The notes beneath the pieces are model-generated. The model ran no database searches. It saw nothing but the letters and a program-made list of their open reading frames with translations, and was not told the DNA's origin. Shown piece by piece: positions 1 to 64,000 of a DNA stretch of 64,000 bases. This DNA comes from Sideroxydans sp. (GTDB taxonomy: Bacteria > Pseudomonadota > Gammaproteobacteria > Burkholderiales > Gallionellaceae), in assembly GCA_027310725.1 (NCBI GenBank), contig DAIDAG010000028.1:1-64000 (forward strand). Reading direction: 5' to 3'. The stretch's first letter is position 1; the number at the start of each line of letters is the position of its first letter. Made by a program: the position numbers and the translations under genes.

Positions 1-1
1 C

Positions 2-448
<447 letters not shown>

Positions 449-453
449 AAACC

Positions 454-1305
454 ATGGTTACGGACTTGAGCTGGAGCAGAATCGAGGTCGAAGCAACTGT
501 TGCGGATTATCTACACATGCTTGTACTCGAATACTCTGGCCAAGCCTATAACAAAGCAGCCCATCGCCGAACCCTGCAATCCAAACTGAACGGGCGAACA
601 GAAGGCGCAATTGAACTTAAGCGCCAAAACATCAGCGCCGTTCTACACACCTTAGGGTTCCACTGGATTCCCGGCTATAAACCTCGCGGTCATTATCAAG
701 CATTGCTGCAGGAAGTAGTCGAAGAACAATTGGAAAAAAATAAGTTGGTAGATGAAGCCGCGCAAAATGCTTCCTCCTCCCCCGCTGCGGTTCCATTGCT
801 TGATGATTTCCGCAACGTTCTAGTCGAGCCACCTAAGCTTGTCACGGAAGCAAGAGAACCAAATCCGGCGGCGTATTATTCCTCCGCCCCTCAGAAGCGT
901 GATTACTTAGAGCGCGAAGCCAGAAACATTTCTCTTGGCAAAGCAGGTGAAGAATTCGTTCTGAGCTTTGAACACTTCCGTCTGTATGAACTTGGGCAAA
1001 AGAAACTTGCGGACAAAGTCGATCACGTTTCAGTAAGCCAGGGTGATGGACTTGGCTATGACATCCTATCCTTCGACACTGATGGACGAGAACGATATAT
1101 CGAAGTAAAAACTACTGCTTTCGCTAAAGAAACTCCTTTCTTCATAAGCCGAGGCGAAATTCAATTCGCTAAAGACCATGAGGAACATTTCCATCTTTAT
1201 CGACTTTATGAATTTCGCAAATCTCCAAAGCTGTTCGATTTAGTTGGCTCTGTAGAAAAGCATTGCGCAGTTCACCCCATCAGTTTTGTTTGTGAGTTCT
1301 CGTAA
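454..1305 (+). CDS. DUF3883 domain protein, PD-(D/E)XK nuclease-like
   Basis: A 283-residue protein. The frame runs further upstream inside thiC, but the ATG at 454, just after the thiC stop, gives a normal N-terminus. Residues about 5-90 form a helical domain ([27 protein letters not shown]) often seen in front of DUF3883. The C-terminal half (about 155-270) is the DUF3883 domain. It carries GYDI (D203) and YIEVKTT (E217, K219), which fits the D...EXK metal site of the PD-(D/E)XK nuclease fold. DUF3883 proteins occur alone or in restriction and defence loci, but no function is shown here. Base composition is clearly more AT-rich than thiC, which suggests recent acquisition. No methylase or partner gene is adjacent. 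Confidence 0.8.
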
Positions 1306-1306
1306 A

Positions 1307-1564
1307 TTGGACTGCCGCCCCCGCTGCGCCGCCTGCTGCATCGCGCCCTCCATCACTTCGCCCCTGCCCGGCATGCCGAATGGCAAGCCCGCCGGGGTGC
1401 CGTGCGTGCAGCTGGACGACCAGTTGCGCTGCAAGGTGTTCGGCCTGCCGCAGCGCCCAGCCTTCTGTGGCGGGCTGCTGCCTTCCGCCGAGATGTGCGG
1501 CACCTCACGCGAGGAGGCGATGTTGTGGTTATCGCGGCTGGAACATGCCACGCGGCCGGTATAA
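1307..1564 (+). CDS. YkgJ/UPF0153-family cysteine-cluster protein
   Basis: A small protein of 85 residues if it starts at the TTG at 1307. This start avoids overlap with the previous gene and begins [11 protein letters not shown], as relatives do. Alternatives are TTG 1286 or GTG 1292 in the same frame, which would overlap the upstream gene by up to 20 bp. The family signature is the N-terminal cysteine cluster CRPRCAACC, followed by [10 protein letters not shown] and a late C ([11 protein letters not shown]). These proteins are thought to bind zinc or an Fe-S cluster; their role is unknown. No good ribosome binding site is visible, perhaps because the accessory gene upstream interrupted the original leader. 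Confidence 0.78.
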
Positions 1565-1587
1565 TGGGTGCCGTAGCCGTCTGTTTG

Positions 1588-1668
1588 CTTCGACAAGCTG
1601 AGCGTGTGCTTTTGGGGCGAATGCCCCTTACAGCCACGGCCTACCCCTTGCGGGTGCAGCACGAACGG
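1588..1668. repeat. Composite repeat: element B nested in a divergent element A
   Basis: The intergenic DNA starts with an A-type arm (CTTCGACAAGCTGAGCG, from 1588) and ends with the matching A-type tail CAGCACGAACGG (1657-1668). Between them lies a B element (1614-1656). This consists of the hairpin GGGGC-GAAT-GCCCC followed by the core whose first bases are TTACAGCCACGGCCTACCCC. Read on the minus strand, the two A parts would join to the usual palindrome around CTGAGCTTGTCGAAG. This suggests that B inserted into A. No gene is carried. Confidence 0.7.
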
Positions 1669-1687
1669 CCTTTTATAACCGCCTGCT

Positions 1688-1906
1688 TTGGATCACCAGC
1701 GCGTGCATATTTCCGACGACACCCTTGATATCACTGCCGATTCGCCTTGCGTCGGCCATTGCACCACGGTGCTGGGCGACGACGTCTGCCGCAGCTGCCT
1801 GCGCACCTTTGACGAGGTGACGTGCTGGCTGGAGATGAACGAGGAGGAGCGGCGCGCCGTCAACCGCCGCATCGCGTTGCTGCAGCGTAAACAATCCGTC
1901 TTGTGA
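1688..1906 (+). CDS. DUF1289 domain protein
   Basis: A 72-residue protein starting at TTG 1688; GTG 1703 is an equally possible in-frame start. It shows the DUF1289 pattern SPCVGHC followed by VCRSCLRTFDEVTCW, four to five cysteines consistent with a small Fe-S or zinc fold. A helical tail follows (MNEEERRAVNRRIALLQR). DUF1289 proteins are short, widespread in Proteobacteria and of unknown function. A TATAAT box at 1560-1565 may be its -10 element. The leader contains the composite A/B repeat. The gene precedes uppP by about 75 bp. Confidence 0.85.
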   Translation: MDHQRVHISDDTLDITADSPCVGHCTTVLGDDVCRSCLRTFDEVTCWLEMNEEERRAVNRRIALLQRKQSVL

Positions 1907-1920
1907 GGCAGGTATAATCG

Positions 1921-1948
1921 CGCCCTTCGACAAGCTCAGGGCGAACGG
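1921..1948. repeat. Dispersed palindromic element A, intergenic copy
   Basis: This is a near-perfect copy of element A, CGCCCTTCGACAAGCTCAGG followed by GCGAACGG. Its arms (CGCCCT and AGGGCG) can form a hairpin. It lies in the leader of uppP, directly after a TATAAT box at 1913-1918. If that box is a -10 element, the repeat would be at the 5' end of the uppP mRNA. Related copies are at 41478-41508, 43577-43608 and 44251-44282. Confidence 0.85.
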
Positions 1949-1982
1949 CCTTGGTCATTTCTCTATTGGATTATCTTAATTA

Positions 1983-2807
1983 ATGGACACCCTACTGCTG
2001 CTGAAAGCCGCCATCCTCGGCGTCGTTGAAGGCCTTACCGAATTCCTCCCCATCTCCAGCACCGGACACCTGATCTTGGCCGGCGACCTGCTGAACTTCA
2101 ACGACGAAAAGGGCAAGGTGTTCGAGATCGTGATCCAGTTCGCCGCCATTCTCGCGGTATGCTGGGAATACCGCGCAAAGATCCTGACCGTGGTTGGCGG
2201 CTTGTCGAGCGAGCGCCCCGCGCAACGCTTTGCAACCAATCTCTTCATCGCCTTCCTGCCTGCGGCTGTATTGGGAGTGCTGTTCGCCACCAAGATCAAA
2301 CAGTACTTGTTCGCGCCGGTGCCCGTGGCGCTGGCCTTCATCGTCGGGGGCGTGATCATCCTGTGGGCGGAGAAACGCGAGCACCGGATCGCGTTTGAGA
2401 CGGTGGACGATATGACTTGGCAAGAAGCGCTGAAAGTGGGCTGCGCGCAGACGCTGGCGCTGATACCCGGCACGTCCCGTTCAGGCGCAACCATCATCGG
2501 CGGCTTGTTGTTCGGCTTGTCGCGCAAGGCGGCGACGGAATTTTCGTTTTTCCTCGCTATCCCTACCCTGTTCGGCGCAACGGTCTACGAGGTGGTCAAA
2601 TACCGCCATCTGTTCCACACGAATGATATCGGCATGTTTATCGTGGGCAGCATCTTTTCATTCATCAGTGCCTTCCTGTGCGTGCGCTGGTTGCTGCGTT
2701 TTATCAGCAGGCACGATTTCACTGCATTCGCCTGGTATCGCATCGCCTTTGGCCTGATCGTGATTGCGACCCATTACAGCGGCATGGTGAACTGGTCGGC
2801 CACGTAA
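1983..2807 (+). CDS. uppP: Undecaprenyl-diphosphatase UppP (BacA)
   Basis: An integral membrane enzyme that dephosphorylates undecaprenyl diphosphate at the outer face of the inner membrane, recycling the lipid carrier for peptidoglycan and O-antigen. The 274 residues match the family length. The two signature motifs are present: [15 protein letters not shown] near residues 16-30 and PGTSRSGAT starting at residue 162. They hold the catalytic Glu/Ser and Arg. Several hydrophobic segments follow. The gene stands alone, with an A repeat in its leader and a strong bidirectional terminator right behind its stop. Overexpression in other bacteria gives bacitracin tolerance. Confidence 0.97.
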
Positions 2808-2831
2808 AAAAGCCCGCGATGCGGGCTTTTT
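2806..2831. terminator. Bidirectional intrinsic terminator
   Basis: A perfect stem AGCCCGC-GAT-GCGGGCT (2811-2827) is preceded by an A-run that starts within the uppP stop region and followed by a T-run. It can therefore stop transcription from uppP (plus strand) and from the rhodanese gene (minus strand, ending at 2857). Confidence 0.9.
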
Positions 2832-2856
2832 AATGATGTGCGGGCCGGTTCTCCGA

Positions 2857-3309
2857 TCAGCTCTGTTCCCATGGCAGGCCGGAAACGCGCCAGCCGTTCA
2901 ATACATTGCGTTGATTGTTGGGGCTTTTGTCGCCCTCAAAACCTTCCAGGACGTTATAGCAATCGGTGTACCCGGCTTGGGTGGCTATCATGGCCGCACC
3001 ATGTGAACGATGTCCGCTGCGGCATATGAACATGACCAATGATTCTTTGCTGACCTGCTGTTCCAGTGCCGCGAGGAAGTTCGGATTCAGTTTCATACCG
3101 GGATAAGTAGCCCATTCGATCTCTACCGCACCGGGAACGCGCCCAACCCAGTCGATCTCGGCGCGAGAGCGCACGTCGACCAGCTTTGCACCGGGAGCTG
3201 AACGCATCAGTTCATTCGTCTCTTTCGGCGTCAGAGCGCCCGCGTAAGGCAGGTTAAGGTCCTTTGCACGTTGTTGTGCGACATTCAGAATTTCGGTGAT
3301 CTTTCCCAT
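2857..3309 (-). CDS. Rhodanese-like domain protein
   Basis: A single-domain rhodanese of 150 residues. It contains KLVDVRSRAEIDWVGRVPGA and the active-site loop CRSGHRS with the sulfur-accepting cysteine at residue 96. A lead of about 25 residues with the pattern of cytosolic rhodanese-like proteins precedes the fold; no signal peptide is seen. Such proteins transfer or carry sulfane sulfur, but the acceptor cannot be told from sequence. The gene is monocistronic and divergent from the CDF transporter, with about 75 bp between their starts. Confidence 0.9.
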   Translation of the reverse strand: MGKITEILNVAQQRAKDLNLPYAGALTPKETNELMRSAPGAKLVDVRSRAEIDWVGRVPGAVEIEWATYPGMKLNPNFLAALEQQVSKESLVMFICRSGHRSHGAAMIATQAGYTDCYNVLEGFEGDKSPNNQRNVLNGWRVSGLPWEQS

Positions 3310-3384
3310 TTCGTTTACCCGTGTTTATCCTTTAACATGCAAATGCTATCCTGCACGGCACGGTTGCATACTATCCCAACAGCC

Positions 3385-4560
3385 ATGAAAAATCACACAG
3401 CACCTCATTCCCACGACAAGTCCGCCGCTTTCGAGCCCGCCCATCCCGTTCGTTTTGCCGCCGCCCGCAAAAGCACCTGGATAAGTATCTTCATCAATCT
3501 GGGATTGACCATTATTCAAATGCTTGCCGGCTTCTTCGGCAAGTCGCAATCACTGATGGCCGATGGCCTGCATTCGCTGGCCGATCTGCTTTCCGATGTG
3601 CTGGTATTGTTTGCCAACCGGCACGGCAACAAACACGCCGATGCGGAGCACCCTTACGGACATGCGCGCATAGAAACCGCTGCTTCGTTGATCCTGGGCG
3701 CCAGTCTTGTGGCTCTGGGTATCGGCCTGCTCATTGCCGCGGGCATGCGCCTGCAACATCCCGAACAGGTTCAATCTGTGCATCCGGCGACATTGTGGGT
3801 GGCCATCGTCGCCCTGGCGGCAAAGGAAGGCATGTTCCGCTATATGCTCGCGATCGCTCAGCGGGTTCGTTCGCAGATGCTGGTAGCGAATGCATGGCAT
3901 GCCCGTTCCGATGCGGCTTCTTCGCTGGTGGTCATCATTGGTATCGTCGGCAATCTGCTGGGCTATACCTTTCTTGATCTGGTTGCGGCCGCCGTCGTCG
4001 GTGTGATGATCGCTTATATGGGCATCCAGTTCGCACGGGATGCGCTGGCTGAGTTGATCGACACCGGCCTGGATGAAGTCGAAGTCCGTGCGATCCGCAA
4101 TACTCTGAAGGCAGTGCCTGGGGTAATGGGACTGCATGACTTGCGCACTCGCAAGATGGCTGACAATGCCCTGGTCGATGCCCACATCATCGTCGAACCC
4201 AAAATCAGCGTGTCTGAAGGACATTACATCGCAGAGGCCGCGCGCGCCGCTGTATTGAAGAGTCACCAAGTCATGGATGTGATGGTACATATCGACTCGG
4301 AGGACGACGTACAAGCCAAACCCAATGCCCATTTGCCGCAGCGACATCTGTTACTCGCGCACTTAAGCAGCCGTTTGGGAGAAACCTTGCCGCCATCTAC
4401 ACGTATCGTGCTGCATTACCTGGGCGGCAAAGTAGAGGCCGAACTGTTATTCGACTCGAAGCTCGATCTCGATGCCTTGCGCGATAAATGTCGCACCATC
4501 ACCGCAAACGACCCCTACTTTCGCAGCATCCTCCTCTTTCAATCCGGCGCACCATTCTAG
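3385..4560 (+). CDS. Cation diffusion facilitator (CDF) family metal exporter
   Basis: An inner-membrane antiporter of 391 residues that would expel a divalent metal such as zinc, iron or manganese in exchange for protons. It has a His-rich N-terminus (HTAPHSHDK) and about six hydrophobic segments. The two half-sites of the transport centre are DGLHSLADLLSD (H63, D67) and WHARSDAASS (H172, D176). This HD-HD pattern is typical of zinc or iron transporters. A cytoplasmic C-terminal domain extends beyond the usual length by about 90 residues. The start at 3385 is chosen because it leads directly into the His-rich tail; ATG 3337 in the same frame would add 16 residues. Metal specificity is not established. 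Confidence 0.9.
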   Translation: MKNHTAPHSHDKSAAFEPAHPVRFAAARKSTWISIFINLGLTIIQMLAGFFGKSQSLMADGLHSLADLLSDVLVLFANRHGNKHADAEHPYGHARIETAASLILGASLVALGIGLLIAAGMRLQHPEQVQSVHPATLWVAIVALAAKEGMFRYMLAIAQRVRSQMLVANAWHARSDAASSLVVIIGIVGNLLGYTFLDLVAAAVVGVMIAYMGIQFARDALAELIDTGLDEVEVRAIRNTLKAVPGVMGLHDLRTRKMADNALVDAHIIVEPKISVSEGHYIAEAARAAVLKSHQVMDVMVHIDSEDDVQAKPNAHLPQRHLLLAHLSSRLGETLPPSTRIVLHYLGGKVEAELLFDSKLDLDALRDKCRTITANDPYFRSILLFQSGAPF

Positions 4561-4625
4561 TGCGCGCGGCTCTCAAGCGCCCCATTGAAGGGCGTGAGTT
4601 GCATTCCCATCTATCGGGCAAATAT

Positions 4626-4673
4626 GGCACAATGTGCCTCTTGCGGCATTTTGCTTATGGCACGGTTTCTGCT
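4626..4673 (+). promoter_or_regulatory. Putative sigma-54 promoter of glnA with upstream palindrome
   Basis: TGGCACGGTTTCTGCT at 4658-4673 matches the sigma-54 -24/-12 pattern (TGGCAC-N5-TTGCW) with one mismatch. The GG at 4659-4660 and the GC at 4671-4672 are 10 bp apart, as required. Just upstream, 4626-4638 is a perfect inverted repeat, GGCACA-A-TGTGCC. This could be an activator site, although its spacing does not fit the classical NtrC box. The presence of glnL-glnG downstream supports NtrC control of glnA. Transcription would start near 4684, about 65 bp before the ATG. Confidence 0.6.
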
Positions 4674-4747
4674 CATTTCAATTCCGTCGTACCAACCATT
4701 TTGTATCACTATAGAGCTTCGTCTTAATTTTCTTGGGAGATTCGAGT

Positions 4748-6163
4748 ATGTCTAAAACAGCCGCCGACGTTCTGACACTAATTAAAGAACAGGGCATCAA
4801 ATTCGTCGATCTACGCTTCACCGACACACGCGGTAAAGAACAGCACGTGGGCGTGCCGGTTTCACACTTCGGTGCCGACAAATTTGAAGAAGGTCATGCC
4901 TTCGATGGTTCTTCCATCGCCGGTTGGAAAGGCATTCAGGCCTCCGACATGCTGCTGCTGCCGGATCCCGATTCCGTATATGTCGATCCTTTCTTCGACG
5001 AACCCACCATCGTTTTGTCCTGCGACGTGATCGAGCCGTCAGATGGCAAGGGCTATGACCGCGATCCGCGTTCTATCGCAAAGCGCGCCGAGGCTTATCT
5101 GAAGTCCTCCGGTATCGGTGACACCGCTTATTTCGGCCCGGAACCCGAATTCTTCATTTTCGATTCCGTGCAATGGAAGATCGACATGTCCGGCTGTTCC
5201 GTCAAGATCAACTCGGAAGAAGCAGCCTGGTCGAGCGGCCACGAATTCGACGGTGGCAACACCGGTCACCGCCCATCTGTAAAGGGTGGTTATTTCCCCG
5301 TTCCTCCGGTTGACAGCCTGAACGACATCCGCGCCGCAATGTGTCTGGCGCTGGAAGAGATCGGTATCCCTGTTGAAGTTCACCACCACGAAGTGGCTAC
5401 GGCCGGCCAGTGCGAACTGGGCACCAAGTTCAATACGCTGACCAAGCGCGCCGACTGGACTCAGACTTTGAAATATGTGGTGCAGAACGTTGCCCACCAA
5501 TATGGCAAGACCGCGACCTTCATGCCCAAGCCCATCGTTGGCGACAACGGCTCCGGCATGCACGTGCACCAATCCATCTGGAAGGGTGGCAAGAACCTGT
5601 TCGCGGGCAACGGTTATGCCGGCCTGTCCGAGACAGCGCTGTATTACATCGGCGGTATCATCAAGCACGCCAAGGCTCTGAACGCGATCACCAACCCAGG
5701 CACCAATTCCTACAAGCGCCTGGTTCCTCACTACGAAGCTCCGGTGAAACTGGCTTATTCCGCCAAGAACCGTTCCGCTTCGATCCGCATCCCGCACGTT
5801 GCCAGCGACAAGGCACGCCGCATCGAGACGCGCTTCCCGGATCCCTCCGCCAATCCGTACCTGGCTTTCGCGGCATTGCTGATGGCCGGTCTGGATGGTA
5901 TCCAGAACAAGATCCACCCCGGCGATCCGGCTGACAAAAATCTGTACGACTTGCCACCCGAAGAAGATGCAAAGATCCCGACTGTTTGCGCTTCTCTGGA
6001 TGAAGCCTTGGACAACCTGAACAAGGATCGTGAGTTCCTGACACGTGGCGGCGTATTCTCGAACGACTTCATCGATGCCTACATCGACCTGAAGATGGAT
6101 GAAGTCAACCGTATCCGCATGACGACTCACCCCGTCGAATTCGACATGTACTATAGTCTCTAA
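4748..6163 (+). CDS. glnA: Glutamine synthetase, type I
   Basis: Makes glutamine from glutamate, ammonia and ATP; the central ammonia-assimilating enzyme, a dodecamer in the cytoplasm. The 471 residues match GSI-beta. Visible features are the FDGSSIAGW loop, EPEFFIFD, the metal and substrate segment [35 protein letters not shown] and RIPHV. The adenylylation loop NLYDLPPEE has its tyrosine at residue 400, so activity can be shut off by GlnE. The start at ATG 4748 is preceded by GGAGA; an in-frame TTG at 4733 is less likely. It has its own sigma-54-like promoter and terminator. Confidence 0.98.
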
Positions 6164-6185
6164 AGCGATGTAATTGTTGTAAAGA

Positions 6186-6214
6186 ACGGGGCCATCATGG
6201 CCCCGTTTCTTTTT
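6186..6214 (+). terminator. Intrinsic terminator of glnA
   Basis: A long perfect stem ACGGGGCCAT-C-ATGGCCCCGT (6186-6206) is followed by a T-rich run to 6214. It lies 23 bp after the glnA stop codon and separates glnA from the DUF4124 gene and glnLG. Confidence 0.92.
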
Positions 6215-6278
6215 ATGGCAGTCTTCTCAGCGCACGCACCTTAACCTATACTGCGCCCATCGTAACTCGGGTACAACC

Positions 6279-6755
6279 ATGAAACTACGTCATCTGTTCG
6301 TTTTGTGTTGCTCGGCGACATTTGCTATTGGCGCCCATGCAGATATTTACAAGCGCGTGGATGAAGACGGTCATGTCACTTATTCCAGCGTTCCCATCAA
6401 GGGTGCGAAGAAACTCCACCTTGAACCACTGCCCACCATGGCCCCGCCGGCGAAGCCGCGCAACAATGAAGGTTCCTCGGATTTCCGCGTGAATTCTGAA
6501 ACCCAGAATCGTCGCGACAGCACCCGCCGCAAGATACTGGAAGACGAATTGGCGACCGAGGAAAAGGCACTTGAGGATGCACGTGCCAAACAGAAGGAAG
6601 GTCAGAGTTTTCCCGAAATGTTCAAAGATGCAAACGGGCAGCCGAACCCGGATGTCGCCAAATTTCAAGAGAAAGCAAATAACTTGCAGGAAGATGTAAG
6701 CTCGCACGAGAAAAATATCGAAGCGCTTAAAACCGAGCTTTCCCACCTCAAATAG
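6279..6755 (+). CDS. DUF4124 domain envelope protein with coiled coil
   Basis: A 158-residue protein with a clear signal peptide (LFVLCCSATFAIGAHA, cleavage about residue 21). A DUF4124 segment follows (DIYKRVDEDGHVTYSSVP). The rest is charged and helical (residues about 75-155, rich in E, K, A, D) and likely forms a coiled coil. It is probably periplasmic. Its function is unknown; DUF4124 proteins are common in beta- and gammaproteobacteria. It sits between the glnA terminator and glnL, 37 bp before glnL, so it may share a transcript with the two-component genes. There is no evidence that it takes part in nitrogen control. Confidence 0.85.
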   Translation: MKLRHLFVLCCSATFAIGAHADIYKRVDEDGHVTYSSVPIKGAKKLHLEPLPTMAPPAKPRNNEGSSDFRVNSETQNRRDSTRRKILEDELATEEKALEDARAKQKEGQSFPEMFKDANGQPNPDVAKFQEKANNLQEDVSSHEKNIEALKTELSHLK

Positions 6756-6792
6756 CAAGCTGCATGGCATGTTTTCTGCTTAGTAGACAGTC

Positions 6793-7854
6793 ATGTCAAC
6801 CGCTAATCTCCCCTCGCTAGAACACCTCTCCACTGCAGTCATCCTGCTGGACGACCAGTCGCGTATCGCCTATATCAACCCCGCAGCCGAACACCTGTTC
6901 GGACTGAGCAACACCAACTTGATCGGTCATCCGCTGCAATATGCTTTTACGCTTACCGAACAACTGTTCGGAACTATCCAGTACGCGCTTGCTACCCACG
7001 CCAGCCACATCGAGCATGAGCTGACGCTCGGCACACATGCCACCGGGAACAAGCTGCACCTGAGCTGTACCGCCACCCCGCTTCAGCTCAGCCCGTACGC
7101 ATTGTTGCTGGAATTCCATACCATCGACCGGCCTCTGAAATTGGCGCGCGAAGAACAGATGCTGGACCAGACCCAGGCCAACCGCCTGTTGTTGCGCAAT
7201 CTTGCGCACGAGATCAAAAACCCGCTGGGAGGGATACGCGGCGCGGCGCAATTGCTGGAGCAGGAACTGGAAAAGCCGGCCTTGCGCGAATACACCCAGG
7301 TGGTCATTCAGGAAGCCGATCGTTTGCGTTCCCTGATGGAAAAGTTGCTCACTCCGCAACACGCGCCCCATTTCAGTGCACTAAATATCCACGAGGTGCT
7401 GGAGCGCGTGCGCAGTGTGGTTCTGGCCGAATTGCCCGAAGGGCTTCTCATCCAGCGCGATTACGACCTGAGCCTGCCGGAACTGCATGGCGACAAGGAA
7501 CAACTCATCCAGGTTGTGCTCAACATCGTGCGCAACGCGGCACAGGCCATGCACGGCAAAGGGCAGATCCTGTTGCGCACACGCATCACCCGCCAGGTCA
7601 CCCTGATGAAGAAACTGCATCGCCTCGCTGTGATGGTGCAGATCATCGACAACGGCCCCGGCATCCCCGCCCATTTGCGCGACAAGATATTCTACCCGCT
7701 GGTATCCGGCCGGGCAGACGGCCACGGGCTCGGGCTTACCCTGGCTCAGGATTTCGTCAGCCAGCATCAGGGCAGCATTGAATTTGAAAGCGAACCCGGA
7801 CGTACCTGCTTCACAGTGATACTGCCGCTCACACATTTAGGGAAACAAACATGA
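6793..7854 (+). CDS. glnL: Nitrogen regulation sensor kinase NtrB (GlnL)
   Basis: A cytoplasmic histidine kinase that phosphorylates NtrC under nitrogen limitation and, with PII, dephosphorylates it under excess. The 353 residues start with a PAS domain (about 10-120). The HisKA helix RNLAHEIKNPLGGIRGAAQLL follows (phospho-acceptor H139), then the HATPase domain with N-box LNIVRNAAQAM, DNGPGIP and GHGLGLTLA. There are no membrane segments. Its stop overlaps the start of glnG by 4 bp (ATGA), so the pair is translationally coupled. Confidence 0.96.
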   Translation: MSTANLPSLEHLSTAVILLDDQSRIAYINPAAEHLFGLSNTNLIGHPLQYAFTLTEQLFGTIQYALATHASHIEHELTLGTHATGNKLHLSCTATPLQLSPYALLLEFHTIDRPLKLAREEQMLDQTQANRLLLRNLAHEIKNPLGGIRGAAQLLEQELEKPALREYTQVVIQEADRLRSLMEKLLTPQHAPHFSALNIHEVLERVRSVVLAELPEGLLIQRDYDLSLPELHGDKEQLIQVVLNIVRNAAQAMHGKGQILLRTRITRQVTLMKKLHRLAVMVQIIDNGPGIPAHLRDKIFYPLVSGRADGHGLGLTLAQDFVSQHQGSIEFESEPGRTCFTVILPLTHLGKQT

Positions 7855-9251
7855 CCAAACCTGTCTGGATCATCGACGACGACCGCTCAATCCGCTGGGT
7901 GCTGGAAAAAGCACTTGCTCGCGAAGAGATCGAATACAAGAGTTTTGCATCCGCCGACGAGGCGCTGGAAGAGCTTCCCGGCAACCTGCCGCAAATGGTG
8001 ATCAGCGATATCCGCATGCCCGGCAGTTCGGGACTGGAGTTGTTGCAGAGACTGCGCAACGATCATCCCAACCTGCCCGTTATCATCATGACGGCCTACT
8101 CCGATCTGGAAAGTGCTGTGTCGGCTTTTCAGGGCGGCGCGTTCGAATATCTGCCAAAACCATTCGATGTGAATCACGCGGTCGAGCTGATACGGCGCGC
8201 ATTGGAACAAAGCCTGCGCAAGAACACCCAGTCGGATGATGCGCAGGCCGCCCCGGACATCCTCGGCCATGCACCCGCCATGCAGGAAGTGTTTCGCGCC
8301 ATCGGGCGCTTAGCCCAGTCCAACGCCACCGTGCTCATCAACGGCGAATCGGGCACCGGCAAGGAACTGGTCGCACAGGCCTTGCACCGCCACAGCCCGC
8401 GCGCGGACAAACCTTTCGTCGCGATCAATACCGCTGCCATTCCCAAGGACCTGCTGGAATCCGAACTGTTCGGCCATGAGCGCGGCGCGTTCACCGGTGC
8501 GACTACCACGCGGCACGGCCGTTTCGAACAGGCCGAAGGTGGCACGCTGTTCCTCGACGAGATCGGCGACATGCCGGCCGAGCTGCAAACCCGCTTGCTG
8601 CGCGTGCTGTCGGACGGGAATTTCTATCGCGTCGGCGGTCACCAGCCGATCAAGGCCAACGTGCGCATCATCGCGGCCACGCACCAGAACCTGGACGAGC
8701 GCGTGAAGCAGGGTCTGTTTCGCGAGGACTTGTTCCATCGCCTGAATGTCATCCGCCTGCGCCTGCCCCCTCTGCGCGAACGGCGCGAGGATATTCCCTT
8801 GCTGGCGAAATATTTCCTGCAGAAGAGTGCGAAGGAACTGGGTGTCGAACAAAAGACCCTGAGCGAGGCAGCGCTGAGCTACCTCGCCGCGCAGGACATC
8901 CCGGGCAACGTGCGCCAGCTGGAGAACCTGTGCCACTGGCTCACCGTCATGACACCCACCCGTATGGTGGAAATCGCCGACCTTCCCGCGGAATGGCGCG
9001 ACACGCACGCCAGCACCGTTCTCAATCAGGACTGGCGCACTGCGCTTGCACAGCAGGTCGCGCTGGCCCTGCAGCGCAACGAACCAAACATCCTCGATAC
9101 CCTCACCAAGCAATTCGAAAGCACGCTCATCACCCAGGCTTTGCAACATACCGGTGGACGCCGTATCGACGCTTCGACCTTGCTCGGCATGGGGCGCAAT
9201 ACGTTGACGCGCAAGATTCAGGAATTGGGACTGGACAGCGCAAACGAATAG
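7851..9251 (+). CDS. glnG: Nitrogen regulation response regulator NtrC (GlnG)
   Basis: A sigma-54-dependent activator of 466 residues. The receiver domain has DDDR and the phospho-acceptor D53 in VISDIRMP. The AAA+ domain has Walker A GESGTGKE from residue 165, the sigma-54-contacting loop GAFTGA and Walker B FLDEIGDMP. The C-terminal Fis-type helix-turn-helix ends in RRIDASTLLGMGRNTLTRKI. It would act on glnA, where a matching promoter is seen at 4658-4673, and on other nitrogen genes outside the window. It follows glnL with an ATGA overlap. The gene converges on the phosphoesterase gene with only 16 bp between stops; no terminator hairpin is visible there. Confidence 0.97.
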   Translation: MTKPVWIIDDDRSIRWVLEKALAREEIEYKSFASADEALEELPGNLPQMVISDIRMPGSSGLELLQRLRNDHPNLPVIIMTAYSDLESAVSAFQGGAFEYLPKPFDVNHAVELIRRALEQSLRKNTQSDDAQAAPDILGHAPAMQEVFRAIGRLAQSNATVLINGESGTGKELVAQALHRHSPRADKPFVAINTAAIPKDLLESELFGHERGAFTGATTTRHGRFEQAEGGTLFLDEIGDMPAELQTRLLRVLSDGNFYRVGGHQPIKANVRIIAATHQNLDERVKQGLFREDLFHRLNVIRLRLPPLRERREDIPLLAKYFLQKSAKELGVEQKTLSEAALSYLAAQDIPGNVRQLENLCHWLTVMTPTRMVEIADLPAEWRDTHASTVLNQDWRTALAQQVALALQRNEPNILDTLTKQFESTLITQALQHTGGRRIDASTLLGMGRNTLTRKIQELGLDSANE

Positions 9252-9267
9252 AACTGCGGCTCGGCTG

Positions 9268-10074
9268 TTATTGCCACACTCCGACTATCGGTTGGACGTG
9301 GGCGCTTTCATTCAGGCTGGGCAAGCCGTACATCTCTGAGAGCGTGCGCAGGACGTTGTAATGGTTGATGCGCTGGGCGCTGCTGCCGCGCCTGACCATG
9401 GGACCGATCATGATGGTTACGATATGGTTGTTGGCAGTGCCGTCGTCCTCGTCCCACGTCAGTATCAGCAGGCTGTTGTGCGCCAGTGCCCATTGCAGAT
9501 AAGGCTCGATATGCTGCTTCAGCCAGTCGTCGCCCTGGGCGATGCTGCCGTCGTGCATGTCGTTGCGCTGGTCCGGTATCACCAGCGAAACCGTAGCGAG
9601 GTTCTCGAAATGTTGGGGGAGCGCGCTGTATGGCTGATTCAGATGCTTCAACTCCTTCCAGTTGGCCGGCGGATTGTGTTTCCGCATGTATGCACCGTAT
9701 ATGCAACCTTCGTAACCGGCTTCCGGCATCGACTCCGCATAACTGGCAAAGCTGGAACCTTTTGCCTGCAACGCAGCGGCCAGATTGTCGCCGCCGAGTT
9801 CAAGCGGGCAGACATCGCTGGCAATACCGCGGGTCGATCCGGTGAACAATGCAAGATAATTGGGCTGACTCGGGTGCGTCACACCGTAGGACTGCGTGAA
9901 CAACATCCCGCGCTGGGCCAGCGCGTTGATATAGGGCGCTTCCCGGTTGCCGATGATCTGCGTAAACGATTTGTTTTCTTCGATCACGATGACGATGTGG
10001 TCCGGGCGCGGCAGTTCGCCGGCTATCACAGGCTGCACAGACAGCAGCATCGTCAGCAGCCAGTAATTTTTCAC
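9268..10074 (-). CDS. Secreted phosphoesterase / acid phosphatase-like protein (PF04185 type)
   Basis: 268 residues. The GTG start at 10074 overlaps the stop of xth (GTGA), so it is coupled to it. A signal peptide covers about residues 1-18 (LLTMLLSVQPVIAGE). The mature protein begins with the phosphoesterase motif HIVIVIEENKSF and then has THPSQPNYLALFTGST, VIPDQRNDMHDG and LTWDEDDG, the last probably metal binding. The family includes acid phosphatases and phospholipase C relatives that act in the periplasm or outside. The substrate is unknown. The frame stays open further upstream inside xth, but that part is antisense-like and is rejected. It is the last gene of a long minus-strand run. 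Confidence 0.87.
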   Translation of the reverse strand: MKNYWLLTMLLSVQPVIAGELPRPDHIVIVIEENKSFTQIIGNREAPYINALAQRGMLFTQSYGVTHPSQPNYLALFTGSTRGIASDVCPLELGGDNLAAALQAKGSSFASYAESMPEAGYEGCIYGAYMRKHNPPANWKELKHLNQPYSALPQHFENLATVSLVIPDQRNDMHDGSIAQGDDWLKQHIEPYLQWALAHNSLLILTWDEDDGTANNHIVTIMIGPMVRRGSSAQRINHYNVLRTLSEMYGLPSLNESAHVQPIVGVWQ

Positions 10075-10829
10075 GCTACTTCCGCCACCACAGGCGTGTG
10101 GTCGGACGGGCGCTCCAGTTTTCGCGGTGCCTTGTCGATATGACATGACTTGCACTGCAGGCCGGAGCTGACAAGGATATGATCGATACGCAGCCCCATG
10201 TTGCGCCGGAATGCCATCATGCGGTAGTCCCACCATGAGTAGCTTTTGTCCTCCTGCTCGAACATCCGGAAAGTATCCACAAGGCCCAACTGCAACATGC
10301 CCTGGAATGCCGCGCGTTCCGGTTCGCTGACCAGCACGTTGCCTTGCCATGCGACCGGATCATGCACATCGCGGTCTTCCGGCGCGATGTTGTAGTCGCC
10401 CAGCAAGGCGAGTTTTGGATACCTCGCCAGCTCGTCCTTCAACCAGGCGGTCAGCGCACCCAGCCATTTGAGCTTGTATTGGTATTTATCGGAGCCCACC
10501 TCCTGCCCGTTGGGGATGTACACGCACACCACGCGTATACCGCCGACGGTCGCGGCAATGACGCGTTTCTGCTCATCCTCGAAATCGGGAATGCCATATT
10601 GCACGTCGCTGACCGGTTCGCGGCTCAGGATCGCCACGCCGTTATAGGTCTTCTGGCCGCTGAACACACTGCGATAGCCTGCCGCCAGCAACTCGGCTTG
10701 CGGGAAATCCGCATCCTGTTGCTTGGTCTCCTGCAAGCACACTACGTCGACCGGATTCGCCGCCAGCCATTCCAGCAGATGCGGCAAACGCACTTTGAGC
10801 GAGTTGACGTTCCAGGTCGCCAGTTTCAT
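10071..10829 (-). CDS. xth: Exodeoxyribonuclease III
   Basis: AP endonuclease and 3'-5' exonuclease of base excision repair. The 252 residues start MKLATWNVNSLKVRLPHLLEW and carry the family motifs LQETK (metal-binding Glu), YNGVAILSR, CVYIPNGQ, LLGDYNIAPEDRDVHDP, RIDHILVS and the C-terminal SDHTPV with the catalytic Asp-His pair. It is flanked by 4-bp overlaps on both sides: the upstream glutaredoxin-like gene ends on its ATG, and its TGA overlaps the GTG of the phosphoesterase gene. The three are therefore one transcription and translation unit. Confidence 0.96.
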   Translation of the reverse strand: MKLATWNVNSLKVRLPHLLEWLAANPVDVVCLQETKQQDADFPQAELLAAGYRSVFSGQKTYNGVAILSREPVSDVQYGIPDFEDEQKRVIAATVGGIRVVCVYIPNGQEVGSDKYQYKLKWLGALTAWLKDELARYPKLALLGDYNIAPEDRDVHDPVAWQGNVLVSEPERAAFQGMLQLGLVDTFRMFEQEDKSYSWWDYRMMAFRRNMGLRIDHILVSSGLQCKSCHIDKAPRKLERPSDHTPVVAEVA

Positions 10830-11335
10830 TGCGCAGGTTGAACTGCCGACGCGGCGGGACGAGGGCGGTAGGTTGGAACGCTCTTGGGATAGCCTGCAAA
10901 ATCCAGTTCATTGCCCCATTGATCGGCAAGAAAGCCTTTAAGCCAGGTCTTGCCTATGGTCGCTGAGGGCAGCAGGCTGCCTCCGGATGCGAGGCGGAAC
11001 GCGTCGATGTCTTCCTTCTTCACCAGGCTCTTTTCCGTGAACGGGATGCCGCGCTTGTTCAGCAGATCGCGCGCTTCAGCGCAGGGTGAACCGCAATCAG
11101 GAAAGGAATAGAGCGTGACGGGGAAATTCTGCATCGCGACCCTCGTCTCATAAGGCAGGCTTTCATCCGGCACCGGCTCACTGCCCAGCTTCAGCTTTTC
11201 CACGTCCTCCGAGCCCATTAACGGGCTGTCGCTGTAATGCACTTTCCCGTCCTTGTCGATCGAGCGATAAAGCTCAGCCGCCTGGGCGTTCGCCAGCATC
11301 GCCAGACAGATCAATAGAAATGCGCCTCTCATCAT
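10826..11335 (-). CDS. DUF4124 plus glutaredoxin-like periplasmic protein
   Basis: 169 residues. A signal peptide (LLICLAMLANAQAAE) is followed by DUF4124 (LYRSIDKDGKVHYSDSP, about 22-40). From about residue 70 there is a glutaredoxin-like fold with VTLYSFPDCGSPCAEARDLL. Its two cysteines are separated by GSP (CX3C), not the usual CX2C. The segment LLPSATIGKTWLKGF corresponds to the cis-Pro and GSH-binding part. It probably has a thiol role in the envelope, but activity is uncertain because of the altered spacing. Two ATGs (11335 and 11332) follow an AGGAGGAG ribosome binding site. The end overlaps xth by 4 bp. Confidence 0.82.
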   Translation of the reverse strand: MMRGAFLLICLAMLANAQAAELYRSIDKDGKVHYSDSPLMGSEDVEKLKLGSEPVPDESLPYETRVAMQNFPVTLYSFPDCGSPCAEARDLLNKRGIPFTEKSLVKKEDIDAFRLASGGSLLPSATIGKTWLKGFLADQWGNELDFAGYPKSVPTYRPRPAASAVQPAQ

Positions 11336-11347
11336 CTCCTCCTTGAC

Positions 11348-13447
11348 TTAAGTACTTGCCAGGCCATTATGCCGCAACAGCGCGTCGATCCTGGGCTCGC
11401 GTCCACGGAATGCAATGAATGAGTCCATCGCATCGCGACTGCCGCCTACCGCCAGTATCTGTTCGCGGAAATGACTGCCTGTCGCCGCATCCAGTACACC
11501 ATTCTCTTCAAACAGACTGTATGCATCTGCCGACAACACTTCCGCCCACTTGTAACTGTAGTAGCCCGCCGCATAACCACCGGAAAAAATATGTGCAAAG
11601 CTATTCTGGAAGCGGTTGAATGGGGGCGGTATGAGTACGGCGACCTCCTTCCGTATCTCATCCAGTAACTGCTGCACAGTCTGCTTCCCATTCGCATCGT
11701 AGTCGCTATGCATGCGCAGGTCGAACAGCGAGAACTCTATCTGGCGCAACATCTGCAATCCGCTCTGGAAATTCTTCGCAGCGATCATCTTGTCGAACAA
11801 GTCCCTCGGCAATTTTTCTTTCGTTTCGCCGTGCCGGGTCATGCCTTGCAGCACATCCCATTCCCAGCAGAAATTCTCCATGAACTGGCTGGGCAATTCG
11901 ACCGCATCCCATTCCACACCGTTGATGCCGGATACGCCCAGTTCTTCCACCTGCGTCAGCAGATGGTGCAGGCCGTGACCAAACTCATGGAACAGGGTGA
12001 TGACCTCGTCATGGGTGAACAGCGCAGGCTTGCCCCCGAGCGGCGAAGCAAAGTTGCAATTGAGATAGGCCACCGGAGTCTGGATGCCCTTGGCAGTGCG
12101 CCGCCTTGTGATGGCATCGTCCATCCATGCGCCGCCGCGTTTGCTGGCACGCGCATACAGGTCGAGATAGAACTGGCCGACCAGTTTGCCCAGGCTGTCG
12201 CGGATATCGAAGAAACGCACGGTCTCGTGCCATGTCGGTGCCGTAGAAGGTTTGATGTCGAGTCCGAACAAGGTCTCTACCAAGCCGAACAACCCGGATA
12301 GCACGGCGTCCTCGGGGAAGTACTGCTTCACTTCCTGTTCTGAAAACGCATAACGCTGCTGGCGCAACTTCTCGCTCGCGTAACCGATGTCCCAAGCCTG
12401 CAATTCTTTCAGCCCCAGCTGGACAGCGGCGAATTCACGCAATTCTTTCAGGTCGTTTTCCGCAAACGGCTTCGCGCGTTGCGCCAATTCGAGCAGGAAT
12501 TCGGCTACCTGAGCCGGCGTATCGGCCATCTTGCTTGCCAGTGAAAACTCCGCGTAGTTGTCGAAACCCAGCATCTGCGCCAACTCCGTGCGCAGTTTCA
12601 ATATCTGCGACATCAGCGGCGTGTTGTCCCAGAGCGTGGTTGTTGCCGATTCATCGGCTTTACAACCACGGCCTACCTCTTGCGGGTGGCCTAAATTGCT
12701 TCCCTCCGACAATTGCTCACTGGCGCGCGTGGTATATGCACGGTACAAACGTTCACGCAAAGCACGGTTGTCGGCATACTGCATCACCGGACCGTAGGAA
12801 GGAGCTTTCAGCGTGAACAACCAGCCGCTCTTGCCGGCCTCTTGTGCGGCTTCGGCAGCCACCTGGCATTCGTCCGCCGGTATGCCCGAGATCTCTTTCT
12901 CGTCAGCGATCACACAGGTGTAGGCATTGGTCGCATCCAGCAGGTTGTCGGAGAATTTCGACGTCAGCTCGGAAAGCTCTTCCTGTATCGCCATGAAGCG
13001 TGCCTTCTTCTCTTCCGGCAACTCCGCTCCGCCCAGTCGGAAATCACGCAGTTCGTTCTCGATGACTTTCCGCTGCTCCGCATTCAATGCCGCGTAAGCA
13101 GCGCCGTTGCGGATGGCTTTGTATTTTTGATAGAGGGCGAGATTCTGCGACAGCTCGGCATAATACTGGGTGACCTTGGGCAGGTTTGCGTTGTAAACCT
13201 CGCGCAATTCAGGACCGTTCATCACCATGTTGAGATGCCCGACCTGCCCCCAGGCGCGGGACAAATGCTCGTTGGCATCCTCGAACGGCTGTATGAAATT
13301 CTCCCAGGTTGGCTGCGCACTATCAGTCAGCAATTTTGCCGTCAGCGCGCGGTTGCGCGCCAACAGTTCATCGACGGCGGGAGTGACATGTTCGGGTTTG
13401 ATCTCCGCAAAACGCGGCAGACCGGTGATATCAAGCAATGGATTCAT
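11348..13447 (-). CDS. prlC: Oligopeptidase A (M3 family metallopeptidase) with in-frame repeat insertion
   Basis: A cytoplasmic zinc peptidase that degrades short peptides, including cleaved signal peptides. The 699 residues include the zinc motif HEFGHGLHHLL, and the preceding and following conserved blocks (AYLNCNF, GVEWDAVELPSQFMENF) are intact. The start at ATG 13447 is preferred; a TTG at 13474 in frame would run into the upstream gene. Between TTRASEQ and WDNTPLM, E. coli OpdA as I recall it has about six residues and this protein about 27. The extra stretch (GHPQEVGRGCKADESATTT) is encoded by a B repeat (12645-12691). The site lies in a variable loop, so activity may be kept. It follows pyrC' by 10 bp. 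Confidence 0.95.
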   Translation of the reverse strand: MNPLLDITGLPRFAEIKPEHVTPAVDELLARNRALTAKLLTDSAQPTWENFIQPFEDANEHLSRAWGQVGHLNMVMNGPELREVYNANLPKVTQYYAELSQNLALYQKYKAIRNGAAYAALNAEQRKVIENELRDFRLGGAELPEEKKARFMAIQEELSELTSKFSDNLLDATNAYTCVIADEKEISGIPADECQVAAEAAQEAGKSGWLFTLKAPSYGPVMQYADNRALRERLYRAYTTRASEQLSEGSNLGHPQEVGRGCKADESATTTLWDNTPLMSQILKLRTELAQMLGFDNYAEFSLASKMADTPAQVAEFLLELAQRAKPFAENDLKELREFAAVQLGLKELQAWDIGYASEKLRQQRYAFSEQEVKQYFPEDAVLSGLFGLVETLFGLDIKPSTAPTWHETVRFFDIRDSLGKLVGQFYLDLYARASKRGGAWMDDAITRRRTAKGIQTPVAYLNCNFASPLGGKPALFTHDEVITLFHEFGHGLHHLLTQVEELGVSGINGVEWDAVELPSQFMENFCWEWDVLQGMTRHGETKEKLPRDLFDKMIAAKNFQSGLQMLRQIEFSLFDLRMHSDYDANGKQTVQQLLDEIRKEVAVLIPPPFNRFQNSFAHIFSGGYAAGYYSYKWAEVLSADAYSLFEENGVLDAATGSHFREQILAVGGSRDAMDSFIAFRGREPRIDALLRHNGLAST
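12645..12691. repeat. Dispersed element B inserted in frame inside prlC
   Basis: The hairpin GCCGA-TTCA-TCGGC (12645-12658) is followed by the B core, beginning TTTACAACCACGGCCTACCT and ending CTTGCGGGTGGCC. This is the same order and nearly the same core as at 1614-1656. On the coding (minus) strand it reads GHPQEVGRGCKADES without a stop. The gene remains open on both sides. Confidence 0.8.
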
Positions 13448-13457
13448 TAATGACGAC

Positions 13458-14732
13458 CTAGATTGAATATGCAAGGTGACCTTCGACGATGCTGTGTCTC
13501 ACGCGGCCTTGCATGGTGTAACCGTTGAACGGTGTGTTCTTGCCCTGGCTCTTCAGTGCAGAGGGTTCTACCTTCCACGCGGCCGCAGGATCGAATATGC
13601 ACACGTCTGCATGCGCCCCTACCGAAAGATGTCCCACTTTTACGCCGAGCAATTGTGCCGGATTGGTGGTGACACGCGCCAGCGCATCGGACAGTGATAC
13701 CTTGTCTTCTTCTGCCCACTTCAGTACCAGCGGCAGCAACAACTCCATGCCGGTTGCCCCCGCCTCTGCCTCGGCGAAGGGTAATAGTTTGGCATCTTCA
13801 TCCACCGGCGAGTGGTTTGAGCAAATAGCGTCTATCGTTCCGTCGAGCAGGCCTTGGCGCAAAGCTGCCTTGTCGCGCAGGCTGCGCAGTGGCGGCATCA
13901 GATGGCAGTTGGAGTCGAAGAATCCGATATCCATTTCCGTCAGGTGCACGTGGTTCATGGATACATCGCATGTCACAGCCAGCCCCTGACTCTTGGCAAC
14001 CCGGACCATCTCCACTCCCTCGGCACTGGAGATGCGGCAGACATGCAACTTGACGCCTGTTTCCCGCGCCAATTGCAGCATGGTTGAGAGCGCAATGGTT
14101 TCCGCAACCACCGGGATCGCCGGCAAGCCAAAACGCGTTGCCACTTCACCGTCGTGCGCCACGCCGTCTTTGGCGAGGAAGGCATCCTGCGGACGCAGCC
14201 ACACGCGGTATCCGAAGGTCGCCGCGTATTGCATGGCACGCATCAGCACGCGCGTATCGGTGAGCAGCGCGTCGGCCTGACTGAAAGCCTTGCATCCGGC
14301 TTCCGTCAGCTCGATCATCTCGGTCAGTTCTTCGCCTTTCAAACCGTAGGTCAGCGCGCCGACCGGAAACACGCGCGCCTGATTGAGAGAACGGGCGCGA
14401 TGCTTCAGCATCTCCACCAGTCCAGGCTCATCCAGCGGCGGATCGGTGTCGGGCGGGCAGGCCAGCGAGGTAACCCCTCCCGCCATCGCCGCATCCATCT
14501 CCGACTCGAGCGTAGCTTTGTATTCATAACCCGGTTCCCGCAGACGCGCGGCGACATCCACGAGTCCGGGAATCACGATCAATCCGCCGGCATCGATCAC
14601 CTGCCCTGCGACAAATCCTTGTGGTGCCTTGCCGATCCCCGCGACATGTTTGTCGGCAATGAATACATCCAGCTGCGCATCGATGCCGTTCCTGGGGTCG
14701 ATCAGACGACCGTTCTTGATATGAATGTTCAT
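13458..14732 (-). CDS. pyrX: Dihydroorotase-like protein PyrC' (PyrX), probably noncatalytic partner of aspartate carbamoyltransferase
   Basis: 424 residues of the class I dihydroorotase fold. The HXH metal motif expected after PGLVDV (normally DVHVHLREPG) is replaced: the sequence here is [18 protein letters not shown], with no histidine pair. This is the state known for PyrC' of Pseudomonas, which is inactive and helps PyrB assemble. A separate catalytic PyrC is present at 35279-36313, which supports this reading. The start ATG at 14732 overlaps the pyrB stop (ATGA). The frame is open much further upstream inside pyrB, but that stretch is antisense-like and is excluded. Confidence 0.93.
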
Positions 14733-15682
14733 TTGGCCCCCGCCAGAGTACTCATGACTGCCATGCGCACCGCGATCCCGAACGTGACTTGCGGCAGGAT
14801 GACGGACTGCGTGCCGTCCGCCACGCTGGAGTCGATCTCCACGCCGCGATTCATGGGCCCCGGGTGCATCACGATGGCATCGCTCCTGGCCTCTGCCAGT
14901 CGTTCCTGGGTCAGTCCGTAATATTTGAAATATTCCTGAGCGGAGGGCAGCAACGCTCCCTGCATGCGCTCGTTCTGCAGGCGCAGCATCATCACCACAT
15001 CGACGTCTTTCAGTCCTTGCTTCATGTCGTGATAGACCTGCACGCCGAGCTTTTCGACATGGGTGGGCAGCAGCGTCTTTGGCGCTACCACGCGCACTTC
15101 TGGCACGCCCAGGGTGGTCAGCGCATGGATCTGAGACCGCGCCACGCGCGAGTGCAATACGTCTCCGACGATGGCGACACGCAGGTTGTGGAATTCTTTT
15201 TTGTAGTGGCGGATGGTAAACATGTCGAGCAACGCTTGCGTGGGGTGCGCGTGACGCCCGTCGCCGGCATTGATGACATGGATCTCCGGCGCGACATGCT
15301 GGGCGATGAGATGTACCGCCCCGCTGGATGAATGCCTCACCACGAACATGTCGGCATGCATCGCGCACAGGTTATCCACCGTATCCAGCAGGGTCTCCCC
15401 CTTGCTGGTACTGGACGAACCTATGTTGAGATTCACGACATCGGCGGACAAACGCTTGGCCGCGATCTCGAAGGTGGTACGCGTTCGTGTGCTGTTCTCG
15501 AAGAAAATGTTGAATACCGACTTGCCGTGCAACAACGGGACTTTTTTGATCTCGCGGCCTTCGGCGACATTCACGAATTCAGTCGCCCGGTCCAGAAGGT
15601 GGCGGAGAATGCTCGCCGGCAGGCCGTCGGTGGTCAGCAGGTGCTGCAGCTCGCCGTTCTTGTTTAACTGAGGGTTTTTCAT
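14729..15682 (-). CDS. pyrB: Aspartate carbamoyltransferase catalytic subunit
   Basis: Condenses carbamoyl phosphate with aspartate, the first committed step of pyrimidine synthesis. The 317 residues carry the carbamoyl-phosphate loop [51 protein letters not shown] and [13 protein letters not shown]. The length is that of the catalytic chain; no regulatory pyrI is present, as expected for the PyrB-PyrC' type. It is coupled by ATGA overlaps to ruvX upstream and pyrC' downstream. Confidence 0.97.
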
Positions 15683-16299
15683 GCGTAGATTCCTGCGCCG
15701 GGTTCTTCGAAATATGCCTGCAGTATCTGTTGCGCGGCATACTGGTCGATGAGGGGTTTCTGTTTTCTGCCGTGTATTCCCGCTTCATCCAGCACTGAGC
15801 TCGCGGCAGCGGAAGTATAACGCTCATCAACCAATAAAGTAGGCAAATTGAAGCGTCCTTTCAGACGGTTGGCGAAGCGGCGGCACAATGCGGTCATTTC
15901 GTGCGGCGTTCCGTCGTCGTTGCACGGCAGGCCGACCACCAGCGCCGCCGGTTGCCATTCCTCCAGGAGCGCGGCAATGGCGGCGAAGCGCACATCGTTT
16001 TTCTCGTCATTGATAGTGGTGAGCGGTTGAGCTGTGTGCGAAACGGTATTCCCCACCGCGATACCGATGCGTTTTGTGCCAAAATCGAATGCCAGTAGCG
16101 TGCCGGATAAGATCGAGGCTGCGGAAGGGTCGCTGCGGAGCAGCGGGGAACCCACCGGCGTACCCCTTGCGGGTGATTGTGGATTGTGGATTGGGGAGCT
16201 GGCAGCAGTACTATGTGTTGGTGTTATTGCTGGTTTCTCAATTTCCTGCGCCTTGCTCAATCCTGAATCCTCAATCCTGATTCCTGCCTTATCAGGCAT
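15679..16299 (-). CDS. ruvX: RuvX/YqgF-family Holliday junction resolvase-like protein with repeat-derived N-terminal extension
   Basis: The core, from about residue 66, is the RuvX fold: [18 protein letters not shown], a central NDEKND stretch, [28 protein letters not shown] and a late Asp ([12 protein letters not shown]). The family processes 16S rRNA ends and is RNase H-like. The usual length is about 140-150 residues; the frame here starts at ATG 16299, overlapping algH by 8 bp, and gives 206. The extra 65 residues are low-complexity and coincide with a B repeat and short tandem repeats, so they are probably not part of the fold. No other good start lies close to the core. The pyrB start overlaps its stop (ATGA). 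Confidence 0.88.
16131..16195. repeat. Element B plus 7-bp tandem repeat in the 5' part of ruvX
   Basis: The hairpin CGCTGC-GGA-GCAGCG (16131-16145) is followed by a B core ending CGTACCCCTTGCGGGTG (to 16175). Three 7-bp units (GATTGTG, GATTGTG, GATTGGG; 16175-16195) come directly after. On the coding (minus) strand all of this is read through as part of the extra N-terminus of RuvX ([19 protein letters not shown]). Confidence 0.7.
16257..16284. repeat. 14-bp direct repeat at the start of ruvX
   Basis: Two 14-bp units, TCAATCCTGAATCC and TCAATCCTGATTCC, stand side by side and differ at one base. They begin within 20 bp of the ruvX ATG and encode part of the nonconserved N-terminus (IRIEDSGLS). 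They look like slippage-generated DNA, not a regulatory site. Confidence 0.75.
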
Positions 16300-16852
16300 G
16301 TCCGGCCTCATCGGAAAGGGATGCGAAATCGATACCGAGCAGCGCCATCGCCGCCGGCAGTCTTTCTTCGGCAGGCAATTCGAACAGGATATGCTCGGAC
16401 GCGAGGACGCTGAGCCAGGCATTGTCCGCAAGCTCCTGTTCCAGCTGGCCTTCGGACCACCCGGCGTAACCCAATGTCACCAATAGACGCTGCGGACCCT
16501 GTCCTTCGCCAACCGCCTGAAGAATGTCCCTGGAGGTTGTCAGGCCGATCTTGTCGTTGACTTGCAGGGTCGATTGCCACGGCCCGCCCGTATCGTGCAG
16601 AACGAACCCGCGGTCGGTCTGCACCGGCCCGCCAAAGTGCACCAGTACGTCTTCCAGCTCGACCGGTTTGAGCGGCATATTGATCTGGGCAAACAGTTCG
16701 CTCAAGGTCAGGCTGATCGGGCGGTTCACCACGATCCCCATCGCGCCCTGCTCGTTGTGCTCGCACACATAGGTAAGGGACTTGGCAAAAAAGGGGTCTG
16801 TCATCGCCGGCATGGCGATCAGAAAATGATTTGTGAGATTCAACCCGGACAT
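16292..16852 (-). CDS. algH: YqgE/AlgH family protein (DUF179)
   Basis: 186 residues from ATG 16852 ([17 protein letters not shown]). An in-frame start at 16909 would overlap the intergenic region and lacks family support. Recognisable blocks are [33 protein letters not shown] and [18 protein letters not shown]. The family is soluble, of unknown biochemical role, and commonly precedes yqgF and pyrB, as here. Its stop overlaps the ruvX start by 8 bp. It follows chpA by 31 bp on the same strand, so it may be cotranscribed with the pilus chemosensory genes. Confidence 0.94.
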
Positions 16853-16883
16853 GGGTGCATTGTAATCTGCCTGCGCCCTAATC

Positions 16884-19800
16884 TCAATTTGGCTTCGGTC
16901 CGGCAGCAACGAAGCGGGCGATGTTTTCCAGCAATTCTTCTTCCTGATAGGGTTTGCCCATATATTCGTTCACGCCCAGCTCCATTGCATAGCGATGGTG
17001 CTTGTCGGCAGTGCGCGAGGTGATCATGATGATCGGCAAGTCCTGGGTACGGACATCCTGGCGCAAGCGCTTGGTCAGCTCGAATCCGTCCATACGCGGC
17101 ATCTCCACATCCAGAAGCATCACATCCGGCAATACATCGGTGAGTTGTTCCAGCGCATCGACGCCATCTTTGGCGGTAATGACCTGGTAACCCGAACGCG
17201 CCAGCAAGCGGCTTGTGATCTTGCGCACTGTGAGCGAATCGTCCACGACCATGATTGTCGGCAAACTGTGCACTGCCGGCTTGGCCGCTTTGGCGATCTT
17301 GCGCGTCACGACGATACGCTGGGTGAAAGCAATCGGGTTGAGGATAAGGATGACCGTGCCGCTACCGGACACCGTTGCTCCCGCTATCCCGGGCAAACGG
17401 GCCAATTGCGGACCAATGTTCTTTACCACCGCTTCCTGGTTGCCGAGCAGTTCGTCGACATGGACTGCGATGCGGCTTTCGCCGGAACGCAGCAGCAGAA
17501 CCGGATTGTGCGGCTGATTTAAGATCTCCGCCTCGTCGTCACCCAACAGGCGCGCCAGGAAGTACAGCGGATAGCGGGCACCCTGCCAATCTATGTATTG
17601 TTGTTTATATGACGCTTCCAGCGCGGCCGGTTTGAGCTGCTGCACGTTCTCGACCATGTTCGAAGGCAAGGCGTAAATGGACTGCCCGACACGCACCATC
17701 AAGGTTTGAGTCACCGCCAGCGTCAGCGGCAAGTGGATGGTAAATCGAACGCCATGCCCGGGGACGGATGCTACATCGACACGTCCGCCCAGCGCGGTGA
17801 TCTCGCTGCGCACCACATCCAGCCCCACTCCGCGACCGGAGATTTCGGTCACTTCCTGTGCGGTTGAAAGCCCCGGCGTGAATATCAGTTGCATCGCCTG
17901 TTCGTCGCTGATTTCCTCGTTTTCCTGCAACACGCCCGTCTCTACCGCTTTTTGGCGCACGCGCGCGATATCCAATCCAGCGCCATCATCGCTGAACTCG
18001 AACACGACTTCGTTGCTTTCCTGGCGCAGGGAGAGGCGAATCTCGCCTATCGGCTCCTTGTTTGCTTTTACACGCTGCTCCGATGTTTCCAGGCCGTGCG
18101 CAACGGCATTGCGCAGCAAATGTTCAAACGGGGCAGTCATCTTTTCAAGCACACTGCGATCCAGCTCGACCTCTGTGCCGGATAGTTCGAGGTTGGCGCG
18201 CTTGCCCAGCTCTTTGCCGGTCTGGCGCACAATGCGATAGAGACGTTCGCTGATGCTGGCAAAAGGCACCATGCGAATCGCCATCAAGCCTTGTTGCAGG
18301 TCGCGGTTAAGGTGAGCCTGCGCACTGAGTGCGGCCTCGGTCTCTGCAAGGTTCTTCAGCAGCGACTGTTGTACGGTCTGAACGTCGTGCACGCTTTCAT
18401 TCATGAAGCGCGTGACTTCCTGGAATCGGGTAAAACGGTCGAACTCGAGCGGATCGAATTTCTCCGCGCTTTCGCCGCTGACCGATATGCGCGCCTGCAT
18501 CTGTCCTTCGGCATGGATCTCGATCTCGCGCAGTTGTTTGCGCAGCCGGTTCACACTGTCGGTCAGGTCCAGCACGCTGCTCTTGAATTCGCGCAATTCC
18601 AGCTCGGCACGCGAACGCGCCACGCTGATTTCACCCGCTTCATTCACCAGCCTGTCAACCGTGTCGGATCGTACGCGCAGCAGGGCCGCCTGCATCGCGC
18701 GCTCGGCGCCGACCTCCAATGCCTGGGCCGGGACGATCTGCGTGACTTCGAATTGTTGCTGCGCGGCCTTCTCGGCAGATGGCTGTGGAGCGCCCGTGTC
18801 TACTGCCGCTTGCGGGATTTGCAGTTGCTCGATGGCACTACCGATACGATCCAGATAGTTATCCAGTTCACCCCATAGGTCTGCGTCATAGCCGCCCTCG
18901 GCCATGGTTCTTTCCACGCGATCTTCCACACGGTGAGTCAGTTCACCCAGGCGCATCGCACCTGCCATGCGGGCGCTGCCTTTGAGTGTATGCAAATTGC
19001 GCTGCAGATTGCGGCCCAACTGCGCATCGCTCGGATGTTCGCGCCAGGCGCGCAACGTGGATCCGATCTGAGGATACAGTTCGTGTGCCTCTTCGAGGAA
19101 GATGGGCAACAATTGCTCATCCACCTCGTCGTGTACGCCGCGTTCGATGTGTGCGGACCGTTGCCCGGATGGTTGTTCAACTTCCGTGGTTGCCGCAGGC
19201 CTTTCATTTTCTGCTTCCGGAACCGGCACGATCTCCGGCTTGATTTCCGGTTGCAATTCAAAGTCCAACCCGGTCTCGGCTACACTTTCAGGAACAACGG
19301 TCTCCGCTTCGGGTTCCGACACTTCCCGTGCCCGCAATTCCTCCGGTGCCTTCGCTGGAGCTTCCGCGGTGAACGCAAAGCCCGCCATGGACTCAGGTAT
19401 TGCTGCAGTTTCGGAGATATTTCCAACCGGCGCGGACAAGAGTTGAATTTCCGGTACCTGAACGGCCGACAGTTCCCCCGCGACCGCTTCGTTCTCGGCA
19501 ACTTCCCGATTGGCCTGAAGTTGGGCAATCAGCTCCAGCTCTGGCATGGGTTCCTGGCGGTGTTCTCGCACCATGACACACATTTCGTCCAGTTTCTGCA
19601 CCACCTGGTCGATGAGCATCATCTGCTGCTCGTTCACGATGTTCGGTTTGTCGATGCGTTCTTCGAGCCACTGTTCCAGCGCGTACGCAAGTTCGGCGAC
19701 CTGCGCAAAACCCATGGTGCGGTTCACGCCTGCCAATGTATGGGCGGCGCGCATGAACTCGTACGTGACGATATGCGATTCAGTCTCATGCAGTATCGCA

Positions 19801-22112
19801 AGTTGCTCATACAGCGCATGCACATGACCGGCTGCTTCTTCAGTTGCGATGTTGAACAACGCGAGAGACAGGCTGATCGATCCGACCTCGACAGGACCTT
19901 CGCTTTTACTTTCGATCGCGGGATTCTCGATCGCTTCGATTTGTTCTTCGGCTGCCGGCAGTTCAAGCCTGGACTGGGGTACAGGCTTGCCGTTTTCAAT
20001 GCAGTCGGCCACCGTGAGCAAATACGAGGTGTCGATGATGGCGCTGGTGCTGCCGCTGCTCAGCATGTCCACCCAGTGCTGGAACAGGACCTCGGCATCG
20101 CCGATCATGTCGAGCAACGCAGGGGTGGCCGGTTTGTTTTCCTGCAGCCATTTGTTCATCGCGCGCTCTACCGCCCAGGCGACTTCGCCCAGTTCGGTGA
20201 GCCCGACCATGCGGCCGCTGCCCTTGAGCGTATGGAACCCGCGGCGCATGGTCACCAGCGGCCCACGGCTGTCCAAGTGCAGGCGGCTGATCTCAAGATT
20301 GCTGCGCAAGGTCTCCATGACTTCGCGCGCTTCTTCCAGGAAAACCTCAAGCAACTCTTCGTCCTCGCCGCCCGTCCGGATCGAGACGCCGGTCGGCACG
20401 GCTTCTTCCTGCTTCACTGCCGCTTCCTCTTGTCCCGCCGCCGTGCGCATCTCCGCCATATCGTGCAAGACGCCGCTCAACGCCGAGGGGTCCGGCTTGT
20501 GGCCTAGCACCAGGCTGTGCACATATTCTTCCAATGTGCTGACAGCGGCGGCTACGTTGCGCATCTCCGAAGCCGATGGCGTCCCGCCCTGCACGTAGTT
20601 CTCGGTCATTTGGCGCAACAGGCCTATCAACTGCACCGCATCGTCCAGCGAGAGAATATGCAGCCCCCCCCGCACCTGACTCAGCATCCGCCCGATCTGC
20701 GACAACTCGGTCCGTTTTGCCGCATTATTGAAAAAAGCGTTCAGATTCTGTTCGATGTTTTGCAGATTTCCCTGCATCTCGACTGCCAGCGGCACCATGA
20801 CTTCCTGCTGTTCCATCTGGCAGTAAAGCGAGATCAGGCTGGACAGCTTGTTCGCGTCCTCCGGCATGCGCATCATGCCGCCCTGCAGGCGCGAACTCAG
20901 GATACGCGCCTGTTCCTGGAAACCGCTGCCCAGATGCTGGTAATGCTCTATCCCGCTGCCCAGCAGCAACAGGGCCATCGCCATATCCATGGAAATGCGT
21001 TGCGCACGCTCCGGCACATCGGCTTGCAGCGCGGCGGCGTGGATCTGTTTGCTCAGAAACTGCAGGGTATTGCGGTCAAGCTGCTCGGACAATCCGTGCA
21101 CCTTTTCCATGTCTGAAGCGAATTTCTGGCACGCACCTCCGGCTTCGGCGATACATTCTTCCCAGGATGCCTCGGCCACGTTAAGTTCGGCGCGCATATT
21201 ATCGAGCAAGGCGGCCGTCTCGCTCGGCGGCATGGGCTGGTCTTCAGGCAGGTAGACATCCAGTGCATAGGTATTTTTGATCTGTTCGACCGTATCGCTA
21301 ACGGAATGGCTGCGCGCAATGAGATACAGTGCTTCGCTGATCGAAACCTCTTCGTCGAAAGCGGTGCCGTCGATCAGCGCCTTCATTTTAAGGTCGATGC
21401 GGCTGAGCGATTTTTTGACGTTCAACTCCGGCGGGATGCCGTCATGGAGAAGGCAATCCAGCAGGCCGAACGCTACCCACCAATAGGCCCGCTGCTGATT
21501 CTGCGGCACGCAGACGATAACGCTACGCACTGACGACATCATCGCTTGCAAAGCTTCCGCTGTGCCGTCATGGCGCAGCCATTTCAGCAGCGCCTGTTGA
21601 TACTGCATGCGGGCAGACTTGATGTGCGCCGGTGCATCGCTCGCCTGGGGTTGCAGCAGCAGGGCCTCAGGCAGCTCTACCTGCAAAGAAGGGAAAAACA
21701 GGTCCACCTCGAAGGCCATTTCCTGTCCGCGCGCCTGAAGCAGTTCCTGATACTCGTGGAACAGGCGCAAGGCGGCATTGCTCGCACCGTCCGCGAGGGC
21801 ATCCAGATAATGAGTCAACCCAAACAACGCGCGGCGGATAGTTTCGCGGCGCGAGGCGTTGACATCCTCCGTCTGTTCGAGCTCCAGCAGAAGTTTTTCC
21901 AGCTCTGCACAGAATACCGACAGTCCTGTCAGCGTCAGCATGCGCAATACACCGCCGGTGCGGTGAAGCTCTTCCCGCGCATTCTTCAACGCCTGCCGGT
22001 TGGTTCCTGCAGACGAGAAATAGCTCTCCAGATCTCGGCTGATGTTCGCCAGCGAGCTGTCCAGCCCGGGCTTGACTGACAACAGCGGCAAGGGATTGAA
22101 TTGCTCCTGCAC
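16884..22112 (-). CDS. chpA: Chemotaxis-type hybrid histidine kinase ChpA/PilL
   Basis: A very large CheA-like kinase (1742 residues) of the type IV pilus chemosensory system. From the N-terminus there is a degenerate Hpt region (ELHRTGG, H50) and three clear Hpt domains with H627 ([12 protein letters not shown]), H791 ([12 protein letters not shown]) and H1041 ([12 protein letters not shown]). A Pro/Glu/Ala-rich linker precedes the third of these. Then come dimerisation helices, a HATPase domain ([12 protein letters not shown] near 1338, [11 protein letters not shown] near 1428), a CheW-like domain (about 1475-1600) and a receiver domain with D1668. It would receive input from PilJ through PilI and phosphorylate PilG and PilH. 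It starts 9 bp after the pilJ stop. Confidence 0.95.
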
Positions 22113-22121
22113 GTTCGACCT

Positions 22122-24143
22122 TTACAGCTTGAAACCGGATACGGAGCTGTTCAATTCTGTCGCCATGCTTTCTATCTGTGCAACCGAGGCGTTCGTGCGC
22201 TGCGTACTGTGCGACGTCTGTTCGGTGATCTTCAGGATGTCGTTCATGAAGCCCGCCACTTCGCGCGCCATATCCGTCTGTACTTGCGTGGAAACCGAGA
22301 TACTGTTCACCAGGTCGGCCAGTTCGTGCGTGGATTTCTCGATCTCGCGCAGCGCCTGACCCGCAGCACTGGACAACTGGGCTCCTTCGACCACACCCTG
22401 AGTGCTCTTTTCCATCGCCGTCACGGCATCCTGCGTGTCGCCCTGAATGGTCTTTACCAGCATACCGATCTGCTTGGTCGCCTCGCCCGAACGTTCCGCG
22501 AGACGCTGCACTTCTTCCGCCACCACCGCAAAACCCCGTCCCGCTTCGCCGGCCGATGCTGCCTGGATCGCCGCGTTCAGCGCCAGCACGTTGGTTTGTT
22601 CGGTAATGTCCGAGATCAGGTCCACGATCTCACCGATCTCCTGCGAACTCTCGCCGAGGCGCTTGATGCGCTTGGATGTGTCCTGGATCTGCTCGCGGAT
22701 GCTGTCCATACTGGATACCGAATTCTGCACCGCACGGGCGCCCTGTTCGGTCACTTCCAGCGTCCGCCGTGCCACTTCGGATGACTGGGCCGCACTGCTG
22801 TCGACCTCCTGAATCGATTTCGTCATGAGTTCGACCGCGCCGCCCGCATCGCGGATCTCTGCCGCCTGTTTCATCGTCGCGTTCAGGAGCTCCTTGGTAA
22901 CCGCACCGGCTTCGCCGGTGGCTCGTTCCACTTGCTTCGAAGCCGTCGTCACGCGCAAGACCAGTTTTCGCAACTCGTCGGTCGTGTAGTTGACCGAATC
23001 CGCGATCGCGCCGGTGATGTCTTCCGACACCGTCGCGCGAATTGTCAGGTCGCCGTCGGCCAGGTCCGACAATTCGTTCATCAGGCGCAGAATGGCCTGC
23101 TGGTTATTGCGGTTGGTTTGCCCGGCTTCGCGTTCGCGGCGCTTCGATTCGTCCAGATATATCTTGGATAGCATCAACAACAACAGGAGAACCATGCCGC
23201 CGGAGAAAAACACTGCAAAGCTGGACAGGCGCCCGGCCGTTGAGCCTTCATAACTGTTCACCAGATTTTGCGTCGCAGTCAGCAATTGATCGCCTTCTTC
23301 CTGGACACGTCGACCCGCCAGACGTGAGGTCAGCACATCGCCCGCGTTGGCGGCAATGAAACCCACCACCGATTGGTAGCCTTCAAAGTCATCCTTCAGC
23401 AGCAACACGGTCGCGTCGCTCTGCGGCATCTCGCTGATCAGTGCTTGTGCTTCACTCATCTTTGCGTCCAGCCCCGGCAAATCTTCCGTCGAGGCCGAAG
23501 TCAGCACCATCTGCACCGCGCTGGTTATCTGCTCCACCAGCAGGTTCAGACGGTCGGCTTTCTGTTTATAAGCGGGCGCGGCCCTGTCGGCAACCTGATT
23601 GGCCAGATTGATCATGTCGCGCTGCCCTGCGGCACCGCGTTGCAACGTCACCAGCAGCGGACGTCCTTTTTCCAGCTCGTCCATCAAGCCGCTCATACGC
23701 TTCCAGTGAGCCAGCAGATCATTCAGCGGGTCACGCGCAGCACCTTCGGTAGGGGGGAATTTTTCGCTGCCCTTGTCCAGCGTTTCGAGGATGGAGGAGA
23801 ACTCTGTGCGGGTATCTCCCAATTCTTCGAACGCAGCCGAGTCGCCCGAGAAACTGGCCGCCGCATCTTTCGCCAGACGTTGCGACAACATCAGCAATTT
23901 GGAAGATCTCGCTACATAGTGCGAGCTGTAGGATGTGTCGCGCGTATCGATATAGGTAAACGCAGCCGCGATGAACAGAAAAAGCAGCAGCAAAGCACCC
24001 AGTACGCGCAACTGTTTGTCGAAAGACTGTTTGCTGAACCACGGAATTTGTATCGTCTTGACATCTTTCGCCTTGAGTTCGCTCTTATTGGCGAAACTCG
24101 GCGATTTTTTATTCGTCCATTTGAACGGTAACTTAAATGCCAT
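22122..24143 (-). CDS. pilJ: Type IV pilus methyl-accepting chemotaxis protein PilJ
   Basis: The membrane receptor of the pilus chemosensory pathway; 673 residues from ATG 24143, which has a good ribosome binding site (AGAAGGAGAT). The frame continues upstream for 29 codons without family support. It has an N-terminal cytoplasmic tail, a first membrane helix (about 46-65, [16 protein letters not shown]), a periplasmic PilJ-type sensor region ([15 protein letters not shown]) and a second membrane helix near 305-325. A HAMP-like region and the MCP signalling hairpin follow ([21 protein letters not shown]). In Pseudomonas, PilJ senses surface contact through pilin. Confidence 0.95.
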
Positions 24144-24166
24144 ATCTATCTCCTTCTGGGCGTAAT

Positions 24167-24664
24167 TTACGCCCCGATCTGTAAAAATTCCGGTTGTTGC
24201 AGCAACTTTGCCATTTCCAGTTTGTGCCACACTTGTCCGCTGCCGTCCTTCAGGCGAACCTCACCGTCATCCTCGCTACGCTCCCAGTCCGTTGCATTGC
24301 GAAGACCCAGCACGCGCGACACCAGCAATCCGGCGTTGAAGGAAAACTTCTGGCCCGCCAGCAACACGCGACTTTGCCCTTCGTGCGGAATCACCGCCCC
24401 GCCTGTATAAACGCCGAAATCGACGATACTGTAAAGATTGCCCCGCACGTTGGCGACGCCGCAATACCACGGCTTGGTCAACGGCACTTGTGTCAGTGGC
24501 GGCGGAGGCAGAACTTCGTTGATATCCGACATATCGACCAGCCAGAAATCTTCGCCCACCTGCACCCCCAGGGTAGATACACCTTTTCTTCCGCCTGCTA
24601 CTTGGGCTTGCAGACGGTCCAGCACATTCTGTTGGAACTCGCGCAGATTGAAACGCTTCGACAT
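24167..24664 (-). CDS. pilI: CheW-like adaptor PilI
   Basis: A soluble adaptor of 165 residues linking PilJ to ChpA. The start at ATG 24664 ([11 protein letters not shown]) is preferred; an in-frame start 18 codons upstream runs into the pilH end. The CheW fold shows in [38 protein letters not shown] and [20 protein letters not shown]. It lies between pilH and pilJ in the conserved order pilG-pilH-pilI-pilJ. Confidence 0.93.
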
Positions 24665-24677
24665 AGCGGCCCGGTAC

Positions 24678-25043
24678 CTAGCCCAAAGCCGCGATTTTAC
24701 TGAGCAACTCTTCCGCACCGATCGGTTTGGTGATGTAGTCTTTCGCTCCCTGGCGCATGCCCCATATCTTGTCGGTCTCCTGTCCCTTGGTGGTGCAAAT
24801 GATGACAGGTATGTGCTTGGTCGCCGGGTCTTGCGTGATCGCGCGGGTCGCCTGGAAACCGTTCAGTCCCGGCATGACCACATCCATCAGTATCAGGTCG
24901 GGCAATTCGGTCCTGGAATTCTCCACGGCCTTTTCACCGCTCTCGGCATACACCACCGAATAACCTTTCTTGCCGAGGATATCCCCCAGCACGTGGCGCT
25001 CCGTTGCGGAATCATCCACGACCATCACCTTGTTAATTGCCAT
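24678..25043 (-). CDS. pilH: Response regulator PilH (single receiver domain)
   Basis: A CheY-like protein of 121 residues: VMVVDDSATERHVLGDILGK, the phospho-acceptor in LILMDVVMPGLNGFQATRAI, the Thr switch in VIICTTKGQETDKIWGMRQG and the Lys in YITKPIG. In Pseudomonas PilH favours pilus retraction or acts as a phosphate sink. Its start overlaps the end of pilG by 11 bp. Confidence 0.94.
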   Translation of the reverse strand: MAINKVMVVDDSATERHVLGDILGKKGYSVVYAESGEKAVENSRTELPDLILMDVVMPGLNGFQATRAITQDPATKHIPVIICTTKGQETDKIWGMRQGAKDYITKPIGAEELLSKIAALG

Positions 25044-25443
25044 ATTCCATTCCCCCGCTATGTTTGGTTGTATGCATAGTCACTGCTTCAATTAGGCTCT
25101 TTTTACTGAACGGCTTGGTCAGATACTGATCGGCACCGACCAGTTTGCCGCGCGCGCGGTCAAACAGGCTGTCCTTGCTGGTCAGCATGACTACCGGCGT
25201 ATTTTTGAATTCGAGATGGTTCTTGATGAGCGCGCAAGTCTGGTAACCGTCCAGACGGGGCATCATGACATCGACGAAGATGATGTCGGGCTTGTTGTCG
25301 ACCACTTTGGAAAGTCCGTCGAAGCCGTCTTCCGCAAGAAAGACCTTGCAGCCGGCCTGCGACAGAAATATCTCGCCGCTACGGCGTATGGTGTTGCTGT
25401 CGTCAATGAGCACCACACGGATACCAGCCAGACCTTCAGCCAC
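25033..25443 (-). CDS. pilG: Response regulator PilG (single receiver domain)
   Basis: A CheY-like protein of 136 residues with VVLIDDSNTIRRSGEIFL, IIFVDVMMPRLDGYQTCALI, VVMLTSKDSLFDRARG and YLTKPFSKKSL. In Pseudomonas PilG promotes pilus extension and cAMP signalling. It is the first gene of the minus-strand pil chemosensory run. About 140 bp separate it from the redoxin gene upstream, enough for a promoter, although I saw no convincing boxes. Confidence 0.94.
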   Translation of the reverse strand: MAEGLAGIRVVLIDDSNTIRRSGEIFLSQAGCKVFLAEDGFDGLSKVVDNKPDIIFVDVMMPRLDGYQTCALIKNHLEFKNTPVVMLTSKDSLFDRARGKLVGADQYLTKPFSKKSLIEAVTMHTTKHSGGMEYGN

Positions 25444-25587
25444 GTCGTCACCTTTTCCCTGATTGATCTACGTCCCTTTTACCGCGGACTCCCCGTACCC
25501 CAGATGCTACCGCATTTGTCCTCGTGCGTTCAATGTTTCCGCGCCTCTTGGTGCATCAGCGTTTCCGCGACACGGGATCGAGTGACT

Positions 25588-26145
25588 TCACTCAGCCTGC
25601 CTCCACTTTATAGAACAACCCATGCTGGCAATCTGTTCCCGCGGCCCCTGCCCGGTTTTCGCCACTTGCAGCATGGCGTTGAACAGGTCGCGTGGGGCGT
25701 CCGGCAAGGCCTCCTTGCGCGACGCATCCAGACGGCCGCGGTATTGCAGTTCGAGATTGGCATTGAACCCGAAGAAATCCGGCGTACACACGGCACCGTA
25801 ATCCTTCGCGATCTGCTGCGTCTCGTCCCACACGTAAGGGAACGGATAGTCGTACTGCCGCGCCACCAGCTTCATATTGTCGAACGAGTCCTCGGCATAG
25901 TCGGCCGGATCGTTGGACATGATGGCGATGCTGTTAATACCGTGCTGCTTGAGTTCGAGCGTGTCGCGGATGATGCGGTCACGGATCGACTTGACGTAAG
26001 GGCAGTGGTTGCAGATGAACATCACCAGCAAGCCGTTCTTGCCGCGTGCGCTTTCCAGCGTATGGCGTTTGCCGTCCACGCCCGGAAGGACGAACGGGCG
26101 GGCTTTCCAGCCGAAATCACACAGCGGGGGTTGCAGACTGACCAT
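25588..26145 (-). CDS. Thioredoxin-fold redoxin (AhpC/TSA-like)
   Basis: A 185-residue cytoplasmic protein; no signal peptide. The redox motif CNHCPYVKSIRDR (C45, C48) follows LLVMFICN. Later blocks are IAIMSNDPADYAEDSFDNM and the FPYVWDETQQIAKDYGAVCTP segment with the cis-Pro. It belongs to a family of thioredoxin-like proteins found widely in Proteobacteria that lack a defined substrate; a peroxidase or disulfide reductase role is likely. It is divergent from rsmE, with about 75 bp between starts. Confidence 0.9.
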   Translation of the reverse strand: MVSLQPPLCDFGWKARPFVLPGVDGKRHTLESARGKNGLLVMFICNHCPYVKSIRDRIIRDTLELKQHGINSIAIMSNDPADYAEDSFDNMKLVARQYDYPFPYVWDETQQIAKDYGAVCTPDFFGFNANLELQYRGRLDASRKEALPDAPRDLFNAMLQVAKTGQGPREQIASMGCSIKWRQAE

Positions 26146-26222
26146 GGTTTTTCCTCTCTAAAGGCCTGCGTTATTGTTCTGGGCATTATATTATCATGCC
26201 CGTCCCGACGCCCTTATCGACC

Positions 26223-26960
26223 ATGTCTGCGCCAAGATTCTACTGCCCGCCGCCGCTCCCCCTGGGCACTAACTGCGAGTTGCCGCCCGAAGCCGCCCAC
26301 CATGCCAGCCGAGTCTTGCGGCTGCGCGCGGGTGACGCGGTGCAGATCTTCGACGGGTTGGGCAATGCGCTCGACGCCGCCATCGACTCTATCCAGGGCA
26401 AGCATGTCGTACTCGACAACCTGCAGGCCGCCCCCGCGCGGGCGGAATCGGGGCTGCAGATCGTGCTGGCGCAGGCCATGTGCACGAGCGAGAAAATGGA
26501 CTGGGTAGTACAAAAGGCGACCGAGCTTGGCGCAGCCGAGATCGCGCCGGTGCAGACGCAACGCAGTGTGGCAAAGCTTACCGGTCCCCGTGCCGAGAAG
26601 CGCGCGGAACACTGGCGCAATGTCGCGGTCTCCGCCTGTGAACAATGTGGCCGCAACACCCTGCCGCAACTGCACCAGCCACAGGAACTGGGTACATGGC
26701 TGAACGAGATGCGCCACGCACCCGGAAGTAAATTCATCCTGTTACCCGGGGGTGCAGGCAATCTGCAATCCCAGCCCAAACCGCAAAGCCGCGTGACTCT
26801 GCTCATCGGACCGGAAGGCGGCTTCACGGCAGATGAAACCAATGTTGCGCAACAAGCCGGCTTCGTCCCCGTCCTGCTCGGACCGCGCGTATTGCGCACC
26901 GAGACCGCGGCCATCGCCGGTATCGCAGTGTTGCAAACGCTGTGGGGCGATTTCAACTAA
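26223..26960 (+). CDS. rsmE: 16S rRNA (uracil-1498-N3)-methyltransferase RsmE
   Basis: A SPOUT-class methyltransferase that modifies U1498 of 16S rRNA using SAM. The start at ATG 26223 gives 245 residues beginning MSAPRFYCPPP, as in the family. ATG 26196 in frame would add nine residues but lies right next to a TATTAT box that looks like its promoter. Motifs are AHHASRVLRLRAGD, KMDWVVQKATELGA, ERSVAKL-like QRSVAKL, SACEQCGRN and the knot LLIGPEGGFTADE with LGPRVLRTETA. Confidence 0.95.
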   Translation: MSAPRFYCPPPLPLGTNCELPPEAAHHASRVLRLRAGDAVQIFDGLGNALDAAIDSIQGKHVVLDNLQAAPARAESGLQIVLAQAMCTSEKMDWVVQKATELGAAEIAPVQTQRSVAKLTGPRAEKRAEHWRNVAVSACEQCGRNTLPQLHQPQELGTWLNEMRHAPGSKFILLPGGAGNLQSQPKPQSRVTLLIGPEGGFTADETNVAQQAGFVPVLLGPRVLRTETAAIAGIAVLQTLWGDFN

Positions 26961-26976
26961 CCGAAAGGAAGCTGCC

Positions 26977-27162
26977 ATGCCTTATGTCAATATACGTATC
27001 GCGGGGATTCTCAGCCGCGAACAAAAAGCCAGAATCGCCGAAGAGATCACCGATACCCTGGAACGCATCGCGCACAAGCCCAAGTCTTACACTTACATCG
27101 CGTTCGATGAGCTACCGGACGAGAACTGGGCGATCGCCGGCAAGCTCCTGGACGAGGAGTGA
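26977..27162 (+). CDS. 4-oxalocrotonate tautomerase-family protein (61 aa)
   Basis: A short tautomerase superfamily protein whose Pro directly after the initiator Met (MPYVNIRIAGILS) would be the catalytic base after Met removal. It has the size of a 4-OT subunit and ends in NWAIAGKLLDEE. A ribosome binding site AAGGAA precedes the ATG and the gene follows rsmE by 16 bp, probably in one transcript. The substrate is unknown. A second, related protein is encoded at 35031-35234. Confidence 0.9.
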   Translation: MPYVNIRIAGILSREQKARIAEEITDTLERIAHKPKSYTYIAFDELPDENWAIAGKLLDEE

Positions 27163-27235
27163 CGGTGTACGAGGCCGTTCCTGCGCCTGCGGCGTTGCCC
27201 TCCGTGCCGCAACCGTTACCCGCATGGATTTGAAA

Positions 27236-27241
27236 TATAAT
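27236..27241 (+). promoter_or_regulatory. Possible -10 box of argA
   Basis: A perfect TATAAT lies 56 bp before the argA ATG. No good -35 box is visible at the right distance, so this is only a candidate. An AAGGAG at 27279-27284 is the likely ribosome binding site, although its distance to the ATG is longer than usual. Confidence 0.4.
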
Positions 27242-27296
27242 CCCCCTGCTTAAATTTTGTGCTTCTTCACCGACTTTAAGGAGTTAACCGATCTCT

Positions 27297-28628
27297 ATGT
27301 CCACCGCCCCCGCCAGTTCTCCCCCCGATTTCGTCGCATGGTTCCGTTCTGTTGCGCCTTATGTCAATGCGTTTCGAGGCAAGACGTTTGTCATCGCGTT
27401 CGGCGGTGAAGTGGTGGCGGATGGCAAGTTCGTCGAATTGACCCATGATTTCAATCTGCTGGCAGCGCTGGGCATACGGCTGGTGCTGGTGCATGGCGCT
27501 AGGCCTCAGATCGAGCAGAGGCTGGCTCAGAACAACATCGAAGGCAGTTATCACCACGGCATCCGTCTCACCGATGCCGAGACCATGCAGTGCGTGAAGG
27601 AGGCGGTTGGCCGTGTCCGCGTGGAGATCGAGGCGCTGCTGTCGCTGGGTCTGGCAAACTCACCCATGGCCAACGCCGACATCCGCGTTGCCGGCGGCAA
27701 CTTCATCACGGCCCAGCCCATCGGCGTGATCAACGGCGTGGACCTGATGCACACCGGCTGCGTGCGCAAAGTTGACGTCGCGGCGCTGAAGGACCGCATG
27801 GAATTCGGCGAGGTCGTATTGCTTTCGCCTCTGGGCTATTCGCCCACGGGAGAGGTCTTCAACCTGACGCTGGAAGACGTCGCCACCGCCACCGCCATCG
27901 CCCTCGACGCGGACAAGCTGATCTTCCTGACCGACACCGACGGCGTGCACGACAAGGAGGGCTCGCTGCTGAAAGAGCTGACCATCGCCGAAGCCACCAA
28001 AATCCTGTCGGGAAAACGCAGGCTTCCGGACGACGTCGGCCTGTTCCTGCCCTGTGCCGTGCGTGCCTGCGAAGCGGGGGTGGCAAGGACGCATCTCGTC
28101 AGCCGCCACACGGATGGTGCGCTGCTGCAGGAGTTGTTCAGCGACGAAGGCATAGGCACGATGGTGGTGGAAAGCACGCTGAACACCCTGCGCGATGCGA
28201 CCATCAAGGACGTCGGCGGCATTCTGCAGTTGTTGCAGCCACTGGAAGCGGAAGGCATTCTGGTGAGACGGTCGCGCGAATTGCTGGAGCGCGAGATCAG
28301 TCGTTTCGTGGTGCTGGAACACGGCCATCGCATCATCGGTTGCGCGGCACTTTATCCTTTTGCAGACGAAAAGGCGGGTGAGCTCGCCTGCCTTGCGGTG
28401 CAGCCTGCCGCCCGCGATCACGGCTACGGTGACGTCCTGCTCAAGCATATCGCCGCACGGGCAAAATCGATGCGGTTGCAGAAGCTGTTCGTGCTGACCA
28501 CACGCACGGCGCACTGGTTCGTCGAGCGGGGCTTCAAGGAAGTCGATGTTGAGCAGCTCCCGGCACAGAAAAAGACCCTCTACAACTACCAGCGGCGCTC
28601 CAAGGTTTTCGTGCTTGCCTTGCGGTAA
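27297..28628 (+). CDS. argA: Amino-acid N-acetyltransferase (N-acetylglutamate synthase)
   Basis: Makes N-acetylglutamate from glutamate and acetyl-CoA, the first step of arginine synthesis. The 443 residues have the classical two-domain form. An amino acid kinase-like domain covers about 1-290 (VIAFGGEVVADGK, LVLVHGARPQIEQRL, KLIFLTDTDGV) and would bind the arginine feedback inhibitor. A GNAT acetyltransferase domain covers about 295-443 (ELACLAVQPAARDHGYGDVL, LTTRTAHWFVERGF). The ATG at 27297 leads into the normal N-terminus. Confidence 0.96.
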   Translation: MSTAPASSPPDFVAWFRSVAPYVNAFRGKTFVIAFGGEVVADGKFVELTHDFNLLAALGIRLVLVHGARPQIEQRLAQNNIEGSYHHGIRLTDAETMQCVKEAVGRVRVEIEALLSLGLANSPMANADIRVAGGNFITAQPIGVINGVDLMHTGCVRKVDVAALKDRMEFGEVVLLSPLGYSPTGEVFNLTLEDVATATAIALDADKLIFLTDTDGVHDKEGSLLKELTIAEATKILSGKRRLPDDVGLFLPCAVRACEAGVARTHLVSRHTDGALLQELFSDEGIGTMVVESTLNTLRDATIKDVGGILQLLQPLEAEGILVRRSRELLEREISRFVVLEHGHRIIGCAALYPFADEKAGELACLAVQPAARDHGYGDVLLKHIAARAKSMRLQKLFVLTTRTAHWFVERGFKEVDVEQLPAQKKTLYNYQRRSKVFVLALR

Positions 28629-28776
28629 GAGGTGTTTCGGAAGAACTCCCCGCTCAGGTGTCCGGACCGGCGTCCACCGCAGGCCGGATGCTTTCAAGGT
28701 TCATTGGCGCTGGATTTAGGCGCGCATTCACGGTAATGTCACACTCCTCAAGCATAATCTCGGAGTGAACCCCATC

Positions 28777-29049
28777 ATGGCAAGAACAGTACAGTGTGTA
28801 AAACTCGGGCGCGAAGCGGAAGGACTGGATCGCCCTCCCTATCCCGGCGCACTCGGCCAGCGCATCTTTGAAAGCGTGTCCAAGGAAGCCTGGCAAGGCT
28901 GGATCAAGTTCCAAACCATGCTGGTGAATGAAAATCGCCTCAACCTCGCCGATGCCAAGGCGCGTAAATACCTTGCCGAGCAAATGGAGAATTATTTCTT
29001 CGGTGCCGGTACCCAGATGCCTACAGGATACGTTCCGCCGAAAAACTGA
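28777..29049 (+). CDS. yggX: Probable Fe(2+)-trafficking protein YggX
   Basis: A small cytoplasmic protein (90 residues) that protects Fe-S proteins from oxidative damage in enterobacteria. The start [20 protein letters not shown] with its cysteine at residue 7 is the family signature. The body [20 protein letters not shown] and tail TGYVPP also match. The ATG at 28777 is chosen; an in-frame GTG four codons earlier is not needed. It stands 37 bp before ppk1. Confidence 0.95.
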
Positions 29050-29086
29050 ATCACCGCAGACTCGCAGGACGCTGACATCCCCGCTC

Positions 29087-31177
29087 ATGGCAAAAACCTT
29101 TCCGCCGCAAAACTTCCTGAACCGCGAACTCGGCTTGCTCGAATTCAACCGTCGCGTCCTGGCGCAGGCGGAAGACGCATCGGTTCCCCTGCTGGAGCGG
29201 CTGAAATACCTTTGCATCGTCAGCAGCAATCTGGATGAGTTCTTCGAGATCCGCGTTGCCGGCTTGAGGGAACAGGCCAAGCTGGGCGGCCTCGCGGCCG
29301 GGCCGGACGGTCTGGAGGCCACGCAGATCCTCAAGCGCCTGTACGCGCCTACGCACCAGCTCATCGCCCGGCAATACCAGTTGTTCAATGAAGAACTCGT
29401 TCCTGCCCTGGCGCAACAGGGCATCAAGTTCCTGCGCCGCACGCACTGGAATGAAGCGCAAAAGGCCTGGGTCAAGGATTTCTTCCTGCGTGAGGTGATG
29501 CCGGTATTGACGCCCATCGGTCTCGACCCGGCTCATCCTTTCCCGCGCGTCCTCAACAAGAGCCTGAACTTTACCGTCGAGCTGCAGGGCAAGGACGCTT
29601 TCGGGCGCAACTCGGCCAGGGCCATCGTGCAGGCACCGCGCGTGTTGCCGCGCGCCATCCTGATCCCGCCCGAGGTCTCGGGATGTCCTTACGGCTTCGT
29701 GTTCCTATCTTCCATCTTGCATGCACATGTCGGTGAACTGTTTGCCGGCATGGAAGTGCTGGGCTGTTACCAGTTCCGCGTAACGCGCAACAGCGACCTG
29801 TTCGTGGACGAGGAAGAAGTGAAGAACCTGCGCATCAGCCTGCAGGGCGAATTGCCGCAGCGCCACTTCGGCGATGCGGTACGCCTGGAAGTCGCCGACA
29901 ATTGTCCGCCTGCCATGTCGGAATTCCTGCTGCAGCAGTTCGAACTGAAGCCGGAAGATCTCTTCAGGGTCAAAGGCCCGGTGAATCTGGTGCGCCTGAT
30001 GCGCATCCCGGACCAGGTCGCGCGCGACGATCTCAAGTTCCCCCCCTTTGCTCCCGGCATGCCCGCCTTGCTGCAAAAGAAAGGCGCGGACATGTTCAAG
30101 GTGCTGCGCAAAAACGATGTGCTGCTGCACCACCCCTACCAATCCTTCAAACCGGTGATCGATTTCATCCAGCAAGCTGCCGTAGATCCCGGCGTGGTCG
30201 CCATCAAACAGACGGTATACCGCACCGGGGTCGACTCGGAGCTGATGGAAGCACTCATCACTGCCGCCCGTAACGGCAAGGAAGTCACCGTGGTAGTGGA
30301 ACTGCTGGCGCGTTTCGATGAAGAAGCCAATATCAATTGGGCCAGCCGACTGGAAGAGGTCGGCGCACATGTGGTGTACGGCGTGGTGGGACACAAGACG
30401 CACGCCAAGATGCTGATGGTCGTGCGGCGCGAGGACAACAAATTGCGCCGTTATGTGCATCTGGGTACCGGCAACTATCATCCGCGTACCGCGAAACTTT
30501 ACACCGACTTTGGCTTGTTCACGAGCAACGAAGAGATGTGTGCAGACGTGAACCAGGTTTTCATGCAGCTCACCGGCCTCGGCAAGGCGAGCAAGCTGCG
30601 CCATTTGTGGCAATCTCCGTTCACCCTGCATACGAATGTGCTGGCAGCCATCCGCAACGAAACCAAGCTCGCCAAAGAAGGCAGGCGCGGACATGTCATT
30701 GCCAAGATGAACTCGTTGCTGGAGCCTGAGATCATCACCGCGCTGTACGAGGCATCGCAAGCGGGGGTCAAGATCGAACTGATCGTGCGCGGGGTCTGCG
30801 CCCTGCGCCCCGGCGTCGCAGGCCTGTCCGAGAACATTCGCGTGCTCTCCATCATCGGACGTTTCCTCGAGCACACCCGCATTTTCTACTTCCGCAACGA
30901 TCTGGCGCACGATGTCTATCTGGCCAGCGCGGACTGGATGGACCGCAACTTCTTCCGCCGCATCGAGGTCTGTTTTCCCGTGCTCGATGAAAAGCTGAAG
31001 AAGCGTGTATTGGACGAAGGTTTAAAGAGCTATCTGAAGGATAATTGCCAAGCCTGGGAAATGGACTGCAATGGCTTCTGGCATCGCAAATTGCCGACGC
31101 GCGGCGCCACAAACTGCGCGCAAGCCGCCTTGCTTCAGGAGCTGGCACAGCCGTTTGCGGCGGCAGATACAGATTAG
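29087..31177 (+). CDS. ppk1: Polyphosphate kinase 1
   Basis: Makes long-chain polyphosphate from ATP, reversibly. The 696 residues from ATG 29087 have the N-terminal block NRELGLLEFNRRVLAQA, then KQTVYRTG, the active-site segment THAKMLMVVRRE (H439) and YVHLGTGNYHPRTAKLYTD (H458). The 19-residue distance equals that of the two essential histidines in the E. coli enzyme. A C-terminal PLD-like half follows (SIIGRFLEHTRIFYF, SADWMDRNFFRRIEV). The frame runs on upstream through yggX but that part is not PPK. Its stop overlaps the end of the convergent lysine-rich gene by 4 bp. Confidence 0.97.
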   Translation: MAKTFPPQNFLNRELGLLEFNRRVLAQAEDASVPLLERLKYLCIVSSNLDEFFEIRVAGLREQAKLGGLAAGPDGLEATQILKRLYAPTHQLIARQYQLFNEELVPALAQQGIKFLRRTHWNEAQKAWVKDFFLREVMPVLTPIGLDPAHPFPRVLNKSLNFTVELQGKDAFGRNSARAIVQAPRVLPRAILIPPEVSGCPYGFVFLSSILHAHVGELFAGMEVLGCYQFRVTRNSDLFVDEEEVKNLRISLQGELPQRHFGDAVRLEVADNCPPAMSEFLLQQFELKPEDLFRVKGPVNLVRLMRIPDQVARDDLKFPPFAPGMPALLQKKGADMFKVLRKNDVLLHHPYQSFKPVIDFIQQAAVDPGVVAIKQTVYRTGVDSELMEALITAARNGKEVTVVVELLARFDEEANINWASRLEEVGAHVVYGVVGHKTHAKMLMVVRREDNKLRRYVHLGTGNYHPRTAKLYTDFGLFTSNEEMCADVNQVFMQLTGLGKASKLRHLWQSPFTLHTNVLAAIRNETKLAKEGRRGHVIAKMNSLLEPEIITALYEASQAGVKIELIVRGVCALRPGVAGLSENIRVLSIIGRFLEHTRIFYFRNDLAHDVYLASADWMDRNFFRRIEVCFPVLDEKLKKRVLDEGLKSYLKDNCQAWEMDCNGFWHRKLPTRGATNCAQAALLQELAQPFAAADTD

Positions 31178-31512
31178 TCCTTCTTTGGGCGTCCGGTTTT
31201 GATCTTCTCAAGACTGGTGATCGCGCGCTTCAATTGGGCAGCGTTCAATTTGGAGAAAGCCTGCAGGCTGGCGCGCAACAGTTCGCTTTTCTTTACATGC
31301 AGTCCGGCCTTGAGCGCTTTTTGCTTGAGCGCTGCAATCAAGTCGTAATCTGTTTGCGGCATTGTAAAACTGTCGCGCACGACCTTGACCTTGGCGTCCG
31401 CCTTCTTTTTCTGTTTTTTTTCCGGCTTGGCTACCGCCGCCTTCGCCGAAACAGGCTTGCGTACAACAGGGGATTTTCTGACAGCTGGTTTGCGCGGGGC
31501 AGTATTGCTCAT
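31174..31512 (-). CDS. Lysine-rich basic protein, unknown function
   Basis: 112 residues. The first half is an unstructured Lys/Ala/Pro/Val-rich tail (PVVRKPVSAKAAVAKPEKKQ, then KKKADAKVK) that looks like a histone H1-type tail. The second half (SFTMPQTDYDLIAALKQKAL to SLEKIKTGRPKKD) is helical, with a pattern like a ribbon-helix-helix or small DNA-binding fold. It ends in a basic patch. I do not recognise a named family. It lies between ppk1 (convergent, 4-bp overlap) and sixA (divergent). Binding to DNA or polyphosphate would fit its charge but is inference only. Confidence 0.75.
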   Translation of the reverse strand: MSNTAPRKPAVRKSPVVRKPVSAKAAVAKPEKKQKKKADAKVKVVRDSFTMPQTDYDLIAALKQKALKAGLHVKKSELLRASLQAFSKLNAAQLKRAITSLEKIKTGRPKKD

Positions 31513-31595
31513 GTCGAACTCCTTGGTTTGAGTGTAGCCTGAACAGTATATACGGTATATTCTGGCGGCCGATAGTGTAATAAACGGGGAAATCG

Positions 31596-32048
31596 ATGGA
31601 GCTCATACTTTGGCGACATGCCGAAGCAGTCGAAGGGCAACCTGATCTTGGCCGCGCGCTCACTGAAAAAGGGAGGCGGCAAGCAGAACACATGGCGAAT
31701 TTCCTTTCGGGGCGCTTGCCGCAGGATACCCGCATCCTGGTCAGTCCCGCGTTGCGCGCGCAACAAACTGCCGGCGCACTCACACCGCATTTCATCACTG
31801 CCCCCAACATCGGGGTACACGCCACCCCGCAGACTGCCATTGCTGCCGCCGGCTGGCCGATGGCAGGCGGCGCAGTCCTGCTGGTCGGTCACCAACCGTG
31901 GATGGGCGAACTAGCCTCGTTCCTGATGACGGGACATGCGGATTTCTGGAGTATCAAAAAGGGTGCTATCTGGTGGTTCAGCCGACGCGAACGCGAGGGG
32001 GATTTCCAGACTGTGCTGCGTCTCGTCATCGCGCCGGATCAGCTGTAA
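31596..32048 (+). CDS. sixA: Phosphohistidine phosphatase SixA
   Basis: A 150-residue phosphatase of the histidine phosphatase superfamily. The catalytic motif is LWRHAEA at residues 5-11 (R7, H8, E10). VSPALRAQQTAGAL and LLVGHQPWMGELASFL supply the second Arg and His. SixA removes phosphate from phosphohistidine in Hpt domains and in the nitrogen phosphotransferase system. It precedes the polyphosphate:AMP phosphotransferase gene by 17 bp and probably shares its transcript. Confidence 0.93.
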   Translation: MELILWRHAEAVEGQPDLGRALTEKGRRQAEHMANFLSGRLPQDTRILVSPALRAQQTAGALTPHFITAPNIGVHATPQTAIAAAGWPMAGGAVLLVGHQPWMGELASFLMTGHADFWSIKKGAIWWFSRREREGDFQTVLRLVIAPDQL

Positions 32049-32065
32049 TTGAGCAAGGGGAATTC

Positions 32066-33556
32066 ATGTTTGAATCTGCCGAACTCGGACACAAGATAGA
32101 CAAGGCAACCTACGACAAGGAAGTGCCGCAGCTGCGCGAGGCACTGCTGGATGCCCAATTCGATCTGGCGGAAAAAGCGGGATTCCCGGTCATCATCCTG
32201 GTGGGCGGCGTCGACGGCGCGGGGCGCGGGGAAACCGTGAACCTGCTCAACGAATGGATGGACCCGCGTTTCATCCAGACCCACGGCATGGGCGATCCCT
32301 CCGACGAGGAAATGGAACGTCCCATGATGTGGCGCTTCTGGCGCGCACTCCCGCCCAAGGGAAAGATCGGCTTGTTCCTGGGATCCTGGTATACCTGGCC
32401 GATCCTGAATCGCGTGATGGGTTTGACCAAACCCGCCGAGCTCGACCAGAGTCTCGAGCGCGCGAAGCGCCTTGAGAAGATGTTGACGGACGAGGGGGCG
32501 CTGATCATCAAATTCTGGCTGCATTTGTCCAAGGAAATGCAGGAAAAACGCCTCAAGATGCTGGAGGGCAATCCCAAGACCCGTTGGCGCGTGAACAAGC
32601 GCGATTGGGAACATTACAAACGCTACGACAAATTCCTGACCGTCAACGAAAGCGTCATCCGGCACACCAGCACGGCTGAGGCGCCGTGGATCATCATCGA
32701 AGGATCGGACGCGCGCTTTCGCAGCCTGACCGTTGGGAAAGTCGTGCTCGAAGCCTTGCGCAAACGCCTGACTGAAACGGACAAAAAAAAGGAGCCGAAT
32801 GTTCGCGCTGCGCCGTTGCTACCCTCGATCGACAAATTGAACATTCTGGAGACGCTCGATCTCACGCAAAAGCTGGAAAAGAAAAAGTTCGATAAGGAAC
32901 TGGAAAAATATCAGGGCAAACTGGCCCAGCTGACTCTCGATCCGCGGTTCAAGGACATCACCGTGGTGGCGGTCTTCGAGGGCAACGACGCGGCGGGCAA
33001 AGGCGGCGCCATCCGCCGTATCACCAGTGCGGTCGATGCACGCCAGTACCAGGTCGTTCCAATCGCCGCACCGACCGAAGAGGAACGCGCACAGCCTTAT
33101 CTGTGGCGTTTCTGGCGTCACATACCGCGCAAGGGACGGATCACGATCTTTGACCGTTCCTGGTATGGACGCGTGCTGGTCGAACGTGTGGAGAGATATT
33201 GCTCGGAATTCGACTGGATGCGCGCGTACCACGAGATCAACGATTTCGAGGCGCAACTTGCACGCCACCAGACCGTCGTCGTCAAATTCTGGCTGACCAT
33301 CAGCAAGGAAGAACAACTGCGCCGCTTCAAGGAACGCGAAAAGATCGGCTTCAAGCGCTTCAAGATCACCGACGAGGATTGGCGCAACCGCGACAAGTGG
33401 GACGCTTACGAGCAGGCCATCGGCGACATGGTGGACCGTACCAGCACCGAAGCCGCGCCCTGGACGCTGGTCGAAGCCAACGACAAGAACTTCGCCCGCA
33501 TCAAGGTCCTGAAGACGCTATGCCAGCGCATCGAAGCGGCGATGAAGAAAAAATAA
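32066..33556 (+). CDS. pap: Polyphosphate:AMP phosphotransferase (two-domain PPK2 class II)
   Basis: Transfers phosphate from polyphosphate to AMP, giving ADP. The 496 residues from ATG 32066 contain two tandem PPK2 domains. The first has a changed Walker A (GGVDGAGRGET), which suggests a structural role. The second has the canonical EGNDAAGKGGAIRR, the lid DRSWYGRVLVERVE and FWLTISKEEQLRRFKEREK. The two-domain form is that of the class II PAP enzymes. An in-frame extension upstream into sixA is rejected. With ppk1 nearby it would let the cell store and reuse phosphate as nucleotide. Confidence 0.94.
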   Translation: MFESAELGHKIDKATYDKEVPQLREALLDAQFDLAEKAGFPVIILVGGVDGAGRGETVNLLNEWMDPRFIQTHGMGDPSDEEMERPMMWRFWRALPPKGKIGLFLGSWYTWPILNRVMGLTKPAELDQSLERAKRLEKMLTDEGALIIKFWLHLSKEMQEKRLKMLEGNPKTRWRVNKRDWEHYKRYDKFLTVNESVIRHTSTAEAPWIIIEGSDARFRSLTVGKVVLEALRKRLTETDKKKEPNVRAAPLLPSIDKLNILETLDLTQKLEKKKFDKELEKYQGKLAQLTLDPRFKDITVVAVFEGNDAAGKGGAIRRITSAVDARQYQVVPIAAPTEEERAQPYLWRFWRHIPRKGRITIFDRSWYGRVLVERVERYCSEFDWMRAYHEINDFEAQLARHQTVVVKFWLTISKEEQLRRFKEREKIGFKRFKITDEDWRNRDKWDAYEQAIGDMVDRTSTEAAPWTLVEANDKNFARIKVLKTLCQRIEAAMKKK

Positions 33557-33568
33557 TTGCCGCCGCGG

Positions 33569-34037
33569 TCAGTTGCAATGCTCACCCTTTTTGGGGTCGA
33601 ACAAACGCGAGAATTCAGTAGGGTGCCCCGTCAGCACTTTTACACAATCTCCCATCTTGTAATGCTTGTAGCTCATCACCTCGACGCGCTCGCCCGTACC
33701 CAGCGGCTGCACCGTGTATCGATTCGCGCCATAGGCGACTTGCGGCGGCTCGTCGCGCCTGTCGCGCCCCCCGCCCAACCCGGTACCCGCGCCCACCATC
33801 AGCCCGCCGAACCCGCCTCCTCCCGTACCCATGCCGATACCGAAGCCGATTCCTACGCTGCTGTCGCTCGACCGCGGTACTGTCTTTGCCGCCTCCTTGC
33901 GTTCTGCATCGGTGAATTCACGTACATCCACAACCGTAGCCAGTTTGACATAGCGCGTATCTTCTTCCAGCTTGGGCGTGCTCTGGCAGAGCCACCAGCA
34001 GCGGCATCAATCCCATGATCAAAGATTTTTTTATCAT
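33569..34037 (-). pseudogene. Glycine-rich lipoprotein gene with a one-base frameshift at the lipobox
   Basis: The ATG at 34037 starts a good lipoprotein signal peptide, MIKKSLIMGLMPLLVAL. In the next frame the sequence goes on as CQSTPKLEEDTRYVKLATVV and then without a stop to 33569. Joining the two frames near 33984-33989 gives LVALC, a lipobox followed by a normal mature protein with a Gly-rich middle (GIGFGIGMGTGGGGFGG). The first frame hits a TGA 39 codons after its start, and the second cannot be started upstream. So the gene is broken here, or the base sequence has an error. Without the signal, a GTG at 33931 could start a 120-residue product. The function is unknown. Confidence 0.7.
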
Positions 34038-34130
34038 CTTCACTCTCTATCCGGTCAAGTTTCACGGGCAACGAATCTGCCACCGATGAGACTCTGAATA
34101 ACTGCAGTGTATTCGTCCGGCCCGCAAGTA

Positions 34131-34433
34131 TCAGACCTGCTGCACCAGCACATAGGGTCTCACCACCACCGCCCAAACGTCGGCATCGGCCTCGAACCAG
34201 GCCAGTGCCTGCGCATCGGAAACGCGGGCGACCTGCCCGGCTTCCAGCCACTGCGCAACTTGCGCTTTGTTGTCTTCCGAGATCTGGAACGCCACCTCGA
34301 CCAGGTCCAGGTCGTCGCTTACCGCCAGTGCGGCACCGCTGGCAAAGAATCGTTGCAGTTCCTTCCACGCAATGCGCGCGGTTTCCAGATTCACGCTGGC
34401 GCGTTTGAAGTCTTGTTGGTTTAATGCGGTCAT
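34131..34433 (-). CDS. DUF2288 domain protein
   Basis: A 100-residue protein with a mixed helix/strand pattern. It shows TARIAWKELQRFFASGAALAV, LVEVAFQISEDN and AQWLEAGQVARVSD followed by WFEADADVWAVVVRPYVLVQ, which is typical of DUF2288. Function is unknown; the family is cytoplasmic and conserved in Proteobacteria. It follows the gamma carbonic anhydrase gene by 16 bp on the same strand and probably shares its transcript. Confidence 0.87.
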   Translation of the reverse strand: MTALNQQDFKRASVNLETARIAWKELQRFFASGAALAVSDDLDLVEVAFQISEDNKAQVAQWLEAGQVARVSDAQALAWFEADADVWAVVVRPYVLVQQV

Positions 34434-34449
34434 TTCTAAAACTTTCCAG

Positions 34450-34989
34450 TTACGATTTCGGTCCCTGCAGGTAATTATTCTTTAGTTTTATGTAATTTTC
34501 GGCGGAGTAGCGCAGGTAAGCGATCTCCTCGTTTGTCAGGGCGCGCACTGCCTTGGCAGGGCGGCCCATGTAGAGCATCCCGCTCTCCAACGTCTTACCG
34601 GGCGACACCAGGCTGCCCGCACCGATCATCACGCGATCCGGGATCACGGCATCGTCCATGACGATGGAGCCCATACCGATCAGACATTCGTTGCCGATGC
34701 GGCAACCGTGCAGGATGACCGAATGACCGACCGTCACATAGTCGCCGATGATCAGCGGCGAGCCCTCCGGCTTGTCCGAAGTCTTGTGCGTCACATGGCA
34801 CATCGTCAGATCCTGCACATTAGTTCCGCGCCCGAGCACGATACGATTCATGTCACCGCGCAACACGGTGTTGCACCAGATGGAGCTGTCGTCGCCGAGT
34901 TTCACATCCCCGATGACCTGGCAGGAAGCATGGAGAAATATTCGTTCGCCGAGAACGGGCGATATGTCGAGGTAAGAAGATAAGGGCAC
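34450..34989 (-). CDS. Gamma-carbonic anhydrase family protein (YrdA-like)
   Basis: 179 residues of left-handed beta-helix hexapeptide repeats (IGDVKLGDDSSIWCNTVLRG, IGMGSIVMDDAVIPDRVMIG). The three metal-binding histidines are visible in CHVTHKT and VGHSVILHGC. The C-terminal helix YLRYSAENYIKLKNNY completes the trimer-forming part. The family comprises carbonic anhydrases and relatives without proven activity, so the enzymatic role is likely but not certain. Confidence 0.92.
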   Translation of the reverse strand: MPLSSYLDISPVLGERIFLHASCQVIGDVKLGDDSSIWCNTVLRGDMNRIVLGRGTNVQDLTMCHVTHKTSDKPEGSPLIIGDYVTVGHSVILHGCRIGNECLIGMGSIVMDDAVIPDRVMIGAGSLVSPGKTLESGMLYMGRPAKAVRALTNEEIAYLRYSAENYIKLKNNYLQGPKS

Positions 34990-35030
34990 GATATTGTAAG
35001 CAGCAGGTTTTGAAGTAAAAGACCGGAACC

Positions 35031-35234
35031 CTACTCCCCCCGAGCTCTTCGGACGGTTATCGATTCTCCAGCCATACCCCAGTTATCGGTATCAACCTCG
35101 TCAATGACTACGACGGTCGTTTTTGGATTCTTTCCGAGCACATCAACCAGAAGTTGTGTGACTCCCTGAATGAGGCGGGCTTTCTGCTCCGGGGTTGCAC
35201 CCTCTTTTGTGATTTTGATATTTACGTAAGGCAT
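35031..35234 (-). CDS. 4-oxalocrotonate tautomerase-family protein (67 aa)
   Basis: It begins MPYVNIKITKEGATPEQKAR, so the catalytic N-terminal Pro is present after Met removal. It continues with LIQGVTQLLVDVLGKNPKTT and ends NWGMAGESITVRRARGE. This is closer to classical 4-oxalocrotonate tautomerase than the 61-residue protein at 26977. There is no degradative operon nearby, so the substrate is unknown. Confidence 0.92.
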   Translation of the reverse strand: MPYVNIKITKEGATPEQKARLIQGVTQLLVDVLGKNPKTTVVVIDEVDTDNWGMAGESITVRRARGE

Positions 35235-35278
35235 ATTTACCCTCTACCTCTAATAGACTATTGAACCGCTATACGACG

Positions 35279-36313
35279 TCAAGCTGCTAACTTCCACTTC
35301 ATCTTCTCCCCCGCCCTCAGCGGCACGAGCCGATGCTCGCCAAAACCAACCGAGGAGGGCACTTGCCATTCTTCCTTCCGCAAGGTGATGGTTGCCGTAT
35401 TCCGTGGCAGGCGGTAGTAATCTGCACCGTAGAAACTGGCGAAGCCTTCCAGTTTTTCCAATGCGCCCGCATCTTCGAAGGCTTCGGCATACAGTTCGAT
35501 GGCGGCATGCGCGGTGTAGCAACCGGCGCAGCCGCAGGCATTTTCCTTGGTATGCTGCGCGTGCGGGGCGCTGTCTGTGCCGAGGAAGAACTTCTTGCTG
35601 CCGCTGATGGCCGCCTTGACCAGGGCCTCGCGGTGCGTCTCCCGCTTCAAGACCGGCAGGCAGTAATAGTGCGGGCGGATGCCGCCGACCAGCATGGCGT
35701 TGCGGTTGTAAAGCAGATGATGGGCGGTGATGGTGGCAGCGATGTTGTCTGCGCCGCCCGCCACGAATTGAGCGGCGTCTTTGGTGGTGATGTGCTCGAA
35801 CACCACACGCAGGTCCGGCAGGTCCTTCAGCAGCGGTTGCAGCACGCGTTCGATGAACACTGCCTCACGGTCGAAGATGTCGATGTCGGAGCTTGTCACT
35901 TCACCATGCACCAGCAGCGGCATACCGCAGCGCTGCATCTCTTCCAGTGCGGCATAGGTCTTGCGCAGGTCTGTCACGCCCGCGTCGGAGTTGGTGGTGG
36001 CACCCGCCGGATACAGCTTCACCGCATGGACTGCGCCGCTCAGTTTGGCTTTGCGTATCTCTTCCGCACTGGTGTTGTCGGTCAGGTACAACGTCATCAA
36101 CGGGTCGAACGTGGTACCGGAGGGCAAGGCCGCGAGGATGCGCTGGCGATATTGCAGTGCCAGTACCGTGGTGGTCGCCGGGGGTCGCAGATTGGGCATC
36201 ACGATAGCCCGGGCAAACTGGCGCGCCGTATCGGGCAGTACCGAATGCATCAGCGCCCCGTCGCGCAGGTGCAGGTGCCAATCGTCGGGACGAACAAGGG
36301 TAAGCGTTTTCAT
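35279..36313 (-). CDS. pyrC: Dihydroorotase, class II (catalytic PyrC)
   Basis: Closes carbamoyl aspartate to dihydroorotate, the third step of pyrimidine synthesis. The 344 residues start at ATG 36313 ([20 protein letters not shown]) with the metal pair H13/H15 intact. The carbamylated lysine lies in [17 protein letters not shown]. The HGEV and FEHITTKDA histidines and [20 protein letters not shown] follow. This is the E. coli-type enzyme and complements the inactive homologue behind pyrB. An in-frame start eight codons upstream is not needed. Confidence 0.96.
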
Positions 36314-36362
36314 GCCCTGCATTCTAACAGTTGGCAAGGCATGAGATCAGTACCGGCATTTT

Positions 36363-36926
36363 CTACTTGCGGCCCGCAACCCACTGCGCGGCGACTTCCG
36401 CCACGCGCTTGCCGAATTGTTTGGCCGTCTCCAGATCGCCCGCCAGCATTTCGTCCGGCGAAGCATCGGACGGGGAGACCGACATCGCGCCGCTGAAAGA
36501 ACCGACGTAGTTCACATCGTTGCGCTGTGCGGCTTTGCTGTTGGACGGCATCAGGCCCGTGCCCGCCCAGATCATGCTGTGCTGCATGGCGAGCGTGAAG
36601 AGGTAATGCAAAGTGGAAAGTTTGTCACCGTTCATGGTAGCGGAGTTGGTGAAACCAGCCGCGATTTTGTTCTTCCATTTTTGCGAAAACCACTGTTTCG
36701 AGGAGGCATCGGCGAACTTCTTGAACTGCCAGCTCACCGAACCCATGTAGGTCGGCGATCCCATGATGATGGCGTCGGCCGCATCCAGCGTCGCCCATTC
36801 GGCCTCGCTCAGATTGCCTTCGTTGCTGATCGCCATGAGTATCGCGTTCGCGCCCGTTGCCACGGCTTGCGCCTGTCTTGCCGTATGTCCGTATCCGCTG
36901 TGATATACCACGACGACGCTCACCAT
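36363..36926 (-). CDS. Flavodoxin-family protein (WrbA-like NAD(P)H:quinone oxidoreductase)
   Basis: 187 residues from ATG 36926, which has AGGAG six bases upstream. The FMN-binding loops are visible: VVVYHSGYGHTARQAQ (phosphate loop), MGSPTYMGSVSWQFKKF and AAGFTNSATMNGDKLST. It matches the flavodoxin/WrbA fold and would reduce quinones or flavin-linked acceptors in the cytoplasm. The exact subfamily is uncertain. Confidence 0.88.
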   Translation of the reverse strand: MVSVVVVYHSGYGHTARQAQAVATGANAILMAISNEGNLSEAEWATLDAADAIIMGSPTYMGSVSWQFKKFADASSKQWFSQKWKNKIAAGFTNSATMNGDKLSTLHYLFTLAMQHSMIWAGTGLMPSNSKAAQRNDVNYVGSFSGAMSVSPSDASPDEMLAGDLETAKQFGKRVAEVAAQWVAGRK

Positions 36927-37005
36927 ATCTTGCTCCTGCAAAAGTTGATCCAGATATCAAAGCGTATCACTTCGGCTGCGAATGGCAACCTCGCCGCGAG
37001 GTCGA

Positions 37006-37875
37006 TTATTCCGGTTCGGCTTTGAGCGCCAGCGCACGTTGATACAGCTCGTTCTTGTTCGCCCCGGTGATCTTCACTGACAGTTGTACCGCCTGTTTCA
37101 GCGGCAGTTCTTCGAGGAGCAAGGCCAGCGTGCGCTCTGTGCCTGCATCCAGACCCTCCGTTCGTTCCGCTGCGCCGGATATCAGCAGCACGAATTCTCC
37201 GCGCTGATTGTTCGGATCGCTGTTCAGCCAATCCATCGCCTCGCCGAGTCTGCAGCGATGAATGCTTTCGAACAGCTTGGTGATCTCGCGCGCGAACACG
37301 ATCTCTCGTTCATCGCCAAACACCGCATGCAGGTCTTCCGTGCATTCCAGGATACGGTGCGGCGCTTCGTAGAACACCAGGGTGTAAGGATGTTCAGCCA
37401 ATGCCTGCAACACATTTCGCCGTGCGGCGGATCTGTTGGGCAAGAATCCGTAGAACAGGAAATGCGGCGAGCACAGGCCGGACGCTGAAAGTGCGGTGAC
37501 AGCTGCACTGGCGCCGGGAACAGGAATGACGCGAAATCCTGCTTCACGTACGGCCTCGACCAGCACCGCACCGGGATCACTCACCGCCGGGGTGCCGGCA
37601 TCGGTCACCAGCGCGACGTTTTGACCCTGCTGCAGCAGGGTGATGACCTTTTCAGCCGCGCCCCGTTCGTTGTGCTGATGCAGTGCCAGCAACCGTACAT
37701 CGCTGATTCCATGGTGCTGCAGCAAATGCCGCGTGTTGCGGGTATCTTCCGCCGCGATCGTATCGGCAGCACCCAGTACCTCCAAGGCGCGCAGGGTAAT
37801 GTCACTTAGATTTCCAATCGGTGTGGCGACTACATATAATGCGCATTCTAAATTTTGCTTGGGCTTGTTATGCAA
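37006..37875 (-). CDS. rsmI: 16S rRNA (cytidine-1402-2'-O)-methyltransferase RsmI
   Basis: A tetrapyrrole-methylase-fold enzyme that methylates C1402 of 16S rRNA. The 289 residues show LYVVATPIGNLSDITLRALE, AAEDTRNTRHLLQHH, ALVTDAGTPAVSDPG, VPGASAAVTALSASGL and FYEAPHRI. The ATG at 37875 is the only start close to the conserved N-terminus. The divergent lpoA gene starts at 37870 on the other strand, so the two 5' ends overlap by 6 bp. Confidence 0.96.
   Translation of the reverse strand: MHNKPKQNLECALYVVATPIGNLSDITLRALEVLGAADTIAAEDTRNTRHLLQHHGISDVRLLALHQHNERGAAEKVITLLQQGQNVALVTDAGTPAVSDPGAVLVEAVREAGFRVIPVPGASAAVTALSASGLCSPHFLFYGFLPNRSAARRNVLQALAEHPYTLVFYEAPHRILECTEDLHAVFGDEREIVFAREITKLFESIHRCRLGEAMDWLNSDPNNQRGEFVLLISGAAERTEGLDAGTERTLALLLEELPLKQAVQLSVKITGANKNELYQRALALKAEPE
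37811..37840 (+). promoter_or_regulatory. Candidate promoter of lpoA inside the 5' end of rsmI
   Basis: A perfect TATAAT (37835-37840) lies 30 bp before the lpoA ATG, with a weak -35-like TTTCCA at 37811-37816 (18 bp spacing). It is inside the first codons of rsmI on the opposite strand, so transcription of lpoA would run against rsmI initiation. Confidence 0.45.
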
Positions 37876-39092
37876 ACTGTCGCCTCTGGATCTGGTTGGT
37901 TACGCGGGTTTCTTGTCGCCGCACTATACGTGAGCGTTTTTGGCTGCGCCACTCCGACGCCGACCGCCCCCAAGACTGTTACCCCCGCCCCCGTCTCCCA
38001 ACCCGCAGTTCAGACACCGCCAGCCGCCCCCGTGACGGCCAGCCCTGCTGCCCAACCGCCTGTGGTTACGGGGGTGGTCCCCGCCCCGGCTCCGCTGGCG
38101 GCGACACCCTTGCCCGCAATCGGCACGGAACCCGCCGCTCCGCACATCGCACTGTTGCTGCCGTTGAACTCGCCCGTTTTTGCCAAGGCTGCAGCTGCCG
38201 TGCAACAGGGTTTCCTCGCCGCTGCCGGCAAAGAGCTGAACAGCTTGCCTGTTCGCGTCTATCCCTGCAGCGATGAAAGCGCCGAGATCGTCGCGCTCTA
38301 TCAAAAGGCACTGCGGGCCGGTGCGGTCGCGATAGCCGGTCCGCTCACCCGCAACGGCGTCGCTGCACTGGCGGCGACAGGTCCGGTTGCAACACCGACG
38401 CTGGCGCTCAACCTCGTGGACGATACTCGCGCCGACCAGCTTTATTTCTTCGGTCTTCCGCCGGAAACAGAGGCGCGCCAAGCCGCCCAGCGCGCCACGA
38501 CGGCCGGATTGCTCAGTGCCACGGTCGTTTCCACGAACTCCCCGCTTTCCAAACGACTGGCACAGGCATTCTCCGACGAATGGCAGCGCGAGGGCGGCAT
38601 CCTTCAGGCCGGGATCATCTATGACGGCGATCCCACGCCTTTGAAAGACCTGTCGCAGGAACCCGGCACTTCGGTATTCCTTGCCGCCGAACCCGACAAG
38701 GCCAGGTTGATACGCCCCTACATCAATTCCGCGATACCGGTCTATGCCACTTCGCAGGTCTTCTCCGGCAATACCAACACACTGACCAATTATGACCTGG
38801 CCGACGTGCGTTTCTTCGATATGCCGTGGTTGCTGCAACCCGACCATCCGGCCGTGATGATCTATCCTCATGTCGTGCCTCCCATGACGCCAGATCTGGA
38901 ACGCCTGTATGCGCTGGGTATCGATGCCTATCGCTTGCTCCAAGTCCTGTATCAGCATAATCCGGCCAATGTCTTGCCGCTGGACGGTGTCACCGGCAAG
39001 ATCTCGCGAAATGGACACGTGTTCCAGCGCGAGGGAATCTTTGCCATCATGCGCCAGGGGTTGGGAGTTCCCGTAGAAGGCAAATCGCGCCA

Positions 39093-39096
<4 letters not shown>
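37870..39096 (+). CDS. lpoA: Outer-membrane lipoprotein LpoA-like (penicillin-binding protein activator)
   Basis: In E. coli LpoA reaches from the outer membrane to activate PBP1A. The 408 residues here start with a lipoprotein signal ending in VSVFGC (C26). A long Pro/Ala/Thr-rich linker follows (about 27-90) and then the LppC domain with a periplasmic-binding-protein fold (PHIALLLPLNSPVF, AIAGPLTRNGVAALA, DMPWLLQPDHP). The E. coli N-terminal TPR domain is absent, so this is the short form. Gene order (rsmI, lpoA, yraN, diaA, dolP) is as in E. coli. The start overlaps the divergent rsmI by 6 bp. Confidence 0.9.
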
Positions 39097-40630
<1,534 letters not shown>

Positions 40631-40631
<1 letters not shown>

Positions 40632-41119
40632 TGAACTACCCGACTCCCGTTTTCGAGAGCAAGATCTGTGCGGCTGACCAGCTGGCCGCGCGAGTCGCCG
40701 CGTTGCCGCGGCCCCTGGTGTTCACCAACGGCTGTTTCGATGTACTGCACCGCGGCCACGTGACCTATCTGGCCCAGGCCCGGGCTCTCGGTTTTTCGAT
40801 GGTCGTCGGCGTGAACAGCGACGCTTCGGTGAAACGCCAGGGCAAGGGGGATGACCGTCCGATCAATTCCGAACTGGATCGCCTGTCCGTGCTGGCGGCG
40901 CTCGAATCGGTGAGTCTGGTGGTAAAGTTCGAAGAAGACACGCCACTCAATCTCATCCTTGCCTGCAAGCCCGATGTGCTGGTCAAGGGTGGCGACTGGA
41001 AGCCGGAGAACATCGTCGGCAGCAAAGAAGTGAAAATCTGGGGCGGCACGGTACACAGCATCCCCTTCCTGCATGAACGCTCCACCACCGCATTACTTAA
41101 AAAGATACGCTCACTATGA
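40631..41119 (+). CDS. rfaE2: D-glycero-beta-D-manno-heptose 1-phosphate adenylyltransferase
   Basis: Adds AMP to heptose-1-phosphate to form ADP-heptose for the LPS inner core. This is the stand-alone C-terminal half of HldE: 162 residues with the nucleotidyltransferase motif TNGCFDVLHRGHVTYL, then VGVNSDASVKRQGKGDDRP and KGGDW. The separate kinase (rfaE1) is not in the window. It starts at GTG 40631, overlapping the dolP stop by one base, and ends overlapping the next gene (ATGA). Confidence 0.94.
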
Positions 41120-41463
41120 CCCCTACCGAAATCACCCTGCATCAACAATCCAGAATGCTGGAGATCGCCTTCGACGACGGCGCCCGCTTCAAGCTGCCTT
41201 TCGAGTTCCTGCGCGTGTATTCGCCCTCCGCTGAAGTGCGCGGCCACGGTCCGGGACAGGAGACGCTGCAAGTCGGCAAACGCAACGTGATGATCACGGA
41301 GGTTGAGCCGGCCGGCAGTTATGCCGTCAAACTGGGATTCGACGACGGCCACGACACCGGGCTCTACACCTGGGAATACCTGCATGAGCTGGGCAAGTAT
41401 CACGATGCGATGTGGCACGATTACCTGACCAAGATGGAAGCGGCCGGCGCCAGCCGCGACTAA
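41116..41463 (+). CDS. DUF971 (gamma-butyrobetaine hydroxylase-like N-terminal domain) protein
   Basis: 115 residues of DUF971: ITLHQQSRMLEIAFDDG, FKLPFEFLRVYSPSAEVRGHG, GSYAVKLGFDDGHDTGLYTW and YLHELGKYHDAMW. The domain is often found alone in proteobacteria, commonly next to ubiE, as here. A role in Fe-S protein handling or quinone synthesis has been suggested from context; the biochemistry is unknown. It starts with an ATGA overlap after rfaE2. Confidence 0.9.
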   Translation: MTPTEITLHQQSRMLEIAFDDGARFKLPFEFLRVYSPSAEVRGHGPGQETLQVGKRNVMITEVEPAGSYAVKLGFDDGHDTGLYTWEYLHELGKYHDAMWHDYLTKMEAAGASRD

Positions 41464-41477
41464 GCCTAACTAACATC

Positions 41478-41508
41478 CGTTCGCCCCTCGACAGGTTCAG
41501 GGCGAACG
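41478..41508. repeat. Dispersed palindromic element A, intergenic copy
   Basis: A copy of element A (CGTTCGCCCCTCGACAGGTT followed by CAGGGCGAACG) between the DUF971 gene and ubiE. Its arms CGTTCGCCC and GGGCGAACG pair perfectly. It ends 22 bp before the ubiE ATG, so it is in the ubiE leader. Confidence 0.85.
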
Positions 41509-41530
41509 CCGAAATCAAAGGAGCACAATC

Positions 41531-42262
41531 ATGGCAAACACCCATTTCGGTTTCCAGACCGTAGACGAGAAAGAAAAAGCCAAGAAGGTTGCGGGCGTCT
41601 TCACTTCCGTCGCCAGCAAGTACGACATCATGAACGACTTGATGTCGGTCGGCTTGCACCGTATCTGGAAACCCTTTGCAGTGGGCTTGGCGAACGTGCA
41701 CGAAGGCCAGCGCGTGCTGGACGTGGCGGGCGGCTCCGGCGACATGTCGAAATTGTTCCTGAAGAAAGTCGGCAGCCGCGGCCAAGTGGTACTCACCGAC
41801 ATCAACAACGCCATGCTGCGCGTGGGCCGCGACCGCCTGCTGGACGAAGGCATAGCCACGCCTACCGCGCAATGCGACGCCGAACACCTGCCCTTCCCCG
41901 ACAACTATTTCGACTGCGTCAGCATCGCCTTCGGCCTGCGCAACGTCACCCACAAGGACGCCGCCCTGCGCGAGATGCACCGCGTGCTCAAGCCTGGCGG
42001 CCGCGTCATCGTGCTGGAATTCTCCAAGGTCGCCAAGCCGCTGGAGAAAGTCTACGACCTCTACTCATTCAAACTTCTGCCCAAGATGGGCGAGCTCATC
42101 GCCAACGATGCCGACAGCTACCGTTACCTCGCCGAATCCATCCGCATGCATCCGGGGCAGGAGGAACTGAAACAGATGATGGTGGATGCGGGCCTGGAGC
42201 GGGTTGAGTATTTCAACATGACGGGCGGGGTGGTGGCGGTGCATAGAGGATACAAATTCTAG
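41531..42262 (+). CDS. ubiE: Demethylmenaquinone / ubiquinone C-methyltransferase UbiE
   Basis: A SAM-dependent methyltransferase of quinone synthesis, 243 residues. It has [20 protein letters not shown], the SAM loop [36 protein letters not shown] and [13 protein letters not shown]. In many betaproteobacteria ubiE is followed closely by the Tim44-like gene and ubiB. Here about 2.8 kb of other genes stands between. Confidence 0.97.
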
Positions 42263-42299
42263 AGTCACTCAAATCTGATTACGCTAAACAACGAACGTA

Positions 42300-42884
42300 A
42301 TGTCACAAAGCGATTCTTTACAAACTAATTCTGAACATCCTGCCGTTATGGCCGCGTGCACTGAAGCAGGTAACATAGCTGCCCAGCTACTCAAGGAAGG
42401 CGGGCGCGGTGCAGTTTTACTTGGTGCCGCTAGGCTTGATCTGGCTTTAGAAAAACTCTTGAAAGCTTCTATGCATCCTCACACCGGTGGGGATGACAAT
42501 TTGTTTGACCCTGACAGACCACTTGGAACCTTCTCAGCAAAGATTGCACTTTGCTTTCGGTTAGGTTTAATTAGCAAGGAAGTTGAGCATGCTCTCCAAA
42601 TGCTTCGCAAAGTCCGTAATGAATTTGCACACTCATTTGAGGACTCCAGTCTTGCTGATCATGTACACAGAAATCGTCTCTCCAAGCCATATATAGAAGC
42701 GCGCAAGTCGGCTATATGGGCTAGTCTTTCGCCACTTCTTGACGCACAAACACAGATACCCAAAGAACTACGTGAATTCATTGCTTTTGTGGTTACGTTG
42801 TTATCCTATATGGAGGCAGGCGTACATGTCCTTGATGCTTTTAATCCGAAAATTCAAATTACATTCACATCAATCCGTAAATAG
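42300..42884 (+). CDS. MltR-like (mannitol repressor family) protein
   Basis: 194 residues. The central part, RGAVLLGAARLDLALEKLLK followed by LGTFSAKIALCFRLGLISKE and RKVRNEFAHSFEDSS, matches the MltR fold, an all-helical domain. Relatives are often called mannitol repressor although most have no link to mannitol. RNxxAH-like residues (RNEFAHS) recall HEPN-type proteins. Base composition is much more AT-rich than its neighbours, and it interrupts the ubiE-ubiB order, so it is likely acquired. No mannitol genes are near. Confidence 0.78.
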   Translation: MSQSDSLQTNSEHPAVMAACTEAGNIAAQLLKEGGRGAVLLGAARLDLALEKLLKASMHPHTGGDDNLFDPDRPLGTFSAKIALCFRLGLISKEVEHALQMLRKVRNEFAHSFEDSSLADHVHRNRLSKPYIEARKSAIWASLSPLLDAQTQIPKELREFIAFVVTLLSYMEAGVHVLDAFNPKIQITFTSIRK

Positions 42885-42902
42885 AGCGGAAGGAAATCAA
42901 GC

Positions 42903-42981
42903 GTAGCCCGGATGAAATGCAATGAAATCCGGGTTGCTTTATCCCGACTTCAGCCGCGCTTCATCGGGGTTACACCCTACG
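42903..42981. repeat. Dispersed repeat C (two-arm palindromic type)
   Basis: It starts GTAGCCCGGATGAAATGCAA and ends GGGGTTACACCCTAC. The arms CCCGGAT (42907-42913) and ATCCGGG (42927-42933) form a 7-bp stem. The outer ends GTAG and CTAC also match. Sequences of the form GTAGCCCGGATG...ATCCGGG are widely scattered in proteobacterial genomes. It supplies the ATG of the following gene. Confidence 0.7.
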
Positions 42982-43188
42982 AGGAAATTCTTTACGCCAA
43001 ATCAATTTCCACAAGATGAACCGAAAGTTGTATCCGAAGATCAGGTCACTGCTCAAAAGGCTTTCATAGAGCGAGGCCTGGCTTCTCTTGCGGCTGCAAA
43101 ATTGAGTGGCGAATATATTTCAGCGGAAGACGTGTTAAATGAATTAGATGAGATGCTCGCGAGAGCAAAAGAGAAGAAAGCACAGTAG
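42922..43188 (+). CDS. Antitoxin-like protein remnant with repeat-derived N-terminus
   Basis: 88 residues. The last 50 (AFIERGLASLAAAKLSGEYI, SAEDVLNELDEMLARAK) resemble the C-terminal half of small antitoxins of the ParD/RelB kind. The first 20 residues come from repeat C, which holds the only possible starts (ATG 42922, TTG 42934). The normal N-terminal DNA-binding part is missing. No toxin gene follows; the next gene is PhnA-like. It is probably a truncated antitoxin left after rearrangement; whether it is made is unknown. Confidence 0.5.
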   Translation: MKSGLLYPDFSRASSGLHPTRKFFTPNQFPQDEPKVVSEDQVTAQKAFIERGLASLAAAKLSGEYISAEDVLNELDEMLARAKEKKAQ

Positions 43189-43221
43189 TAAGCCGCACAA
43201 TTTTTTTATTGGAGTCTTGTA

Positions 43222-43563
43222 ATGACCGCTTTACCCAAATGCCCCAAATGCAGTTCCGAATTCACCTACGAAGATGGCAGCAATTACGTTTGCCCCGAAT
43301 GTGCCCATGAGTGGCCAAAGGATGCGCCCGCCCCGGCTGGCGAACAGGCAAAAGTATTCAAGGACGCCTTCGGCAATGTGCTGGTCGACGGCGATTCGGT
43401 CACGGTGATCAAGGACCTGAAGGTCAAGGGTTCGTCTTCGGTAGTGAAGGTCGGCACCAAGGTAAAGAACATCCGCTTGGTGGAGGGCGACCATGACATC
43501 GATTGCAAGATCGACGGCATCGGTGCCATGCAGTTGAAGACGGAATTCGTGAAGAAGGCTTAA
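43222..43563 (+). CDS. PhnA/YjdM family zinc-ribbon protein
   Basis: 113 residues. An N-terminal zinc ribbon (CPKC at 7-10, CPEC at 24-27) is followed by the KOW-like PhnA domain ([60 protein letters not shown]). The old name relates it to alkylphosphonate use, but it is not part of the C-P lyase and its function is unknown. It has a weak ribosome binding site (TTGGAG) nine bases before the ATG. Confidence 0.92.
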
Positions 43564-43576
43564 ACGTCGTGCCGGG

Positions 43577-43608
43577 CGTTCACCCTTCGACTAGCTCAGG
43601 GCGAACGG
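43577..43608. repeat. Dispersed palindromic element A, intergenic copy
   Basis: CGTTCACCCTTCGACTAGCT followed by CAGGGCGAACGG, between the PhnA-like gene and the cysteine-rich small gene. One arm carries a change (CGTTCACCC) against the other (GGGCGAACG). Confidence 0.8.
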
Positions 43609-43637
43609 CATTTTTGTTTCATTGATGGAGTTTCAAA

Positions 43638-43832
43638 ATGGGTGGCTGGGGTTGTCCGCACGAGGTCGATGGCAAATGTCAGCGCGTGAACAATATTCCG
43701 TGCGACCTGGGCATGAAGGGTTGCGTGCTGTTCGGACGTTTCCGCTTTGCCGATCCCGGCAAGAACCGGCCCAAAAAGGCACCCGACAATTTGCCCGCCA
43801 AAGCGCCATCCCCGGGCGATGACAAGCGATAG
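43638..43832 (+). CDS. Conserved small cysteine-rich protein (64 aa)
   Basis: It begins MGGWGCPHEVDGKCQRVNNI and has four cysteines in the first half (C6, C14, C22, C29), a likely metal or Fe-S site. A charged Pro/Lys tail follows. I recall similar short proteins in other betaproteobacteria but no function. TGGAG stands seven bases before the ATG. Its last 14 bp overlap the start of the rluA-like gene, so the two are probably cotranslated. Confidence 0.75.
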   Translation: MGGWGCPHEVDGKCQRVNNIPCDLGMKGCVLFGRFRFADPGKNRPKKAPDNLPAKAPSPGDDKR

Positions 43833-44499
43833 TCCTTGCGAACTCATCTACCGCGACGATTCCTTGCTGGTGGTGAACAAGCCAGCCGGTTTGCTGGCCG
43901 TGCCGGGACGCGGCCCGGACAAGCAGGATTGTCTTTCTTCACGACTGCAACGTGAGTTTCCCGATGTGCTGGTTGTGCACAGGCTGGATATGTCGACTTC
44001 CGGCTTGATGGTGTTTGCGCGCGGAGCCAATATGCAGCGCCGGCTGTCGCACCTGTTCCACGAGCGTGAGGTGAAGAAGCGCTATGTGGCTATCGTCGCA
44101 GGCAGGCTGGAACCGGAAACGGGCGAGGTGAACCTGCCCATCATCGCAGATTGGCCGAACCGCCCCTTGCGCAAGATCGATGCTGAACTGGGCAAGCCCT
44201 CACTAACCCGCTACCGGGCTGTGCATGCCGAAGCCCGCGGAATTTCCGAACATTCGCCCTTCGACGGGCTCAGGGCGAACGGTTTTTTTGAGACCACCCG
44301 AGTTGAACTGGAACCCGTGACCGGCCGCACTCATCAGTTGCGTTTGCACATGTCCGCGATCGGCCATCCTATCCTTGGCGATGCGCTCTACGGTGATGAT
44401 GCCGCCGCACCACGCTTGATGTTGCACGCTACCGAGCTGGATTTGTTGCATCCGCTTACCGGTTCGCCCTTGCATTTTGTCAGCCCACCCCCATTTTGA
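43819..44499 (+). CDS. RluA-family pseudouridine synthase with in-frame element A
   Basis: Converts uridine to pseudouridine in RNA. The 226 residues from ATG 43819 have LLVVNKPAGLLAVPGRGPDK, the catalytic block VVHRLDMSTSGLMVFARG (Asp in HRLD) and VELEPVTGRTHQLRLHMSAI with GHPILGDALYG. Short form, without an S4 domain, closest in size to RluA. Between TRYRAVHAE and TRVELEP there are about 12 extra residues (SEHSPFDGLRANGF) encoded by a complete element A (44251-44282). The site is a variable strand-loop, so the enzyme could still fold. The target RNA is unknown. Confidence 0.92.
   Translation: MTSDSPCELIYRDDSLLVVNKPAGLLAVPGRGPDKQDCLSSRLQREFPDVLVVHRLDMSTSGLMVFARGANMQRRLSHLFHEREVKKRYVAIVAGRLEPETGEVNLPIIADWPNRPLRKIDAELGKPSLTRYRAVHAEARGISEHSPFDGLRANGFFETTRVELEPVTGRTHQLRLHMSAIGHPILGDALYGDDAAAPRLMLHATELDLLHPLTGSPLHFVSPPPF
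44251..44282. repeat. Dispersed element A inserted in frame inside the rluA-like gene
   Basis: CATTCGCCCTTCGACGGGCT followed by CAGGGCGAACGG. This is the same 32-bp palindrome as between other genes, read here as HSPFDGLRANG with no stop. Its presence lengthens the enzyme in a loop before the conserved VELEPVTGRTHQ block. Confidence 0.85.
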
Positions 44500-44574
44500 A
44501 CTGGAGACATAAGGGCTGCTTAATTTAGTCTGATCTATAATCGATTGAGACTTTTCGCTTTCTTGGACTTCAAC

Positions 44575-44949
44575 ATGGCGTTGCCAAAAAGTTTTTTGAC
44601 TGCAATTCTTGCTTTTATCGTTGTCGTATCGGCTATTTTTGCCGCGTACACATGGGCGGCTTTGCACTGGAGCTATTCGGAAGGCGAGCGTGCCGGGTTT
44701 ATGCAAAAGCTGTCGAAAAAGGGCTGGGTCTGCAAGAGTTGGGAAGGCGAATTGTCTTTGGTTGCTCTGCCGGGGGCGGCGCCAGAGAAATTTCTGTTCT
44801 CTGTGCGCGATGATGAAGTGGCCGCCAAAATTAACCAGCAAGTGGGACAGCGCGTCGCGCTGACTTACGAACAGCACATCGGCTTGCCCACGACATGTTT
44901 TGGCGACACCGAGTATTTTGTCACTGCCGTGAAGCTCGTATCTCCATGA
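44575..44949 (+). CDS. Hypothetical membrane-anchored protein (124 aa)
   Basis: One N-terminal membrane helix (SFLTAILAFIVVVSAIFAAY) is followed by a soluble, probably periplasmic part with YSEGERAGFMQKLSKKGWVC and HIGLPTTCFGDTEYFV, including two cysteines. Start chosen at ATG 44575 (MALPKSF). An in-frame TTG ten codons earlier is possible. I do not recognise a named family. It lies alone between the rluA-like gene and the Tim44-like gene. Confidence 0.75.
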   Translation: MALPKSFLTAILAFIVVVSAIFAAYTWAALHWSYSEGERAGFMQKLSKKGWVCKSWEGELSLVALPGAAPEKFLFSVRDDEVAAKINQQVGQRVALTYEQHIGLPTTCFGDTEYFVTAVKLVSP

Positions 44950-45037
44950 TAATATTAATGTAATCAATTATCTTTAGCATCTCCGGCCGGTGCTATACTC
45001 CGCGCCGCTTTGAATTTGTCCACTCATGAGGAATCAC

Positions 45038-45874
45038 ATGAAACGTTTTGTACTCCTGTTGACTATTGTTCTGACCAGTATTTCTTTGCTCGCCACCAGC
45101 GCTGAAGCCAAGCGCTTCGGCGGCGGCGGCAGCTTCGGAAAACAGCGCACCATGAGCGCACCCGCGCAGAATGCACCTTCAGCAGCTCCCGCCGCAATTC
45201 CTTCGCAACCCGGCGTTGCGCCTCAGCCAGCCGGCAACAGATGGCTAGGCCCTCTGGCGGGCTTGGCGATCGGCGCCGGTCTGGGCGCGATGTTCGCCGG
45301 TGGCGGCATGGGTGGGGGCATGGGCTCTATCCTGATGATCATCATGGCCGGTGTTGCCGTGATGTTCCTGGTCTCGTTGTTCCGTCGCAAGCAGGAACCC
45401 GCGATGCAATATGCCGGAACCAGCGCACCTTATGGCGGCGCGCAGGATCCAGTCCAGCAGCCTTATAGCGGTAGCGTCGCAACACCGGTTGCTGCAGCCA
45501 ATATTCCGGCCGACTTCCCCGTAGAGAGTTTCCTGCGCAGCGCCAAGACTTCATTTATCCGCCTGCAGGCCGCCAATGACCGCAAGGACCTGGACGATAT
45601 TCGCGAATACACGACGCCGGAGATGTTTGCCGAGGTATCGATGCAGTTGCAGGAACGAGGTGATGCTCCGCAGAAAACCGATGTGGTTACCCTGAACGCA
45701 GATCTGCTTGAGGTCGTCACTGAGAACGACCACGCGATCGCCAGTGTGCGCATGAGCGGCCAGTTGCGCGAGAACAACGGAGTGCCGGAAAGCGTCGACG
45801 AGATCTGGCATGTACAGAAGAACCTGAAGGACAGCAAGGCGGTCTGGCTGTTGGCCGGAATACAGCAGGTTTGA
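45038..45874 (+). CDS. Tim44-like domain protein
   Basis: 278 residues from ATG 45038, preceded by GAGGA; ATG 45026 is in the same frame. A signal peptide (LLLTIVLTSISLLATSAEA) is followed by a Gly/Ala/Pro-rich stretch, a Gly-rich hydrophobic segment with a membrane helix (about 88-112, ILMIIMAGVAVMFLVSLF) and the C-terminal Tim44-like domain (about 155-278, FLRSAKTSFIRLQAANDRKD, MFAEVSMQLQERGD). It probably sits at the inner membrane; the function is unknown. It keeps its usual place before ubiB. A TATACT at 44994-44999 may be its -10 box. Confidence 0.9.
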   Translation: MKRFVLLLTIVLTSISLLATSAEAKRFGGGGSFGKQRTMSAPAQNAPSAAPAAIPSQPGVAPQPAGNRWLGPLAGLAIGAGLGAMFAGGGMGGGMGSILMIIMAGVAVMFLVSLFRRKQEPAMQYAGTSAPYGGAQDPVQQPYSGSVATPVAAANIPADFPVESFLRSAKTSFIRLQAANDRKDLDDIREYTTPEMFAEVSMQLQERGDAPQKTDVVTLNADLLEVVTENDHAIASVRMSGQLRENNGVPESVDEIWHVQKNLKDSKAVWLLAGIQQV

Positions 45875-45944
45875 TTCCAAAGTAAAGTAAACTAGAGGGC
45901 ATGGCGGCATCCGCTGTGCCCATTTTTATTTGAACTCTTGGTAA

Positions 45945-47468
45945 ATGCGATTTTTCCGCTTACTCACGATCATTTTCGTCGTTCTCCGATTCGGCCTGGA
46001 CGAGTTCCTGCTGGCTCATGACCGTACGAGCTGGCTGCTCCGCCCGCTCAACGTACTCTTGTTCTTTCGCGACACATCGCGACCGCGCGCCGTGCGTTTA
46101 CGTCTGGCGCTGGAGGCATTGGGCCCCATCTTCGTCAAATTCGGCCAGCTGCTTTCGACGCGCCGCGATCTGATCCCCACCGATATCGCCGATGAACTGG
46201 CCAAGCTGCAAGACCGGGTTCCGCCTTTTCCTTCAGCTCAGGCTGTGGCTTTGCTTGAACAGGCTTACGGCAAACGACTGAGTGAAGTTTTTGCCGAATT
46301 CGACGAGACGCCCGAGGCCAGCGCATCGGTTGCGCAAGTGCATTTCGCCGTACTGCCGGATGGGCGCGAGGTGGCGGTCAAGATATTGCGCCCCGGCATT
46401 TTGAACGTCATCGAACATGATATTGCACTGCTTCAGATCTGCGCCGGCCTGATAGAACGCTGGTCGGAAGACGGCAAGAGGCTGAAGCCTAAGCTGGTCG
46501 TTGCCGAGTTCGACAAGTACCTGCATGACGAACTTGACATGATGCGCGAGTCGGCCAACGCCAGCCAGTTGCGCCGCAATTTTGCAGATGCAAAATTGCT
46601 GCTCGTGCCGGAAGTGCATTGGGATTGGTGTTCTGCCCAGGTGATGGTGATGGAGCGCATGCACGGCATCCCGATCAGCCAGATCGGTGCATTGCTCGAA
46701 GCAGGGATCGATTTGTCCAGGCTGGCTTCCAACGGCGTGGAGATCTTCTATACGCAGGTTTTCCGTGACGGCTTTTTTCACGCCGACATGCATCCCGGCA
46801 ACATTCTGGTGGCATACGATGGCCGTTATGTGGCGCTGGATTTCGGCATCATGGGCACGCTGACGGTCACCGACAAGAATTACCTTGCACAGAATTTCAT
46901 CGCTTTCTTCAACCGCGATTACAAGCGTGTCGCCGAATTGCATATCGAATCGGGCTGGGCTCCGGCCGAGACGCGCGTGGACGAATTCGAGGCCGCCATC
47001 CGCTCGGTATGCGAACCCATCTTCGACAAGCCATTGCGCGAGGTTTCGTTCGGAAAGATCCTGTTGCGGTTGTTCCAGACCTCGCGCCGCTTTGGTATCG
47101 AGATCCAGCCGCAACTGGTATTGCTGCAAAAGACCCTGCTCAATATCGAAGGCCTGGGCTTGCAACTCGATCCCGAACTCGATCTGTGGAAGACTGCGAA
47201 ACCCTGGCTGGAACGCTGGATGAGCGAACAAGTCGGCTGGCGCGGCTTCATAAAGGCCCTGCGCGCTGAAGCGCCGCGCTATGCAACCTTGCTGCCCCAA
47301 CTGCCACGCCTGATGCATCAGCGCCTGAACCAGGACCTTGCCGCCCAGACTGCACCGCTGCTGCGGGAGATGCTGCTGCAACAAAAAAAGCGCAATGCCC
47401 GGTTATCGGCTATCGCGCTTTTGCTGGGTGCCTCCTTGCTTTTCGCTGTTTACACTTGGTTCGCCTAG
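45945..47468 (+). CDS. ubiB: Ubiquinone biosynthesis protein UbiB (ABC1/ADCK family)
   Basis: An atypical kinase-like ATPase needed for ubiquinone synthesis. The 507 residues carry the KxGQ motif ([16 protein letters not shown]), the Ala-rich nucleotide loop ([12 protein letters not shown]), [23 protein letters not shown] and [11 protein letters not shown] membrane helix ends the protein ([20 protein letters not shown]). The usual small partner ubiJ is not between the Tim44-like gene and this one. Its stop overlaps the convergent ParA gene by 4 bp. Confidence 0.96.
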
Positions 47469-48229
47469 ACGAATCCGCTTTCCATCAGTTCTGCCGCAAG
47501 CATCTTGTAGTCTGCCGCGCCCGGGCTTTGCGGCGCATAGGCAAACACATCCAGCCCGTGCATCGGGCTGGTTGCCAGTGCCACTGTTTCACCGATGCGG
47601 GTTTTGCACACCAGACCACCGTAGCGCTGTTTGAGTTTGTCGTAAATGTCATAGGACAGTTTGCGGCGGGAATCGAAACGCGTTACGACGATACGGCGCT
47701 CGAAAGTGCGTTGCAGTTTCTTTTCCAGCACATTGAGTGCCGAATCCAGCCTATGCACCCCATGTTCCGATAGAAAATCCGCCGATACGGGAATCAGCAC
47801 CTTGTCTGCCGCCAGCAGGGCGTTCAAGGTGAGTACGCCCAGCATCGGGCAACAGTCGATGATGATCGGTGCACCGGTCAAGGCTAGCTCCTCCGCCAGG
47901 CCCTGTTTCAGCATCTTTGCGGCTTGCGGGTCGCTGCCGTATAGCGCGTCGATCTTGGATAACTCCAGTGTGGCCGGGATGAGCTGCCAGCCAGCCGGAG
48001 TATCGTGCAGCAAGTTTGCAAGCGGGGCCTTGTCTTTGAAGAAGGCCGCCATGCTTCTGGACTGGACTGTGCCGTTCTTCAGACCGGAAGAAAGACTCAG
48101 GTGTCCTTGCGGGTCCATGTCCAGCGCGATGGGATGCCGTTGCGCTATCGAAAGCGCCGCAGAAAGATTCAGGCAGGTGGTGGTTTTACCCACTCCGCCC
48201 TTTTGGTTGAATACGGCGACGACCGCCAT
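47465..48229 (-). CDS. Orphan ParA-family ATPase
   Basis: 254 residues from ATG 48229, with TAGGAG close upstream. It has the deviant Walker [36 protein letters not shown] and [20 protein letters not shown], closest in form to ParA/Soj ATPases of about 250 residues without an N-terminal DNA-binding domain. No ParB-like gene lies next to it. The chromosomal ParA of this genome is at 62235-63014 and is clearly a different protein. It may position another cargo (for example a protein cluster) or be a plasmid-derived relic. Confidence 0.88.
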
Positions 48230-48418
48230 GTTCTCTCCTAGATGAAACAACAACCCACTCCGCAGAACCTCCAGAGAACGGGAGTCAAGCGGCTGGAATT
48301 GGGCAGCGGGACGGATTCATTTGCGCGGTTTGTAGTTCAGACTGCCCTTGGGGGCCTAACCTGCTGCACAGCTTAAGTCTTCACTTCAAACCGAAACACT
48401 CACCATAAAACGATGGTT

Positions 48419-50242
48419 TTATTCCACAGTGACGGACTTGGCGAGGTTTCTCGGCTTGTCCACATCCGTTCCCTTTTGCAATGCTACATAATATGCCAAC
48501 AGTTGCAGAGGGATGGTATGCAGAATAGGGCTGAGAAAACCCGCGTGTTCGGGCATTTGCAGGATGTGGACGCCTTCGGCTTCCTTGATATGGGTGTTCG
48601 CGTCGGCGAAGACATATAGCTCACCGCCGCGCGCACGGACTTCCTGCAGGTTGGACTTCAGCTTTTCCAGCAGGAGATCGTTGGGGGCGACCGAAACGAC
48701 CGGCATATCCTTGTCCACCAGTGCCAGCGGGCCGTGCTTCAATTCCCCTGCCGGGTAAGCCTCGGCATGTATGTAGGAGATCTCCTTGAGTTTGAGCGCA
48801 CCTTCCAGGGCGATCGGATAATGCATGCCGCGGCCTAGGAACAGCGCATGCTGTTTATCCGCGAAGTTTTTGGACAGTTCCGCGATCTGCGGCTCCAGCG
48901 CCAATACCTTTTGAACCGCGCTCGGCAAGTGACGCAATTCCTGCAGGAACTGTTGTTCACGCTCCGGAGTGATGCGTCCGCGCAATTTGGCCAATACCAG
49001 AGTCAGCAGGAACAGCGCGGCAAGCTGGGTGGTGAATGCCTTGGTCGATGCAACGCCGATCTCCGGACCCGCACGTGTCAGGAAGCGCAATTTCGATTGG
49101 CGGATGATGGCGCTTTCCGGTACGTTGCAGATCGCCAGCGTGAAGAGATGTCCCGTCACCTTGGCATGATTGAGCGCGGCCAGCGTATCCGCCGTTTCTC
49201 CGGACTGCGAGATGGTTACGACCAGGGTCTTGGGATTCGCGACGCTGACGCGATAACGATATTCGCTGGCGATCTCTACCGTACACTGGATACCGGCGAT
49301 CTCTTCAAGCCAGTAACGCGCCACCATGCCCGCATGGTGGCTGGTACCGCAAGCCAGGATGAGGATACTGTCCACTTGTGGGAATATGGCTGTCGCTTCC
49401 GCCCCGAAGATGCCGGGAACCATCGTTTGGCTGTTGCATACCGATTCCAGCGTATCCGCCAGCGCCTGCGGTTGCTCGTGGATCTCCTTTTGCATGTAGT
49501 GCTGGTACTCGCCCAGTTCCACGCTGTCGTTATTGAGTTGGCTGACGTTCACCGGGCGTTGCACTGCATTTCCTTGGGCATCGAAGATGCGGTAGTTGGC
49601 GAGATTGACCTCGACCACATCGCCCTCTTCCAAGTACACCACGTTCTTCGTGACCTGCAGCAACGCAGACATGTCTGATGCGATGAAGTGCTCACCTATG
49701 CCAACACCCAACAACAGCGGGCTACCCTTGCGTGCGGCGATGAGCTGATGAGGGTTGTCCGCGGCCACCACGCCGATCGCGTATGCGCCGACCAGCTTTG
49801 ATAGCGCCATCTGCGTGGCGGCCAGCAGGCTGCCCTGTGCATAATGGCTGTGGATCAGGTGGGCGATGACTTCGGTGTCGGTATCGGACGTGAATTCGTA
49901 ACCCTGCGCGGTCAGATCGGCACGCAACACTTCGTAGTTTTCGATGATGCCGTTGTGCACCACAGCGATGAGGTCGCGGCTGATGTGCGGATGTGCGTTT
50001 CGTTCGCTCGGCACGCCATGCGTGGCCCAGCGTGTGTGGGCGATACCGAGTTCGCCGTAGGTGTTCGCGCTCTTTGTTGCCAGCTCCGCCACTCGTCCGA
50101 TACTGCGCACGCGATCCAGTTTTCCATCGTGCACGACCACCAGCCCGGCGGAGTCATAACCGCGGTATTCCAGCCGGAGCAGGCCATTGACCAGAATGGA
50201 TACGATATTCCGTTTTGCGACGGCGCCTACGATTCCACACAT
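48419..50242 (-). CDS. glmS: Glutamine-fructose-6-phosphate aminotransferase (isomerizing)
   Basis: Makes glucosamine-6-phosphate from fructose-6-phosphate and glutamine. The 607 residues start [12 protein letters not shown] with the catalytic Cys2. The glutaminase domain ([18 protein letters not shown]) is followed by two SIS domains ([28 protein letters not shown]) and the C-terminal LAKSVTVE. One base separates it from glmU upstream, so they form an operon for UDP-GlcNAc synthesis. No glmS ribozyme-like leader is possible with this spacing. Confidence 0.98.
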
Positions 50243-50243
50243 A

Positions 50244-51608
50244 TTATTTCTTTCCTTTTTGCGGACGCTTCCAGCCTGTGATCGTTGTCTGTCTGCCCCG
50301 CGAGATGGTCAGTTCCCCGGCGGGTGCATCCCGGGTGATGGTCGAGCCTGCACCGATGGTCGCGCCCTTGCCCACTTTGACCGGTGCAACCAGTTGCGTG
50401 TCCGAACCGATGAAGGCATCGTCCTCGATGATGGTGCGATGTTTGTTTGCGCCGTCGTAGTTGCAGGTGATGGTGCCCGCACCGATGTTCACGCGGCTGC
50501 CCACGGTGCTGTCGCCGATGTAGCTCAAGTGGTTGGCCTTGCTTCCTTTGCCGATCTCGCTATTCTTGATCTCTACAAAATTACCGATATGCGCATCGTC
50601 GTGCAATTTCGTCCCCGGACGCAGTCGTGCGTAGGGACCGATGTGACAGTTGGCACCTACTTCACTGTCGTCTATGTGGCTGAATGGCGCGACCTGGGTT
50701 CCCTGGGCGATAGTTGCGTTACGGATGACACTGTAAGCACCTACTCGCACGTAGTTTCCCAGGTTTACTTTGCCTTCGAAGATGCAGCCGACGTCGATCT
50801 CGACATCGCGCCCGCAAGTGAGTTTGCCGCGCACGTCGATGCGAGCCGGGTCCGCCAGCGTCACGCCCTGGGCCATCATTTGGGTCGCAACATTCTGTTG
50901 CCAGACGCGCTCCAGAGTAGCGAGTTGTATTTTGTTGTTGATGCCCTCGACTTCCCAGCGATGCGCGGGTTGTACGGTATGTACCACGAGACCTTGTTGT
51001 ACAGCCATCGCCACGATATCGGTAAGGTAGTACTCACCTTGCGCATTGTTGTTGCCCAGCCTTCCGAGCCAGGTGCGCAATTTTTCGGTTGGCGCCAGCA
51101 GGATGCCAGTGTTCACTTCGCGTATCTCTCGCTGCTCGGTCGTGGCATCCTTTTCCTCAACGATGCACTGTACGTCGCCCTGCCGATCTCGCACGATGCG
51201 ACCGTAACCCGTCGGGTTTTCAAGATTGACCGTAAGCAGCACCAAGCCCTCACCTTCCTGTTGCATCTGGTGCAGTGTGCTGTGCTGGATCAGCGGCACA
51301 TCGCCGTAAAGCACCAGTGTGCTGCTTCCGTCTGCCAGATGCGGCATCGCCTGTTGCACCGCGTGCCCGGTACCAAGCTGCGGTTCCTGGATCACGAACT
51401 TCGCGCCGTATTGCTGCATCGCCTGCGGCACGGCTTCACCGCCGTGCCCGTAAACCACGCAGATTTGTCGCGGTTGCAATGAGGTTGCGCAATCGAGAAC
51501 ATGCTGCACAAGCGGTTTGCCTGCCAGTGCGTGCAACACCTTGGGCTTATCGGAATACATTCGCGTGCCTTTACCGGCAGCGAGAATGACGATGTTTAGA
51601 GGACTCAT
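50244..51608 (-). CDS. glmU: Bifunctional N-acetylglucosamine-1-phosphate uridyltransferase / glucosamine-1-phosphate acetyltransferase
   Basis: Carries out the last two steps to UDP-GlcNAc. 454 residues from ATG 51608 ([20 protein letters not shown]). The N-terminal uridyltransferase has [16 protein letters not shown] and EVNTGI. The C-terminal half is a left-handed beta-helix ([48 protein letters not shown]). An in-frame start 12 codons upstream is not conserved. It is the first gene of glmU-glmS. Confidence 0.97.
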
Positions 51609-51700
51609 ATCGGCTCTGAATCTGGAGATGTTGGAGTATATCAAATCACCTGATTTAATTTGGTGACTTGTTCCGCGCGAGTCCCCTCTACAATGGCAAT

Positions 51701-52828
51701 ATGAGTCTCCCCATCCTGAAAATTCTCGAAGACCTTGCGGATATTCCCGCCGCGGACTGGGACGCCTTGTCGAATGGCGATCCCACGCTTTCTCACGCCT
51801 TCTTTTATGCGCTGCAGGAAAGTGGCTGCGCCATGCCGCAATTTGGCTGGAAAGCGCAGTTCGTCACCCTGTGGCTGGGCACTCGGCTGGTTGGTGCGAT
51901 GCCGCTTTATCTGAAGATGAATTCATATGGCGAGCACGTGTTCGATTTTGCATGGGCTGATGCATATCATCGGCACGGGCTGCGCTACTACCCCAAACTT
52001 GTGTGTACAGTGCCATTTACGCCTGTGACCGGGAAGCGCCTGCTTGCAGAATCGGATGAGATTCGCGGGTTGTTGTTGAAGCACGCCCTGCAACACGCAA
52101 GGGAAATCGGCGTTTCGTCGCTGCATTGTCTGTTTCTGAATGAGGCCGATGCGTCGGTGGCGCAAGCTCAGGGAATGATGAGGCGCCAGGACGTACAGTT
52201 TCATTGGGCGAATCCCGGCTATCGCGATTTTGAGGATTTTCTGTCCACACTCAGCCGCGACAAACGCAAACGCATCATGCAGGAGCGGCGCAAGGTAAAG
52301 GAATCAGGCGTCGAACTGGAATGCGTCACCGGGGAAAGCGCGACTGCAGATCAGTGGGCTTTCTTTGCCTCGTGCTATTTGCATACCCTGCAGCTGCATA
52401 ATTCGCCGCACCAGTTGAATGAAGATTTCTTCCAGCGCATCGGCGCTGCATTGCCACAACACACATTATTGGTCATTGCGGCGCGCGAAGGCCGTCCCAT
52501 CGCCAGCGCGCTGAATTATCGTACCAAAGACGTCTTATATGGGCGCTCGTGGGGCACCTTCGAGTTCCATTCCGGACTGCATTTTGAGGCTTGCTACTAT
52601 CAGGCCATCGAATTTTGCATCGCAAACAACATCAAGACATTCGAAGGCGGCGCGGGAGGCGAACACAAATTGTCCCGCGGATTTTTGCCGGTGACCACCC
52701 GCTCCGCGCATTGGCTCGCGCATCCGCAATTTTCGCAGGCGGTGGAGGATTACCTGAAGAACGAGACTGATGCCGTCGCGGAATATGTGGATATACTGAA
52801 TGCGAGAAGCCCGTTCAAACAAGTTTGA
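51701..52828 (+). CDS. GNAT/FemAB-like acyltransferase family protein (DUF482, COG3146)
   Basis: 375 residues. The characteristic blocks are [87 protein letters not shown] and [18 protein letters not shown]. The fold is that of two fused GNAT domains, related to FemAB peptidyltransferases. The substrate is unknown; earlier annotation as peptidoglycan-related is unproven. It is divergent from glmU, with 92 bp between starts. Confidence 0.9.
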
Positions 52829-52957
52829 ACCGGTGTTGAGACACAGCAGTGATTTCCGGTTCTTGACTTGTTGCCGGTAGGTGGGGTTTCCATCGGCATG
52901 TTTTTTTCGGGCGCTATACAATTGTGTTTGTTCAGCGCAATCACCTGATCCATACCC

Positions 52958-54187
52958 ATGAGTACCGTCACCACATCTTTCAATCCGCCGGTCCAGCGCG
53001 ACACCGCAGTCATAGCAGTGATCGGCTTGGCACACGGTACATCCCATTTTTTCCATCTGCTGCTTCCGCCCTTGTTTCCCTGGCTGATGCCTGTTTTCGG
53101 TCTGGATTTTTCAGGGATCGGTCTCACCATGACCGTTTTCTTCGTCATCTCCGGTGTCGGTCAGGCACTGGCTGGATTTGCCGTTGATCGTTTCGGACCG
53201 GTTCGCGTGCTGTTGTTCGGCATGTGCTGCTTTCTGTTGGCTGGGTTGGGTCTTGGATTGTTTGCTCATAGCCTGACCGATCTGTTCCTGGTCGCCGCAC
53301 TGGCCGGGCTTGGCAATAGCGTCCTTCATCCGTCCGATTACACGGTCCTCAACCGGAAAGTGTCTACGTCGCGCCTGGGCCATGCCTTCTCGATACACGG
53401 CATATCGGGGAATATCGGTTGGGCTCTTGCCCCGGTATTCCTGACCGGGATCGCTGCGCTAGCCGGCTGGAAAATCGCCGCCATTGCGGCTGGGTCGCTG
53501 GCGCTTCCGGCAATGTTAGCTCTCTGGATTTTCCGCGAGCAACTGGAATTCATTCCCGGCAATGCCGGCGCGGAAAATCATCCGGAGCATGGCACATTCT
53601 CCTTTCTTGGCGTTGGCGCAGTTTGGCTATGTTTCGCATTTTTCTTCCTGACTACAGTGGCCTTCGGTGCTTTCCAGAATTTCGGCACTCCGGTCCTGCA
53701 ACATCTTTACGGGTTGCCGCTGGGAGCTGCCGCCGCCGCGCTTTCAACTTTCCTGCTGGTCGCGGCCTGCGGTATCTTTGTAGGCGGTTTCGTTGCCCAG
53801 CACCGTGCACAGGACCATATCATTGCCGTCGTTCTGGCTATCGCTGCGGTACTGGCATTGTTCCTGTCCATGGAATTGCTTCCGGCCTGGTCGGTGTTGC
53901 CACTCATGGCGGGCATTGGTTTCTTTACCGGTATCGCGGGACCTTCGCGGGATTTGCTGGTAAGGCGCGCCGCGACCGCTCGCTTTGGTCAAGCCGCGTA
54001 TGGCCGGATCTATGGCTTTGTCTATTCCGGACTGGACAGTGGTTTGGCGTTGTCGCCCCTGATTTTTGGACATTTCATGGATACGGGACACTATGCTTCA
54101 GTCCTGGTTGGAATCGCAATTTTCCAATCCCTGGCTGTACTCACCGCATTGCGTGTCGGCCGTTCTGCCCCGATCACTCCAAAATAA
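52958..54187 (+). CDS. Major facilitator superfamily transporter
   Basis: A 409-residue inner-membrane carrier with about twelve hydrophobic segments. Loop 2-3 has the MFS motif as DRFGPVRVLLFG. A conserved His/Asp region (HPSDYTVLNRKVSTSRLG) and HGISGNIGWALAP recall the fosmidomycin-resistance-like subgroup. The substrate cannot be given. It is flanked by its own terminator and converges on the ATP synthase operon. Confidence 0.87.
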   Translation: MSTVTTSFNPPVQRDTAVIAVIGLAHGTSHFFHLLLPPLFPWLMPVFGLDFSGIGLTMTVFFVISGVGQALAGFAVDRFGPVRVLLFGMCCFLLAGLGLGLFAHSLTDLFLVAALAGLGNSVLHPSDYTVLNRKVSTSRLGHAFSIHGISGNIGWALAPVFLTGIAALAGWKIAAIAAGSLALPAMLALWIFREQLEFIPGNAGAENHPEHGTFSFLGVGAVWLCFAFFFLTTVAFGAFQNFGTPVLQHLYGLPLGAAAAALSTFLLVAACGIFVGGFVAQHRAQDHIIAVVLAIAAVLALFLSMELLPAWSVLPLMAGIGFFTGIAGPSRDLLVRRAATARFGQAAYGRIYGFVYSGLDSGLALSPLIFGHFMDTGHYASVLVGIAIFQSLAVLTALRVGRSAPITPK

Positions 54188-54213
54188 AAAAGCAGCCGAA
54201 GCTGCTTTTTTAT
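54186..54213. terminator. Bidirectional intrinsic terminator
   Basis: The stem AGCAGC-CGAA-GCTGCT (54191-54206) has an A-run on its left and a T-run on its right. It serves the MFS gene on the plus strand and the ATP synthase operon, ending with atpC at 54237, on the minus strand. Confidence 0.9.
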
Positions 54214-54236
54214 TTATTGCGGATGCAATGCCTTTC

Positions 54237-54662
54237 TTAGTGCGTGTGCTTGCGTACCTGTTGGATAGCACGCAGCTGGGCGATGGCTTCTGCCAGCTCG
54301 GCTTGCGCTTGCGCGTAGTCAATATCGGAGGTGCGGTTCTTCATTGCTTCTTCCGCCGCCTGCTTGGCTTCCAGGGCGCGTGCCTCATCCAGATCGGCAC
54401 CGCGGATCGCGGTGTCGGCCAGCACCGTCACAACATCGGGCTGCACTTCCAGCATGCCACCGGAAACGTAGATCAACTCTTCCTGCTCCTGGTCCGGGCG
54501 CTTGATGCGCACGGCTCCCGGTTTGATGCGAGTCAGCAGTGCTACGTGGCGCGGGTAGACGCCAAGCTCGCCCATCTCGCCGGGGATGATGACGAACTCT
54601 GCCAGCCCCGAGAAGATCGACTCCTCGGCACTTACCACATCCACATGTACGGTCATTGCCAT
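54237..54662 (-). CDS. atpC: ATP synthase F1 subunit epsilon
   Basis: The rotary-stalk subunit of F1 that can inhibit ATP hydrolysis. 141 residues. The beta-sandwich part shows [39 protein letters not shown] and [20 protein letters not shown]-terminal helical hairpin follows ([16 protein letters not shown]). It is the last gene of the atp operon, 16 bp after atpD. Confidence 0.97.
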
Positions 54663-54678
54663 AATCGGCTCCTAATTA

Positions 54679-56115
<1,437 letters not shown>

Positions 56116-56127
56116 CTAAATTAATTC

Positions 56128-56991
56128 TTAAACTGCTGCTGCGCCGCCGACTATCTCCGAAATTTCCTTCGTGATCGCTGCCTGACGTGCCTTGTTGTAA
56201 ACCAGTTTGAGCTCGCCGATGACGCTCTTCGCGTTATCGGAAGCGGCTTTCATTGCCACCATACGCGAGCTCTGCTCGGACGCCATATTTTCCACTACGG
56301 ACTGATATACCAACGACTCGATGTAGCGTACCAGCAGCTCGTCGATCACCGGCTTCGCATCGGGTTCGTAGATGTAGTCCCAGTTGCCGTTGGCTCCGCC
56401 TAACTTGTCATCAGAGAGTGGCAACAGTTGTTCCATGCGCGGCTCTTGCTTCATCGTGTTGATGAAGTGGTTGTAGCACAAGTGGATCGCGTCGATCTCT
56501 CCTGCAACATAGGCATCCAGCATGATCTTCACGGCACCGATCAATTTTTCGATGTGCGGCGTATCGCCAAGACCGGTCAAATGCGACTTGACGTTGGCAC
56601 CCACGCGATTCATGAAACTGAAACCTTTATTGCCGATAGGGCAAACAACGATACCCTTGCCCTCGCCTTCCCACGACTTCATGCGGGTCACGGCGAGACG
56701 CAGAACGTTGGTGTTCAACCCGCCGCACAAGCCTTTGTCCGACGTCACCACAATAACGCCTACATTCTGGATGCTTTCGCGCTTGACCAGAAATGCGTGT
56801 TTGTATTCAGGGTTGGCTCGCGACAAATGGGCAGCTACGTTGCGGATCTTTTCGGCGTAGGGACGGGCAGCTCGCATGCGTTCTTGCGCTTTGCGCATTT
56901 TCGCCGCGGCCACCATTTCCATCGCGCGCGTGATCTTGCGAGTGTTCTCGACACTCTTGATCTTCGTGCGGATTTCTTTGCTGCCTGCCAT
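56128..56991 (-). CDS. atpG: ATP synthase F1 subunit gamma
   Basis: The central rotor shaft, 287 residues. The N-terminal helix [20 protein letters not shown], then [20 protein letters not shown], the Rossmann-like part [20 protein letters not shown] and the C-terminal helix [20 protein letters not shown] with [18 protein letters not shown] are all in place. Confidence 0.97.
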
Positions 56992-57064
56992 GATTTAGCT
57001 CCTGCTTATAACCAGCCACTGGGCAACCTGTTCTGGTTGCTGCGTGGGATGGCTAATTGTTTTC

Positions 57065-58606
57065 TTAGTAGACTGCTGTTGCCTTGAAGGTCTCGATTGC
57101 CGTTACCAGCAATTTTTCGTTGTCGCCCGACAGATCCTTGGTCGATTGGATCGCTTCCATCAATGTCTTGTTGTTGGACTTCAAATAGGCATGCAATGCA
57201 GATTCGAATGCCAGCGCTTTTGGCACAGCCACGTCGTCGAAATAACCTTTGTTGACTGTGAACAGCGTAACAGCCATTTCTGCAACGGACAGCGGGCAGT
57301 ATTGCAATTGTTTCATCAGTTCGGTAACCATGCGGCCGCGTTCCAGCTGTTTGCGGGTCGCTTCGTCCAGGTCGGAGGCGAACTGCGCGAACGCAGCCAG
57401 TTCACGATACTGGGCCAGCGCCAAACGCACGCCGCCGCCCAGCTTCTTGATGACCTTGGTCTGCGCTGCACCGCCCACGCGGGACACCGACACGCCGGCG
57501 TTGATCGCCGGACGGATACCGGCATTGAACAAGTCGGCTTCCAGGAAGATCTGGCCGTCTGTAATGGAAATCACGTTGGTCGGCACGAATGCTGACACGT
57601 CTCCGGCTTGGGTTTCGATGATCGGCAATGCGGTCAAAGAACCTGTCTTGCCTTTGACCGCACCCTTTGTGAAAGCTTCGACGTAGTCTGCGTTCACGCG
57701 GGCTGCGCGCTCCAGCAAGCGGGAGTGCAGGTAGAACACGTCGCCGGGGTAAGCTTCACGGCCGGGCGGACGGCGCAGCAATAGGGAGATCTGGCGATAT
57801 GCCCAGGCTTGCTTGGTCAAGTCATCATAAACGATCAGTGCATCTTCGCCACGGTCGCGGAAATATTCGCCCATGGTGCAGCCGGCATAAGGTGCCAGGA
57901 ATTGCATCGCAGCAGAATCGGAAGCTGTGGCTGCAACGACGATGGTGTATTCCATCGCGCCGTGTTCTTCGAGTTTGCGTACCACGTTGGCCACGGTCGA
58001 AGCTTTCTGACCCACGGCGACATAAATACAGGTCATGTTCTGACCTTTTTGATTGATGATCGCATCGACAGCAACGGCTGTCTTGCCGGTCTGGCGGTCG
58101 CCAATGATCAGTTCGCGCTGGCCGCGACCGACCGGAACCATGGAGTCGATGGATTTCAAGCCGGTTTGCACGGGCTGGTCAACAGACTGACGTGCGATGA
58201 CGCCCGGTGCGACCTTTTCGATCTTGTCGGTCATCTTGGCGTTGATCGGACCTTTGCCGTCGATAGGCTGACCCAGCGCGTTCACTACACGACCACGCAG
58301 TTCGGGACCGACCGGCACTTCCAGAATGCGGCCGGTGCATTTGACCGTGTCGCCTTCGGTGATGTGTTCGTATTCGCCCAAGATAACGGCACCGACGGAG
58401 TCGCGCTCAAGGTTCAGCGCCAAACCGAATGTATTGCCGGGGAATTCCAACATTTCGCCCTGCATCACATCGGACAAGCCGTGGACGCGAACGATACCGT
58501 CGGTCACGCTGACCACTGTACCTTCAGTGCGCGCTTGGGTCAGTGCTTCGAAATTCTCGATGCGACTGCGTATCAGATTACTAATTTCGGAAGGGTTGAG
58601 CTTCAT
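57065..58606 (-). CDS. atpA: ATP synthase F1 subunit alpha
   Basis: The regulatory nucleotide-binding subunit, 513 residues. It has [20 protein letters not shown], the P-loop [35 protein letters not shown] and [40 protein letters not shown] holds the arginine finger. The spacing to atpG (73 bp) is the longest inside the operon; no promoter boxes stand out there. Confidence 0.98.
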
Positions 58607-58636
58607 CTGGATTTCCTCATTCTTGATAAATCATCA

Positions 58637-59170
58637 TCAGGCCAGGGCGGTCGCCATTTCACTGAGTCGGGTGCGTGCAGAACCGTCGATCACCTTGTCT
58701 CCGGCGCGTATCACCACGCCCCCAAGCAATTCTTTATTGATATTGCATGTCAGTTTGATCTCTCGACCCATACGCTTCTTGAGCGAACTGGCAATCTTGT
58801 CTTGTTGAGCCGCGGACAGTTCGAACGCCGAATCCACGACCACATTCACGCTCTTCTCTGCTTCCGACTTGAGTACCTCAAAGATGGATGCAATCTCGGG
58901 CAGAAGCAACAGACGCTGGTTTTCGGCCAGCACGTTGATGAAATTCATCTGCTGCGGCTTGAGTTTTCCACCCAGTATGTCACCCAGCAAGCTTCCCAAC
59001 TGAGCTTTCGCAACGCGCGGACTGCTGATCACGTTGCGGATTTCCGGATAGTTCACTGCTTCGGCAAGCGACAGTAAAACTTCCGACCATCCTTTCAGGT
59101 CGGAAAGTTTTTGCGCTTCTTCGAATGCCGCCTGGGCGTAGGGTCGTGCTGTAGTTAGGGCTTCAGACAT
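58637..59170 (-). CDS. atpH: ATP synthase F1 subunit delta
   Basis: The peripheral-stalk subunit that joins F1 to the b dimer, 177 residues. It shows TTARPYAQAAFEEAQKLSDL, LAENQRLLLLPEIASIFEVL and ELLGGVVIRAGDKVIDGSAR followed by TRLSEM, the family's C-terminal signature. Confidence 0.96.
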   Translation of the reverse strand: MSEALTTARPYAQAAFEEAQKLSDLKGWSEVLLSLAEAVNYPEIRNVISSPRVAKAQLGSLLGDILGGKLKPQQMNFINVLAENQRLLLLPEIASIFEVLKSEAEKSVNVVVDSAFELSAAQQDKIASSLKKRMGREIKLTCNINKELLGGVVIRAGDKVIDGSARTRLSEMATALA

Positions 59171-59175
59171 GGCTG

Positions 59176-59646
59176 TTAGAGATCCGCTGCAAGTTTGTCG
59201 AGCAGGTCATTGTGCGCCTTGGCATCGATCTCGCGACCCAGAATTTTGCCCGCTCCCGCCAGTGCAATTGCCGACACCTGGGTACGCAGTTGTTCCTTGG
59301 CGCGAAACACTTCCTGTTCAACTTCTGCTTTTGCGCCTGCGACGATGCGATCGCCCTCGACCTTGGCTTGTGCCTTCGCCTGTTCGACGATTTCGCTTGC
59401 ACGCTTTTCACCATTGGCGACGATCTCGCCCGCCTTATCTTTTGCTTCACGCAAAATATCGGCGGAACGCTTGGCGGCCATATCCAGGTCGTGCTTGGCA
59501 CGCTCTGCGTCTGCGAGGCCGTCAGCGATGGTCTTTTGACGCGATTCGATCGCTGCCAGCAAAGGCGGCCAAACGAATTTTGCGGTGAACCATATCAAAA
59601 TGGCGAACGACAGTGCCTGCGCGATTATTGTCAGGGTAATGTTCAT
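59176..59646 (-). CDS. atpF: ATP synthase Fo subunit b
   Basis: 156 residues: an N-terminal membrane helix ([20 protein letters not shown]) with FVWPPLL, then a long charged helix typical of the stator dimer ([20 protein letters not shown]). Five bases separate its stop from atpH. Confidence 0.96.
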
Positions 59647-59687
59647 TTCGGTTCCTTATGCTGGATTGTGCATCCCGCAATGTTCAA

Positions 59688-60825
<1,138 letters not shown>

Positions 60826-60833
60826 CCCGGACC

Positions 60834-61226
60834 TTACTTGTCATTCACGTTATTCACAGCTCGCATTCCCGCGCCAGATGCCAGCGCCGAACCTGCCAAC
60901 CCGCCAATCAGGGCCAATGGAACCAGTCCCTGGTAATACTTAAATGTAATCAACAGCAGAATCGCGATCACAAGTACTTTGACCGCCTCCGCTTTCAGCA
61001 ATGTAATCAGAACGGTACTTGCCGCGCTGCCTTTCGGGCTTTGTGCAATCAACATTCCGGCATACGCACCAATCACCACTGATGCCCCGCCCGCCAATGC
61101 GGAAATTGCTGCGTGTACACCCGCAAGCAACAGAGAGACACCCGAGATGAGTACCGTTATGATGATTTGCCAGCGTGCCGCCTTGCTGAATGCGCGGCTT
61201 ATTGTTGTGTTTGTTACACTTTCCAT
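60834..61226 (-). CDS. atpI: ATP synthase assembly protein AtpI
   Basis: 130 residues with four hydrophobic segments ([60 protein letters not shown]). AtpI is not part of the finished enzyme; it helps c-ring assembly. It is the first gene of the operon. Confidence 0.93.
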
Positions 61227-61276
61227 CTTGTGCCCTTAAGCGCTAAATTTGGCTAGGGCTGAAAAAAAGCCCGCGC

Positions 61277-61306
61277 ATTCTCTACTATTCCGCCACAGCA
61301 AGTCAA
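61277..61306 (-). promoter_or_regulatory. Candidate promoter of the atp operon
   Basis: On the minus strand, TTGACT (61306-61301) and GAGAAT (61282-61277) are 18 bp apart. Transcription would begin near 61270, some 45 bp before the atpI ATG. The gap between atpI and parB (116 bp) is the only sizable intergenic space at the head of the operon. Confidence 0.5.
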
Positions 61307-61342
61307 GCGCATTCGGGGCGCATACGGCAGTTCTGCCCCTGG

Positions 61343-62212
61343 TTATGCTCGTTCGTACAGCTTGCCGGTCAGTTCTTCCAGATGTTCGTTGCTCGAATAC
61401 TCGATAACCAGTTTGCCGCCACCCTTGCTATTTGGCTTGATTTCCACGCGCGCTCCGAGTTGTGAGCTGATTTCTTCTTGCAGGCGTTGTGTGTCGCGGT
61501 TTTCTTTTGGTATTTTCTTGCCGACTGTTGTCTTGGAAGATGACTGTTCGCCTTGTTGCTGTACCAGCTTTTCCGCCTCGCGTACGGAGAGGCCTTCCAA
61601 GACGATCTTGTTCGCGAGCAGCACTTGTTGCGCACCCTCAAGCGAAAGCAACGAGCGGGCGTGGCCCATGTCCAGCGAACCTTCCATCAGCATGTCTTGC
61701 ACGGCTTGAGGCAATTTGAGAAGGCGCAAGAGGTTGCTCGCGGCACTGCGCGAGCGGCCCACGGCATCAGCTGCAGCCTGGTGTGTCATCTGGAATTCGT
61801 CGATCAGGCGCTGGATACCGATCGCTTCTTCCAGCGGGTTCAGGTCTTCACGCTGGATATTCTCGATCAGCGCCATTGCCAATGCCGCATTGTCAGGCAC
61901 TTTGCGCACGATGACCGGCACTATTTTCAGCTCGGCCAGTTGTGCCGCACGCCAGCGGCGCTCGCCGGCAATGATCTCGTAGCCGCCTTCTGCAAGTTCG
62001 CGCGCCAGGATCGGCTGCATCACACCCTGCACTCTGATCGAAGCGGCAAGTTCGTTCAGCGACGCCTCGTCCATACGGCTGCGCGGCTGATACTTGCCGG
62101 GTTTTAGTTGCTCGACTTTTAGATCGCGCAGTACGTCGTTCTGTTTTGATGTGCTGTTTCCGGAAAGCAGCGCGTCCAAGCCGCGCCCCAGACCCTTGAT
62201 CGGTTTTGCCAT
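61343..62212 (-). CDS. parB: Chromosome-partitioning protein ParB
   Basis: A CTP-dependent DNA clamp that loads at parS and organises the origin region. 289 residues: MAKPIKGLGRGLDALLSGN, the CTP-binding block YEIIAGERRWRAAQLAEL, IENIQREDLNPLEEAIGIQR and the helix-turn-helix TMHQAAADAVGRS-type segment (MTHQAAADAVGRSRSAASNL). It is cotranscribed with parA (22-bp gap). No parS-like sequence (GTTTCACGTGAAAC form) is seen in this window. Confidence 0.97.
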   Translation of the reverse strand: MAKPIKGLGRGLDALLSGNSTSKQNDVLRDLKVEQLKPGKYQPRSRMDEASLNELAASIRVQGVMQPILARELAEGGYEIIAGERRWRAAQLAELKIVPVIVRKVPDNAALAMALIENIQREDLNPLEEAIGIQRLIDEFQMTHQAAADAVGRSRSAASNLLRLLKLPQAVQDMLMEGSLDMGHARSLLSLEGAQQVLLANKIVLEGLSVREAEKLVQQQGEQSSSKTTVGKKIPKENRDTQRLQEEISSQLGARVEIKPNSKGGGKLVIEYSSNEHLEELTGKLYERA

Positions 62213-62234
62213 GATTTTCCTTTAATGAAACTTG

Positions 62235-63014
62235 TTATGCGGCGACTTGCGCCATTGAGTTGTTGAGCATTTCGCCGGCCAAAGCCAGATAAGCAAGGGT
62301 TCCCTTGGATTGGCTATCGTGGTACAGCGCAGGAATACCGAAGCTGGGTGCTTCCGCCAAACGCACGTTACGCGGAATGACGGTTCGGTAGACCTTATCG
62401 CCGAAATGCTGCTGCAACTGGTCCGAGACCTGTTGTGCCAGGGCATTGCGCGGATCGAACATGGTACGCAACAAACCTTCAATCTCCAGATCCGGGTTCA
62501 GATTTTCGCGCACCTTGCGTATGGTGTTGACGAGGTCACTCAATCCTTCCAGTGCGTAGTACTCGCATTGCATGGGAATCATCACCGATTTCGCGGCACA
62601 CAATCCATTCAGGGTAAGCAAATTCAGTGCTGGCGGACAATCAACCAGAATGTAATCATATTCATGCAATATCGGCTGCAACTCTTCTTTCAAACGCATT
62701 TCGCGCCCTTCAACATCCACCAATTCAATCTCGGCGCCGGCCAATTCACGGTTGGCGGGTAATACGTCGTATTTACACGCTGAAGACCGGATACGCGCTT
62801 CGGCAACCGATTTTTCACCCATCAATACGTCGTAGATGGTCATTTCCAAATCGGCTTTGTTGATACCGCTCCCCATGGTCGCATTGCCCTGCGGATCCAG
62901 ATCGATCAGCAGCACGCGCTGTTTCGCCGCCCCCAGACTTGCCGCCAAGTTGACGGTAGTCGTGGTTTTGCCCACACCGCCCTTTTGATTGGTGATTGCC
63001 AATATCTTGCTCAT
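62235..63014 (-). CDS. parA: Chromosome-partitioning ATPase ParA (Soj)
   Basis: 259 residues. It has the deviant Walker [57 protein letters not shown] and IPRNVRLAEAPSFG. With ParB it segregates the chromosome origin. Its ATG overlaps the rsmG stop by 4 bp. The order mnmG-rsmG-parA-parB is typical of the replication origin region, so oriC is probably close beyond the right end. Confidence 0.97.
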   Translation of the reverse strand: MSKILAITNQKGGVGKTTTTVNLAASLGAAKQRVLLIDLDPQGNATMGSGINKADLEMTIYDVLMGEKSVAEARIRSSACKYDVLPANRELAGAEIELVDVEGREMRLKEELQPILHEYDYILVDCPPALNLLTLNGLCAAKSVMIPMQCEYYALEGLSDLVNTIRKVRENLNPDLEIEGLLRTMFDPRNALAQQVSDQLQQHFGDKVYRTVIPRNVRLAEAPSFGIPALYHDSQSKGTLAYLALAGEMLNNSMAQVAA

Positions 63015-63634
63015 TTTTTCACTCCCAATACGACCAAACTGCGGGCAGCTTCCAAGCCGGGAACCTGCAATGTAATTACCTTTTCAACCAGAATATCTGC
63101 GGGAAGCCTCGCCAGTTCTTGTTCCGGCACACCTTTCATGGCCGCCCAGCGACCGCCTTCTGACAGCAAATGTCGCGTTAGTGCTACAAAATCCGTCGCT
63201 TCCGCAAACGCGCGGGAAATAATCCCGTCAAATTTCTGTTTCGTGTGCCACTGCTCCACCCGTTCGCAACGGACTTCCACGTTGTTCAAATCCAACTGAA
63301 TAGCCGCTTGCTGTACAAAGCCGGTTTTTTTACTGTTGCTATCCAGTAATGTGAACGACCACTCTGGCCGCATCACAGCCAACACCAGCCCAGGTAAACC
63401 CGCACCGCATCCCACATCCAGCCAGCGTTGCGGCCACAAATACGGTAATACAGCCAAGCTATCGAGCAAGTGGTTACTCACCATCTGCTCGGGATTACGT
63501 ATCGCGGTAAGGTTGTAAATTCCGTTCCATTTGTGCAGCAAAGTCAGATAATCCAGCAGCTTTGCCTGCTGTTCCAAAGTAGCTTCCAAGCCCATCTGCG
63601 TAAGGCCTGCCGTTAATTCCTGCGCCAGCGTCAT
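63011..63634 (-). CDS. rsmG: 16S rRNA (guanine-527-N7)-methyltransferase RsmG
   Basis: 207 residues: [35 protein letters not shown], the SAM loop [37 protein letters not shown] and GIISRAFAE. It modifies G527 of 16S rRNA. ATGA overlaps join it to mnmG upstream and parA downstream. Confidence 0.96.
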
Positions 63635-64000
63635 GCCGCTTTGTCTTGTTTGAAGCCCCGCTTCAAATGCACCAACAACAATGAAATCGCAGCCGGGGTC
63701 ACGCCGGAGATGCGAGCAGCCTGGCCTACCGTCTGTGGCTGGTGCTGATTCAGTTTTTGTCGTACTTCGATAGACAAGCCGCGCACGACCGAATAATCCA
63801 TGTTGTCCGGTAATAGCGTGGTCTCTTGGCCTTCCTGGCGCTCGATCTCATCCAGCTGGCGTTCGATATATCCTTGATATTTAGCCTGAATTTCCACTTG
63901 CTCGGCTATCTCCGATACATCGGCCATTTGCGCACCGGGCAAAGTCATCAAAGCCGCATAACTCACTTCGGGGCGGCGCAGCAGATCGTACAGGCAATAC
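63631..64000 (-). CDS. mnmG: tRNA uridine 5-carboxymethylaminomethyl modification enzyme MnmG, C-terminal part (cut by window edge)
   Basis: The frame is open to the right end. The visible 122 residues begin [20 protein letters not shown] and hold the C-terminal helical domain: [40 protein letters not shown] and [20 protein letters not shown]. MnmG works with MnmE on the wobble uridine of several tRNAs. The GTG at 63966 is internal and not the true start. Confidence 0.96.

Follow-up and report, generated by a model that had tools for sequence, protein, structure and literature searches.

A small hairpin repeat residing in frame in an rluA-like gene and in other protein-coding genes of the Sideroxydans/Gallionella group

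The window analysed here, a stretch of 64,000 nucleotides from Sideroxydans sp. (contig DAIDAG010000028.1), contains a short palindrome, hereafter called element A, that lies both between genes and within an rluA-like gene whose reading frame it leaves uninterrupted. This raises the question of how such a sequence came to be part of an enzyme-coding gene, and of whether the same has occurred in other genes and in related genomes. The features of the window that bear on this question are the following.

43819..44499, forward strand: rluA-like pseudouridine synthase gene, 226 amino acids plus stop, intact despite the element
44236..44289, forward strand: 18-codon in-frame insert RGISEHSPFDGLRANGFF relative to orthologues, its placement uncertain by a few codons
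44253..44282, forward strand: element A copy inside rluA, with arms at 44253-44260 and 44272-44279, an 11-base loop and a CGG tail
44283..44289, forward strand: run of seven T directly 3' of the element, terminator-like, read as Phe-Phe
43579..43608, forward strand: intergenic element A copy, found in the related genome G024, altered in G019 and G013, missing in G005 and G028
41480..41509, forward strand: intergenic diverged copy with 3 mismatches to the search pattern
1919..1948, forward strand: intergenic copy without left arm, with 2 mismatches to the search pattern

The product of the gene matches PF00849 along the whole profile (106.8 bits) and resembles E. coli RluA best (2i82; 1.5e-56). 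The initial annotation, made from the sequence alone, had placed a 32-bp palindrome inside this gene without damage to its frame, and this palindrome is real (44253-44282). The same annotation estimated the gain at about 12 residues. This figure has to be corrected, since the alignment of orthologues gives 18 residues (54 nt, about 44236-44289); E. coli RluA shows a gap of 17 residues at this position. Because the insert is longer than the palindrome itself (only 30-32 bp), extra sequence either arrived with the element or arose afterwards. The same insert is found in G024 and G013, which are separate assemblies, and this argues against an artefact of assembly. In the structure predicted by AlphaFold, which is poor for this protein (mean pLDDT 52.5), the insert region (137-156) is located between two predicted strands.

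A search pattern built from element A copies matched the window at four positions (1919, 41480, 43579 and 44253) and had no match in 100 shuffles. The intergenic copies had been announced at 1921, 41478 and 43577. Copies are indeed present there, starting at 1919, 41480 and 43579, but the first two are diverged and the one at 1919 has no left arm. The idea that the 1919 copy corresponds to an empty site in G024 was dropped, the alignment giving a possible degenerate trace only, and this copy is not used as evidence. At 41480-41509, the loop orientation in the window is, by our reading, opposite to that in G005 and G028, as if the loop had been inverted in place. Translation of the element A consensus leaves five of the six frames open, the lone stop being a TGA in the sixth, exactly as first described. 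The window gives no match to any Rfam RNA family at the gathering threshold.

Element A forms a sizeable repeat family. The source genome (G000; 3.03 Mb, 64.8% complete) holds 40 core matches at no more than one mismatch, and the reversed control none. The exact core is found in 47 of the 49 genomes of the same taxonomic family and in 3 of 32 genomes of other families in the order (control 0). At the level of the class, the core occurs in 33 of 370 genomes, source genome counted, the highest copy number in a genome being 51; as 4 of the 370 genomes also give one hit each with the reversed control, single matches in this search may be due to chance, and in several single-match genomes the element has no tail. 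The named records of the group in which element A lives are titled Sideroxydans and Gallionella, and its occurrence in other families of the class is patchy. The class-search consensus is CCCTTCGACARGCTCAGGGCGAACGG (32 copies, 29 loci), with no agreement in the outer left arm. The unit measures about 26-32 bp and encloses a loop of 11-13 bases, TTCGACNNGCTCA. Stem pairs 1-3, the ones adjoining the loop, form in 98, 98 and 89% of 124 distinct copies, and 0 of 2000 shuffles are as good for each, pairs 1 and 2 being partly fixed by the search pattern and pair 3 not. Pairing and covariation of stem pairs 4-9 are not above shuffles in these 124 copies; the rluA copy has 8 stem pairs. The one-sided tail, CGAACGG, is conserved at 83-90% in the same set.

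Some copies share more than the element. Five loci (L025, L107, L110, L129 and L133) have a longer stretch in common, in which a GGGCTTCGCCC-type mini-hairpin precedes the element, which hints at larger mobile units, and similar flank ends of type GGACTTAATC.GCGTTTCC are found at L004, L007, L010, L016, L017, L106, L113, L123 and L124. A larger element with terminal inverted repeats was suspected from these common contexts; a script searching for whole units found none.

To what extent is the RluA insert shared? Forty-five proteins were aligned, drawn from relatives, named genome contigs and extra stretches (G035, G029 and G074 were left out after failing the motif filter). At consensus position 152, a block is found in 7 of the 45 orthologues and none in the other 38. 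The 18-residue element A insert is carried by G000, G024 and G013, and in decayed form, still in frame, by G019, where orthology is judged from position and length, both the same, and from an identity of about 69%. In G027 and G001, the place is taken by another, related palindrome (23 and 40 residues), and L063, on a contig titled Gallionella, has a 71-residue composite made, by our reading, of several palindromes. Further inserts are located at positions 112-115 (G034 and G001) and at position 190 (G042 and L064); those of G034, G001 and G042 look repeat-like to us. The element A residues are thus confined to the four genes named above and are lacking in E. coli RluA as in the 38 orthologues without a block, which agrees with the lineage-restricted insertion first proposed.

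Outside the insert, dN/dS of rluA is 0.15-0.46 in the six pairs formed by the four insert-bearing genes. As judged from these ratios, the enzyme has stayed under purifying selection despite the insert. Within the insert, G000, G024 and G013 differ by 1, 4 and 5 of 54 nt, a rate about equal to or below that seen elsewhere in the gene. In G019, 15-18 of the 54 nt of the insert are changed relative to the other three (dN about 0.49), with no indel and with the frame kept; dS of rluA outside the insert in the G019 comparisons is 0.52-0.63, close to this value. The inserted peptide therefore seems free to drift, as in G019, the one lineage on which this reading rests.

In-frame copies of element A are also found in no fewer than eight further genes of the group. 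A copy was taken as genic when a reading frame with protein-like composition was found on both sides of it. By this measure, the source genome has 3 of 30 examined copies in genes, two of them in a single CusA/CzcA pump gene and the third in rluA. Of 35 copies in G024, at least 8 are genic, distributed over mutS (two), purL, mtnA, rlmM, the pump gene (two) and rluA, six genes in all; G008 has 6 genic copies out of 47, in hscA, mutS (twice), rlmN, rlmM and a nudB-like gene, and G028 has 3 out of 42, in mutS (twice) and hscA. Further genic copies, on which the proposal of an element able to survive inside genes depended, thus exist in the source genome itself and in its relatives. It should be noted that this count gave no loci of their own to 10 copies in G000 and 5 in G024 that have one mismatch, one of the latter five lying within L121. 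The frames dropped were those of L011, L116 and others, for their composition, the opposite-strand shadow frame of L117, L278 (which has no Pfam domain) and its G028 counterpart L313, and L282, whose spanning frame is short. The nudB-like frame (L267), named by our own reading of its sequence, was added by hand, its start being fewer than 30 codons upstream of the copy.

Most of the fetched copies, on which these counts were made, lie outside genes, and all five open frames are used. Bacterial coding density is near 85-90%, so that the few genic copies mean a strong under-representation in genes. The commonest frame reads the Pro-Ser-Thr-Gly-rich PSTSSGRT, by our count of the printed peptides, and the fifth (LSLSK) is used solely in mtnA of G013. 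In the pump gene, G000 and G024 share a pair of copies and differ by an adjoining 66-base in-frame palindromic segment. Three of the host genes, namely rluA, rlmM (L120, L299) and rlmN (L294), code for enzymes of RNA modification.

Comparison of orthologues shows that the same loops recur as places of residence, and not for element A alone. In MtnA, inserts of at least 6 residues are found in 11 of 30 orthologues, all at consensus position 71, and they belong to four families: element A in G024, G005, G029 and G013, and, by our reading, pairs of CGTC-type REPs in G034 and G020, a CCCTAACCC-type palindrome in G015, G011, G031 and G023, and a CCCTCACCCC-type palindrome in G004. Among 31 MutS proteins, 14 carry inserts, located at positions 150, 263, 337, 392 and 402 (G028 and G012 failed the motif filter and were left out). 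Element A occupies position 402 in 10 of the 31; the block at 263 is found in G024 alone and comes from an ABC fusion rather than from a repeat. Some MutS proteins (e.g., G021 and G017; loci L165-L182) have three separate insert blocks at recurring positions among 150, 337, 392 and 402. Nested insertions are also seen, one copy lying inside the loop of an older copy, in frame where genic (mtnA of G029, mutS of G028).

On a tree of 31 genomes, the minimum number of state changes is 8 for the mtnA loop, 5 for the mutS 402 loop and 2 for rluA 152, counts which do not tell gain from loss. G024 stands on a long branch of this tree because its mutS ORF begins with the fused ABC-ATPase piece. This ORF of the complete G024 genome (L108/L165; G024:C1:704397-706928) starts with about 211 residues of ABC ATPase and has no MutS N-terminal domains; in G013, the ABC ATPase and mutS pieces are about 2.5 kb apart, and G024 may carry a deletion fusion.

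Evidence for turnover of copies comes from two sister species, G008 and G028, whose flanks are mostly 87-99% identical. Against the fetched G028 stretches, 17 of 46 G008 copies had a matching site, 1 matched by one flank only and 28 had none. Twenty-four of these 28 were searched in G028 by their flanks, and 19 could be aligned: 14 of the G028 sites are without a copy, 1 has half a copy and 4 have a copy in some form. Copies missing in the sister include genic ones, in rlmN (24 bp, the cleanest case), in the nudB-like gene (21+6 bp) and in rlmM (36 bp), and each of the genic length differences sums to a multiple of three. At L269, L282 and L292, which appear to be intergenic, the same flanks enclose element A in G008 and CGTC-type REPs in G028. 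A difference of 64 bp seen at L293 is not counted as an insertion, since G028 may have undergone a deletion between short repeats there. Presence and absence in the sister species support copy turnover since their split and, with it, the initial annotation where it saw an active or once active element that creates peptide insertions.

Taken together, these data make it very probable that element A is a small hairpin repeat, mobile or formerly so, that is tolerated in a turn of RluA and in loops of other proteins. It would have entered the RluA turn in the common ancestor of G000, G024, G013 and G019, and five open frames, together with a net inserted length that is a multiple of three, would account for the 18 extra residues. 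Copies would then persist between genes and in the few protein loops that tolerate additional residues, loops that would equally accept other palindromic families. The insert with its frame and distribution, the constraint on the gene and the return to the same loops are directly shown, whereas tolerance as the reason for residence in the loops is what we infer. The insertion itself may be hairpin-based and proceed without a dedicated transposase, in a single-strand or template-switch like manner. As neither a mobilising enzyme nor a clear target duplication (by-eye look only) was found, mobility is deduced from presence and absence of copies alone.

Other explanations have to be weighed against this one. 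Loop length does vary among RluA proteins, and the 18 residues could be an ordinary lineage-specific loop that matches the repeat by chance; however, the contrast between window and shuffles, the residence of the family in at least eight other genes and the sister species without the genic copies largely refute this idea, which can hardly be right. Alternatively, the rluA copy could be kept as an RNA element, the hairpin and the seven T acting as a terminator or attenuator inside the gene. In favour of such a role, the rluA copy, just ahead of its T-run, folds at -14.5 kcal/mol (14 of 200 shuffles as good), and the copy at 43579 folds at -14.3 kcal/mol (8 of 200) with five T shortly downstream. 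Nevertheless, the fold of the G013 copy (L061) does not stand out from shuffles (138 of 200 as good), G019 (L062) has neither hairpin nor T-run and has kept the frame, and a T-run follows few of the 81 listed copies. The rluA copy is also missing from a terminator scan, although the loop limit of 8 used in that scan excludes it. An RNA function is thus very unlikely to explain the retention of the copy.

The remaining alternatives concern the way in which the element moves. Element A could be a conventional REP whose mobilising RAYT (REP-associated tyrosine transposase) went unseen because the genome is incomplete. Its hairpin and one-sided tail recall the anatomy of REPs, genes of the Y1_Tnp type (RAYT/IS200 type) are widespread (52 of 81 genomes searched, the source genome being among those searched), and their number shows a weak rank correlation with copy number over the 49 family genomes (rho 0.29, p 0.046). 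However, no such gene was found in G000 (64.8% complete), and the correlation does not hold in the 32 genomes that are at least 90% complete (rho 0.16, p 0.37). Individual genomes are mismatched as well: G028 (42 copies) and G015 (14 copies) have no Y1_Tnp match, and G016 has four with no core copy. Moreover, none of 30 fetched Y1_Tnp loci, out of many more in the group, holds the element A hairpin, a lone loop-motif match being found in their 91,879 bases. We consider mobilisation by a RAYT unlikely. Somewhat less unlikely, though still not favoured, is the view that the loops are mechanistic hot spots, unrelated palindromes with a common insertion route being drawn to these DNA sites, instead of selection leaving their copies there. 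The four families at one mtnA position, the exchange of element A for CGTC-type REPs at L269, L282 and L292 and the nested insertions in the loops of older copies would all fit. On the other hand, no common target motif is established, coincidences in intergenic regions are expected as both families lie mainly there, and protein tolerance covers the genic cases without any new mechanism. An extension of the same thought, to which we give a similarly low probability, is that unrelated palindromic families share one RAYT-independent, hairpin-driven route that returns repeatedly to the same places, the loops of older copies among them, and would in this way supply housekeeping proteins across the lineage with in-frame linker peptides. 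Tolerance of a small hairpin repeat in protein loops remains the preferred reading.

How does element A compare with known systems? Neither its core DNA strings nor the encoded peptides were found in the open-licence full texts searched, which come without figures and supplements, so that an earlier description is possible; no description of the family in this group was met in the same literature. The initial annotation likened the element to the Rickettsia palindromic elements, and this likeness holds for behaviour and fails for membership. According to the available excerpts of the report on these elements (RPE-1 to RPE-7), they are palindromes of 100-150 bp in Rickettsia and Wolbachia, found both between genes and, in frame, within protein genes, at sites common to orthologues and in solvent-exposed segments of the products (PMC3767692). 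Element A is like them in its in-frame residence in rluA and at least eight other genes, and unlike them in its size (26-32 bp) and its hosts of the Sideroxydans/Gallionella group, the two being compared here by their descriptions.

The GTAG and CGTC REPs are, in the portions of the report consulted, small hairpins found in several species, mostly between genes, sometimes as dimers, and in some cases within genes that they do not break, repair and pseudouridine synthase genes being among these targets (Di Nocera et al., 2013; PMC3733652). As described there, the GTAG superfamily has an unpaired GTAG motif at one end, whereas CGTC REPs, for which no dedicated transposase is reported, have a CGTC-type tag, a stem of 8-9 bp, a loop of 4-5 bp and a CCA tail (PMC3733652). 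Element A has no GTAG in its 124 copies or in the 32-copy consensus and ends instead in the conserved CGAACGG (CCGTTCG on the other strand); it also differs from CGTC REPs by its loop of 11-13 bases, its three covarying stem pairs, its CGAACGG tail and the lack of a CGTC tag. Multicopy families are also described in Geobacter bemidjiensis and G. metallireducens, one Geobacter family occurring in all frames in the part of the report available (PMC2996986), and here too the comparison is by description. Thus, as far as these partial sources go, palindromes resident in genes are a general phenomenon that was already known (PMC3767692, PMC3733652, PMC2996986).

No description was found, within the same partial sources, of a loop shared this clearly by several unrelated families, although the Rickettsia paper raises the possibility (PMC3767692). 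Different RPE groups lie close together in some orthologues, and for some of these elements the excerpts leave open whether repeats of different origin were drawn to such sites as hot spots or a single old insert has diverged there (PMC3767692). With four families of plainly different sequence in one mtnA loop, the empty loop in other species of the group and a sister species lacking individual genic copies, this question becomes answerable. RluA, RlmM, RlmN, MutS, MtnA, PurL and HscA also provide a natural series of tolerated insertions, of use in tracing how enzymes gain loops.
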